Assembly: GCA_944332715.1 (NCBI GenBank) | Contig: CALVKN010000009.1 | Span: forward strand, 1-39,969 | Length of the DNA: 39,969 nucleotides | DNA from: an uncultured Bacilli bacterium | GTDB lineage: Bacteria > Bacillota_I > Bacilli_A > RF39 > UBA660 | Reading direction: 5' to 3' | Part shown: positions 1-39,969 of the stretch, piece after piece | Layout: each line of letters begins with the position of its first letter | Numbering within the stretch: position 1 is the stretch's first letter | Program-made: the position numbers and the translations under genes | Notes under the pieces: model-generated | The model's input: only the letters and a program-made list of their open reading frames with translations | What the model was told of the DNA's origin: nothing | The model's database searches: none

Positions 1-18
1 GAAGTTGGTAGGTGTAGT

Positions 19-201
19 ATGAAAACATTTAATCCGTATCCATTAAGAATAGATGAAGAATTAATGGAAGAACTAAAAGAAATGGCGGAAGCTCATTCAC
101 GGAGTGTAAACAAAGAAATTGAATTTTTAATTAAAGAGGCAATCAAAAAATATAGGATTGAAAATCCCGAAGAAAACAAACCAAAGAAAAAGACAAGTTA
201 A
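19..201 (+). CDS. Arc-like ribbon-helix-helix DNA-binding protein
   Basis: A 60-aa protein whose first 45 residues fit the Arc/MetJ ribbon-helix-helix fold: a short N-terminal strand (PYPLRIDEEL), then helix 1 (EELKEMAEAHSRSVN) and helix 2 (KEIEFLIKEAIKKY), followed by a Lys/Glu-rich tail. Such proteins dimerise and bind operators through the strand; many are antitoxins or autoregulators. The start has an AGGTG Shine-Dalgarno just upstream. No toxin partner is visible, but the upstream side lies outside the window. The gene converges on gatB, and its last codons form one arm of a shared terminator. Family confident, target unknown. Confidence 0.75.
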   Translation: MKTFNPYPLRIDEELMEELKEMAEAHSRSVNKEIEFLIKEAIKKYRIENPEENKPKKKTS

Positions 202-223
202 CTAATTATCTAACTTGTCTTTT
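188..223. terminator. Bidirectional intrinsic terminator between RHH gene and gatB
   Basis: A perfect 13-bp inverted repeat (188-200 with 211-223) with a 10-nt loop is flanked by A/T tracts on both sides, so it can terminate both convergent transcripts. It overlaps the final codons and stop codons of both genes, which end at 201 and 202. Confidence 0.85.
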
Positions 224-1629
224 AATATTTCTTTAGTTATTACAGGATTTGCTTTTCCTCTAGTTTCTTTCATTACTTGACCTACGAAATAATCAAATAG
301 ATTAGTTTTACCGTTTTTATATTGTTCTATTTGATTTGGATTATTTTGAAGTATTGTATCAATTATTGCTTCAATTTCACCCTTATCAGTTATTTGAGCA
401 GTATCTTTACTAATATAAGTTTTAGGTTCTTTTTTTTCTTCTAGGGACTTAAAGAATATTTCTTTAGCTTGTTTTGATGAAATAGTTCCCTTTACTTGTT
501 CATCAATTAGTTCTTTTAACATATTTGGTTTTAAGTAAAATTCACTTAAAGTGATATCATGTTTACCTAAATAAGCAATAATTTGTACTGTAAGCCAGTT
601 TGCTGCAGTTTTTGCATCCATTCCAAGTCTAACGCATTCTTCAAAATAATCGGCATAATCTTTTTCTTTTATAATAATACTTGCATCATATTCTGATAAC
701 CCAAAATCATTAATATACATGGCTTTTCTTTCTCTTGGAAGCATTGGAATAGACTCTCTTATTTCCATTAACCAACTCTTATCAATGCGATATTTTGGTA
801 TGTTTGGTTCCACAAAGTATTTATAATCAATTGCATCAACTTTACTACGCATATGAATAGTAGTACCACTCTCTTCATCAAATCTTCTTGTTTCTTGTTC
901 TACTTCATCATACCTACCGGCATCTTTTAACTCTGATTGCCTTTTTATTTCATATTGGATAGCATCATATACATTACCAAAAGAGTTTATATTTTTAATT
1001 TCTACCTTAGTACCAAGTTCTGTTGCATCTGGATCCATTATAGATACATTGACATCGCATCTAATTTGGCCCTTTTTGGTATCTGCTTCTGATACATCGC
1101 AGTATTGATAAATTCTACGCATTGTCTCTAGGAAGGCAACTGCTTCTTCCGCTGAATTTAAGCATGGTTCTGTAACAAGTTCTAAAAGTGGTACTCCTGC
1201 TCTATTATAATCAATTAAAGATACATCATATAAGTGATCTAGACTTGCAGCATCTTCTTCTAGATGGATATCATGAATTAAAACTTCTTTTTCATATCCA
1301 TCACATTCAATAGTAATAGAGCCATTTACTCCAACTGGATCATGCATTTGGGTAATTTGAAATCCTTTAGGTAAATCCGGATAATAATAGTTCTTACGAT
1401 CAAAATACATATATTCTGGTTGTTTGCAGTTTAAAACCATACTCATCATTAAAGCTTTTCTAATACATTCTTTATTGACAACTGGTAAAGTCCCCGGAAA
1501 AGCCATATCTACAGGTCTTACATTATCATTGGCTATTTCATTATAAGAATTACGAGCAGAAGAAAATACTTTAGAGTTACTTTTTAACTCACAATGCATT
1601 TCTAGCCCAATTACTGCTTTATATTTCAT
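202..1629 (-). CDS. gatB: Asp-tRNA(Asn)/Glu-tRNA(Gln) amidotransferase subunit B
   Basis: A 475-aa GatB, the kinase/transamidase subunit of GatCAB. It phosphorylates the side chain of misacylated Asp-tRNA(Asn) or Glu-tRNA(Gln) and replaces it with an amide using ammonia from GatA. It begins with the IGLEMHCELKSNSKVF version of the conserved IGLEVHxxL block, has YYYPDLPKGFQITQ and the VELVTEP-type motif (PLLELVTEP), and ends in the helical and YqeY-like tRNA-binding tail (GQVMKETRGKANP). The usual Cys-rich zinc-ribbon residues after the first block are absent. ATG overlaps the gatA stop by 4 nt, indicating translational coupling. Last gene of the T-box-controlled operon. Confidence 0.97.
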   Translation of the reverse strand: MKYKAVIGLEMHCELKSNSKVFSSARNSYNEIANDNVRPVDMAFPGTLPVVNKECIRKALMMSMVLNCKQPEYMYFDRKNYYYPDLPKGFQITQMHDPVGVNGSITIECDGYEKEVLIHDIHLEEDAASLDHLYDVSLIDYNRAGVPLLELVTEPCLNSAEEAVAFLETMRRIYQYCDVSEADTKKGQIRCDVNVSIMDPDATELGTKVEIKNINSFGNVYDAIQYEIKRQSELKDAGRYDEVEQETRRFDEESGTTIHMRSKVDAIDYKYFVEPNIPKYRIDKSWLMEIRESIPMLPRERKAMYINDFGLSEYDASIIIKEKDYADYFEECVRLGMDAKTAANWLTVQIIAYLGKHDITLSEFYLKPNMLKELIDEQVKGTISSKQAKEIFFKSLEEKKEPKTYISKDTAQITDKGEIEAIIDTILQNNPNQIEQYKNGKTNLFDYFVGQVMKETRGKANPVITKEILKDKLDN

Positions 1630-3080
1630 CTATAATCCCTCGCAATCATATCTTTATATTCCATTGTAGATTCCAGTGCATATGCAATATTTAATACATC
1701 TATATCCTTTTTACAATTACCTGTTATATTTATTCCTACTGGTAAATTATCGATAAATCCATCAGGTATCGTAATTGATGGAAAACCTCCGAAATTACCA
1801 ATTTGCAAATGTTCTTCCAAAATTGCTGTATTATCACTATTTAGTTCATCTTTAGAACCATCAATATATGGAGCAACACCAGTTGATACTGGTAAAACTA
1901 AAGCATCATAACTTTCAAATAATTCTTTCATCTTATCTACAATTAATCTTCTAAGGCGTTGTGCATTAACAAAATATCTTTCTTGGTTTTCTTTTTGTAA
2001 AATATATGAACCAATTACAAATCTTCTTTTTATTAAAGGCGAAAATCCTTTAGTTCTGTGATCCTTCATAATACTCTCATAAGTATCTCCCTTACCTCTT
2101 GGACCAAATATAATACCAGTTAAATTAGACATATTACTTGTGGCCTCAGCACAAGATAAACATACATACACACTAGGAATGCATTGGAGTAATGCCTTAT
2201 CTACAGATACTTCATCAACTGTACATCCAAGACCTTTTAACTTATCTACTGCTTCATGAAATATTTCTAAATGTCTTTTAAGTTCGTTTGATGCATCCGG
2301 ATAATTACTTATATCAACTATTTCTTTGATATAGAATAATTTTTTTCCCTTTACGTTTCCATCAATTGAATCATATAAATGAATATCACTTGAATCCCAA
2401 CTAGTTTGGTCATACTTATCGATTCCCTTCATCGCATCAACTACAATTGCGGCATCCTTAACACTGCGTGTAAGTACCCCACAAGTATCTAGGCTTGATG
2501 CAAATGGAAAAAGTCCATATCTTGAAATCATACCATAAGTGGGTTTATATCCAACAATTCCGCAAAATGCTGCAGGTTTACGAATAGAATCCCCGGTATC
2601 ACTACCTAAAGCATAAGGATAAACACCAGCAGCAACTGCTGCAGCAGAACCACTTGATGAACCAGCACACATTCTTGAAGTATCCCAAGGATTACGAATA
2701 ACCCCAGTATGAGCAGTAGTTCCAGTTCCTCCCATACCAAATTCATCTAAAGCAGTTTTATTAACACCGACTGCTCCACGGCTCTTTAAATTAGCAACTG
2801 CTGTGGCATCAAAAAATGGCACATAATCTTTTAACGTATTACTAGAACCAGTTGATAGTATATCTTTAGTAGAATAATTATCTTTAATACCATATGGAAT
2901 ACCAGATAACAGTTCATCAGTAACTTTTGCACCCTTAGCATCATCCATAATAGTTACAAAAGCATTACACGACTCTTGAACTTTTTTAGACTTTTCTAAA
3001 GATTCACTAACTAATTCATCACTAGTTATTTCGCCATTTTTAAGCATTTCATGTAATTTTTCTATTCCAAGTTCGGTCAT
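1626..3080 (-). CDS. gatA: Asp-tRNA(Asn)/Glu-tRNA(Gln) amidotransferase subunit A
   Basis: A 484-aa amidase-signature protein, the glutaminase subunit of GatCAB. The catalytic Lys is in PYGIKDN. The Ser-rich cis-Ser loop reads AGSSSGSAAAVAAG, where most GatA proteins have GGSSGGS. The nucleophile block reads GSDTGDSIRKPA, against the usual GSDTGGSIRQPA; the triad residues Lys-Ser-Ser are kept but glycines next to them are changed. It overlaps the gatC stop by one base (TAATG) and gatB by 4 nt. Function as GatA is clear from family and context; the altered loop is noted as a finding. Confidence 0.96.
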   Translation of the reverse strand: MTELGIEKLHEMLKNGEITSDELVSESLEKSKKVQESCNAFVTIMDDAKGAKVTDELLSGIPYGIKDNYSTKDILSTGSSNTLKDYVPFFDATAVANLKSRGAVGVNKTALDEFGMGGTGTTAHTGVIRNPWDTSRMCAGSSSGSAAAVAAGVYPYALGSDTGDSIRKPAAFCGIVGYKPTYGMISRYGLFPFASSLDTCGVLTRSVKDAAIVVDAMKGIDKYDQTSWDSSDIHLYDSIDGNVKGKKLFYIKEIVDISNYPDASNELKRHLEIFHEAVDKLKGLGCTVDEVSVDKALLQCIPSVYVCLSCAEATSNMSNLTGIIFGPRGKGDTYESIMKDHRTKGFSPLIKRRFVIGSYILQKENQERYFVNAQRLRRLIVDKMKELFESYDALVLPVSTGVAPYIDGSKDELNSDNTAILEEHLQIGNFGGFPSITIPDGFIDNLPVGINITGNCKKDIDVLNIAYALESTMEYKDMIARDYR

Positions 3081-3376
3081 TATCCCACCACCTTCGGTAC
3101 TTCTATTTCTCTATCTTCATATTTATCACAATTTCTAAGTAAGTCTTCAATAGGAATTGATTCTTCTGCCACATCTTCCCTTAAGACAAACTCAAAATCA
3201 TCTAAAGCATGAGTCATCGGCTCAACATCACTAATATTTGGCATATCAGCAATAATTTGCATATTAGCATCAATTATATCAAATTCTTTTAAAACTAAAT
3301 CATTTTCTTCTTTAGTTAAACCAATAAGTAATTTATCAGCATAACTATCTACCATTTCTTTTGTAAATTTACTCAT
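3080..3376 (-). CDS. gatC: Asp-tRNA(Asn)/Glu-tRNA(Gln) amidotransferase subunit C
   Basis: A 98-aa GatC, the small subunit that wraps around and stabilises the GatA-GatB interface. It matches the family in length and in its central block, in which helix VLKEFDIIDANMQIIADM is followed by the conserved DVEPMTHALD and FVLREDVAEESI. The start overlaps the end of the preceding 159-aa gene by 8 nt and its stop overlaps the gatA start, so gatC, gatA and gatB form a tightly coupled unit behind aspS1. Confidence 0.93.
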   Translation of the reverse strand: MSKFTKEMVDSYADKLLIGLTKEENDLVLKEFDIIDANMQIIADMPNISDVEPMTHALDDFEFVLREDVAEESIPIEDLLRNCDKYEDREIEVPKVVG

Positions 3377-3848
3377 ATCTATTACGTATCCTTCCTATAT
3401 TATCTCTATCTTTATATTCAAAACTATATACGCAACCACCAGATTCATCAGTAATTTTAATACCTGTTCTTAAGTTCTCTTCATCACTAAGTCTTGTTAC
3501 ACTATAATCTGTAAAATCAAAAAGTATTGTCCCCATAGCATCAGCTTTATTAAGTAAGAATGTAAACTTAGCCTTATAATTATCTCCTTCCAAGGTTATA
3601 TTTAAATTTAAAGCAATCATATCAATCACGGGCTTTAATACTTGAAAAAAATCATCATTATTAGCTAAATTTCTATCTACCTCAACATTAGATATTGCAT
3701 CACTTTTAAGACTCATATAAATTCTACCTAATTTAGTTACGGCATCAAAATAAGTGTGCGGAGATAAAACAATGATATTATCTAGTGTTTCCAGTGCTTC
3801 AAATACACCATTTATTTTTACTCCTTTAGTATATTCAATATTTAGCAT
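3369..3848 (-). CDS. Unrecognised 159-aa protein within the aspS1-gatCAB operon
   Basis: I do not recognise this family. The start is well supported by AAGGAGG seven bases upstream of ATG. The protein is acidic, has no signal peptide or membrane segment, and looks like a mixed alpha/beta globular protein (alternating strands near NIIVLSP, ITLEGDNYKAKFTFLL, TILFDF, GGCVYSFEYKD). It lies 13 bases after aspS1 and overlaps gatC by 8 nt, so it is made from the same mRNA and probably translationally coupled to gatC. A role in tRNA-dependent amidation or its assembly is only an inference from position. Confidence 0.75.
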   Translation of the reverse strand: MLNIEYTKGVKINGVFEALETLDNIIVLSPHTYFDAVTKLGRIYMSLKSDAISNVEVDRNLANNDDFFQVLKPVIDMIALNLNITLEGDNYKAKFTFLLNKADAMGTILFDFTDYSVTRLSDEENLRTGIKITDESGGCVYSFEYKDRDNIGRIRNRYE

Positions 3849-3861
3849 AAACCTCCTTAAA

Positions 3862-5613
3862 TTAATCTAAATCTATTTTAATACCAAGTTCCTTTAATTG
3901 TTTATAACTTACTACATCTGGTGCTCCATCCATCAAATCTTGGGCTGTTTGGGTTTTAGGGAATGCTATAACATCTTTAATATCATTAGTTCCCGCTAAA
4001 ACCATGACTAATCTTTCAATACCCGGAGCAATACCAGCATGCGGCGGAACACCATATTTAAATGCTTCTAACATAAAACCAAATCTAGCTTGAGCTTCTT
4101 TTTCACTAATGCTTAATGCTTTAAATACCTTTTGTAAATCTTGATATTTATGATTTCTAACTCCTCCACTAGCAAGTTCATAACCATTGACAACTAAATC
4201 ATAACTTCTTGATATACAATGTTCTGGATCATTAATAGTATTGATATCCTTAACCATCGTAAATGGATTATGTTCTGCTTTCCATCTTTTTTCTGCTTCA
4301 CTCCACTCAAAGAACGGAAAATCAGTAATCCATAAGAAATTTAGTTTTTCTTCATCAATTAAACTAAGTTCCCGAGCAATCTTTACTCTTAAGGCCCCTA
4401 GGGATGCATAAACAATTTTTGGCTTATCCGCAACTATTAGTATTAAATCATTGTTATCTACGCCATAAGTATTTTTAATCCATTCTAGTTTTTCATCTTC
4501 TAAGTTTTTAGCAATAACTCCATTGAATTGATCGTTATCATACTTAAGCCAAGCAAGTCCTTTAGCACCATAAATTTTTACAAAATCTGTTAAGTGTTCC
4601 ACATCAGTTCTTGAATATTTATCACCATTATTTTTAACAATCAAACACTTAGCAATGCCACCATCTTCAATATTCTTACGAAAAACGTTCATCGATGTAT
4701 CTTTTAGGATTTTCGTTAAATCTAATAATTCTAATTCAAATCTAGTATCAGGCTTATCAGATCCATATCTATCCATAGCCTCATTATAAGTCATTCTTGG
4801 AAAATCTGCAAGTTCAAACCCTTTTACATCCTTAACAATTTGTTTTATCATACCTTCAGTTACATTAAATACATCTTCTTCATCTGCAAAAGACATCTCT
4901 AAATCTATTTGACTAAACTCGGGTTGGCGATCAGCCCTTAAATCTTCATCTCTAAAGCATCTAGCAATTTGGTAATATTTTTCAAAGCCACTAACCATTA
5001 ATATTTGCTTAAATATCTGTGGTGACTGAGGAAGAGCATAAAATGAGCCTTTATTAATTCTTGATGGAACTAAATAATCTCTTGCTCCTTCCGGAGTACT
5101 TTTACAAAGAATCGGTGTTTCAATCTCTAAAAATCCTTGACTATTTAAAAACTCTCTCGCACTAGTAATAATTTTGTGTCTTAAAATTATATTATTTTTT
5201 AATTTTTCTCTTCGCAAGTCTAAATAACGATACTTTAAAGCAACTGATTCGTTAATTTCTGTTTCTTCATCATAAACATTAAAGGGAAGTGTATCACACT
5301 CACTTAAAACGTTTAAATCACTTGCCATAAGTTCTATTTCTCCAGTTTGAATATTTGGATTGATCATATCTTTATCTCTTAAAATAATTTCTCCAGTTAC
5401 TTCAATACAATATTCATTTTTTAATGCCTCAGCAATTGCAAACTCTTGCTTTAAAAAACCTCGGTTAAATACAACTTGCAAAATTCCTGATCTATCACGT
5501 AAGTCAACAAATATAACTCCTCCCATATCTCTTCTTTTGTTAACCCAGCCATAAACAGTTACAGTCTTACCAATATCACTTTTACTAAATTCTGCATTAT
5601 TATATTTTTTCAT
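3862..5613 (-). CDS. aspS: Aspartyl-tRNA synthetase 1, probably non-discriminating
   Basis: A 583-aa bacterial-type class II AspRS: N-terminal OB anticodon-binding domain (GWVNKRRDMGGVIF near residue 22), motif 2 FRDEDLRADRQPEF from residue 220, a GAD insertion, and motif 3 GIAPGIERLVM. Three signature spots differ from aspS2 and from E. coli/Bacillus enzymes: EHNPFT instead of HHPFT, ELASGGVRNH instead of GGGSVRIH, and GIAPGIER instead of GLAFGLDR. These match the form seen in many bacteria that use non-discriminating AspRS with GatCAB. Position 30 of the OB fold is Met, where discriminating enzymes usually have Leu. First gene of the gatCAB operon, so it likely supplies Asp-tRNA(Asn). RBS is AAGGAGG. 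Specificity is inferred. Confidence 0.95.
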   Translation of the reverse strand: MKKYNNAEFSKSDIGKTVTVYGWVNKRRDMGGVIFVDLRDRSGILQVVFNRGFLKQEFAIAEALKNEYCIEVTGEIILRDKDMINPNIQTGEIELMASDLNVLSECDTLPFNVYDEETEINESVALKYRYLDLRREKLKNNIILRHKIITSAREFLNSQGFLEIETPILCKSTPEGARDYLVPSRINKGSFYALPQSPQIFKQILMVSGFEKYYQIARCFRDEDLRADRQPEFSQIDLEMSFADEEDVFNVTEGMIKQIVKDVKGFELADFPRMTYNEAMDRYGSDKPDTRFELELLDLTKILKDTSMNVFRKNIEDGGIAKCLIVKNNGDKYSRTDVEHLTDFVKIYGAKGLAWLKYDNDQFNGVIAKNLEDEKLEWIKNTYGVDNNDLILIVADKPKIVYASLGALRVKIARELSLIDEEKLNFLWITDFPFFEWSEAEKRWKAEHNPFTMVKDINTINDPEHCISRSYDLVVNGYELASGGVRNHKYQDLQKVFKALSISEKEAQARFGFMLEAFKYGVPPHAGIAPGIERLVMVLAGTNDIKDVIAFPKTQTAQDLMDGAPDVVSYKQLKELGIKIDLD

Positions 5614-5635
5614 TATAATTCCTCCTTAAATAAAA

Positions 5636-5832
5636 AAGCCTAGATAATGTAAGGGCGAGTATTCCCGCGGTGCCACCTTACTTTTCTAGGCTCAAGTTAT
5701 TTTATCGCAACTCTGCGTTTTATGTTTTTTAGAACTGTTTTTCAAATAAATTCCTCTTCGGTATTTCCAGCATACTAACCTTCTCTGTTAAGATTCTTTT
5801 ATTTTACTCGTTTCTCATAAAAATCCGATATG
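5636..5832 (-). promoter_or_regulatory. T-box riboswitch upstream of aspS1-gatCAB, probable Asn (AAC) specifier
   Basis: The conserved T-box AAGGTGGCACCGCGGG lies at 5679-5664 and is followed by a terminator whose arms run from 5637 to 5692 and end in a T tract. Upstream is stem I with an AGTA loop-E motif at about 5808-5805, followed by the AAATAAA arm of an AAATAAA/TTTATTT helix. The opposite strand of the specifier loop reads GAAAAACA. The best specifier is AAC (5739-5737) followed by A, an Asn codon. A GAA (Glu) triplet at 5743-5741 overlaps the same loop. Uncharged tRNA(Asn) would stabilise the antiterminator and switch the operon on. The T-box itself is certain; the specifier register is moderately sure because the loop is one base longer than in aspS2. 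Confidence 0.93.
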
Positions 5833-5837
5833 TCATA

Positions 5838-5866
5838 ATTTTACAATAAATATCTATGCTTGTCAA
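5838..5866 (-). promoter_or_regulatory. Sigma-A promoter of aspS1-gatCAB
   Basis: TTGACA (5866-5861), a 17-base spacer, then TAAAAT (5843-5838). It starts transcription near 5831, just before T-box stem I, and lies just after the stop of the upstream gene. Confidence 0.85.
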
Positions 5867-5875
5867 TTATTGTAT

Positions 5876-6448
5876 TTAAGAAAAATCTACTGAAACAACT
5901 TTACCATTACTATTTTTAACTCTACTTAATTTATTATTTTTTCTTTTATAACCCTTAGAATTAAAATAGTATTTAGCAATATCTAAAGCATTTAAACCAT
6001 ATTCAGTAAATTCCCCATTATCCCCAAAAATTTCTTTGCACAAACTACTATTTTTATCGTTATCTACTTCCTCAATAGCTTTAGATATCGCAGCATGAAA
6101 AGTTTTTATCCCTATATCAAGATCATTTCTAGCAATATCAAAGTAAAACTGAGAAAAAGGATTATTTAACTGTTCTGTTAGTTCCTCTTCACTTAAAACC
6201 TCAAATCTTACAGGAACACCCTTTAACTGATTTAATATTGCCATAATTAATTCTTTATAGAAATATGTTCCTATATAGTCTAGAGAAAACCCCATTTCCT
6301 CTAATATTGCAATTACTTCAAGTTCTTCTAGGCTTATTGCATCATCATGCTTTTCTCCTCTTTTATAAGCCTTATATGCTTTCTTTTCACCATGAATATT
6401 ATTAACCATAAAATTCAAATATTGAATATTTTTATTATCATCGTTCAT
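5876..6448 (-). CDS. Spo0A C-terminal-domain-like protein
   Basis: A 190-aa protein starting at ATG 6448, with GGAGAGG upstream. Residues about 45-140 resemble the Spo0A DNA-binding domain: IAILEEMGFSLDYIGTYFYK fits the family pattern of a first helix and GxxYL-type turn, and FYFDIARNDLDIGIKTFHAA followed by ISKAIEEV fits the LYP-IA-xx-RVERAIRHAIE region. No receiver domain precedes it, and the C-terminal 50 residues are Lys-rich and unlike Spo0A. It may bind DNA or be a repurposed fold. It has its own strong promoter and a structured terminator leader, unlike the genes around it. Fold assignment is by eye and moderate. Confidence 0.55.
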   Translation of the reverse strand: MNDDNKNIQYLNFMVNNIHGEKKAYKAYKRGEKHDDAISLEELEVIAILEEMGFSLDYIGTYFYKELIMAILNQLKGVPVRFEVLSEEELTEQLNNPFSQFYFDIARNDLDIGIKTFHAAISKAIEEVDNDKNSSLCKEIFGDNGEFTEYGLNALDIAKYYFNSKGYKRKNNKLSRVKNSNGKVVSVDFS

Positions 6449-6472
6449 TTTATTTTTCCTCTCCATCCGCAT

Positions 6473-6570
6473 TAAAAAAGTACGGAATCTATACAGTGAC
6501 TCCGTACTCAAAAGTGCGTGTAGGTATTAACCCGAGATAGCTCGAACGATTCTTATATCTCCTCACATGT
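6473..6570 (-). promoter_or_regulatory. Structured leader with intrinsic terminator (unclassified)
   Basis: Between the promoter at 6604-6577 and the downstream ATG at 6448 lies a roughly 100-nt leader. It contains a first hairpin (arms 6556-6561 and 6534-6539), a conserved-looking linker (GGGTTAATACCTACACGC), then a perfect 8-bp terminator stem (6501-6508 with 6479-6486) followed by six T residues. This is the layout of an attenuator or riboswitch. I checked it against T-box, TPP, purine, preQ1, fluoride, ZTP, THF, SAM and guanidine consensus motifs from memory and found no match. Confidence 0.6.
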
Positions 6571-6576
6571 ATTAAT

Positions 6577-6604
6577 ATTATACTATTTATTTTTAATTTG
6601 TCAA
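6577..6604 (-). promoter_or_regulatory. Strong sigma-A promoter of the structured leader
   Basis: Both hexamers are perfect: TTGACA (6604-6599), a 16-base spacer and TATAAT (6582-6577). The -35 box lies three bases beyond the fic stop codon. Confidence 0.85.
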
Positions 6605-6606
6605 AC

Positions 6607-7224
6607 TTACCTAGAACCACTAGATAATTCTTCTCGACGACTAACTAACCCTTTAGCAATCTCTATTTCTATTAAACTCTTGCCAACATAACCGTATTTA
6701 ACTCCCATATTTAATTGTTCTTTATCCATCTTTGACCATTTTAATTTATAATCTTTCATATATTTATCAACAAATTCTCGCAGGAATTCTCTTGTTGTTC
6801 TTCCATTTCCTTCTCTAAAAGGATGTACAGTCAATATATCATAGTAAAATTCTGCTAAAAATATGACATAATCACGATAACATTGACATTTTAAAAAGTC
6901 TTGATGCATCTCATTTAAAACAGTATCTAAACTTGCCTCTATTTCACTATTGGTAACAAAGTAAAAATCCTTACGCATATCAACATTGCGAAATTCCCCT
7001 GCAAAAGGATAGATATCTTCAAATAAATAGCGATGAATGTCTCTATAATGGGTAGCATCAAAATTGCCCTCAATTGGATTAATATATAGTTCAGTTAATT
7101 TACTAAATGTTATATCAGCTTCCACTTGTTGTAATTCATCCGCATCAGTTATACCAAGTTTATTTTTTAAAACATTAGTCCCTGGATAAAAATAATTATC
7201 CCATCTAATATCATGACTTTCCAT
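6607..7224 (-). CDS. fic: Fic-family toxin (putative AMP transferase)
   Basis: A 205-aa Fic-domain protein with the catalytic loop HPFREGNGR at residues 134-142. His134 is the expected general base, and Glu/Asn/Gly/Arg of the loop bind the nucleotide phosphates and metal. The flap region lies near residues 84-92 (MRKDFYFVT). No (S/T)xxxE(G/N) inhibitory motif is visible inside the protein, so inhibition must come in trans. A 52-aa VbhA-like protein is encoded immediately upstream and overlaps this start by 14 nt, which is the layout of a class I Fic toxin-antitoxin pair. Fic proteins usually AMPylate a target protein (for known toxins, topoisomerase subunits); the target here is unknown. Confidence 0.92.
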   Translation of the reverse strand: MESHDIRWDNYFYPGTNVLKNKLGITDADELQQVEADITFSKLTELYINPIEGNFDATHYRDIHRYLFEDIYPFAGEFRNVDMRKDFYFVTNSEIEASLDTVLNEMHQDFLKCQCYRDYVIFLAEFYYDILTVHPFREGNGRTTREFLREFVDKYMKDYKLKWSKMDKEQLNMGVKYGYVGKSLIEIEIAKGLVSRREELSSGSR

Positions 7225-7369
7225 TACTTTTTTCTCCTTTAGATCTCTTTAATGTTACATTTTTTTCCTCATCAAGAGCATCTTTAATTACATCACTACT
7301 TACTTTTAAGTCCTCTAATTCAACATTTGCTAAAGCTTCTTCTACTGCTTCTTTTTTTAAATCACTCAT
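7211..7369 (-). CDS. VbhA-like Fic antitoxin, 52 aa
   Basis: This short gene encodes a mostly helical 52-aa protein starting MSDLKKEAVEEALANVELED. It overlaps the kinase stop by 8 nt and the fic start by 14 nt, so all three are translationally coupled. Its helix matches the VbhA-like antitoxin pattern (xxAVExAxASxxLEGLxxS), and the inhibitory Glu can be aligned at residue 19. The motif is diverged: N-V-E-L-E-D where the consensus is (S/T)-x-x-x-E-(G/N). In the family, the Glu blocks the gamma-phosphate position of ATP in Fic. Assignment rests on size, position and helix pattern. Confidence 0.7.
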   Translation of the reverse strand: MSDLKKEAVEEALANVELEDLKVSSDVIKDALDEEKNVTLKRSKGEKSNGKS

Positions 7370-7913
7370 TATTCACTTTTTCTAATAAATCATCTATTCT
7401 TTGATGAAATTCTTCAATTGTACCATTATTATCAATGAAATAATCAGCATAAGCAATTGGACCCGCTTTAGCAATATTTTCAATTTCCGTAATATCTCTT
7501 TTTATAGCATCATCTCTACTAAATGGCCTTACATCTCTTTTAGCAAGCCGACTATATCTTAGTTCTTTATCAGCAACAACTGAAACAGTTATCACTTGTT
7601 TTTTAAACTTTTCTTGAACAATTTTTAACTCATCCCAAGAATAAAGACTTTCAACTACAACATTATTCTTTTTTACAAGTTTTTCTAATTTTGGTAAATT
7701 TAAAGTAGCAAATACTCCCATTCCACCTTCTTTGCGTAATCTCTCACGCATCATTCGTTCATTGTCAGGATTAACATCCAAACCTTCTTCTTGCAATTTT
7801 TCAAAAGTTATTGCCCCGAAATAAATTCTATCTAAACCAAGACTTTCCAAATAATCACAAGCAACAGTCTTACCAACACCACACATACCAACTACAACAA
7901 TAATTTTATTCAC
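7362..7913 (-). CDS. P-loop nucleotide kinase, dephospho-CoA-kinase-like
   Basis: A 183-aa P-loop kinase. Walker A is GMCGVGKT at residues 9-16, there is a VVVESLYS strand in the place of the Walker B region, and RLAKRDVRPFSRDDAIKRD looks like the LID with substrate-binding arginines. The fold resembles dephospho-CoA kinase/AAA_18-type small-molecule kinases, but it is not the usual CoaE sequence, so the substrate is uncertain. It overlaps the upstream 291-aa gene by 8 nt and the antitoxin start downstream by 8 nt, so it is expressed with both. Whether it takes part in the Fic module or is only a neighbour cannot be told from sequence. Confidence 0.8.
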   Translation of the reverse strand: MNKIIVVVGMCGVGKTVACDYLESLGLDRIYFGAITFEKLQEEGLDVNPDNERMMRERLRKEGGMGVFATLNLPKLEKLVKKNNVVVESLYSWDELKIVQEKFKKQVITVSVVADKELRYSRLAKRDVRPFSRDDAIKRDITEIENIAKAGPIAYADYFIDNNGTIEEFHQRIDDLLEKVNNE

Positions 7914-8781
7914 TATTATCTCTTCTCCTTTTTAAACAGAACTCTTCCATAACTTTTCTTTCTTCTTCAGTATCAGGAACCCAAATATATTTTTTTCCAT
8001 CTGATATCCTAATAAGAGGAACAAAGTTACAACTATATACTTTACTTGATTTTAAATCTATATAAAAATCCCTATCCAAGCTAACGGCCTTAAGGAGCAT
8101 ATCAAGTAAATTACTAGCATTATAATTTGCTAATTCAGGATACTTTCTAAACTCATTTATAATAACTTTTTCATATAGGTCTCTTGCCGATGTAAGTTCT
8201 CTGTCTTTTTTATTGTGACAAAATTTATACTCATTTAAAGCTTTTGTTAAATCTGCAACTTTTTTCAAAAAATTACCAAATGAATCATATGCAATATAAA
8301 CATCTTCTTCTATATCATAAATAAAAAAGTAACCATTATCTAAACCACATTTAACATTTGCACTATATAAAGGCATAGTAATTGGAGTATCTGGAGTAAC
8401 TACTAAATCTTGGTCATTATTAAAATCCCGAAAACTTGCGACATGACCAATAAAATCTACTTCCAACTCTGATGCAATTATATTTCCATTGCAATCCATC
8501 ACTTTATATTTTTTCTTATCATAAATTATAAAATAATTTTTCCCAACCCTTGCTATTATCTCTCCATCAACATTTATAAAATTACCTTCACTATCAACTA
8601 ATTTAAAAGGATATGCAATCATTATATGATATTTCCCATTTGATACAATGATTGGTGCTACTTTAGTAATTAATTTTTCATAACTTTCTTCAACATTTTC
8701 TTTAGTTAAAAAGACATAATCTGGATGAAGACTCATTTTTATTCCATTAGTTGCCTCTAAATCTTTTGTAATACTTAACAT
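7906..8781 (-). CDS. Unrecognised 291-aa protein
   Basis: No family recognised. The first 180 residues alternate short beta-strands with repeated 'what is expected/what is displayed' type units (SEGNFINVDGEIIARVGKN, DKKKYKVMDCNGNIIA, AYDSFGNFLKKV), suggesting a beta-propeller or WG-repeat-like beta-rich domain. The C-terminal 100 residues are helical and charged, ending KRRRDNSE. There is no signal peptide or membrane segment, so it is cytoplasmic. It lies 12 bases after asnS and overlaps the kinase start by 8 nt, so it is part of the hisS-asnS-kinase transcript. Confidence 0.7.
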   Translation of the reverse strand: MLSITKDLEATNGIKMSLHPDYVFLTKENVEESYEKLITKVAPIIVSNGKYHIMIAYPFKLVDSEGNFINVDGEIIARVGKNYFIIYDKKKYKVMDCNGNIIASELEVDFIGHVASFRDFNNDQDLVVTPDTPITMPLYSANVKCGLDNGYFFIYDIEEDVYIAYDSFGNFLKKVADLTKALNEYKFCHNKKDRELTSARDLYEKVIINEFRKYPELANYNASNLLDMLLKAVSLDRDFYIDLKSSKVYSCNFVPLIRISDGKKYIWVPDTEEERKVMEEFCLKRRRDNSE

Positions 8782-8793
8782 AAACTACCCTTT

Positions 8794-10164
8794 CTAAAAA
8801 TCACAGTTTCCTGGTGTTCTATAGTATGGAATTACATCTCTTATGTTTTCCATACCCGTTAAATACATGACAAGTCTTTCAAAGCCTAAGCCAAAACCAG
8901 AATGAACACAACTACCATATTTTCTTAAATTTACATACCAATACATTTCATCAGGATTCATATCAAGTTCTTTCATTCTTGTAACTAATTTATCATAATT
9001 TTCTTCCCGTTGTGAACCTCCCATAAGTTCACCAACCCCAGGAACTTCTAAGTCAACTGCAGCAACACTTTTACCATCTGCATTTTGTTTCATATAAAAT
9101 GCTTTAATATCCTTCGGCCAATCAGTAATAAACACTGGCCCATTGAAATATTCAGTAATGTATTTTTCATGTTCTTTAGCAATATCTTCACCGTAAACTG
9201 GTTCAAATTCCCATTTTTGTTTAGCATTCTTTAAAATAGTTATTACTTCCTCATGAGTAATTCTTGTAAATTTACTATTTACTAATTTAGTTAATTTTTC
9301 TATTAATCCTTTTTCCACAAATTTATCTAAGAATTCCATTTCATCTTTACCATTTTCTAAACAATAATTAATGACATATTTAAGCATATCTTCTTCGACA
9401 TCCATTAAACCATTGATATCACAAAAAGCAATTTCTGGTTCGATCATCCAAAACTCTGACATGTGTGTTTTAGTATTCGAATTTTCTGCTCTAAATGTTG
9501 GACCAAATGTATAAATTTTTGAAAAAGCCATTGCGTAAGTTTCACCTTCAAGTTGACCAGACACTGTAAGACCAGCTTTTTTACCAAAGAAATCCTTATC
9601 GTATTCTACCTTGCCACTCTTAGCTACACGATCTAAATCAAGCGTTGTAACTTGAAACATTTCTCCAGCGCCTTCACAATCACTTGCAGTAATTATTGGA
9701 GTATTAATATAAACATAACCTCTATCTCCAAAATACTTGTGAATTGCTTGAGCTGCTAGGGAACGAATACGAAACACCGCTTGAAACATATTTGTACGAG
9801 CCCTTAAATATGCTTGTTCTCGCAAAAATTCATTAGTATGTCTCTTTGGTTGAATCGGATAATCTTCTGGACAATCCCCTAAAAGTTTAATTTTACTAGC
9901 TTTTACTTCAACATCTTGATTACCACTTGATTTAACTAAAGTCCCTTCTACTTCTAGCGAACAACCAACCAATAACTTTGATATACTATCAAAATTTTCT
10001 AAAGTATTATCATAAACAATTTGTAAATGTTTAAAACAAGTCCCATCAGAAAAATCGATAAATCCAAATTCTTTCTGAGGTCTATGATTTCTAATCCAAC
10101 CACTTACAGTAATTTTTTCATCCAATAATTCATCTTTTTTTTCTAAAATTTCTTTAATAGTCAT
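8794..10164 (-). CDS. asnS: Asparaginyl-tRNA synthetase
   Basis: A 456-aa class IIb AsnRS that charges tRNA(Asn) directly. It has the N-terminal OB anticodon-binding domain (VSGWIRNHRPQKEFGFIDFSDG), motif 2 FRAENSNTKTHMSEFWMIEPE and motif 3 GFGLGFERLVMYLTG, and ends in the AsnRS-typical IPYYRTPGNCDF. Its presence means the GatCAB route is not needed to charge tRNA(Asn) as such, but could still be the source of asparagine or respond to starvation. The start has an AGGAGA-type RBS, and the gene lies 12 bases after a small unknown gene in the hisS operon. Confidence 0.97.
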   Translation of the reverse strand: MTIKEILEKKDELLDEKITVSGWIRNHRPQKEFGFIDFSDGTCFKHLQIVYDNTLENFDSISKLLVGCSLEVEGTLVKSSGNQDVEVKASKIKLLGDCPEDYPIQPKRHTNEFLREQAYLRARTNMFQAVFRIRSLAAQAIHKYFGDRGYVYINTPIITASDCEGAGEMFQVTTLDLDRVAKSGKVEYDKDFFGKKAGLTVSGQLEGETYAMAFSKIYTFGPTFRAENSNTKTHMSEFWMIEPEIAFCDINGLMDVEEDMLKYVINYCLENGKDEMEFLDKFVEKGLIEKLTKLVNSKFTRITHEEVITILKNAKQKWEFEPVYGEDIAKEHEKYITEYFNGPVFITDWPKDIKAFYMKQNADGKSVAAVDLEVPGVGELMGGSQREENYDKLVTRMKELDMNPDEMYWYVNLRKYGSCVHSGFGLGFERLVMYLTGMENIRDVIPYYRTPGNCDF

Positions 10165-10176
10165 TATTCTTCTCCT

Positions 10177-10572
10177 TTATATACCAAACAATACTTTAAA
10201 AGCCTCATTTAATCTATCTCTAATATTTGTATCATTAATAATTTGCTCTTTTTCTAAATCATTTTTTATTGCTATTAAAAAGGCATCAACAATTTTCTCA
10301 ATATTTTCTATCCCTTCGAAACTTACTTCTGGTTTACATAGTTCATTTATAAAACCCTTATTTATAGCAAAAACAACAACATCTTTAGGATTCTCTCCAT
10401 TTTCCCGCATAAACGCCATAAAACTTATAAATGATACAAAATGGTTTTCGAGTAAATCTTCAAATACATTGTCTTCTTCAATCGTTGAAAAAGCGGGATT
10501 ACTCCGCCACCACCGTCTTATTAGTTGTATATCTAAATCTCTTTTACTAAATTCGACAATCTCTGCTTCCAT
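10177..10572 (-). CDS. Unrecognised 131-aa protein between hisS and asnS
   Basis: A mostly helical, acidic 131-aa cytoplasmic protein with no recognised domain. It starts with an extended segment followed by RRWWRSNP, and has helices around residues 38-60, 80-110 and 112-128. The AAGGGGG Shine-Dalgarno upstream and its tight packing between hisS (18 bases) and asnS (12 bases) support it as a real gene. Function unknown. Confidence 0.7.
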   Translation of the reverse strand: MEAEIVEFSKRDLDIQLIRRWWRSNPAFSTIEEDNVFEDLLENHFVSFISFMAFMRENGENPKDVVVFAINKGFINELCKPEVSFEGIENIEKIVDAFLIAIKNDLEKEQIINDTNIRDRLNEAFKVLFGI

Positions 10573-10590
10573 AAATCCCCCTTTAAAGTA

Positions 10591-11841
10591 TTATATATTA
10601 CCTAAAATCCAATCAACAACTTCTGCTTCATCCACTTTTATTTCTTCTTTAGTAGCATTATCTTTAATATTTACTAATCCTTTTTGTAAATCTTCATTAT
10701 TAAGTATTATCAAAAATTTCGCTTGTAATCTATCAGCAATTTTAAATTGTGACTTCATACTCAAATTAGCACTATTTATTTCTGTTGCAACATTATTAAG
10801 TCTTAAATATTGAGCTATTTCTAACGCATGCATCTTTTCTTCTTCACTGACACTCATTATATAAACATCAACTGCTTGATCTAAATTCTTAATATCTATA
10901 TTTTCTTTAATATTTAGAATTACTCTTTCCATACCCATAGCAAATCCAACCGCCGGGATACTTGGTCCATCAAGAGTCTCTACTAAGTGGTTATATCTTC
11001 CTCCACCACCTAGAGTAACACCATCACTATCGGCAATATATTCCCAAACATTTTCATCATAATAATCAAGCCCACGAACAATATTTTCATTTACTTCATA
11101 ATTGATATCTAAAATATTCAAATATTCTTTTACTTTTTCAAAACGTTCTTTACTTTCTTTGCTTAAATAATCACTAATCTTAGGAACATTTTTAAGTATT
11201 TCACTATCTTTATCAACCTTACAATCAAGTATTCTAAGTGGATTGGTATTAATACGTGTTTGACAATCTTCACACAAATCATTAATGTGTGGTTTTAAAT
11301 ATTTAACTAACGCATCCGTATAATTTTTTCTTGATTCGGCATCTCCTAATGAATTAATAGCAACTGTAGCTTCAATTCCTAAATTATTCAAAAGATAATA
11401 TCCAACACTTATAACTTCAGCATCAATCATTGGATCATTTGAATTAAACACTTCAATTCCAAATTGTGTAAACTCTCTATTTCTTCCTGATTGTGGTCTT
11501 TCATAACGATACATCGTTCCATTATAATATAACTTAATACAATCATTACGATTACCATATAATTTATTTTCAATTAAACTACGTACTACTCCTGCAGTTC
11601 CTTCCGGTCTAAGCGTAATACTTCTATCCCCCCGATCTTTAAAATCATAAGTTTCCTTTGTTACAATATCCGTAGTTTCTCCAACACTACGATGGAATAA
11701 TTCACTAGCCTCAAAAATCGGTGTTCTAATTAACTCATAATTATAATTCACCATCATATCTTCAATTTCATGACTTATGTAAGTATAGATTTTTGCATCT
11801 ACCCCCATCAAATCATATGTGCCCTTTGGCTTTGTAATCAT
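10591..11841 (-). CDS. hisS: Histidyl-tRNA synthetase
   Basis: A 416-aa class II HisRS. Motif 1 is followed by the LRPEGTAGVVRS block. Motif 2 is YRYERPQSGRNREFTQFG. The HisA signature VRGLDYYDENVWEY and LGGGGRYNHLVE form the histidine and ATP sites, motif 3 is GFAMGMERVIL, and a C-terminal anticodon-binding domain follows. I prefer the ATG at 11841 because AGAAGGGA is directly next to the ATG at 11850 but properly spaced from the later one. It is the first gene of a run that includes asnS and the Fic module, and is preceded by a structured leader with a terminator. Confidence 0.96.
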   Translation of the reverse strand: MITKPKGTYDLMGVDAKIYTYISHEIEDMMVNYNYELIRTPIFEASELFHRSVGETTDIVTKETYDFKDRGDRSITLRPEGTAGVVRSLIENKLYGNRNDCIKLYYNGTMYRYERPQSGRNREFTQFGIEVFNSNDPMIDAEVISVGYYLLNNLGIEATVAINSLGDAESRKNYTDALVKYLKPHINDLCEDCQTRINTNPLRILDCKVDKDSEILKNVPKISDYLSKESKERFEKVKEYLNILDINYEVNENIVRGLDYYDENVWEYIADSDGVTLGGGGRYNHLVETLDGPSIPAVGFAMGMERVILNIKENIDIKNLDQAVDVYIMSVSEEEKMHALEIAQYLRLNNVATEINSANLSMKSQFKIADRLQAKFLIILNNEDLQKGLVNIKDNATKEEIKVDEAEVVDWILGNI

Positions 11842-11881
11842 TTCAATCATTCCCTTCTGGTTACTATTTTATCATTCAAAG

Positions 11882-12022
11882 AAAAAAAGTGCAATCAATT
11901 TAGATTACACTTCTTCCGCATTCTAACAATTATCAGAACGCTTGCTTCATAATTATCAATCAATCACTTTAACAAAATCTTAGATAGAATTTTTTGAAGC
12001 AACATCACTATCAACTTTTGTC
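11882..12022 (-). promoter_or_regulatory. Structured hisS leader ending in a terminator; not a T-box
   Basis: About 140 nt between a promoter at 12057-12029 and hisS. Three paired elements can be seen: an 8-bp closing stem (TTGCTTCA with TGAAGCAA), a hairpin GCGTTCT/AGAATGC, and a 10-bp terminator stem (11903-11912 with 11887-11896) followed by seven T residues. The T-box core AAGGTGG...CCGCG is absent. It may attenuate hisS, or the last stem may simply end the transcript of the gene upstream. Confidence 0.5.
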
Positions 12023-12028
12023 AAATAT

Positions 12029-12057
12029 ATTTTACCAAATTTTTATAAATTTTACAA
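12029..12057 (-). promoter_or_regulatory. Probable hisS promoter
   Basis: TTGTAA (12057-12052), a 17-base spacer and TAAAAT (12034-12029). The -35 is weaker than in the aspS promoters. Confidence 0.5.
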
Positions 12058-12067
12058 TACAAATTTT

Positions 12068-12781
12068 TCATTTTTTATTAGAAAATTTAATTTTAGGATA
12101 TTTTCTTTTTAATACAGTTACCACCGGAGCCATAGTATATGCATATGCATCAGTCTTATCAACCTCTACACTATATCCCATATCTTCTAAAGCCCTAAGT
12201 TTATCTACTTGACTATCTATATAATAATCAAAATCTTTTCTGGTAAAAAAGCCATCACATCTACAAGGACAAGTTTGAACACACATATCTGTTGGAGATT
12301 CTACAACACTTTCAACCATATCATCAAAGACATCACAAGGGCAATGAGCAAGTAATAAATCATACTTACTAATATCAGTTTTAGCACTAAACTCTTGTTT
12401 CAAAGTAACAATATTTGAAAGTGGCAAATCCAAAGATTTCGGATCCATACATGTAATTTGTTTATCAGGTTTACACTTTTCATATAGAAGTATTGCTAAA
12501 CCTGGTATATATCCACTAGCTACTTCTAATATTGTCCTTTTAGATAAATTTGGAAACTTCGATTGTAACAATTCAATAAAGAATATAAAAACTCCAGGAT
12601 TACTCGCATACTTTTCTGTAAACAAATATGCATATATTTGCCCCATAAAATCATTTTGATATATCTCATCAACATCAAAACTATTATCAAAAAAATCTTG
12701 AATCCCATTAGAATATTTAGATTTATTTTCTCTAATAAAATTTTCTAATATCTTCTTTTCGCTAGCATTTAACTCAAACAT
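12068..12781 (-). CDS. Cys-rich SAM-dependent methyltransferase-like protein
   Basis: A 237-aa protein with a class I methyltransferase-like core: the glycine-containing loop ILEVASGYIPGLAI at residues 85-98 follows a strand, and the acidic end of strand 2 is CMDPKSLD. Strand 4 carries LLLAHCPCD, and a Cys cluster CVQTCPCRCDG follows, which could bind a metal or FeS cluster. It ends with a basic tail (KRKYPKIKFSNKK). The substrate is unknown. The Shine-Dalgarno (GAGGG) lies inside a perfect 11-bp hairpin directly upstream. Monocistronic: a terminator precedes it and hisS has its own promoter. Confidence 0.6.
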   Translation of the reverse strand: MFELNASEKKILENFIRENKSKYSNGIQDFFDNSFDVDEIYQNDFMGQIYAYLFTEKYASNPGVFIFFIELLQSKFPNLSKRTILEVASGYIPGLAILLYEKCKPDKQITCMDPKSLDLPLSNIVTLKQEFSAKTDISKYDLLLAHCPCDVFDDMVESVVESPTDMCVQTCPCRCDGFFTRKDFDYYIDSQVDKLRALEDMGYSVEVDKTDAYAYTMAPVVTVLKRKYPKIKFSNKK

Positions 12782-12812
12782 AAAATATCCCTCATTTGAT
12801 AAGGGATATTTT
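12782..12812 (-). terminator. Terminator hairpin that also masks the next gene's Shine-Dalgarno
   Basis: A perfect 11-bp inverted repeat (12802-12812 with 12782-12792) with a 9-nt loop and a T-rich 3' arm lies just after the surface-protein gene. Its 3' arm contains GAGGG, the ribosome-binding site of the gene starting at 12781. Confidence 0.75.
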
Positions 12813-12836
12813 AATATATATCAAGCAATAAGTCAA

Positions 12837-14099
12837 TTATGCAATGCGATATGGATCTGTTTGGGTACCGGAGCCGGAGATGTATTGGACATTGGAATTT
12901 AAATAAAAGGTAGGCCTTACATCTTGTTCTGAAGATACAGAAAAAATTGAATCAACGCCTCCAGAACTTATTAGCATAAATACAAAAGTTTCATTATCTG
13001 AACCACGAGAACAGCGTGTAATTGTCCATTCCCAATAATCAGAGTATAGCCAATTGCTATCGGCAACATTATTATAATCAGCCAAAATTGTAGTCCAACT
13101 GTCAGGACTTGCTGCATATCCATAGTCGCTTACATATATTAACCCTATTTTTGCATTATAAATTATAGAAGTTACTGGACTTATAATTTCATTAGTATAG
13201 GCTTTTTTTGCTGATACATCCTGTATATTCTGATATGTATTACCACCAATTTGCCATGTTGTATTGGCTATTTTATTTTGCCATTTTTCCTCCAAAATAT
13301 CCAGATAAGAATCATTATTTATATAATTATTCAAATCAGATTCTTCCCATATATTGGCTCCTCCTTCGCTAGGATCTGGAAAAAATGCTGCTAGTTGAAT
13401 TAAATTATAAACATTCTCTTCATAACTTATATTAATTTCATCAAAATTAATTTCATCAGCATCCCATTTATATTTTCCTATGCTTGTATTTTTTATTAAT
13501 TTGGTCTGATACTCACCATTTTCATCAAATACCCCAATTATCCGATATAAATTATCCTCAGAACACACTGCTTCATCGCTACCAAAGCACACATAGTTAT
13601 TTGGGTTTGCACCAGCATATCTATATGAATTATCTCCTGCTTCTTGGTCCGCGTTGGTATAACTTCCACTTCCATCATGATAATACAGTCCATTATCTCC
13701 ATCAGTTCCAGTATATATATTGTTTATTATATAGCTTGCCAAAGTTAAAGGATTTTTATCAAAATATACATAACACTTGTCACTAGTATTTGTTTGTAAT
13801 AATACTTTTTTATTATTATCATCCCAAGTAAGTATTCCGCCATTTTCACATTTTGATAACACTTCATTAAATGTATATCCTTCCTGCGGCCATGTAGTAT
13901 CTGTTGATACTTGGTACTCTCCACTTTGGTAATCGGTTTCATACATCATTGTTAAAGTATTATTTTTTACTATTTTATTACTTTCTTTACTATTTTCAAG
14001 AATATTTTTATCAGTATTTTGTAAATTTACAATAGACATAAGTATTAATAAACATAAAGTAATACTACTCAGTATAAACGCAATATTTTTCTTTTTCAT
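12837..14099 (-). CDS. Secreted or surface-anchored protein with C-terminal adhesin-like module
   Basis: A 420-aa exported protein. The start at 14099 is chosen because it gives MKKKN plus a hydrophobic segment (IAFILSSITLCLLILMSIV), a signal peptide or N-terminal anchor, with GGTAGGTG upstream. After it come a region rich in Thr/Tyr/Trp, two Cys pairs (KCENGG/DKCYVYF and VCFGSDEAVC) and a C-terminal domain ending RPTFYLNSN...GSGTQTDPYRI. This architecture is common in secreted proteins of uncultured gut Firmicutes, where it often occurs in paralogous sets. It probably acts at the cell surface; ligand unknown. A terminator follows it. Confidence 0.7.
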   Translation of the reverse strand: MKKKNIAFILSSITLCLLILMSIVNLQNTDKNILENSKESNKIVKNNTLTMMYETDYQSGEYQVSTDTTWPQEGYTFNEVLSKCENGGILTWDDNNKKVLLQTNTSDKCYVYFDKNPLTLASYIINNIYTGTDGDNGLYYHDGSGSYTNADQEAGDNSYRYAGANPNNYVCFGSDEAVCSEDNLYRIIGVFDENGEYQTKLIKNTSIGKYKWDADEINFDEINISYEENVYNLIQLAAFFPDPSEGGANIWEESDLNNYINNDSYLDILEEKWQNKIANTTWQIGGNTYQNIQDVSAKKAYTNEIISPVTSIIYNAKIGLIYVSDYGYAASPDSWTTILADYNNVADSNWLYSDYWEWTITRCSRGSDNETFVFMLISSGGVDSIFSVSSEQDVRPTFYLNSNVQYISGSGTQTDPYRIA

Positions 14100-14143
14100 G
14101 ATACACCTACCATAAAAATTATATTTGTTAAAATACCACAAAA

Positions 14144-14185
14144 CCACGACATAACGTGTCATATAATTGACATATAATGTCGTGG
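14144..14185. promoter_or_regulatory. 42-bp imperfect palindrome, probable operator
   Basis: Outer arms CCACGACAT (14144-14152) and ATGTCGTGG (14177-14185) are perfect, and inner arms TGTCA/TGACA (14157-14161, 14168-14172) share the same centre. It lies between the divergent XRE regulator and the surface-protein gene, and a TATAAT lies within the right half. It is the most likely binding site of the XRE protein. Confidence 0.6.
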
Positions 14186-14229
14186 CTTTATTTTCCAAAT
14201 TATGGAATTATATCACTAGGCGATTATCT

Positions 14230-14421
14230 ATGATAAAAGAATATCGAATACTACATAATATAACTCAAGAAGAATTAGCGGAAAAATTAAATTTAAGCCC
14301 TAGACAAATTCAAAGAATTGAAAATGGAACTTCTAGACCTAGTTTAAAAACTCTAAAGTTAATTATTGAAATACTTGAAATATCTGATGAAGATATAGTT
14401 AAATTAATTAAAGAATTATAA
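14230..14421 (+). CDS. XRE-family HTH transcriptional regulator, 63 aa
   Basis: A single-domain Cro/C1-type repressor. The HTH is clear: ITQEELAEKLNLS is helix 2 and the turn, PRQIQRIENGTSRPSLKTL is the recognition helix and following turn, and the C-terminal helices are LIIEILEIS and DEDIVKLIKEL. The ATG at 14230 is preferred over an upstream in-frame ATG (14167) because the earlier stretch runs through the operator palindrome and is not XRE-like. It is divergent from the surface-protein gene, with the palindrome in between, so it probably represses itself and perhaps that gene. Confidence 0.85.
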   Translation: MIKEYRILHNITQEELAEKLNLSPRQIQRIENGTSRPSLKTLKLIIEILEISDEDIVKLIKEL

Positions 14422-14440
14422 ATATTATATTATTTACTAC

Positions 14441-14776
14441 TTAGGTTGTATAAGTAGACATTACAATAACAGTTGCAAGCATTGCTACACCTTGCTCAGT
14501 AAATGCAAATGGCAAATACTTAGAATATTTTCCCTGTTCCAATTCTAAGGTTTCAGATTGAAACCTTAGAATATTATAATATTCATCCTTTGTTAATTGA
14601 AACATAAATCTTTCTGGAAATCTATTAATGTGTCTTTTAACAACTAAATTTATCGATTTTGTACCATTAGAACATTCATAGAGTTTGGCTAAATCTGAGT
14701 CTAGCATTACCTGAACTCCTCGAACTTCATAAATTAAATTTTCAATATTTGTTTCGTTTTTTACTAAATTATTCAT
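14441..14776 (-). CDS. Truncated ORF6N-domain (phage antirepressor-type) protein
   Basis: A 111-aa protein matching the ORF6N domain: IYEVRGVQVMLDSDLAKLYECSNGTKSINLVVKRHINRFPERFMFQLTK is the typical core, and LPFAFTEQGVAMLATV the typical end. Full proteins of this type continue for a further ~100-150 residues; here the frame stops soon after GVAMLA with VIVMSTYTT, so it is truncated. GGGGGT precedes the ATG. It is probably a prophage remnant or a minimal domain protein, and lies tail-to-tail with the XRE gene. Confidence 0.75.
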   Translation of the reverse strand: MNNLVKNETNIENLIYEVRGVQVMLDSDLAKLYECSNGTKSINLVVKRHINRFPERFMFQLTKDEYYNILRFQSETLELEQGKYSKYLPFAFTEQGVAMLATVIVMSTYTT

Positions 14777-14865
14777 TTTGTTACCCCCTATAACTAAATA
14801 TAGTATATCATAACGTTTGTTCGTTTGCAATGTGTAAATCAAATAACTTTGCAATAAATATAAAA

Positions 14866-14890
14866 ACTGCTTAGGACATTCCTAAACAGT
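14866..14890 (-). terminator. Intrinsic terminator of aspS2
   Basis: A 10-bp stem (14881-14890 with 14866-14875, one G-U pair) with a 5-nt loop and a T tract, four bases after the aspS2 stop. Confidence 0.85.
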
Positions 14891-14894
14891 CTAG

Positions 14895-16631
14895 TTATCT
14901 TTCTATTTTTATACCTAATTCTTTTAATTGAGCATCATCTACAACATTTGGGCATTCACTCATCAAATCACTTGCTGATGCCGTTTTAGGAAATGCTATA
15001 ACATCCCTTATATTTTCAGTTCCTGTGAGTAACATTGTAAGTCTATCAAGTCCAAATGCAAGTCCTCCATGTGGTGGGGTTCCATACTTTAAAGCATCAA
15101 CAAAGAAACCAAATTTACTCTTTATTTGTTCTGGAGTAAGTTCTAGTGCTTCAAACATCTTTTCTTGTACTGCTTCATCATGAATACGGATAGAACCTCC
15201 ACCTGCTTCATAACCATTGATAACTATATCATAAGCCTTAGAATAACAATGAGCTTTATCAGTTAAAAGTTTATCAACATCTTCATCTTTCGGAGCAGTA
15301 AATGGATGATGTGTTGCCATAAACCTACCTTCTTCTTCACTCCATTCAAATGATGGAAAATCTACCACCCAAAGTAATTTATAATCAGTTGGATCAATTA
15401 AATTTAGATCTCTAGCAAGTTTGCATCTTAGTGCCCCTAAAGCTGTCTTCACAATATTATATTTATCACTAATAATAAATACAATGTCTCCTTTTTCTAA
15501 AGATAATTTACTTACCAAATTAGTTTTTTCTTCATCACTCATAAGTTTAACAATAGAACCACTAATTTCATCTTCTAACTTTACATAAGCAAGTCCTGAT
15601 GCCTTATAAGTCTTAACATAATCAGTAAGTTTATCTATTTCTTTTCTAGAATACTTACTAGCAGCACCCTTAGCAACAATTGCATTAATTACTCCACCAT
15701 TTTCAATATTACTTTTGAAAAATCCGATTTCAGTATTACTAAAAATATCAGTTATATCATTTATTTCCATACCAAATCTTAAATCTGGTTTGTCACTTCC
15801 ATATTTTTCGATAGCATCATCATATTTCATCTTCATTAAAGGTAACTTAATATCAATTCCTTTAATTTCTTTAAATACATGCGCAACAAGTCTTTCTGCT
15901 AAACTCATGACATCATCTTCATCGACAAAACTCATTTCAATGTCAATTTGGGTAAATTCTGGTTGGCGATCTGCTCTTAAATCTTCATCACGAAAACACT
16001 TAGCAATTTGGAAATATCTTTCAATTCCTCCAACCATTAAAAGTTGTTTAAATATTTGAGGGGACTGAGGTAAAGCATAAAATTTACCCTTATTTACTCT
16101 TGATGGAACTAAATAGTCTCTTGCTCCTTCTGGTGTACTTTTACATAACACCGGAGTTTCAACTTCAATGAATCTTTCACTATCTAAGAAATTTCTTACT
16201 GCTAGTGTAATCTTATGTCTTGTAATTAAGTTAGAACTTAAAGCATTTCTCCTTAAATCTAGATAACGATATTTAAGTCGTGTATCTTCTAGGGCTGTAG
16301 TTGTATCACTTACTTCAAATGGAAGTTCTAAAGATTTATTTAAAAGTTCTATTGTCTTAACATCAACTTCAATTTCTCCTGTTGGAATATTACTATTAGC
16401 TTTTTCCCGAGCAACAATTTCACCAGTTACTTTAATAACATATTCGCCTTTTAAATTACTAGCTACTTCATAAGAAGAACTTTCAGGCCTTACAACTAGT
16501 TGCATAATTCCTGATCTATCCCTTAAATCAATAAATATGACACCACCAAGATTACGTACCTTTTGTACCCAACCATTTAAAGTTATTACATCTCCAACAT
16601 TCTTAATATTATAATCTGTGTTTAAATTCAT
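14895..16631 (-). CDS. aspS: Aspartyl-tRNA synthetase 2, probably discriminating
   Basis: A 578-aa bacterial AspRS paralogue of the one at 3862-5613. The OB domain reads GWVQKVRNLGGVIF with Leu where aspS1 has Met, motif 2 is FRDEDLRADRQPEFTQID, and motif 3 is GLAFGLDRLTM, with THHPFT and GGGSIRIH as in E. coli and Bacillus enzymes. These features fit a discriminating enzyme that charges only tRNA(Asp). I chose the ATG at 16631 because AAGGAG runs directly into an earlier ATG (16640) but is correctly spaced from this one. Single-gene transcript between a T-box and a terminator. Discrimination is inferred from motifs and the T-box specifier. Confidence 0.95.
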   Translation of the reverse strand: MNLNTDYNIKNVGDVITLNGWVQKVRNLGGVIFIDLRDRSGIMQLVVRPESSSYEVASNLKGEYVIKVTGEIVAREKANSNIPTGEIEVDVKTIELLNKSLELPFEVSDTTTALEDTRLKYRYLDLRRNALSSNLITRHKITLAVRNFLDSERFIEVETPVLCKSTPEGARDYLVPSRVNKGKFYALPQSPQIFKQLLMVGGIERYFQIAKCFRDEDLRADRQPEFTQIDIEMSFVDEDDVMSLAERLVAHVFKEIKGIDIKLPLMKMKYDDAIEKYGSDKPDLRFGMEINDITDIFSNTEIGFFKSNIENGGVINAIVAKGAASKYSRKEIDKLTDYVKTYKASGLAYVKLEDEISGSIVKLMSDEEKTNLVSKLSLEKGDIVFIISDKYNIVKTALGALRCKLARDLNLIDPTDYKLLWVVDFPSFEWSEEEGRFMATHHPFTAPKDEDVDKLLTDKAHCYSKAYDIVINGYEAGGGSIRIHDEAVQEKMFEALELTPEQIKSKFGFFVDALKYGTPPHGGLAFGLDRLTMLLTGTENIRDVIAFPKTASASDLMSECPNVVDDAQLKELGIKIER

Positions 16632-16654
16632 TCTAATCATCTCCTTAAAAAAAT

Positions 16655-16850
16655 AAAAAGACTCTATAACTTAAGGACGGATTACCCGCGGTGCCACCTT
16701 AATTCATAGAATCTATGCTCTTTTTTCTTTAACGCAGAATTACGTATTATTTAAGATTATTTATCTTCATTAATCTTCCATTTTTAGTTTCCACCAACCA
16801 CTAAATCTCTATTAATTTCCAATTAACTACTGGAATAACCAATAATTCAT
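16655..16850 (-). promoter_or_regulatory. T-box riboswitch upstream of aspS2, Asp (GAU) specifier
   Basis: The T-box AAGGTGGCACCGCGGG is at 16700-16685 and the terminator arms run 16713-16660, ending in a long T tract. Stem I pairs well around the specifier loop: GGTTATT with AATAATC below, and GTTAATT with GATTAAT above, with AGTA on the 5' side. The 3' side of the loop reads GAAGATA, giving GAT (16765-16763) followed by A, an Asp codon. Uncharged tRNA(Asp) should therefore induce aspS2. Confidence 0.95.
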
Positions 16851-16856
16851 GTACTA

Positions 16857-16885
16857 AATATACTATAATTAATTTTAATTGTCAA
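16857..16885 (-). promoter_or_regulatory. Sigma-A promoter of aspS2
   Basis: TTGACA (16885-16880), a 17-base spacer and TATATT (16862-16857). The -35 box lies within the last codons of the upstream 527-aa gene. Confidence 0.85.
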
Positions 16886-18458
16886 TTTGTTTTCTAACTC
16901 TTTTTTCACTTACTTGAGGAATCATCGCATTTTGTTCTGTTAAATATTTTTTCTTTACATCTTCCTCTTTAATTGCCTCGATAATTTCCAAAATGTTTCT
17001 TTGATTTTCTTTATTTACAAGTCTATTAGTTATTTCTCTATAGCCATTACCTGTTGTAGCAATACCTATAATCATAAATACATTTCCAGGAATTTCTGTA
17101 AATATTATATGTAAATCAGGGTTATATACTTCATATATTTCAAAGTCAATTTCTTCCGTTGGAAAAACTTTACGAAAATATCTTTTACCATCATTATTAA
17201 TTTTAGCAAATAAACTAGGAACTCTTTTTCTTAGTCCTTTATCGATTGTCTCTAAATCTTTATGAAAGTACGAATTGCCATTACCATCACTTAAAAATGC
17301 TATATTTATAAGTTCTTGTTCTTCTTCAAAAATTGTAAGTTCCCGCAATCTTGTTATATAAGCATCTTTTTCCTCTGTTATAAAGGCTTTATCTTCTGTA
17401 CTAATACTGTCAAGATATAAACCCCTCAAAGTTTGCAATTCTATTAATATTTCCTTTATTTCATAATAGTTTTCTTCATAAGGTTTCATCTTTTCAAATG
17501 TTACTTCAGCATTTCTTACCAATTCCGCTTCACTTTCACTATAAAATTCATTTAAAACTTCGGCTAGGGCACTGGATTTTGCTAAATTAATCAAAGACAT
17601 AATATAATTAATTTCTTGACTAGATACATAACTTTTCTTAAGTTCTTCTAAAAACGCATCAATGTCTTCCGGTATACTAATTAATTCTCCATCTTTATAA
17701 TATCTTCTTATTACTTCCGAATATGTATATGTAGGAAGGCTTAATGTATCTTTTCTTTTCTCTATATAAGTCGGATAATCACGATAAAAATCCAAATATA
17801 AATTAGATATATCTAAAACCAAATCACGGCTTTTATATCCTTCATAAGTTTTCTCAAACTCACTAAATCCTTTATAATTACTACACAAAGCTTTCAGATT
17901 GTTATAAAGTCCCTCTAAATCTTCAGAAAATCTAAATGTTCCATCCTGATTAAAGTATTTTTCTAACTCTCTATAAAACAAAACATTTATATCATCTTTA
18001 TTTTTACGTCCTTTTTTACTATTAAAATAAATTGCTGCCCCTAAAACTTGAGATACTTCCCCAACAGTCATTTCCTTACTATCAACAAAAGAAATCAAAG
18101 CTGATAAAAGCATATAGATATCCTTCACATAACAAATACACTTTTCATTATCAAAAGCATTAATAAGTGATTGAACTTTTGCAACACCAGCACGATTTCT
18201 ATCAACTTCTTCATTTTTTTTAATTAATTCATATAAAGGTTCAACATCACTTACAGTATCTACATCGATGATCTCTCCAATAACTTTACCATCAATCTCA
18301 ATTTTTTTGCGAACCTTTTTAGAAACAACATTTAAATGTTTCACCAACTCTTTTTCAGCAATTATCTGCTCATCCTTAGCAACCTTTAAATCATCCCTAA
18401 AACCATTACCTATTTCTCTTACTAAATTTTTAAATTTGACAAATGGACTTAATTCCAT
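16875..18458 (-). CDS. Unrecognised 527-aa cytoplasmic protein
   Basis: No family recognised. ATG 18458 has AAGAAGGGGG upstream. The N-terminal 60 residues are basic and helical, residues 100-400 are acidic and strongly helical with coiled-coil-like stretches (EKMKPYEENYYEIKEILIELQTLRGLYLDS), and residues 400-490 look beta-rich (NGNSYFHKDLE, YEVYNPDLHIIFTEIPGNVFMIIGIATTGNGY), which could be a small ligand-binding domain. There is no signal peptide or membrane segment. Its own promoter precedes it, and its end overlaps the -35 of the aspS2 promoter. Confidence 0.7.
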   Translation of the reverse strand: MELSPFVKFKNLVREIGNGFRDDLKVAKDEQIIAEKELVKHLNVVSKKVRKKIEIDGKVIGEIIDVDTVSDVEPLYELIKKNEEVDRNRAGVAKVQSLINAFDNEKCICYVKDIYMLLSALISFVDSKEMTVGEVSQVLGAAIYFNSKKGRKNKDDINVLFYRELEKYFNQDGTFRFSEDLEGLYNNLKALCSNYKGFSEFEKTYEGYKSRDLVLDISNLYLDFYRDYPTYIEKRKDTLSLPTYTYSEVIRRYYKDGELISIPEDIDAFLEELKKSYVSSQEINYIMSLINLAKSSALAEVLNEFYSESEAELVRNAEVTFEKMKPYEENYYEIKEILIELQTLRGLYLDSISTEDKAFITEEKDAYITRLRELTIFEEEQELINIAFLSDGNGNSYFHKDLETIDKGLRKRVPSLFAKINNDGKRYFRKVFPTEEIDFEIYEVYNPDLHIIFTEIPGNVFMIIGIATTGNGYREITNRLVNKENQRNILEIIEAIKEEDVKKKYLTEQNAMIPQVSEKRVRKQIDN

Positions 18459-18485
18459 AAATCCCCCTTCTTTCAAGTACGTGCT

Positions 18486-18514
18486 AGTATAACACAAAAT
18501 TTTACACAAGTAAA
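18486..18514 (-). promoter_or_regulatory. Promoter of the 527-aa gene
   Basis: TTTACT (18514-18509), a 17-base spacer and TATACT (18491-18486), placed just beyond the end of the glycosyl-lipid operon. A weak hairpin with a GTAA loop and T-rich tail overlaps the stop at 18527 and may end that operon. Confidence 0.7.
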
Positions 18515-18526
18515 GAAAAAGGGTGC

Positions 18527-20740
18527 TTACGCATCCTTCCTCCGGAAATTTTTATTTATCTCTAAAATAATTAATGGCACAATGATAAATAAAGCAACTG
18601 CATATGGCAAAACATATCTAAAATAAGTATTCGCAGGTCCCGCTACATTCATAAGCACTAAAGAAAATGCTGGAGCAAGCAATATGATATATCTTTGTTT
18701 CTTTTGTAAAATCAAAACTACCATCAAGAATAAATAACTCCATGTATAAAAGCCACAATTGACACTTAATTGGACAACTGGTACATATTTAAATACTTCA
18801 CTATAGCCTTGGATAATTCCTCGCAACGGTTCTAAAAAATCTATAAAGTGATAATCAAAACCAGCCTCAGGTAACTTTTCATTTAATGTATTATATACAT
18901 ACCATCTATATGTCGCTGGATAAAAATAGCCATAAACATTACTTACTGTTGCATTAACATAAGTCATCGGATGTTTCCAAAGCATTTCAAACCATACTTT
19001 AAAATAATCCATCAATTCTTCATTTGTTGCATACTTATTATATTCATTTTTAACTTTATCGGAAAGTATTGGATTATATCTATCTGCTAATGTATCATAG
19101 GTAAGAATTGTATCTATTGCATCTTTCTCTTCATCAGTTACATCACTTTCATGATACTTAACATACCTTGCTGTTTGTTGGAAAGGTATCGATAACATTT
19201 CTCTTATACTAGTATTAGGTATTTCTAAATACTCTAAAGTTTTACCATAACCATAGTTAAATAAAAGAACTAAAATACATAATAAAATAATATTTTTTCT
19301 TATACCTTTTTTTACAATAAGGGTAAATGGTAAACTAAGCATAATTAAATATATACCATTATTTCTAAATAATATTACAAGTAAAATTGTAATCATAAAT
19401 AATACATAATCTTTAAAGTTAAAATCATACTTAATAAACTGATAAAGTTTTATAACATAAAGTAAAACAAACATCGTAAATAAAGTATCTTTTACACAAG
19501 TAATAGCATATAAAGGAAAATATGGTGTTATGATATATGCTAGCAATATCCATAACAAATATTTACTCTTTACCCCTTCTTTATATAGGAATTTTAAAGA
19601 ATAGCTAAGTACTGCTACAACTACAACCATTTGCAAAAATGTATATAAAAATAAGCCAAAATTAACATTACCAATATTAACACCAAGTTTAAATAAATTA
19701 CCTAAAAGTAAAGTATGAAGTATTGGATTAAAATTAGTTAAAGTAATGTTATCATTAATTACTACAATACTATCTAAGTATCTTGTATGCATTCCTAATA
19801 CTTCTTTTATCTGATTAGCATTATCATAATTAATTACACCAGGATAAAAGATAATTAAATAAATACCATATACTATAAACATTACCGTAAAACTAAATAT
19901 AAATGGGTGGTTACTAAAAGTCTCACTTAATTTATTACCACTATCCTTAAATTTCCCATCTTTAAAATATCTATAAATACTATTAAGTAAATTTTTAAAT
20001 AGAAAATAAAATCCAATAAATTTAATTAATGTAACAAGTAAATGAATATTACTATTATAAACTAGTTCTGGAGTATAATTGGTATCATAACTAGCTCCAA
20101 GTATCATAAGAACAGTAAATACTAAACTAAGGATATTTAATGCCTTATAATTATCACTTTTAAATACTTTAATATACAAATAATAAAGTAATGGAAGTAC
20201 AATAATCATACTAATTATTTCATATATTTCGTAATCAAAACTAATACCAGTATCACTAAGTTTTATAAATATAGCAACAAAACTAACTAAGGGTAATATA
20301 TACTTTAAAAACGATGTATTTCTATTATCTTTATTAAATATAAATAACTTTTGAATAAAGAAATTTATTACAAATATAACTATATCAATTACACCCTTAA
20401 TTATGGTTGCATAAATAGGTAGTACCGCCGATATTGCATCAACTAATACCGCCGATACTGTTACATTAATTATAACCAGACCAAAATACTCAAATACAGT
20501 ATTATCCTTTTTATCAGTCTTTTTCTCATATTTAAATACTTTATACTTATTTACTAAGTAATTAATAAATGAAGATATTGCTCTTGCTAAATAAGAAGAA
20601 ATAATAATATCATCGATAAACCATAAAAATACAGAAAATAAAACTAAATCTAAGACAAAAGAAAAGCCTGCTGAAAAAATATAAGTTATGTAGGTATAAT
20701 ACTTATTAAATAACTCTTTAATTTTTTCCATGGTACTCAT
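18527..20740 (-). CDS. GtrA flippase-like domain fused to GT-C/DUF6020-like membrane glycosyltransferase
   Basis: A 737-aa polytopic membrane protein. Residues 10-135 form a four-helix GtrA domain (YIFSAGFSFVLDLVLFSVF at the start, RAISSFINYLVNKYKVF, and FIQKLFIF at its end), a family thought to flip polyprenyl-phosphate-linked sugars. The remaining ~600 residues carry about a dozen membrane helices with an early loop GVINYDNANQ and a following NFNPILHTLLLG, the pattern of DUF6020/GT-C glycosyltransferases, and a terminal TYFRYVLPYAVAL. Such enzymes take sugar from lipid carriers outside the membrane. It overlaps DUF2304 by 23 nt and follows a GT2 gene, giving a complete charge-flip-transfer set. 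The fusion is unusual. Confidence 0.8.
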   Translation of the reverse strand: MSTMEKIKELFNKYYTYITYIFSAGFSFVLDLVLFSVFLWFIDDIIISSYLARAISSFINYLVNKYKVFKYEKKTDKKDNTVFEYFGLVIINVTVSAVLVDAISAVLPIYATIIKGVIDIVIFVINFFIQKLFIFNKDNRNTSFLKYILPLVSFVAIFIKLSDTGISFDYEIYEIISMIIVLPLLYYLYIKVFKSDNYKALNILSLVFTVLMILGASYDTNYTPELVYNSNIHLLVTLIKFIGFYFLFKNLLNSIYRYFKDGKFKDSGNKLSETFSNHPFIFSFTVMFIVYGIYLIIFYPGVINYDNANQIKEVLGMHTRYLDSIVVINDNITLTNFNPILHTLLLGNLFKLGVNIGNVNFGLFLYTFLQMVVVVAVLSYSLKFLYKEGVKSKYLLWILLAYIITPYFPLYAITCVKDTLFTMFVLLYVIKLYQFIKYDFNFKDYVLFMITILLVILFRNNGIYLIMLSLPFTLIVKKGIRKNIILLCILVLLFNYGYGKTLEYLEIPNTSIREMLSIPFQQTARYVKYHESDVTDEEKDAIDTILTYDTLADRYNPILSDKVKNEYNKYATNEELMDYFKVWFEMLWKHPMTYVNATVSNVYGYFYPATYRWYVYNTLNEKLPEAGFDYHFIDFLEPLRGIIQGYSEVFKYVPVVQLSVNCGFYTWSYLFLMVVLILQKKQRYIILLAPAFSLVLMNVAGPANTYFRYVLPYAVALFIIVPLIILEINKNFRRKDA

Positions 20741-21071
20741 CTAATTTCCTTTTTAATATTCCAACTTCTTGCGTTAATGTTGTAATCTTTTCCTTTTGAA
20801 TAGATAAAAATCTCGTTAATGTAAAAGATATAATTAATAATACAATAAATCCAAAAAAGAAAACCATATTAGAAGTTACTTCAAATCCTAAGAATTTAGT
20901 TATCTCTCCAAGTATTGGAGAAGATATTAAAACAATAAGCATTAAAATACAATAACTAAACCACATCAAAGAATATTGAAGGGTTATTTTCCTTTTAAAT
21001 ATATTATAAAATATAAATATTCCAAATAATAAACAAAATATAATTAAAAATATTATCAACTTTATGTTCAT
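20718..21071 (-). CDS. DUF2304 membrane protein
   Basis: A 117-aa protein with three membrane helices (residues 3-22, 34-58 and 70-90) and a C-terminal coiled coil (QKEKITTLTQEVGILKRKLDEY). The spacing and the ITLQYSLMWFS block match DUF2304, a family found next to polyprenyl-phosphate glycosyltransferases and probably partnering them. It overlaps the GT2 gene by 4 nt (ATGA) and the fusion protein by 23 nt. Confidence 0.85.
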   Translation of the reverse strand: MNIKLIIFLIIFCLLFGIFIFYNIFKRKITLQYSLMWFSYCILMLIVLISSPILGEITKFLGFEVTSNMVFFFGFIVLLIISFTLTRFLSIQKEKITTLTQEVGILKRKLDEYHGKN

Positions 21072-21784
21072 TTTATCACCCTTTTAGTAGATATATCAGC
21101 AATAATTATAGCAAGTGTCACTTTTATCATAAAATATACTGACTTAAGTCCATTAATAGAACTCTTACCCTTTTTTCTCTCCCGCATTTTAACAGGTATT
21201 TCTTTAACTTTATATCCCATTTTTAAAACTTGCACCAATGTATCAGGTTCTGGATAATCACTTGGATACTTACGAGCAAAATATTCAATTAAATTTCTAT
21301 TTACTGCTCTAAAACCACTAGTTACATCATATACTTTAAATCCTGTACACACTTTTATTATAAATGAAAGTATATTTATACCAAGTCTTCTTAAAAAACT
21401 TGATTTAAATGCACTAACATCTTTTATAAAACGTGATCCAAATACTAAGTCATTACCTTTATTTAACTCTTCAATTAAATTAGGAATGTAAGAAGCATCA
21501 TGTTGGTTATCGCCATCAAACTGAATTGCTATATCATAAGCATTATAATAAGCATATTTATACCCCGTTTGTACTGCCCCTCCAATACCTAAATTACATG
21601 GTAAATCAATAAAATTAAGATTATTTTCTATACATAAATTCCTTGTATTATCCGTAGATCCATCATTAATAATCATGTAATCTATCTTAGTATTAGGAAT
21701 ATCTAATGTTTTTAAACCATCAACAACATCAAGTAAACTTTCTTCTTCGTTATAAGCGGGAATTATTATTAAAACTTTCTGCAT
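21068..21784 (-). CDS. GT2 glycosyltransferase, polyprenyl-phosphate sugar synthase-like
   Basis: A 238-aa GT-A family 2 enzyme resembling dolichyl-phosphate mannose/undecaprenyl-phosphate glucose synthases. Visible motifs are PAYNEEESL at the nucleotide site, NDGSTDNT, the DxD-like QFDGDNQHD that binds metal and nucleotide sugar, and a downstream SGFRAVNR block. There is only a weak hydrophobic C-terminus, so it is a peripheral enzyme on the cytoplasmic face. It should load a sugar onto undecaprenyl phosphate, with DUF2304 and GtrA downstream handling membrane association and flipping. It is separated from dtd by a single base, suggesting cotranscription. Confidence 0.88.
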   Translation of the reverse strand: MQKVLIIIPAYNEEESLLDVVDGLKTLDIPNTKIDYMIINDGSTDNTRNLCIENNLNFIDLPCNLGIGGAVQTGYKYAYYNAYDIAIQFDGDNQHDASYIPNLIEELNKGNDLVFGSRFIKDVSAFKSSFLRRLGINILSFIIKVCTGFKVYDVTSGFRAVNRNLIEYFARKYPSDYPEPDTLVQVLKMGYKVKEIPVKMRERKKGKSSINGLKSVYFMIKVTLAIIIADISTKRVIK

Positions 21785-21785
21785 A

Positions 21786-22220
21786 TTAAGCCTCCAACAA
21801 AATAGTTATAGGGCCATCATTATGAATAGATACTTGCATATCTGCCCCAAAAATCCCTGGTAAAGTACGTACATATTTATCTAACTCTTCATTAAATCTT
21901 TCATATAACTTAATGGCTTCACTACCCTTTAACGCTTTTATATAACTAGGTCTATTCCCTTTAGTGGCATCACCATATAAAGTAAATTGGGAAATAGATA
22001 AAACAGAGCCCCCAACATCCAAAATGGATTTATTCATAACTCCTGCCTCATCATCAAAAATGCGTAAGTTAGCAACCTTTCTTGCTAGTTGCACAATTTC
22101 TTTTTCAGAGTCTCCTTCAGTAAATCCCACAAGTAATACTAAACCTCTATCTATTTCATTAACCAATTTGCCATCTACTTCAACTTTACTATATTTACTC
22201 CTTTGTACTACTATTCGCAT
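21786..22220 (-). CDS. dtd: D-aminoacyl-tRNA deacylase
   Basis: A 144-aa Dtd that removes D-amino acids (and glycine mischarged on tRNA(Ala)) from tRNA in the cytoplasm. Both signature motifs are present: SQFTLYGD and NDGPITI, the family's cross-subunit Gly-cisPro element. The length is typical. I chose the ATG at 22220, seven bases after GGAG; the codon before it is a GTG. It overlaps the 3' end of the nucleotidase gene by 26 nt. Confidence 0.95.
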   Translation of the reverse strand: MRIVVQRSKYSKVEVDGKLVNEIDRGLVLLVGFTEGDSEKEIVQLARKVANLRIFDDEAGVMNKSILDVGGSVLSISQFTLYGDATKGNRPSYIKALKGSEAIKLYERFNEELDKYVRTLPGIFGADMQVSIHNDGPITILLEA

Positions 22221-22782
22221 CACTATTCTCCTTTAATAATATATCTTTAATTTGAAACCAACTATTTGCTCTAATAACTCCTAAACTATGTAAATACTCA
22301 TCACTCAAATCTTTATTATGATATGCCGTAAAAAGTATTTTAACATCTGCATTTTCTAAGTTATCTAGTTTATCATCAATCTTAATATCGCAATTAAGTA
22401 AACTTTTATTATTAATAAAAATATAATTATCTACTGGTATAAAAGGTAATTTTTCACACAAATAATCATGTTTATGTAAAAGTATAACCCCCGATTCTTT
22501 AGGAATTTCTTTGATAATATAAGAAGTGCCAATATAAATATCATAGTATTCTTTTAAATTCTTTAATACTTCAACGACTCCTGGTAATAATTCGCAATAA
22601 TCATATTGATTATGGGCAATAAAATACTTAAAGAAAGCATCTTTATCAGGTACTAAATCTTGCATATAATAGCCATCTACATCATCATTAGTATAATTAG
22701 TCCCCGCAAATTCATTTAATAGATGTAAAAAACCTCCCTCAGTTATTACTTCATCCATATCTACCATTATTGTTTTTTTCAT
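22195..22782 (-). CDS. 5'(3')-deoxyribonucleotidase, NT5C family (HAD)
   Basis: A 195-aa HAD phosphatase. The nucleophile motif is VDMDEVITEGG (Asp8 nucleophile, Asp10 acid/base), the second motif lies in IYIGTSY, and the acidic motif 3/4 is IKIDDKLDNLENA. This layout, length and early DMDEV match the 5' nucleotidase, deoxy, type C family that dephosphorylates deoxyribonucleoside monophosphates. It starts 10 bases after the Rel gene with AGAAAGGT as RBS, so the genes are probably cotranscribed. Confidence 0.85.
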   Translation of the reverse strand: MKKTIMVDMDEVITEGGFLHLLNEFAGTNYTNDDVDGYYMQDLVPDKDAFFKYFIAHNQYDYCELLPGVVEVLKNLKEYYDIYIGTSYIIKEIPKESGVILLHKHDYLCEKLPFIPVDNYIFINNKSLLNCDIKIDDKLDNLENADVKILFTAYHNKDLSDEYLHSLGVIRANSWFQIKDILLKENSDANSSTKE

Positions 22783-22792
22783 AAATACCTTT

Positions 22793-24919
22793 CTATAAAG
22801 AATTACTTACATCTATTACACCACTTAACTTAAGTAATGCATTTTCTATTTTTTCTAATTCTTCTTTATCTGTAATTCTTACATTAAGTTCATAAACTAA
22901 ATTATTTTCGCTTTCAATTGTCCTACAAGACCGAACTAAAGAATCTTTCTTACCAACTTCTGTAATAAGTTCTGCCAAAATATCTTTAGTGTCCTTAATA
23001 GTAACATAAATATTAGTATAGTAATAATTTGTACTATCTTGATTCCAACTAACACTTATTAATCTTTCACTATCATCAGGAACATTTGGACAAGTCTTTT
23101 TATGAACACTAATTCCTTGTCCCTTAGTAATATAACCAATTATATCATCACCCTTAATTGGCATACAACACTTAGCAATATTTACCATGATATTACCAGT
23201 TCCTTCAACCAAAATATCACTCTTATAATTAATTTTTGGTAAATCTCTTTTTCTTTCCAAGAAGGCATCTTCTAAAGATTTTTTATCATTACTAGTTAGA
23301 TTAATAATATATCCTGCTGTATAACGTAAAGAACCTATTGCTAAATATATATCATCTAAGTCTTTTAGTTTTAAATCCTTAGTTATCTTACTTATAGCAT
23401 CAGTTGTTAAAACCTCACTAAAAGCTAACTTTCTCTTTCGTAATTCTTTTTCTAAAATATCTTTACCCTTAGTTATATATTCTTCTTTATCCTTTTTACT
23501 AAAATAAGCCTTAATCTTATTTTTTGCTTGATTAGTCTTAGCAATATTAATCCAGTCTTTATTTGGTGTTGCGTTACTATTTGTTTTAATATTTACAACA
23601 TCGTCATTTTGTAACTCATATGAAAGTGGCACTATTTGGTCATTAACAATAGCTCCAACTGTAGTGTCCCCAACACGTGAGTGAATACGATAAGCAAAAT
23701 CTATCGGTGTTGATCCAACTGGTAACTCAATAACGTCTCCTTTCGGAGTATATGTATAAATTGATTCTGAAAATATATTTGTAGTAACAGCATTTTCAAA
23801 ATCAACATCTGATTCATTAATACTTGCTTCAATTACATTGCGAAACATTTCTAACTTTTGTTCCATAATATTTTGAATCTTTTTAGTTCCTTTTTCTTTA
23901 TAGGACCAGTGACTTGCTACCCCTTTTTCGGCAATTTCATCCATTTCATAAGTTCGAACTTGTATTTCAAATACTTTTCCTTCAACACCAAATACAGTTG
24001 TATGTAGAGATTGATACATATTTTCTTTAGGGCTTGCAATATAATCTTTAAAACGTTTTGGCATTGGTCTAAATCTTGAGTGAATTAACCCAATTACTTG
24101 GTAACATTCTGCTTCAGTATCAACAAATACTCTTAACGCTAAAATATCATATATTTTATCCCATTCTTTACCATTATTAAGTTTATTATATATGCTATAT
24201 ACACTCTTAACTCTTCCCTTAATTTCAAAAGTAATACCAGCTTCACGTAACAGTTCAATAATACTTTCTTTCATTTCTTCTAAATAACTATCTAACTCAG
24301 CCACAGTATTATTAAGTTTTTCCAAAATATCATTATATACATCAGGTTTTAAATAATATAGCGATAAATTTTCTAACTCACTTTTAATAGAATTAATACC
24401 AAGTCTATGAGCAATTGGTACTAAAACAGTCATTGTTTCATTAGCTTTTTCCTTTTGTTTCGCAGGATTAATCGCCCAATTAGTGCGCATGTTATGTAAT
24501 CTGTCAGCAAGTTTTATATATAAAACCCTTACGTCTTCGGCAAGTCCTACAAGTATCTTACGTAAATAAATAATTGATGATTCATTATTATCAGGTAATT
24601 CTAACTTATTAATCTTTGATACTGAATTAACAATCATTGCTACTTCTTCACCAAACTCATTCTGTAATTCTTCATAAGTTGTATTACCGTTATTTATTAC
24701 TTCATGTAAAAAGGAAGCAATAATAGTTACATCATCAACATTTAAATCCATAAGAATTTTAGTTACTTCTAAAGGATGGGTAATAAAATCATCACCACTT
24801 AAACGCTTCATACCAGCATGTTCCTTCAAAGCATATTCATAAGCTCTCTTTATTTCATCAAAGTTTTCTCTTTTTTTTAGTCGTGGTTCTAACTCAGCAA
24901 ATGTAATAGTATCTTTCAT
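22793..24919 (-). CDS. rel: Rel-type (p)ppGpp synthetase with a degenerate hydrolase site
   Basis: A 708-aa long RelA/SpoT homologue with HD (1-200), synthetase (about 225-345), TGS (about 385-445), a conserved-cysteine region and ACT (last 75 residues). The synthetase looks intact: GRVKSVYSIY (GRxK), YDILALRV with Asp258, and FEIQVRT at 317-323. In the hydrolase half, Arg39, His48 and His72 and the LADRLHNMRT block remain, but the HD pair is His72-Glu73 and the following catalytic Glu-Asp (EDT in Rel) is Asn76-Asn77. In Rel these acidic residues are needed for pyrophosphohydrolysis, so this is probably synthetase-only or severely weakened. RBS GAGGTG; divergent from the flippase gene. Confidence 0.93.
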   Translation of the reverse strand: MKDTITFAELEPRLKKRENFDEIKRAYEYALKEHAGMKRLSGDDFITHPLEVTKILMDLNVDDVTIIASFLHEVINNGNTTYEELQNEFGEEVAMIVNSVSKINKLELPDNNESSIIYLRKILVGLAEDVRVLYIKLADRLHNMRTNWAINPAKQKEKANETMTVLVPIAHRLGINSIKSELENLSLYYLKPDVYNDILEKLNNTVAELDSYLEEMKESIIELLREAGITFEIKGRVKSVYSIYNKLNNGKEWDKIYDILALRVFVDTEAECYQVIGLIHSRFRPMPKRFKDYIASPKENMYQSLHTTVFGVEGKVFEIQVRTYEMDEIAEKGVASHWSYKEKGTKKIQNIMEQKLEMFRNVIEASINESDVDFENAVTTNIFSESIYTYTPKGDVIELPVGSTPIDFAYRIHSRVGDTTVGAIVNDQIVPLSYELQNDDVVNIKTNSNATPNKDWINIAKTNQAKNKIKAYFSKKDKEEYITKGKDILEKELRKRKLAFSEVLTTDAISKITKDLKLKDLDDIYLAIGSLRYTAGYIINLTSNDKKSLEDAFLERKRDLPKINYKSDILVEGTGNIMVNIAKCCMPIKGDDIIGYITKGQGISVHKKTCPNVPDDSERLISVSWNQDSTNYYYTNIYVTIKDTKDILAELITEVGKKDSLVRSCRTIESENNLVYELNVRITDKEELEKIENALLKLSGVIDVSNSL

Positions 24920-25005
24920 GTGTTCACCTCATATTTTTTAAAGTATTTTTTATTCCCCACATATACTTATTATATAACATTTTAAAATTTATGGAAAGGT
25001 TAATC

Positions 25006-26328
25006 ATGAGCAAAAAGAACAATATATTCATAAAATCAACAATCATTCTAATATTTAGTGGCTTACTTACCAAAGTAATAGGTTTTATAATCCGTATTGT
25101 TTATACTAGAATCATTGGTCCATATGGTATAAGCCTTTATACAATTGCTACTCCCACCTATTCCTTACTTTTAACTATTGCAACGCTTGCCATACCAATA
25201 TCGATATCCAAATTAGTGGCAGAAGCAAAAGGGCGAAGTATTCGTATTTTAACATCTGCTGCAACCCTTATCCTTGCTATCAATGCCGTTTTAATATTAA
25301 TAATTTTTTTAACTCATGACTTTATTGCATCAACCATGCTAAAAGAGCCACTCGCCGGTCCCATTCTTATAGCCATGGTTCTAACCCTTCCCTTTGTATC
25401 TATTTCCAGTGTCCTAAAAGGATATTTCGCCGGCAAACAAAATATGCTACCCCACGCCACCAGCAACATCATCGAACAAATAATTCGTTTAATAATAATT
25501 ATTATTGTTTTACCAATACTTATGGAAAAAGGGGTAATGTATGCCGTAATTGGTTTAATACTTCTAACAATTATATCAGAAATAAGTAGTATTATAGTAT
25601 TTTTCTTCTTTTTACCTCGTAAAATTAATTTACATACTAAATTATCACCAACTAAAAATAATATATCTAACATATTAGATATATCACTGCCAACAGTATC
25701 AAGTAGAATTGTAGGAAACATTGGCTACTTCTTTGAACCAATCATATTAACTAATTTACTTTTACTATCAGGTTACTCAAATTCCTATATCCTTGCCGAA
25801 TATGGTGCATATAATGCATATAGTATATCTCTTCTTACTATGCCATCCTTTTTTGTTGCTGCTGTATCTACTTCACTTCTTCCTGAAGTAAGTAAATTTT
25901 ATGCTCAAGGTAATATAGATATGGTTAAAAGAAGAATCAAGCAAGGTCTATTTTTTGCTCTAGTTATTGGACTTACATTCTCATTTTTTATATTTACTTT
26001 TCGTGACTTTTTATTATTTACCCTTTATAAAACAACAATTGGAAGCAAATATATTAAAATACTTGCTCCCGTATTTGTCTTATTTTACCTAGAAGGTGTT
26101 CTTACTTCATCATTACAGGCACTAGGTAATGCTAAAATTAGTATGAAAATATCTTTATATGGTGTAATACTTAAACTTATAGTTTTAGCTGCACTTTCAC
26201 TATGCCATATAGGAATATACTCTTTAGTTATATCAGAAATAATAAACATAATATTTGTCGTAACTTTAAACTTTAAAGCATTAAGAAAATGTATTATACA
26301 ACAAAGGAGAAAATCTCAAGATAAGTAA
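25006..26328 (+). CDS. SpoVB/MATE-like (MOP superfamily) lipid flippase
   Basis: A 440-aa membrane protein with about 12 predicted helices, beginning KSTIILIFSGLLTKVIGFIIRIVYTRIIGP, the hallmark of the SpoVB/MurJ-like polysaccharide transporter group. It also has the PATP/TYSLLLTIATLAIPISISK block and a central PSFFVAAVSTSLLPEVSK motif. These proteins flip polyprenyl-linked sugars or lipid II across the membrane. I chose the ATG at 25006, which has GGAAAGG six bases upstream; an earlier in-frame ATG (24991) is part of that RBS. It is the only sizeable plus-strand gene in the middle of the window. Confidence 0.88.
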   Translation: MSKKNNIFIKSTIILIFSGLLTKVIGFIIRIVYTRIIGPYGISLYTIATPTYSLLLTIATLAIPISISKLVAEAKGRSIRILTSAATLILAINAVLILIIFLTHDFIASTMLKEPLAGPILIAMVLTLPFVSISSVLKGYFAGKQNMLPHATSNIIEQIIRLIIIIIVLPILMEKGVMYAVIGLILLTIISEISSIIVFFFFLPRKINLHTKLSPTKNNISNILDISLPTVSSRIVGNIGYFFEPIILTNLLLLSGYSNSYILAEYGAYNAYSISLLTMPSFFVAAVSTSLLPEVSKFYAQGNIDMVKRRIKQGLFFALVIGLTFSFFIFTFRDFLLFTLYKTTIGSKYIKILAPVFVLFYLEGVLTSSLQALGNAKISMKISLYGVILKLIVLAALSLCHIGIYSLVISEIINIIFVVTLNFKALRKCIIQQRRKSQDK

Positions 26329-26340
26329 ACTTGAGATTTT
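26310..26340. terminator. Bidirectional terminator between flippase and Rpn nuclease genes
   Basis: A perfect 11-bp stem (26310-26320 with 26330-26340) with a 9-nt loop and T tracts outside both arms. It overlaps the end of the flippase gene; the convergent gene ends at 26341. Confidence 0.88.
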
Positions 26341-27162
26341 TTACAACATCATAATTTGTTTTTGACTAAGACCTGTTATTTTTGATATTAGTTCAACTTT
26401 AATACCATTTTCTTTCATCTTTTTAGCATTTTCCAAATTAGTTTCCTTCTTACCATCTTTAAAACTTTCTTCTCGAATAGTATTTTCATATAATTCTTGT
26501 TCTTGATCATTCGATAACATTCTAACAAAATCAGCATTGCTTTCTAATTTCATAATTTCCTCCTTATAAAGTTTTATTATCTCATCTTCAGGATAAAAGT
26601 ATTCTAACTCACTTACATCCATCCCTAGCATTAAGATATATTTGTAATAGTCCATATTTACATCATTATTGTAACATAACATCCGCAACTTTTCCATAGA
26701 ATATCCCAATATTTTAAAATTTTCTACTAATACTCTTTCTTCATTTATTAATTTAGCATTAGTAAGTAAAAAATTACTTTTGTATTCACTACCAAAGTTT
26801 AAATTAAGTTGAATATATGATTTATCCAATTTATAACTTTGACCTTTTTTAACATTTTGTACTAAAAATTCACACAAATACATAAAGTTCCGAGTAATTT
26901 TTTCTTTAAAATAATCATTATTATTTACTTCAATATTAATATATCCAATATTAGTATCTATTAGTAAATCTAATCTTTTACTTTTTTCATTTAAAGCCAG
27001 TTTAGGTAATTCAACATTCAAATATCTTTTTATCATTACTTTATCATTAAATATACTAGATAATATTTTCTCAAGTATTATTTTACCATTTTTGCCAAGC
27101 ATAATTGTTTTAAAAACTAAATCTGATGCTGATGAAACTATTACTTCTGTAGTAGTTGTCAT
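26341..27162 (-). CDS. Rpn/PD-(D/E)XK-family nuclease ('transposase-like')
   Basis: A 273-aa protein of the Rpn/PDDEXK_2 group. The nuclease core is recognisable as RLDLLIDTNIGYINIEVNN (the D-x(n)-E-x-N form of D...ExK/Q), preceded by a DLVFKTIMLGKNGKIIL block, and the tail EESFKDGKKETNLENAKKM followed by KENGIKVELISKITGLS is typical of these proteins. Rpn enzymes cleave DNA and promote recombination, and are often mobile or host-restriction factors. In this copy the usual Gln/Lys of the ExK motif is Asn, so activity is uncertain. The ATG at 27162 is preferred, with GGAGG upstream inside a small hairpin. Confidence 0.8.
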   Translation of the reverse strand: MTTTTEVIVSSASDLVFKTIMLGKNGKIILEKILSSIFNDKVMIKRYLNVELPKLALNEKSKRLDLLIDTNIGYINIEVNNNDYFKEKITRNFMYLCEFLVQNVKKGQSYKLDKSYIQLNLNFGSEYKSNFLLTNAKLINEERVLVENFKILGYSMEKLRMLCYNNDVNMDYYKYILMLGMDVSELEYFYPEDEIIKLYKEEIMKLESNADFVRMLSNDQEQELYENTIREESFKDGKKETNLENAKKMKENGIKVELISKITGLSQKQIMML

Positions 27163-27166
27163 GATT

Positions 27167-27181
27167 CCTCCTTTCAGGAGG
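27167..27181 (-). promoter_or_regulatory. Hairpin masking the Rpn gene Shine-Dalgarno
   Basis: CCTCC, a 5-nt loop (TGAAA) and GGAGG form a 5-bp all-G/C-rich stem in which the 3' arm is the Shine-Dalgarno of the gene starting at 27162. This would reduce translation unless opened. Confidence 0.5.
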
Positions 27182-27241
27182 GATATACTAACACATTTTA
27201 AATGAGAAATTTGTTGAAGCATGTCGAAAGTAATTAAAAAA

Positions 27242-27262
27242 CTCAAAGTTTTTAACTTTGAG
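27242..27262 (-). terminator. Intrinsic terminator of tig
   Basis: A perfect 9-bp stem (27254-27262 with 27242-27250), a 3-nt loop and a T tract, eight bases after the tig stop. Confidence 0.88.
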
Positions 27263-27270
27263 CATTATTT

Positions 27271-28518
27271 TTAATTATTTTCTTTTAGAATTTCTAAGGC
27301 TTTATGCATTTTTAAATCATATTCAATTATATCCATAGAGCCATATATTTTAATTAATTCTTCAACTGATACTCCAAATTGTGAAGCCATTTCTTCAGCT
27401 CTTGCCTTAATTTCTTCTTCCGTAAACTTTAGATTTTCTGCATCAGCTATACCTTCAAGTAAATAACGATATTTTACTCTCTTTTCAGCTTCTGGAGCCA
27501 TCATTTTATGTAAATCTTCTTCTTTAGTACCAGTCATTTTATAATAATCTTCAATATTCATACCTTGCATTTGTAATTGTTGTGAATATTGATCAATCAT
27601 TCTGTGAACCTCATCATCAATAATTTCTTCATTGATATCAACTTTCATATTTTTAGCGGCTGCTTCTAAGCATTTATCAACAAATACATCATCTGCTTGG
27701 TGTTCTTTTTGATGTTTAATTTCTTCCTTAATTTTTGTTTTTAATTCATCTTCTGTTTTAACATCTTCATAGCCAAGGTCTTTAAAGAAATCTTCGTTAA
27801 TATCAGGTAAAACGCGTGTCTTTACTTCATTCACCTTAACTTTAAATGTTACATCTTTGCCCTTCAAATCTTCAATATAATTTTCAGGAAACTTAAGTTC
27901 TAAAGTCTTTTCTTCTCCAGCCTTAAGACCAACCAGACCTTCTTCAAAACCTGGAATAAATGAATGACTTCCAATTTCAAGTGGGAAGTTTTCTCCTTTA
28001 CCACCTTCAAGTTCTTTACCATCAACAAAACCAGTAAAGTCAATTACAGCAGTATCACCTTCAGTAATTTCACCATTTTCTTTAACAACAACATCTGCTA
28101 AATGTTCTCTTAAATGATCAATTTCATGATTAATTTCTTCATCACTAACAGTAACTTTATCTTTTTTAACTTTTAAATTTTTGTATTCTCCTAAAGTTAC
28201 TTCTGGTTTAGTAATGATAGTAAATTTAAATATTACATTAGAATCACTTATACCAGTTACATCAACATTTGGTTCAACTACTGGAACTAACTTATTTTCA
28301 TCTAATGCTTTCTTGTATGCAACAGAAATACTTGCATCAACAGCATCCATATATAAAGATTCAATACCAAAATGTTTTAAATAAACTTCTTTTGGAGCAG
28401 CACCCTTACGGAATCCATCAATCTTAGTTTCTTTATTTTTTTTCTTGAATGTTGCATCAAGTGCACTAATCCATTCCTTATCTAATTTAATTTCAATTTC
28501 ATGTACATTTTTTTTCAT
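27271..28518 (-). CDS. tig: Trigger factor, ribosome-associated chaperone
   Basis: A 415-aa trigger factor. The N-terminal ribosome-binding domain includes KIDGFRKGAAPKEVYLKHFG, a variant of the GFRxGKxP signature that docks at uL23. The middle PPIase domain is FKBP-like (GDTAVIDFTGFVDGKELEGG, then GSHSFIPGFEEGLVGLKAGE). The C-terminal helical arms (residues 240-410) form the substrate cradle. It folds nascent chains at the ribosome exit. Its own promoter and terminator make it a monocistron. Confidence 0.97.
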   Translation of the reverse strand: MKKNVHEIEIKLDKEWISALDATFKKKNKETKIDGFRKGAAPKEVYLKHFGIESLYMDAVDASISVAYKKALDENKLVPVVEPNVDVTGISDSNVIFKFTIITKPEVTLGEYKNLKVKKDKVTVSDEEINHEIDHLREHLADVVVKENGEITEGDTAVIDFTGFVDGKELEGGKGENFPLEIGSHSFIPGFEEGLVGLKAGEEKTLELKFPENYIEDLKGKDVTFKVKVNEVKTRVLPDINEDFFKDLGYEDVKTEDELKTKIKEEIKHQKEHQADDVFVDKCLEAAAKNMKVDINEEIIDDEVHRMIDQYSQQLQMQGMNIEDYYKMTGTKEEDLHKMMAPEAEKRVKYRYLLEGIADAENLKFTEEEIKARAEEMASQFGVSVEELIKIYGSMDIIEYDLKMHKALEILKENN

Positions 28519-28546
28519 AAACTAATCCTTCCTTTAAGCAATTACT

Positions 28547-28575
28547 ATTATATAATAATTCACAAATTTAAGCAA
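28547..28575 (-). promoter_or_regulatory. Promoter of tig
   Basis: TTGCTT (28575-28570), a 17-base spacer and TATAAT (28552-28547), about 30 bases before the start codon. Confidence 0.75.
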
Positions 28576-28585
28576 TTTATTTTAA

Positions 28586-28610
28586 GAAAAAAACTAACAA
28601 ATTTGTTAGT
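28586..28610 (-). terminator. Terminator of the ireB-greA cluster
   Basis: An 18-nt perfect palindrome (28593-28610) followed by seven T residues, two bases after the greA stop. Confidence 0.85.
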
Positions 28611-28611
28611 C

Positions 28612-29076
28612 TTAAGCAATTTTTTCGATTTTTATATTATATCCACCATTAGGACTTGCTACTTCTACAACATCACCAATCTTGTGTTTAAGAAGTGCAA
28701 TACCAAGCGGAGATTCATTAGAAATCTTATTTTCAAATGGATCAGCTTCCATTGAACCAACTAATTTATATTCTTCTGTTTCTCCATCATCATAAGAAAT
28801 AGTTACAGTTGAACCCAAATTAACTTCATTCTTATTCTTATTATCAATAATTTCTGCATGTTCTAGCTTATATTCAAGTTCTTGAATTTTAGCTTCAACT
28901 ATTGCTTGTTCATTTCTAGCAGCATCATAATCGGCATTTTCTGATAAATCCCCTTGGGCTCTAGCTTCTTTAATAGCTTCAATTATTTCTTGACGACGAA
29001 CATTTTTAAGTTCATTTAGTTCTGTTTCAGCTTCTAAATAACCTTCAGCAGTCATTATAACTTTATTATCTTTCAT
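28612..29076 (-). CDS. greA: Transcription elongation factor GreA
   Basis: A 154-aa GreA. The N-terminal coiled coil (EAETELNELKNVRRQEIIEA, then ARAQGDLSENADYDAARNEQ) has the tip residues DLSENADY, in which the acidic pair coordinates Mg2+ in the RNA polymerase secondary channel and triggers transcript cleavage. The C-terminal FKBP-like domain ends with the usual ISNESPLGIALLKHKIGD-VVEV block. Start at ATG 29076, with AAAGGAG upstream; it is the last gene of the conserved cluster. The udk gene often found before greA in Bacillus is absent. Confidence 0.96.
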   Translation of the reverse strand: MKDNKVIMTAEGYLEAETELNELKNVRRQEIIEAIKEARAQGDLSENADYDAARNEQAIVEAKIQELEYKLEHAEIIDNKNKNEVNLGSTVTISYDDGETEEYKLVGSMEADPFENKISNESPLGIALLKHKIGDVVEVASPNGGYNIKIEKIA

Positions 29077-29116
29077 TATCAATTTCTCCTTTTTATTTCA
29101 TTATCAGTTCATAATA

Positions 29117-30307
29117 TTACACTATAAATTCACTTTTGTCAAATACTTTTAAACGCATCATAGCATTTTTTTCTATATTTTCGTTTATTGGTAATTTTAC
29201 AACTGTTTTAGGGTGTCTTGATACATCGATTTCCTCATCAGTATCACTGTATATTTTATTAATTTCATAAGTAATTGTTTCCATATTTGGTCCAAAAAAT
29301 TCTACAACATCACCAGTTTTAAAATAATTACGTGATTCCACAATTACTTTGCATTTTTCTTCATCATAGCCAATTACCAAACCTAAAAAATCTTGATTAG
29401 ATACCTCGATTCTTCCATTAAAATATTGTTCATTAACACTAGGTAATTTATCATAAAATTGCGGAGTTGACTCACGGTTAGCACATCTATTTAAGATATT
29501 TAAATAATATTTTTCTAAACCAAGTGTCAATGTATTATTTATTGCTGCATCAATCATTCTTCGGTAGCACCAAATAACTGTTGCAACATAATAGATTGAA
29601 CGCATTCTTCCTTCAATCTTAAATGAGTCTACTCCCAAATCGATTTCATCTTTAATAAATGGTATCATATTTAAATCCTTCGGTGTAATTGTTAAGTCTG
29701 GCTTACCTTCAACGCTAAAATTCCACCGACACACTTGAGCACATCCACCACGATTAGAATCTCTAAGCGTCATATAATTAGATAAAACACACTTACCACT
29801 AAATGAAGTACACATTGCCCCATGAATAAATGTTTCAACTTCTATTCCGGTATCCTTAATCTTTTTTACTTCTTCTCTTGATGCTTCCCTTGCTAAAACA
29901 ACACGACTAACACCAAGGTTACGCCAAAACTTAACGGCTCGCGTATTAAGCAAACTAGCTTGCGTTGAAAGGCATACACTAAAGTGTAATTTTAATTCTT
30001 GAACTTTTTTAATTACAGCAATATCACTTGCAATAATTCCATCAATATTTATACTATCTAAATACTTTAAATATTCATCTAAGCCATCAAAATCTTTATT
30101 ATGAAATACTATATTAACCGTTACATAAACTTTTTTACCTAGACTGTGCGCATATTCCGTTGCTTTTTTAATGTCTTCTAGCGAAAAGTTTTTAGCATTA
30201 GCACGAAGACTAAAGTTTTGTCCTCCAAAATAAACAGCATCTGCCCCATAAAGATAAGCAAACTCTAACTTTTCAAAATCTCCTGCTGGAGCAAGTAACT
30301 CAGGCAT
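29117..30307 (-). CDS. trhP2: tRNA U34 hydroxylation protein, U32 peptidase family
   Basis: A 396-aa U32-family protein, orthologous by order and sequence to Bacillus YrrO/TrhP2. It starts with ELLAPAGDFEKLEFAYLYGADAVYFGG, and has the family signature ETFIHGAMCTSFSGKCVLS with its paired cysteines, a second pair in GGCAQVCRW, and FKIEGRMRS. These cysteines and a prephenate-dependent mechanism are linked to 5-hydroxyuridine formation at tRNA position 34. It follows trhP1 with an 8-nt overlap, and trmR, which methylates ho5U, is just upstream. Peptidase activity should not be assumed. Confidence 0.9.
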   Translation of the reverse strand: MPELLAPAGDFEKLEFAYLYGADAVYFGGQNFSLRANAKNFSLEDIKKATEYAHSLGKKVYVTVNIVFHNKDFDGLDEYLKYLDSINIDGIIASDIAVIKKVQELKLHFSVCLSTQASLLNTRAVKFWRNLGVSRVVLAREASREEVKKIKDTGIEVETFIHGAMCTSFSGKCVLSNYMTLRDSNRGGCAQVCRWNFSVEGKPDLTITPKDLNMIPFIKDEIDLGVDSFKIEGRMRSIYYVATVIWCYRRMIDAAINNTLTLGLEKYYLNILNRCANRESTPQFYDKLPSVNEQYFNGRIEVSNQDFLGLVIGYDEEKCKVIVESRNYFKTGDVVEFFGPNMETITYEINKIYSDTDEEIDVSRHPKTVVKLPINENIEKNAMMRLKVFDKSEFIV

Positions 30308-31064
30308 CTAAATCACCTACCTTATAAACAGTTGCTTTATCTAAAAATAACGGATCAACATTTATTCCATCTAAATTATTATTTAAAACCACGCTTTTGA
30401 TTTTCTCATTATCTAAAAATATAGGATCATACCAAAAATATAATACATTATCTAAATCAAGTAAACTTGTAGCATTATAGTAATTATTTGCATAAAACTT
30501 TGTTCCATATTCATTTTCTACAATTCTAAACTTTTTATCATCAATACTAGCAGTTATATTATTTTCACTATCTAAATTATGAAATGTTTGATAATTAGTA
30601 AGTAACTTTCTTCTTGAATACATCAAAGTTTTAAGCCCAAACACATTTACTACTAAAGGTTTTTTACTGTTATTTACAATTTCTCTTATTTCTTCTTCGG
30701 TTAGATCATTAGATACCACTACACTATCCACATAATCTAGATAATAATTAATAGAAACTGTATTAGTTGCTAAATGGTCTAGTAAAAGAATTTTCGTTAT
30801 ATTTAAATCTTTAACAATATCAATAATACCCAAATCATCAAATACTATACCATTAATATGGCTCAACTTTAAAACATCCTCTAATTTATCTAAATCAGAA
30901 TCATCTAAAATACGATTAACTAAAACAAAGTCATCGATTTGTTCAATATCAAATTCTACATCATATCCAACACAAAAAGATTTAAGAGGGTATACTAATC
31001 TAATATCATGGTATTCTCTTAAATCATTTAAAATACTTATATTTGTAACTGTAACTAATTTCAT
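30300..31064 (-). CDS. trhP1: Small U32-family partner, TrhP1-like
   Basis: A 254-aa protein in the position of Bacillus YrrN/TrhP1. It has the alternating beta-alpha pattern of a U32 barrel (KLVTVTNISILNDL, GIVFDDLGII, KILLLDH, PLVVNVFGLKTLMYSRRKLL) but lacks the paired-cysteine signature of TrhP2, as expected for the smaller partner. I chose the ATG at 31064, which gives a 4-nt ATGA overlap with trmR; an upstream ATG at 31073 is also possible. Sequence divergence makes this mainly a context-supported call. Confidence 0.72.
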   Translation of the reverse strand: MKLVTVTNISILNDLREYHDIRLVYPLKSFCVGYDVEFDIEQIDDFVLVNRILDDSDLDKLEDVLKLSHINGIVFDDLGIIDIVKDLNITKILLLDHLATNTVSINYYLDYVDSVVVSNDLTEEEIREIVNNSKKPLVVNVFGLKTLMYSRRKLLTNYQTFHNLDSENNITASIDDKKFRIVENEYGTKFYANNYYNATSLLDLDNVLYFWYDPIFLDNEKIKSVVLNNNLDGINVDPLFLDKATVYKVGDLDA

Positions 31065-31651
31065 TGTTTCCATGTGCTTATTGCTAAACCATCACCCACA
31101 TCGATAAATTTTGTATCAAATTCCGTATTATTTTTAAGAAAATCGATGTAGTTTTCTATCTTTTCAACTAAACTTTTCAAATTACCTTTATCAAGTTTTG
31201 AAGATTCTCCTACATAACCATGGAATTTGATATTGTCAGTAATGATAGCCCCTCCTGGATTTAAAAAGTGTTTATACTTTTCAAAAAACTTTGTATATTG
31301 TCCTTTTGCGGCATCAATAAATATAAGATCATAGCGTAAATCTTCGCTTAAATTAAGTTCCAAAGCATCTTGAAATACAACATTAATCTTTTTTTCCATA
31401 CCACATTTTTTAACATTTTTAAGGCATTCCATATATCTTACTTCATCACGTTCTATAGTTGTAACAGTTACATCTTTCGTACTAGATGCCATAAGTATTG
31501 CTGAATACCCTATAGCGCTACCAATTTCAAGTACACTTAAAACATTATGTTCCTTAATATATTTCATTATATGCATAATTGATTTCTTCTCAATAATTGG
31601 GACATTATTATCAATTGCATATTTCTCCATTTCCAATATATGTTCTTTCAT
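31061..31651 (-). CDS. trmR: tRNA 5-hydroxyuridine methyltransferase
   Basis: A 196-aa class I SAM methyltransferase of the O-methyltransferase 3 (CCoAMT-like) family. Motif I is VLEIGSAIGYSAI at residues 40-52, the second acidic residue TTIERDEVR binds the SAM ribose, and YDLIFIDAAKGQYTKFFEKY carries the metal-binding Asp. In Bacillus the equivalent YrrM (TrmR) turns ho5U34 into mo5U34 in tRNAs reading NNU/NNA/NNG boxes. It is coupled by ATGA to trhP1, and GTGAGG precedes its ATG. Confidence 0.9.
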   Translation of the reverse strand: MKEHILEMEKYAIDNNVPIIEKKSIMHIMKYIKEHNVLSVLEIGSAIGYSAILMASSTKDVTVTTIERDEVRYMECLKNVKKCGMEKKINVVFQDALELNLSEDLRYDLIFIDAAKGQYTKFFEKYKHFLNPGGAIITDNIKFHGYVGESSKLDKGNLKSLVEKIENYIDFLKNNTEFDTKFIDVGDGLAISTWKQ

Positions 31652-31660
31652 AAAACCTCA

Positions 31661-32713
31661 CTATCCATATATTCTTCTAAATTCTAAAAATTCATCATAA
31701 TTATCAGTAAAATAAACATTACCAGTAATTACATCTGCAAAAAAGTATACGTAGTTTGTATCTGATGGATTTAAAACTGCATCAATACTTGTAATTGCAG
31801 GGTTGCATATTGGACCAACTGGAAGACCAATAAATGTTGCAACACGAGTATTATAAGGATTTTCATCATTTAAGTCAACTGTTGTAAGAACATCTGTTAA
31901 ATCTTTTCTAACTCCATAATAAGTTGTAACATCCATTCCTAAATTCATTCCCATATCAAGTCTTGTATAAATTACTTGAGCAACACTTGCTCTATCTTCT
32001 ACATTTATTGCTTCTTTTTCAACAATTGATGCCATAGTAAGTATTTCATGTACACTATATCCACTTGCATCAATCTCTTCTCTTACACTACTTAACACTT
32101 CATCAGTGTGATTAAGTATTCTTCTTACCGCTTCATCAAGAGTCGTATCTACATAAAAATCATATGTTTCAGGATACAAATATCCTTCCAAGCCATAATA
32201 TAAATCATCATTTAATACTTCATCAGTTAAAAACCAATAATCATTAATTAAAGATTCTAAAAATTCATCACTATTTACTTCTTCAATAATTTCTTCATAC
32301 TCTAGATTAGTATTTTCTGCTAAAAGTCTCATGTACTCTTCTAACCTAATACCTTCTTTAAAAGTAATTCTTGCACTAGCTCTTTTAGAATCAATTATAT
32401 CTCCACTTGCAAGAGATGCTACAATATCTTGTGTAGACATACCTCTATTAAAAGCATAATTACCAGCCTGAATATTAGTATTACCTGATAAAACTATATA
32501 AATTAAAGTAGCATATTTACTTCTAACTAATCCCGCATCCTTTAGATTATCGACAATTTCTTCTTTGCCCTCACCACTTATAACTACAAAATCAACAACT
32601 TCTTCAGAATCTCCCACAGCTCGCAAACTAAAGAAAAATAAAAAAATAACTAAAGCAATAACTGCCACTAGAGAAATAGCACAAATAAGTATTATCTTTT
32701 TAGTCTTATTCAT
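31661..32713 (-). CDS. mltG: Endolytic murein transglycosylase MltG
   Basis: A 350-aa membrane-anchored YceG-like lytic transglycosylase. One N-terminal membrane helix (residues 5-28) follows a short basic cytoplasmic start; a LysM-like region follows (NLKDAGLVRSKYATLIYI, then YAFNRGMSTQDIVASLASG). The catalytic Glu is in ASIVEKEAI, and YNTRVATFIGLPVGPICNPAITSI-DAVL with YVYFFA are the family's other blocks. It cuts nascent peptidoglycan outside the membrane. The ATG at 32713 overlaps the DUF1292 stop by 8 nt and has GGTGG upstream. Confidence 0.95.
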   Translation of the reverse strand: MNKTKKIILICAISLVAVIALVIFLFFFSLRAVGDSEEVVDFVVISGEGKEEIVDNLKDAGLVRSKYATLIYIVLSGNTNIQAGNYAFNRGMSTQDIVASLASGDIIDSKRASARITFKEGIRLEEYMRLLAENTNLEYEEIIEEVNSDEFLESLINDYWFLTDEVLNDDLYYGLEGYLYPETYDFYVDTTLDEAVRRILNHTDEVLSSVREEIDASGYSVHEILTMASIVEKEAINVEDRASVAQVIYTRLDMGMNLGMDVTTYYGVRKDLTDVLTTVDLNDENPYNTRVATFIGLPVGPICNPAITSIDAVLNPSDTNYVYFFADVITGNVYFTDNYDEFLEFRRIYG

Positions 32714-32978
32714 ACTGTTCACCACCATTCATCTTCTCTTGAATTTGTAGCAAAATACCATCTAAAAATTCTAAAACTTCCTCATCTTCAATCGGTGTAA
32801 TTTTTTGCTTACCATTATTAAACTCATAATTTGCGGCATAAGCAATAGTATCTCCGCAATCATTTTTCTCATGTCTTGTATAAATTATATAATTTGTATC
32901 ATCTGCTGAAACATTAAGTAATATATCGTAATTTTCTTTTCCATCCCCTGATTCAATAACTAAATTATTCTTTTTCAT
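32706..32978 (-). CDS. DUF1292 family protein (YrzB-like)
   Basis: A 90-aa acidic protein matching DUF1292: NYDILLNVSADDTNYIIYTRHE and the EDEEVLEFLDGIL tail. Its function is not known; it is nearly always placed between ruvX and mltG or ireB in Firmicutes, as here. It overlaps ruvX by 4 nt and mltG by 8 nt, so it is translated with them. Confidence 0.88.
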   Translation of the reverse strand: MKKNNLVIESGDGKENYDILLNVSADDTNYIIYTRHEKNDCGDTIAYAANYEFNNGKQKITPIEDEEVLEFLDGILLQIQEKMNGGEQYE

Positions 32979-33388
32979 ATACTCCTCTTTAAATAACTTT
33001 CTAGTATCAATACTGCAGATAACATATCTGTTTTACCTTGTCTATTTATATTTTTAACACCATTATTTTTCATTATATTAATAGCTTCCACTGTTGTCAG
33101 TCTTTCATCTTCTAAAATTACTTTTATTCCTTTGCTTTCTAACATATCCTTAAAATGCAAACTTCTTTGTGCTGCAAATCCCAAAGTATTATCCATATTT
33201 TTAGGAAGACCTAACACAACAGTATCAATTTTTTCTTCTTCAATGATTTTTAAAAGTTCAGTTAAAAGGGTATCATAATCCTCACTACGAAACTTAATAA
33301 GTTTATAAGGACTTACCAGTGTATTTGTTTTATCACTTATAGCAATACCTAAAGAAGTTGTTCCTAAATCAAGACCTAAATAACGCAT
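32975..33388 (-). CDS. ruvX: Pre-16S rRNA nuclease/Holliday-junction resolvase-like YqgF
   Basis: A 137-aa RNase H-fold protein. The acidic site is built from the first-strand GLDLGTTSLGIAISD (Asp7), VVLGLPKNMDNTLG with its following Glu/Asp, and the C-terminal DERLTTVEA plus DMLSAVLILESYL. YqgF proteins mature the 16S rRNA 5' end and have resolvase-like fold. It overlaps ireB by one base (TAATG) and DUF1292 by 4 nt. Confidence 0.94.
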   Translation of the reverse strand: MRYLGLDLGTTSLGIAISDKTNTLVSPYKLIKFRSEDYDTLLTELLKIIEEEKIDTVVLGLPKNMDNTLGFAAQRSLHFKDMLESKGIKVILEDERLTTVEAINIMKNNGVKNINRQGKTDMLSAVLILESYLKRSI

Positions 33389-33636
33389 TATTTCCCCATA
33401 TAAGCATTTATTATTGCCATAAGTATTTCACTTCTATCATACTTACTTATCTTATGCCTAGAATCATTAAATGTTGTTATATATTTTAAATCTCCTGTAG
33501 TAAGATAACCTACTAATTGATTAGTTGGGTTATATCCTTTAAACTCTAAGGCTTCAATCACTTCATTTACCACGATAAGTATCAATTCTTGCCGAAGCTG
33601 TGCCACATTAAATACACTTGTCTTATTAAAATCCAT
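33388..33636 (-). CDS. ireB: IreB-like UPF0297 regulatory protein
   Basis: An 82-aa protein of the UPF0297/IreB family: it shows LRQELILIVVNEVIEALEFKGYNPTNQLVGYLTTGDLKYI-TTFNDSRHKI, including the conserved GYNPxNQxVGYLxxGDxxYI core, and the C-terminal helix. In Enterococcus IreB is a target of the Ser/Thr kinase IreK in cell-envelope stress control; a Thr-rich N-terminus (NKTS) is a possible phosphosite here. First gene of the conserved cluster, behind its own promoter. SD GGAAGTG seven bases upstream. Confidence 0.93.
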   Translation of the reverse strand: MDFNKTSVFNVAQLRQELILIVVNEVIEALEFKGYNPTNQLVGYLTTGDLKYITTFNDSRHKISKYDRSEILMAIINAYMGK

Positions 33637-33663
33637 CCCTGAACACTTCCAATCATTACAATA

Positions 33664-33692
33664 ATTCTAACAAATAATTACTATTTAAGCAA
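33664..33692 (-). promoter_or_regulatory. Promoter of the ireB-greA cluster
   Basis: TTGCTT (33692-33687), a 17-base spacer and TAGAAT (33669-33664), about 28 bases before the ireB start codon. Confidence 0.72.
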
Positions 33693-33704
33693 GGTATTAC
33701 TAAT

Positions 33705-33902
33705 TTAATTTTTCTTAATATCTAATGCATATGGTATCTTATCATTTATATAAAAATCAAACATAACTTCCATATTAAGATAAAGTTCCTCAGTTAAAAA
33801 CTCCAAAGAACTAAACTCAAAATAATATATTTCTTCATCATAACCCTTAATATAGCCCCAATTACCTGATTTATTGATATATTTAACTACTCCTGGCATC
33901 AT
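33705..33902 (-). CDS. Small cold-shock-domain-like protein
   Basis: A 65-aa OB-fold-like protein. The start GVVKYINKSGNWGYIKG resembles the CSD RNP1 strand (G-x-V-K-x-x-N-x-x-x-G-x-G-F-I), followed by EEIYYFEFSSLEF (RNP2-like, FxxH replaced by YYFEFS), and a C-terminal strand pair with the CSD-like ALDIKKN end. It overlaps the large gene before it by 4 nt (ATGA), and AAGGAG seven bases before the first ATG decides the start. The RNA-binding aromatic residues are only partly kept. Confidence 0.65.
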   Translation of the reverse strand: MMPGVVKYINKSGNWGYIKGYDEEIYYFEFSSLEFLTEELYLNMEVMFDFYINDKIPYALDIKKN

Positions 33903-36058
33903 CTACTAACTCCTTCACTAATTTGTTTTTTAACATCCTCTAAAACAGTTAAAAATTGATATTCCGCACCTGATATACATTCATAATATAATTCATCAGT
34001 AAAACTTACCGCCACAAACCAATTATCACTATAATAAATTCTTTTCATACTGTATATATCAAAATCAACTTCACTACCAGTTTCCTCATAAATACTTTTT
34101 ATTGCTTGATAAGCACTACTAAATTCTTGATAAGAATCCACTCTCGATAAACTGGTATTAAATAGTTCTTGGTACCTTCCCATTGCGATACTTTTTATCT
34201 TACTCATTTCTCGTAATAGTTCCATTGCTAAAACATTTTGATGATTCTTAAGTAAAATCATTCTTGTACTAGCAATTTCACTAACTTGTCTTTTAGCTTC
34301 ATCTAAATCTTTAATTATAACCATCTCTCCCAAAGTAAATTCAATTATTTTATGATTATTTTCTAATTCACTTAAAGAATAAGCATAATCATAACTTACC
34401 TCTTCATCTAACTTAATACTTTCCTTATTACATCCATCCTTATAAGCAATAACACCATTTGTACTATTAAAATTTCCATAAATATCTTTATATCTGCCAC
34501 TTGGATCATATACGTGAAATTTTTCTTCATCATCAAGAGTATCTATATATGCTTTAGTATCAATATTGTATTCTTCCGCACATACAACAGCAACAATGCC
34601 CTTGTCTCCTTCTTTTTCATGGCTTTCCCTAATTACTTCATCAGCATATGTCTTAATAAATAAAGTAATTATCTTTTTTTCTTCACTAGTTAACTTTATA
34701 CCTTCGATTGAATGAATAAAAAAGACATTACCATTACGTAAAATTGGTGCAAAAGCAATAGTTTTACCAACTTTATCCCTAATTTCAATGCCCCCACCAT
34801 AAGGAGTTGCAATGGAATACTCAAGCAATCCTGCCCCTACACCAAAACCATCAGCAGAACCATTAGGTACAAAACAATTACCGGTTCTAAATCCTGCACT
34901 AATTATATCTCTATCTTGAGGATGAAAAGTAAATAACTTATTTTTCCCCTCATTAATGCTAACTTCAGGAAATTTCTTGGAAGTTTTACCTTCCATCATT
35001 CTAGATAATTCTACCGCTCTTTTCGGAGCATTTCTAGGATCTACCACATATTTATTAACAGTACCAACATAATCAAATAAATCTGATTCTAGAATAGGCA
35101 AGTCCCTTATTTCAAAACCTGGTATTTTTTCATATCTAATTTTTTTTCTTCCTCTAAAACTATCCTTCCTTTTTATATCCCTATTCATATCAATTATGTT
35201 TGTTAAAATTGCCTTTATTTGACCAATATTAAGTCGCAAGTTTAAAGATTCTAAATTTGACCTTCTAATGTATTCTCGATTTATTAAATCCCAATTACTA
35301 TATATTAAATTTAAATTTTCTAAAAAGAATTTCGTATTTTCATCTTCTTCTCCCTTTAAATATTTCTTTATTGGGCTACCTTTAACATGAAATGATTCTC
35401 CGAGCATCAAATTAATCACTGTATCATTTAATATTGGTTCCTTAGTATTTAAATCATAAATTATTTCTGATAAATCAATACTACCAAAAATACTTTTTAA
35501 CTTACCCTTAGAAACCTCACCATATTTATCTTGTAAAAAATCTCTTCCTTTAAAAAATCCTAATACATTATAAACTTGAAAAGCTAACTTAACCGAATCA
35601 ACATAATCAAATCCTTTTTCCATTAAAATACCCACAAATATTCTTAAATGTTTAGAATTCATATAATTTAATATGTCCATTGATAATCTATTAACAAAAG
35701 AACAAAGTTCCTTAGGAATATCTCCAAAATTAAGGACAAATAAATAATGATTACGACTTTTTATATTTAAAAAGTTATAAGGATTTCTCTCCCCGTTCAA
35801 AGATTTTACAATTAATTCTCTTTTCTCATCAACAGAAATATCCTTACATTGAATTAAAGAATCTATTTTTTTAATTATACTTTGATATTTAGCACCACAT
35901 TCTTTAGGTATATTTACCCTAGAAGCATATATTACTTGCAAATAATCTAGTTCAATTTTAAAATTCTCCGGCAAATTGTTAAATTCTTGCCAAAAAGAAC
36001 TAGAATCGTTTTTTAATTTCATAATCAATTTATCTTTTTCCAAGAAAACCACTTCCAC
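33899..36058 (-). CDS. Unrecognised 719-aa protein
   Basis: No family recognised. Residues 1-330 are mostly helical and basic. A distinct core at about 370-480 contains FHPQDRDIISAGFRTGNCFVPNG, GGGIEIRDKVGKTIAFAPI and FFIHSIEG, where a G-x-x-T-G-N-C-F turn before a glycine-rich beta region suggests an enzyme-like or binding fold with a conserved Cys. Residues 560-719 are helical, with a final aromatic-rich segment. No signal peptide. The GTG at 36058 lacks a clear Shine-Dalgarno; a TTG at 36043 has GGAAGTGG just upstream and is an equally good start. The gene is translationally coupled to the small OB-fold protein. Confidence 0.75.
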   Translation of the reverse strand: MEVVFLEKDKLIMKLKNDSSSFWQEFNNLPENFKIELDYLQVIYASRVNIPKECGAKYQSIIKKIDSLIQCKDISVDEKRELIVKSLNGERNPYNFLNIKSRNHYLFVLNFGDIPKELCSFVNRLSMDILNYMNSKHLRIFVGILMEKGFDYVDSVKLAFQVYNVLGFFKGRDFLQDKYGEVSKGKLKSIFGSIDLSEIIYDLNTKEPILNDTVINLMLGESFHVKGSPIKKYLKGEEDENTKFFLENLNLIYSNWDLINREYIRRSNLESLNLRLNIGQIKAILTNIIDMNRDIKRKDSFRGRKKIRYEKIPGFEIRDLPILESDLFDYVGTVNKYVVDPRNAPKRAVELSRMMEGKTSKKFPEVSINEGKNKLFTFHPQDRDIISAGFRTGNCFVPNGSADGFGVGAGLLEYSIATPYGGGIEIRDKVGKTIAFAPILRNGNVFFIHSIEGIKLTSEEKKIITLFIKTYADEVIRESHEKEGDKGIVAVVCAEEYNIDTKAYIDTLDDEEKFHVYDPSGRYKDIYGNFNSTNGVIAYKDGCNKESIKLDEEVSYDYAYSLSELENNHKIIEFTLGEMVIIKDLDEAKRQVSEIASTRMILLKNHQNVLAMELLREMSKIKSIAMGRYQELFNTSLSRVDSYQEFSSAYQAIKSIYEETGSEVDFDIYSMKRIYYSDNWFVAVSFTDELYYECISGAEYQFLTVLEDVKKQISEGVSR

Positions 36059-36080
36059 AATTTCATTTTATCATAAAAAG

Positions 36081-36276
36081 AAAAAAGATAGAAGATAATC
36101 TTCTATCTGGAGGAGTCGGTACTAACAGCAGTATTTTAAATTTATATTGTTTATATTTAAAAGAAAACTTTAATACTTTAATATTGTAGGAACTATAAGA
36201 CTATAATTTATATTATAGAAAGGTTTGTAAAAGAGTTAATGATCAATAAACAAAAAAACATTTAACCTCGTCCTCC
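36081..36276 (-). ncRNA. ssrS: Candidate 6S-like small RNA
   Basis: A non-coding stretch of about 196 nt. It begins at a GGAGGA (36276-36271) placed seven bases after a TATTAT -10 (36288-36283), and ends with a strong terminator (9-bp stem 36100-36108 with 36086-36094, six T). The 5' GGAGGA pairs with TCCTCC (36114-36109), further in TTGTTTAT (36253-36246) pairs with ATAAACAA (36154-36147), and a 7-bp hairpin CTATAAT/ATTATAG caps the centre, giving a long interrupted rod like 6S RNA. The sequence is too AT-rich to be sure of the central bubble. The terminator itself is firm; the 6S identity is inference. Confidence 0.4.
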
Positions 36277-36312
36277 GTAAACATAATAACACAAAAAATA
36301 GAAAAAAGAAAT

Positions 36313-36338
36313 GGCAAAATAGTGAAAATTCTGTGAAG
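36313..36338. repeat. Left copy of the IS target-site duplication
   Basis: 26 bp identical to 38123-38148, in the same orientation; one further base (T at 36339 and 38149) also matches, so the duplication is 26 or 27 bp. Such long duplications are typical of IS1202-type elements. Confidence 0.9.
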
Positions 36339-36443
36339 TGTGAATAATGAGTAAAAATGTCATGCTTTATTAAACCCAAAAATTAGCGAAAATGTCAGTA
36401 CCAATTTTTATGAAATTAGTCAAAAATGAGCAAAAATGTCATG
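36339..36443. repeat. Left IS end with three subterminal repeats
   Basis: Three copies of a repeat ending AAAATGTCA occur in one orientation, with GTCA at element positions 21, 56 and 100 (36359, 36394, 36438). The copy at 36382-36399 reads ATTAGCGAAAATGTCAGT. The last copy is part of a short palindrome (AATGTCATGTTGACATT). They are likely transposase-binding sites and match those of the right end. Confidence 0.8.
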
Positions 36444-36444
36444 T

Positions 36445-36606
36445 TGACATTTCTTAATTATATTTTATAATATTTATTATTACTTGGGGAGATAAGGCAA
36501 TGCTGGGGAGCAACCTGAGCAATCAAGTAATGCTATACAAAAAAGATATATTTCTTTTTTTGGAAGCCCAGAGCGATAAACCCTGGGGTTTGGGGCAAAG
36601 CCCCAA
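36445..36606. other. Structured non-coding tail of the IS
   Basis: No coding frame. It is richer in G/C than its surroundings and full of inverted repeats: TTGGGGC/GCCCCAA (36590-36606, directly after the transposase stop), CCCAG/CTGGG (about 36568-36586), AAAAAAGA/TCTTTTTT (about 36541-36561), and an 8-bp outer stem ATTACTTG/CAAGTAAT (about 36479-36532) enclosing a TGCT-GGGG-AGCA hairpin. It could be a transcript 3' end or a separate structured RNA. Confidence 0.6.
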
Positions 36607-37971
36607 TTATTTATATTTTTTGAGCATCATATTTTGCCTCCAAGGATGATTCATCGGAGGAACATATTTATGATGTTCTTTTTTTTCTGTTTCGATTTCA
36701 CTTTCTTTTTTCATAACAGAGTCTCGATTTTCTATTTCAGTTAACTGATAGTAATGATTTTCTATTTCACACCAAAATTCTCCATCATAATTAATTATCA
36801 TAATACACTTAGTTCCTTTAGAAAAGCAAGTTACTTCTCCGGTTTCGGGATTGACAGGTATATAATATTTATAATTATTACTTATACATGATGCGTTATC
36901 TATTATTTTATCTTTTTTTTCAGAGATAATTAATTTTAGTTCTTCTTCCGTATATGTGTTTTTCTTCATCAATGATTTGTTTTTATCTATTGCATAAGAA
37001 AATCTTTTGTTCATTTTTGGAATAAAAACATTATTTAAATAATCATTAGCTTTATCAATGTCAGTAATTCCTTCATGCCTTAGTTCAGCAATTAATCTGT
37101 TTTTAAACGTTTCATTTTCTCTTTCAACATGTGCCTTAGCAGTTGGAACACTTGTAGTTACTAATGTAATATTTAATTTTTCACATACTTTACCAAATTG
37201 AGTTAAAAACTTCTTTCTATCTACTTCTTTTACATTATTAGCAATGAATGTGCTACGATTATCCGCTTTTATTTTAGCTGGTATTCCATAATTAATTATG
37301 ATATGAAATAATAAAACATAATAGCCTCTAGTTATTTCTTCAAATTCAAACCATCCAAATAAAACTTTCTTAGTTGCTTTATCAACAGCGAGATGTAAGT
37401 ATGATACGATATCGCCAAACCATATTTTTTCACACGCATCCATTTGAACTTCTTGACCAAAAACATACAAATTGCTTGATCTTCTAGTATGTGCTTTTTC
37501 ATAAGATATTATTCTCGATTGATATAAATCGACCTTTTTACTTGATAGATTATCTTCTTTATTTGATTGTATATCTTTAATAGCTTCTTTATATGCTTTT
37601 AGTGTTTTTTTGTTTGCAATGGGCGATATAATATCATCTCTTGTAAATGTCTTTAACATAGTATCGTATGATATATCATATTTACCAAAAACAAAGTCTT
37701 CATAAAAATGTTTAAAATTAAAATCATAGAATTCTGTAAGATATAATTCTTCTAACTCCTTAATTAATTTGTCATTTTTTTTATTTAAACTATGTTTACC
37801 ATGATTACCATGAATAAATCCTTCTTCGCCTTGTTCTTTAAAAATTTTCTTTAATCTATACACCTGCCTTTCTGTTAGATTTAATAGTTGCATCGATTCT
37901 TTTATTGTAATTTTTTTCGATACTAAGCTTGAAATAATTTCATATTTATTTTTCTCGTATTCTTTTAACAT
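36607..37971 (-). CDS. ISNCY/IS1202-type DDE transposase
   Basis: A 454-aa DDE transposase. The N-terminal region carries one or two HTH domains (IKESMQLLNLTERQVYRLKKIFKEQGEEGF). The RNase H-like core follows, with first Asp in VFGQEVQMDACEKIWFG, second Asp in AKIKADNRSTF and Glu in AHVERENETFKNRLIAEL. The C-terminal 80 residues carry a small beta-domain (YYIPVNPETGEVTCFSKGTKCIMIINYDGEFWC) and a charged tail. No stop or frameshift interrupts the frame, so it is probably active. Start at 37971 with GGAGG buried in a hairpin. Confidence 0.9.
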   Translation of the reverse strand: MLKEYEKNKYEIISSLVSKKITIKESMQLLNLTERQVYRLKKIFKEQGEEGFIHGNHGKHSLNKKNDKLIKELEELYLTEFYDFNFKHFYEDFVFGKYDISYDTMLKTFTRDDIISPIANKKTLKAYKEAIKDIQSNKEDNLSSKKVDLYQSRIISYEKAHTRRSSNLYVFGQEVQMDACEKIWFGDIVSYLHLAVDKATKKVLFGWFEFEEITRGYYVLLFHIIINYGIPAKIKADNRSTFIANNVKEVDRKKFLTQFGKVCEKLNITLVTTSVPTAKAHVERENETFKNRLIAELRHEGITDIDKANDYLNNVFIPKMNKRFSYAIDKNKSLMKKNTYTEEELKLIISEKKDKIIDNASCISNNYKYYIPVNPETGEVTCFSKGTKCIMIINYDGEFWCEIENHYYQLTEIENRDSVMKKESEIETEKKEHHKYVPPMNHPWRQNMMLKKYK

Positions 37972-37976
37972 TAAAA

Positions 37977-38003
37977 TACCTCCTCTTTGAATACGAGGAA
38001 GTA
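37977..38003 (-). promoter_or_regulatory. Hairpin masking the transposase ribosome-binding site
   Basis: TACTTCCTC (38003-37995) pairs with GAGGAGGTA (37985-37977), a 9-bp stem with one G-U pair and a 9-nt loop; the 3' arm holds the GGAGG Shine-Dalgarno. A TATAAT lies just upstream, so transcripts from the element's own promoter or read-through would both carry it. Confidence 0.65.
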
Positions 38004-38017
38004 TTATAACAAACCAC

Positions 38018-38122
38018 TGACATTTTCACTAATTTTTAATATTTTTTTAGTTCTTAATTTCACTGACATTTTCACTAATTTTTGGTTTTAACAAGACATG
38101 ACATTTTTGCAAATTTTTCACA
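38018..38122. repeat. Right IS end with three subterminal repeats
   Basis: Read inward on the minus strand, GTCA occurs at element-end positions 21, 56 and 102 (38102, 38067, 38021), almost the same spacing as the left end. Two copies read ATTAGTGAAAATGTCAGTG exactly. The third overlaps the transposase promoter region, so transposase binding could repress its own gene. Confidence 0.8.
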
Positions 38123-38148
38123 GGCAAAATAGTGAAAATTCTGTGAAG
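38123..38148. repeat. Right copy of the IS target-site duplication
   Basis: Identical to 36313-36338. It begins immediately after the IS end and stops one base before the ATPase stop codon. Confidence 0.9.
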
Positions 38149-39012
38149 TTACATATTTTTTTCAAAATCTGACTTATTATTCTTAAAAAACTCATAATAT
38201 ACTTGCATATTTTCTAACTCTGTCCAACTTTTTGTAACACACGGTGTACTGTCTAAATCATAAATAACCGCATCTTTAATACTAAGTAAAAATGGTGAAT
38301 GAGTTGCAATAATGAATTGAGAACCAAAAAATCTAGCAGAATCCTCAATAAACCTAGCAAGTTTTAATTGCATACTAGCAGACATACTATTTTCTGGTTC
38401 ATCTAAAATAAATAAGCCATTATCGGTTATATAGGAAGAAAAATACATTAAAGCGGATTCCCCATTAGATTGTTCTTGAATATCTTTAGCAATTATTCTA
38501 CTTCGAACAAACTTTGACATTGTCATTTTCCTAGCATCAACAGCATCTACCATTTCTTGATAATCTTTAATGTCTCTAGCAGGTCGGTACTTACTGCTTA
38601 CATATTCCTTAGTTACTTCACTTCTTCTGTTATAAAGTCCATGATTGATTCTTCTTACATTAAGTAAATAATCAAATATATCTTCACTACTTATTGCTTT
38701 AATTTCATAAGGAATATTATTAGTCATTTCATATTTACACAGTCTTAAATATGAATCAAACCTCTCCCCCTTAGCAAATGGATTATTGCGTGATGCGCCA
38801 ATACTCTCAGCAATAATATTTAAAATCGTTGATTTACCACTACCATTACCACCATAAAATATCGTAATCGGAGCAAAATTAATTACCTTTAACTCTTTAT
38901 TTGGAAATATATTATATGGATATATTCCATTTATATATGTTCTATTGTCAAACATCAAAACATTTTCTTCGGTATCTCTATCAGGCAATTCAAAACTTTT
39001 TAAATATAGCAT
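38149..39012 (-). CDS. AAA-family ATPase (AAA15/AAA21, SMC-like)
   Basis: A 287-aa ABC-type ATPase. Walker A is FYGGNGSGKSTIL near residue 56, a signature-like SNGESALMYF lies near 200, Walker B is GLFILDEPENSMS with the catalytic Glu, and the H-loop is IIATHSPFLLSI. These soluble ATPases resemble single-domain relatives of OLD/RecF-type proteins, which often occur in defence or DNA-repair islands, but no partner nuclease is visible here. The stop codon lies immediately next to the IS target duplication, so the IS has not broken the gene. Confidence 0.88.
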   Translation of the reverse strand: MLYLKSFELPDRDTEENVLMFDNRTYINGIYPYNIFPNKELKVINFAPITIFYGGNGSGKSTILNIIAESIGASRNNPFAKGERFDSYLRLCKYEMTNNIPYEIKAISSEDIFDYLLNVRRINHGLYNRRSEVTKEYVSSKYRPARDIKDYQEMVDAVDARKMTMSKFVRSRIIAKDIQEQSNGESALMYFSSYITDNGLFILDEPENSMSASMQLKLARFIEDSARFFGSQFIIATHSPFLLSIKDAVIYDLDSTPCVTKSWTELENMQVYYEFFKNNKSDFEKNM

Positions 39013-39114
39013 ATTACCACCCTAACTATAGGATAACATAATTTTTCTAAAATAGCAAACATTTATTCGTTACAAATATCTACAGATTTACAAATAAGTT
39101 AGATATACAAAGAT

Positions 39115-39146
39115 AAAGGTTAATTTCTAAATAGGGATTAACCTTT
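39115..39146. terminator. Inverted repeat, possible plus-strand terminator
   Basis: A perfect 10-bp stem (39115-39124 with 39137-39146), 12-nt loop and a short T tract on the plus strand. No plus-strand gene precedes it, so its role is unclear; on the minus strand it lies between the tRNA operon and the ATPase gene. Confidence 0.45.
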
Positions 39147-39190
39147 TTACATGAATATATTTATTATTACTAAATATTAAATTACATGTA

Positions 39191-39218
39191 TCATAACCGG
39201 GTGGTCGAAGATTCACCA
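39191..39218 (+). pseudogene. Degenerate tRNA-Ile2 fragment
   Basis: TCATAACCGGGTGGTCGAAG matches the anticodon-loop to variable-arm part of the intact tRNA-Ile2 (one change), then jumps from ATTC to ACCA, losing the rest of the T arm and acceptor stem. It is in the opposite orientation to the intact gene. Confidence 0.7.
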
Positions 39219-39232
39219 AAAACTTGTTTTTA

Positions 39233-39279
39233 TAGATGCGATTGACTTAGCAAGTGTTCAAGTCCCTTTTAAGCAACAA
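39233..39279 (+). pseudogene. Degenerate tRNA-Leu fragment
   Basis: TAGATGCGATTGACTTAG aligns to the D-arm/anticodon segment of tRNA-Leu(UAG) (TAGACGCGATAGACTTAG), then GTTCAAGTCCCTTTT aligns to its T arm; the 3' half of the anticodon stem and the variable arm are deleted. A CAACAA ends it in place of CACCA. It follows the tRNA-Ile2 fragment in the same order as the intact pair. Confidence 0.7.
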
Positions 39280-39306
39280 AAAAGAAGTTTCAAAGCGAAA
39301 CCTCTT
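39278..39306 (-). terminator. Terminator of the tRNA-Ile2/tRNA-Leu transcript
   Basis: A 10-bp stem (39297-39306 with 39282-39291, one G-U) with a 5-nt loop, followed by T residues, about 14 bases after the tRNA-Leu CCA. Confidence 0.8.
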
Positions 39307-39319
39307 AACTTCTAAAAAT

Positions 39320-39404
39320 TGGTGCGAGTAAAGGGACTTGAACCCCCACAGAATAATCCAATAGATCCTAAGTCTATCGCGTCTACCAATTCCGCCATAC
39401 TCGC
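39320..39404 (-). tRNA. tRNA-Leu (anticodon UAG)
   Basis: A complete tRNA with encoded CCA. The acceptor stem GCGAGTA/TACTCGC, D arm (GGCGGAATTGGTAGACGC), anticodon stem ATAGA/TCTAT around loop CTTAGGA (anticodon TAG), a long class II variable arm and GGTTCAAGTCC T arm all fold. It shares the transcript with tRNA-Ile2, 15 bases upstream. Confidence 0.96.
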
Positions 39405-39419
39405 AAAAATTAATAAAAA

Positions 39420-39496
39420 TGGTGGACCTCGAAGGACTCGAACCTTCGACCGCCCGGTTATGAGCCGGATGCTCTAACCAACTGAGCTAGAGGTCC
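39420..39496 (-). tRNA. tRNA-Ile2 (anticodon CAU, lysidine-type)
   Basis: A complete 77-nt tRNA with encoded CCA and acceptor GGACCTC/GAGGTCC. The anticodon loop CTCATAA has CAU. The body resembles Bacillus tRNA-Ile2 (GGACC..., TCATAACCG) rather than elongator or initiator tRNA-Met, so C34 is expected to become lysidine (TilS) and read AUA. In an AT-rich genome with many ATA codons this tRNA is important. Confidence 0.9.
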
Positions 39497-39506
39497 ATGC
39501 AAGATA

Positions 39507-39535
39507 ATAATATCACAATAAGCCAGTTGTTGCAA
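39507..39535 (-). promoter_or_regulatory. Promoter of the tRNA pair
   Basis: TTGCAA (39535-39530), a 17-base spacer and TATTAT (39512-39507), ten bases before the tRNA-Ile2 5' end. Confidence 0.75.
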
Positions 39536-39562
39536 GCAAATTTTTATGTTTTTTACACAAAA

Positions 39563-39583
39563 TTGCTCAGTTGGTAGAGCAGC
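39563..39583 (+). pseudogene. Isolated tRNA D-arm-like fragment
   Basis: TTGCTCAGTTGGTAGAGCAG matches a canonical tRNA D arm (AGCTCAGTTGGTAGAGC) on the plus strand, but no acceptor, anticodon or T arm surrounds it. It lies opposite the tRNA promoter region and upstream of it. Confidence 0.6.
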
Positions 39584-39594
39584 CCAAAATAAAA

Positions 39595-39624
39595 GATTCA
39601 AGGAACCCCCTTAAACCTTGAATC
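39595..39624 (-). terminator. Terminator of the truncated gene at the window edge
   Basis: A perfect 9-bp stem (39616-39624 with 39595-39603) with a 12-nt loop and T-rich tail, about 10 bases after the stop codon. Confidence 0.85.
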
Positions 39625-39633
39625 ACTAACAAA

Positions 39634-39969
39634 TTATTTATCTTGTAACATATTTAATAAATCAATTTTAAACATGTCTTTAGAAGCATTTGCTTTAGAT
39701 ATCATAATACCTTTATAAGTTGTAAGTTCTGATCTATGTCCTTCTAACAAGATATTTTCTGGTGTAATAGTTTCAAGAACTACTACTTCATCCTTCTTAT
39801 GAACTGTATAAATTAACTTAACATCACCATGGATTTGAGCAAACATCTTATCGCTTGGTAACTTAAGTTCATAAGTTTCAGTACCATTTTTCTTATTTAC
39901 TGAAACAAGTTCACCTACAAACTTACCATTTCTTAAAGCTGGATAATAATCAAAATTTAATTTTTTGAA
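39634..39969 (-). CDS. C-terminal part of an unrecognised protein (truncated by window end)
   Basis: An open frame of at least 111 residues runs to the window edge and continues beyond it. An internal Met at 39846 is not the start; the frame is open for 41 codons before it with good codon use (for example PALRNGKFVGELVSVNKKNG). The visible part is beta-rich, with alternating strands (YELKLPSDKMFAQIHGDVKLIYTV, VVVLETITPENILLEG) and ends in a helix (DMFKIDLLNMLQDK). No family recognised. Confidence 0.75.
   Translation of the reverse strand, partial: FKKLNFDYYPALRNGKFVGELVSVNKKNGTETYELKLPSDKMFAQIHGDVKLIYTVHKKDEVVVLETITPENILLEGHRSELTTYKGIMISKANASKDMFKIDLLNMLQDK

Follow-up and report, generated by a model that had tools for sequence, protein, structure and literature searches.

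An IS1202-related insertion sequence with three predicted transposase sites at each end and a conserved structured RNA

Insertion sequences (ISs) of the IS1202 family have 5'-TGT...ACA-3' tips with imperfect inverted repeats of ∼24 to 26 bp, and their target-site duplications (TSDs) fall into classes of 3 to 5 bp, 16 to 28 bp, or none. Elements of the ISAjo2 type have such TGT..ACA tips, code for one large DDE transposase with N-terminal HTHs, and carry an extra internal site at each end, so that there are two sites per end, an arrangement that has been likened to Tn7; they duplicate 5 bp, target dif, and have no RNA noted in the cited sections of their description (Harmer, Pong and Hall 2023, PMC10132070). 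The same source lists a glutamine seven residues after the catalytic glutamate as a family characteristic, and in its cited sections reports no target for long-TSD members. Among these, IS1202 and ISSeq2 have 27- to 28-bp TSDs and 465-aa transposases (Table 7 of PMC10132070) and resemble the element described here; no copies of either were identified in the collections searched. Tn7 and the type I-F CAST elements carry same-direction arrays of transposase sites at both ends (PMC8649781, PMC10201428), with a spacing that depends on helical pitch, and in VchCAST an 8-bp tip is followed by three sites at both ends (PMC10201428).

The window analyzed here, a 39,969-nucleotide stretch of the genome of an uncultured Bacilli bacterium, contains a 1,784-bp IS with a single IS1202-type transposase gene, which is the only gene of at least 80 aa listed within the IS boundaries. 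The ends are fixed by the TGTGAA...TTCACA inverted repeats at the tips, which match at 22 of 26 positions, together with an exact 26-bp TSD (27 bp counting a T shared with the tip); both the tips and the length of the duplication agree with those of the IS1202 family. The insertion lies at the 3' end of an ATPase gene, where there is no convincing promoter, and no second copy of the IS is present in the 1.52-Mb genome.

The transposase has an HTH_28 domain at residues 9 to 57 and matches the NCBIfam profile NF033594 (ISNCY/IS1202-type) with 262 bits against a cutoff of 250; from a reading of the hits, among which ISEsa1 is named IS1202-like, this profile appears to represent the IS1202 group. 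An AlphaFold model of moderate confidence (pLDDT 74) has its best fold matches to TnsB, IstA, and MuA, with TnsB (7svw) as the top Foldseek match and 9bw1_O aligning at Z 15.9 (rmsd 3.8, 231 residues aligned), and the modeled HTHs, RNase H DDE domain, and beta barrel resemble those of TnsB and the Tn7 superfamily. Retroviral integrase cores are close behind at Z 14.6, so the catalytic core does not discriminate between families. The seventh residue after the catalytic glutamate is K in all 14 scored members of the clade to which the window IS belongs, including the window copy, and Q in all 20 of the others that were scored, by a pattern that left 33 of 67 rows unscored. Because K replaces the family Q at this position, the window IS is a divergent IS1202-related lineage rather than a plain member.

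The ends of the IS are organized symmetrically, with an 8-bp tip followed by three same-direction copies of a repeat with the consensus ATTAGTGAAAATGTCA. A sequence-only reading had described repeats with GTCA cores at matching distances from both ends, all in the same orientation relative to the end, and TTAGTGAAAATGTCA-like direct repeats are present at these places: the left GTCA cores begin 21, 56, and 100 bases from the IS end (36359, 36394, and 36438), the right ones, on the complementary strand, begin 21, 56, and 102 bases in (38102, 38067, and 38021), and all six repeats point inward. Core offsets are thus 0/35/79 on the left and 0/35/81 on the right (Table 1). The four copies beyond the terminal ones each match the terminal cores at 12 or more of 16 positions, where shuffled ends are expected to give 0.05, and no inverted-orientation copies reach this threshold at the ends of the window IS.

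Table 1. Features of the insertion sequence and its flanks, in window coordinates
Feature	Position	Strand	Evidence
Target-site duplication, left copy, 26 bp (27 with the shared T)	36313..36338	.	Exact direct repeat
Insertion sequence, TGT...ACA ends, IS1202-type (long-TSD group)	36339..38122	-	Inverted repeat 22/26 and exact 26-bp TSD
Site L1 core (ATGAGTAAAAATGTCA)	36347..36362	+	Core matching, conservation
Site L2 core (+35)	36382..36397	+	Core matching, conservation
Site L3 core (+79), 2 bp outside the -35 box of the RNA promoter	36426..36441	+	Core matching, conservation
Promoter TTGACA-16-TATAAT just inside L3, inward-reading	36444..36471	+	Position conserved in relatives
IS-borne structured RNA, convergent with the transposase gene	36478..36606	+	Covariance model, 149 bits; covariation
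DDE transposase, 454 aa, N-terminal HTH; presumed catalytic D178, D237, E283	36607..37971	-	ORF, profile, model
Extended -10 (TGTTATAAT) of the transposase gene; R3 covers the -35 zone	38003..38008	-	Promoter scan
Site R3 core (+81), 9 bp upstream of the transposase -10	38018..38033	-	Core matching, conservation
Site R2 core (+35)	38064..38079	-	Core matching, conservation
Site R1 core	38099..38114	-	Core matching, conservation
Target-site duplication, right copy	38123..38148		Exact direct repeat

In seven close relatives, the cores are 78 to 90% identical pairwise, compared with 55 to 59% for the spacers between them. The 19-mer sites are 83% identical within an element but only 64% between elements, a difference that slot-wise permutation of the elements never reproduced (0 of 2,000 permutations, with a maximum of 68%), and in several relatives all six sites have changed together: GTCA has become GATA in L101, with GTTA in L012 and GTCC in both L015 and L016. 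This concerted change within elements and the conservation of the cores are what co-evolution with one DNA-binding protein predicts, and argue that the repeats are functional. The proposal that they are recognized by the transposase gains support from this co-evolution, and the six sites are very likely to be binding sites of the cognate transposase, as predicted from their sequences.

Relatives of the transposase were collected from related genomes, all of one phylum, and from plasmids, giving 158 elements, or 141 after removal of duplicates. TSD calling required an exact repeat of at least 14 bp, to which duplications of 3 to 13 bp are not visible; 62 of the unique elements had no TSD call, eight calls were removed by hand (L003, L066 twice, L067, L130, L147, and L149 twice), and two elements were unanchored, leaving 69 anchored insertions. 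Ends were defined for 74 elements, these being the 69, the two unanchored, and three identified by inverted repeats only, with the ends of L010, L027, and L109 moved 2 bp by hand onto the family tip; 13 of the 74 belong to the clade of the window IS and 61 lie outside it. Two genomes carry the same IS twice in direct tandem, with starts ∼1.54 to 1.59 kbp apart (L074 and L090). No close relatives of the window transposase were found in viral contigs; phage-like Vibrio cyclitrophicus records of 9 to 13 kbp (H44 to H55) have an IS1202-like transposase that ends ∼55 bp from one end of the record, and look as if they were transposons themselves.

Scripted scoring finds three sites at both ends in 12 of the 13 clade elements, the exception being L017, which has lost the middle right site and has two on the right; of the further members read by eye, L004, L103, and L105 have three sites at each end and L104 has two. 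The second site is at an offset of 34 to 35 in 25 of 26 clade ends (all except the right end of L017), and the offset of the third varies from 79 to 94. Outside the clade, 40 of 61 elements show a second site on the right, at +23 to +26, with none there at threshold in the other 21, and left inner sites are scored in just two, of which only that of L068 (at +35) looks real. In a maximum-likelihood tree of 67 transposases, the elements with three sites at both ends form a single clade of 16 (support, 100/100), with L068 as its sister (99/95). By the sequence-only reading, absence of the inner sites from relatives would refute its multisite proposal; they are retained within the clade (12 of 13 by script, three of four by eye), but 59 of the 61 elements outside it have no left inner sites.

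Both third sites are adjacent to promoters. R3 lies 9 bp upstream of the extended -10 TATAAT of the transposase gene, whose -35 is weak, bearing out the suggestion that the innermost right copy overlaps the transposase promoter. The distance from R3 to the -10 is 0 or 9 to 11 bp in 10 of the 13 clade elements by script; in L003 the script took a farther -10, with a fitting one visible by eye, and in L005 and L006 the distance is 17 bp, with a weak and doubtful -10. On the left, the distance from L3 to the -35 of the inward-reading promoter is 2 or 10 to 13 bp in 12 of 13, with L017 miscalled by the script. The two distance modes between site 3 and promoter differ by about one helical turn.

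Downstream of the promoter beside L3 is a conserved structured RNA of ∼130 nt; neither RNA nor promoter figured in the sequence-only reading. A structure derived from 18 homologues has 37 pairs with 93.2% of cells paired, whereas slid structures have 37 to 59%, a comparison that favors the structure as it was drawn from the same sequences. Compensatory double changes occur at 19 pairs, and the covariation exceeds that of all shuffles (0 of 500). On the promoter strand 46 cells are G-U pairs, whereas the other strand would have 17 such cells. Single-sequence folding of the window copy is not unusual for the plus strand (z -0.87) and gives z -2.8 for the minus strand, and the case for an RNA rests on covariation and promoters, not on folding energy. 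The covariance model detects the RNA in 21 of 95 loci searched, including every clade locus, among them L105, which was outside the model (75 bits). Outside the clade, the RNA is detected in L029 only; there it (positions 2951 to 3110) sits in a distant IS with 34% transposase identity and is inverted relative to the transposase gene. This suggests that the RNA is a module exchanged between ISs, and the inversion makes a simple antisense regulation of that gene unlikely.

Other roles for this region were considered and rejected. A guide RNA does not fit L005 and L006, which are near identical in element and RNA, yet have different flanks; a small protein does not fit L003 and L005, in which the frame is stopped (by eye); and a host housekeeping RNA does not fit its presence as one copy in the window genome and in four of 117 family genomes, bound to IS copies. 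The sole match not tied to an IS is weak (38 bits, in G674, with no transposase match). A truncated derivative, L169 (G180:C56), keeps the left end and the RNA together with only about the last 25 transposase residues. Rfam 15 gives only chance-level matches below the gathering score in 36300 to 36700, and none at the gathering score for the RNA of six loci, and the RNA core pattern was not found in viral contigs.

The 69 anchored insertions have TSDs of 15 to 17 bp (14 cases), 23 bp (1 case), or 26 to 31 bp (54 cases), the gap between 17 and 23 bp being valid only within the 14- to 35-bp range. In the short-TSD group, the sequence outside the TSD on the right-end side has G (79%), C (79%), A (100%), and A (93%) at -5, -3, -2, and -1, which on the other strand reads TTGAC, with a -10 beyond a spacer of 17 bp. 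At least five of six TATAAT letters are present at exactly this spacer in 35 of 69 insertions, compared with 0 to 11 for any other spacer length between 10 and 25. Outside the clade, a scan from -14 to +69 has the best promoter beginning precisely at the edge of the TSD in 36 of 45 long-TSD and 11 of 14 short-TSD insertions. Tightening the score to 9 or more of 12 letters leaves 39 of 59 with a promoter at offset 0 versus 0.4% at other offsets; these include 12 of the 14 with 15- to 17-bp TSDs and 27 of the 45 with longer ones, and are spread over 22 of 30 genomes or element groups. No comparable signal is seen by position scan on the left-end side, and a ribosome site and start codon reading away from the element are found on the right side in 22 of 57 versus 8 of 57 on the left. 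L073, L096, and L044 are examples in which the TSD edge on the right-end side abuts a host -35 box (TTGACA-17-TATAAT). Most long-TSD IS1202 relatives thus insert in a single orientation and duplicate the block immediately upstream of a host sigma70 -35 box, as if RNA polymerase guided insertion.

The two Enterococcus plasmid IS types, L037 and L038 to L040, have no TSD and a promoter-like sequence ∼27 bp off the right end, seen by eye, and on the assumption of a 27-bp TSD they fit the pattern by eye; in L038 to L040 this promoter-like sequence, on the right-end side, reads toward cfr(D). L073 has a 16-bp TSD versus 27 to 28 bp in its sister copies L044, L071, and L072 of the same genome, a difference of about one helical turn. 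TSD length steps of roughly 10 bp are already noted in the cited part of Kojima 2023 (PMC10045372); they are not new, and the L073 case fits them.

In the clade of the window IS, a promoter is at offset 0 in 1 of 10 insertions and within 0 to 3 in 3 of 10 (background, 6%), and the clade appears largely to lack promoter targeting, ten insertions being few. Targeting of self-like sequences, hinted at by TAGTGAAAAT in the window TSD, was rejected, as an element's own site is not found within the TSD above shuffles in any one of 10 clade insertions. Relaxed targeting, three-site ends, the RNA, and K at the conserved Q position are features of one lineage.

These observations are probably best accounted for by a new IS1202-type lineage whose transposase would bind three sites per end, with sites 1 and 2 occupied in a paired-end complex and site 3 serving mainly as an operator. 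The outermost site and the 8-bp TGT tip would position the end for DDE cleavage, and site 2, at its near-invariant +34/35, is a likely second contact in a multisubunit complex of the Tn7, CAST, or Mu kind. The structured RNA and its promoter adjoin the inner left site, suggesting that the third sites work as operators no less than in synapsis; with R3 on the transposase promoter and L3 abutting that of the RNA, transposase bound at the ends would silence both transcription units. Counting against this model, three sites are not strictly required (L104 has two per end and L017 two on the right), and most family members move with a single site on the left and one or two on the right; the weak -35 of the window transposase promoter, the almost equal scores of retroviral integrase cores, and the pLDDT of 74 also weigh against it.

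An unlikely alternative is that all three sites at each end serve synapsis in a six-site transpososome, as at CAST I-F or Tn7 ends, with the promoter overlaps being incidental. VchCAST, with three sites at both ends and a similar 8-bp tip spacing, and the near-invariant spacing of sites 1 and 2 are in keeping with it, but site 3 sits at a variable distance from the end while its distance from the promoter keeps two classes, and L2 and L3 are usually missing from elements that have no left promoter and RNA. The inner sites might instead be host-regulator binding sites or decayed inverted-repeat copies, in that the ends are AT rich and transposase binding is predicted from sequence; the concerted change of six sites across diverged hosts and their conservation above the spacers point to the element's own protein, making this highly improbable. 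As for the RNA, its region adjoins the 3' end of the transposase gene, some copies show no evident T-run terminator, and the minus strand of the window copy, folded by itself, does better than the plus strand, as would suit a DNA-level structure or an untranslated part of the transposase mRNA. That it is not a separate RNA gene is nonetheless quite improbable, given the excess of G-U pairs on the promoter strand, TATAAT-type promoters at a fixed distance, and the opposite orientation of the same RNA in L029. Beyond the operator model, we entertain as a doubtful possibility that a DDE IS codes for a structured RNA that acts with its transposase, and that in this lineage the guidance of insertion to promoters, perhaps by RNA polymerase, has been exchanged for six-site ends and an RNA that controls or joins the transposition complex.

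The window IS offers a one-protein system with Tn7/CAST-like three-plus-three ends that is much simpler to dissect than multiprotein transpososomes, and relatives with fewer sites provide a natural comparison; it also brings to a DDE element a conserved RNA without an Rfam match. For the long-TSD IS1202 group, which has had no reported target, the promoter-adjacent rule in relatives offers one, and places the 16- and 27-bp duplications on DNA directly upstream of the -35 box. Searches of the open literature gave no report of three-plus-three ends, an IS1202-family RNA, or IS1202-family promoter targeting, and the words promoter, RNA polymerase, and noncoding are absent from two key papers on the family.

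The sequence-only reading had taken multisite ends to be foreign to such ISs, a view that is not supported in that form, as two-site ends and the comparison with Tn7 are described in the cited part of Harmer 2023 (PMC10132070); it is the symmetric three-plus-three ends that appear to be new, two-site IS1202-family ends being already published. Relative to the ISAjo2 type, the window IS differs in having three sites per end, a 26-bp TSD, a structured RNA, and K in place of Q. Long-TSD IS1202 relatives share with TnGBS, ISLre2, and ISKra4 oriented insertion with the right end next to a promoter; those elements insert upstream of sigmaA promoters, belong to another DDE superfamily (Mutator-type), and have the right end 15 to 17 bp from the -35 box (PMC3942029), whereas in the IS1202 relatives the edge of a 15- to 31-bp TSD abuts it. 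The proposed likeness to Tn7-type ends stands, with an 8-bp tip and three sites per end resembling VchCAST (PMC10201428). The window IS is a single-gene element without TnsA/C/D/E-like partners, and its TSD is 26 bp rather than 5 bp. Tn7 itself duplicates 5 bp. The ends of the IS look like Tn7 ends, but the element is not Tn7.

Follow-up and report, generated by a model that had tools for sequence, protein, structure and literature searches.

Inverted triplications are already known from yeast, cancer and Salmonella; judged from general knowledge and a limited literature search, what is new here is the proposed recurrent version at tRNA operons, accompanied by nuclease genes. Models of triplication begin at short interrupted inverted repeats (PMC4689423). 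Tandem inversion duplication (TID) in Salmonella, as far as the work of Kugelberg et al. (2010) is represented in PMC4689423, is a bacterial rearrangement with alternating copies and palindromic junctions at short interrupted inverted repeats, and needs no replication origin. On the triplication reading, the tRNA operon described here would be comparable in these respects, its junctions at short inverted repeats being candidates. In contrast, the same account places the Salmonella TID under selection for amplification, whereas at the tRNA operon there are only remnants, the unit is ~0.25 kb, and a kept middle copy would amount to an inversion. Small inverted triplications (SIT), reported in cancer and in yeast lacking Rad27 (rad27 mutants), measure ~148/160/148 bp with a 30 bp spacer, the size class of the tRNA operon; their stability has been tested in E. 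coli, where they are unstable and are removed with involvement of SbcCD (PMC13334657). SIT revert to the original arrangement, while for the tRNA operon a loss of the outer copies in natural bacterial lineages is proposed. Origin-dependent inverted triplication likewise begins at short inverted repeats, but requires a replication origin inside the unit, which is not expected in a tRNA operon. Finally, template switching makes nearby reverse-complement copies and homogenizes the arms of inverted repeats (PMC8794818, PMC8604942). The template-switch mutations described in RNA genes are usually short and lie within one gene (PMC8794818), unlike the present case, in which tRNA parts lie outside the gene and the operon itself is turned.

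The window (the whole 39,969-nucleotide stretch analyzed, from a contig of an uncultured Bacilli bacterium) ends in a minus-strand operon composed of promoter, Ile2-type CAT tRNA, tRNA-Leu(TAG) and terminator hairpin, with antisense tRNA pieces around it:

39191-39218, plus strand: antisense tRNA-Ile2 remnant with positions 34-57 and then CACCA, without the T-loop and 3' acceptor strand
39233-39279, plus strand: antisense remnant of tRNA-Leu, positions 20-37 fused to 62-75, with a degraded 3' end
39282-39306, minus strand: operon terminator hairpin, close to the symmetry center of the downstream inverted repeat
39320-39404, minus strand: intact tRNA-Leu(TAG)
39420-39496, minus strand: intact tRNA-Ile2(CAT), labeled tRNA-Met by ARAGORN
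39507-39535, minus strand: operon promoter, TTGCAA-17 nt-TATTAT
39565-39584, plus strand: antisense remnant of the tRNA-Ile2 5' part, positions 10-30
39593-39619, minus strand: terminator hairpin of gene X, directly upstream of the tRNA operon
39634-39969, minus strand: C-terminal part of gene X, a conserved neighbor used as orientation landmark

The CAT tRNA at 39420-39496 is taken to be of the Ile2 type from knowledge of tRNA family sequences, and gene X has no Pfam match. The left Ile2 remnant lies past the terminator and runs from the anticodon loop into a T-arm and acceptor that are mostly gone (TCATAACCGGGTGGTCGAAGATTCACCA, 39191-39218); tRNA positions 34-57 occupy 39191-39214 (TCATAACCGGGTGGTCGAAGATTC), and CACCA then extends to 39218. 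The tRNA-Leu remnant combines positions 20-37 (TAGATGCGATTGACTTAG, 39233-39250) with positions 62-75 (GTTCAAGTCCCTTT, 39256-39269), and lacks the 3' strand of the anticodon stem and the variable arm. An earlier note on this DNA listed these two left pieces but overlooked a third (GCTCAGTTGGTAGAGCAGCC, 39565-39584; Ile2 10-30), located on the opposite side of the intact pair, upstream of the operon promoter. The plus-strand order is thus Ile2 3' half, Leu piece, the intact pair reversed, and Ile2 5' half. Beside the 5' Ile2 fragment of the window, no promoter of an outer copy is recognizable. The same kind of loss (the second half of an arm) had been proposed for each piece; this describes the window genome, but other species carry different deletions. 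Two further features of this genome are a T-box leader at window positions 16670-16846 (minus strand; Rfam RF00230, 100 bits) and a tRNA-Leu acceptor stem that reads GCGAGTA/TACTCGC here and in G002, versus GCAGGTA/TACCTGC in near relatives.

Once the intact genes are masked, nothing else on the plus strand of the 40 kb window matches as well as the fragments, which score 19.0 and 14.5 for Ile2 (next match 11.5) and 14.0 and 13.0 for Leu (against 11.0). An unrelated minus-strand Leu match also scores 13.0, so the second Leu piece is credible from its position and its conservation in G007 rather than from its score. The shuffled-sequence significance check for which the note had called was run: in a dinucleotide-shuffle test, both Ile2 matches and the strongest Leu match have the lowest attainable p value (p = 0.005, 200 shuffles, z 7-12), and p = 0.0033 was obtained when the Ile2 match was retested with 300 dinucleotide shuffles. 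The plus-strand Ile2 and Leu fragments that mirror the order of the intact minus-strand pair are therefore real.

Relatives share these remnants. Alignment of each genome's own tRNA-Ile2 to its flanks, compared with dinucleotide shuffles over 107 flanks, gives 22 antisense matches versus 1 sense match at p<=0.01. Clear Ile2 remnants are present in the window genome, in G007, G029, G014, G013, G020, and G023, all six of which have counterparts of the left remnant (39191-39218), and in G002, G022 (L138), and L046. They lie on both sides of the pair in the window genome, the same six relatives and the independent lineage L046, with the qualification that the remnants of the window group and the G013 group are not independent and may trace to one event. 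In G002 the upstream remnant is clear, and the downstream one is weaker and was read by eye. Matches upstream of the pair are to the Ile2 5' part and those downstream to the 3' part. Downstream in L138 is an almost complete antisense Ile2, interrupted by ~48 bases. A tRNA-Leu remnant comparable to that of the window is found in G007, and a more decayed one in G029. The argument makes no use of antisense matches at Ser, Cys, L068/L080, L090, and L147, which are either weak or single. A separate observation is that many contigs of metagenome-assembled genomes end in or at the edge of the tRNA-Ile2 of the pair (G002:C7/C49, G005:C35/C10, G028:C28/C86, G025:C50, L029, L033, L041, L049, L052). In some genomes two contigs overlap at tRNA-Ile2. 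Strain variation in orientation or cargo, or plain assembly breaks, may account for these contig ends.

The genus and family were searched at the DNA level, and the gene X search gave 80 loci from named genomes, mostly metagenome-assembled genomes from the gut labeled as uncultured Bacilli, Tenericutes or Erysipelotrichaceae, with one Candidatus Coprovivens. The frame of the genus consists of gene X, the tRNA pair with variable cargo, ireB, ruvX, DUF1292, and mltG. Gene X and the ireB-ruvX-DUF1292-mltG block are fixed, and the tRNA pair faces either direction: it is co-directional with X in the window and most of the family, and opposed to X in L122, L123, L124, L130, L138, L142, L046, L047, L055/L058, L074, L076, L148, and L151. 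In L139 (the same as L023) the reversal affects only tRNA-Leu, which lies 1.2 kb from tRNA-Ile2. The tree built from 55 gene X sequences requires 10 orientation changes, 8-9 of which are forced by well-supported branches, and a five-gene tree of the genus places two changes between the two orientation states. The promoter region can be aligned between sisters that differ in orientation (L031/L046 and L137/L138), and therefore the operon turned together with its promoter. The interval between X and ireB is also a cargo hotspot (window 36607-39012; L011, L013, L015, L139), holding an AAA_21 ATPase, an MvaI/BcnI-type nuclease and, in the window, a helix-turn-helix transposase-like gene. A DNA-methyltransferase-like ORF lies between Ile2 and Leu in L023/L139, and in L150 the two tRNA genes are co-directional and ~0.95 kb apart.

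A control scan of the genome's other tRNA genes returned one strong antisense match, next to tRNA-Pro. This belongs to a tRNA-Arg(acg)-tRNA-Pro(tgg) operon (G000:C5:39700-40900; L157, L182, L248), the commonest layout of which is a P-type ATPase gene, Arg, Pro, and a conserved block, all in one direction. In G020 the operon is inverted while its neighbors on both sides are unchanged; the G000 operon faces the opposite way to the P-type ATPase gene. Upstream of Arg-Pro in G000:C5, Arg 14-26 is joined in antisense to the Pro 5' part; the same fusion recurs in G029, G012, G028, G014, and a second contig of G003, the main contig of which has the Arg part only. G029 has an additional antisense piece of Pro 36-48 downstream of the operon, so that antisense fragments both upstream and downstream, an arrangement in common with inverted triplications, occur in the window genome, most of its clade, L046, and the Arg-Pro operon of G029. 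Across ~70 other tRNA operons of four genomes, 4 antisense and 2 sense matches were obtained at p<=0.01 (171 tests each), and Arg-Pro itself supplies 2 of these 4 antisense matches. At both operons the remnants tend to end at the anticodon, which is where upstream remnants stop and downstream ones begin (Ile2 33/34, Pro about 35/36). A strictly sharp breakpoint was considered but not adopted: most remnants respect it, but the upstream Ile2 remnant of L129 (G020) seems to reach position 45, and the downstream antisense copy of L138 is nearly full-length.

We consider the remnants to be probably decayed parental copies of the Ile2/Leu operon, left by an inverted triplication whose net effect was inversion, and give this reading a probability of roughly 0.6. 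Fragments lie on both sides of the intact pair, and the survivor would therefore be the middle copy, which is the inverted one in a triplication. In an ancestor, the operon would have had the opposite orientation with respect to gene X. Short inverted repeats at the operon ends would have led to an error during replication, probably by fold-back or template switching, and so to a small inverted triplication in the order parental copy, inverted copy, parental copy. The outer copies would then decay, because palindromes are unstable and a single working copy suffices, and the middle inverted copy would be kept intact. The outcome would be a turned operon with a 3'-half fossil past its terminator and a 5'-half fossil past its promoter, and similar events would have recurred at the Ile2/Leu and Arg/Pro operons of the genus. 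We infer the intermediate with three copies, the fold-back, the location of the junctions, the order of losses, and any causal role of the nuclease.

Several details bear on this scheme. In L046, the stretch that separates X from the reversed pair contains a promoter-like sequence and then an Ile2 3'-half remnant, which is how a parental copy should look after an internal deletion. In L031, where the pair is not inverted, TTTCAAG-TAATG-CTTGAAA (read by eye) lies immediately upstream of the -35 element and is the type of repeat that triplication models need (PMC4689423). This repeat and the terminator hairpin near the downstream symmetry center are candidate junctions, the exact junctions being eroded. 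The earlier suggestion of an old, decayed inverted duplication agrees with the antisense fragments shared by relatives and with the varying orientation, but is incomplete, as fragments on both sides imply three copies, of which the middle one was kept. Simple inversion would leave no remnants. Inversion by staggered breaks (duplication associated with inversion) was rejected, since the two ends would then lie the other way round. Against triplication, fragments are missing from most species in which the pair is inverted, Arg-Pro remnants also occur where the operon is not inverted (G012), and remnant ends near the anticodon at both operons are not predicted by random decay. No intact triplication turned up when 386 genomes of the family were searched for exact patterns of the two junctions, although short-read assemblies would tend to miss one. 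With remnants in place of three full copies, the locus is proposed as a relic of an inverted triplication rather than a member of the class.

The alternative that survives best, although we hold it to be rather unlikely, has a mobile nuclease gene whose edges are marked by the remnants: genes of the MvaI/BcnI type would insert at tRNA anticodon loops and split a spare tRNA copy, with the operon flip as a by-product. In G000 an MvaI/BcnI-family nuclease gene (PF15515, E 1.7e-42) adjoins Arg-Pro, and a different PF15515 subgroup adjoins Ile2-Leu in several relatives (e.g. L015). Searching the whole genus gave 14 PF15515 genes or gene pieces, distributed over 12 of the 30 genomes. All but one adjoin one of the two scarred operons (13/14, two of them via contig-end remnants), although these counts are not independent, as each operon may have gained its nuclease gene once and each of the two groups may represent one old insertion. 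Six are at Ile2-Leu (G022, G023, G029, G013, G020, G014), five at Arg-Pro (G000, G007, G014, G020, G009), and two at contig ends, beside an Ile2 remnant in G019 and beside the Arg-Pro fusion in G003; near the single exception, G006:C8:34635-35333, neither a tRNA nor a remnant of one was found. At Ile2-Leu the nuclease gene has the antisense 3' half at its 5' end; at Arg-Pro of G014 and G003 it has the antisense 5' half of Pro at its 3' end. These are matching halves in one geometry, and, together with remnant ends close to the anticodon at both operons, favor such an insertion. However, at no PF15515 locus examined do tRNA halves flank both ends of a single nuclease gene, the Ile2 remnants of the window genome, G002, and L046 lack a recognized nuclease gene at the site, and cargo-free pairs are flipped too (L124). 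A nuclease recognition site within the tRNAs (putative CCSGG, in the Ile2 anticodon stem) was rejected, as tRNA-Pro has no such site.

The presence of two different subgroups at two scarred operons is not easily put down to chance; the nuclease may be a cause or another guest of a fragile site. Insertion of an MvaI/BcnI-type gene beside both operons may provoke the proposed triplications or help to break the spare copies. It is tempting, if speculative, to picture these nuclease genes as small mobile units that settle at tRNA operons via the anticodon region, each arrival or loss being accompanied by an inverted operon copy, with antisense halves and flipped operons left as marks; we regard this as rather unlikely.

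A second alternative dispenses with inversion in this lineage: two independent short template switches would have copied each operon end backwards beside itself. The process is known both to make and to homogenize reverse-complement copies (PMC8794818, PMC8604942), and it would also account for fossils that track the live tRNA. The 3'-half fossils fit the tRNA-Ile2 form of their own lineage better than other forms (GATC in L120, L121, and L127; GGGC in the window genome; own variants in L046 and L138), with L128 as an exception, in which the fossil is still GGGC and the live tRNA is GGAC. Within this one genus, two adjacent base pairs of the Ile2 anticodon stem switch jointly, and the antisense fossil follows (L120, L121, L127, L138 versus others). 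Nevertheless, two matching events would be required, and again in L046 and at Arg-Pro; the recurrent orientation changes are left unaccounted for, and the antisense copy of L138 is nearly full-length. We therefore judge this alternative improbable. To the triplication reading, later template-switch correction or recombination must be added, because the 3'-half fossil tracks changes in the live tRNA; the fossils may be young, corrected by template switching (PMC8794818), or moved as whole blocks.

Two further origins, attachment remnants of an ordinary integrase-borne element and block replacement, in which recombination would have brought in the entire block from a relative, appear very improbable. 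The varied cargo of the locus would suit either, and the live Ile2 of the window genome has the GGGC form, against GATC in near relatives. A tRNA-targeting integrative element would leave direct repeats and an integrase, but the repeats are inverted and no integrase was recognized among the genes examined near the tRNA pair. Insertion into a plus-strand tRNA was rejected, since both the repeat orientation and the order of halves are wrong: a 3' half lies on the left and a 5' half on the right, and such an insertion would leave them the other way round. The attachment remnants proposed in the earlier note thus fail in their usual form, while retaining some merit in the concentration of nuclease genes beside the two scarred operons. 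Block replacement would only relocate the flip elsewhere without explaining it. A functional antisense or tRNA-mimicking RNA, also raised in that note, is scarcely credible: although several species retain recognizable tRNA parts that to some extent follow the live tRNA, the plus-strand fold is no better than that of shuffles (z -0.56), promoter-like sites are at shuffle level, deletions are species-specific, and the fragments lie outside the promoter-terminator unit.

How a small operon reverses its direction in a bacterial chromosome, with neither recombinases nor long repeats involved, is seldom seen directly. The two operons offer such a series in nature, with related species in the before, after and scarred states. 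The triplication reading predicts that inverted triplications would appear as rare variants at both operons in long-read data. Antisense tRNA fragments beside tRNA genes, as seen here, are not necessarily regulatory RNAs or attachment sites. With one nuclease family concentrated at just these two operons, a connection between local inversions and selfish nuclease genes can be put to the test.
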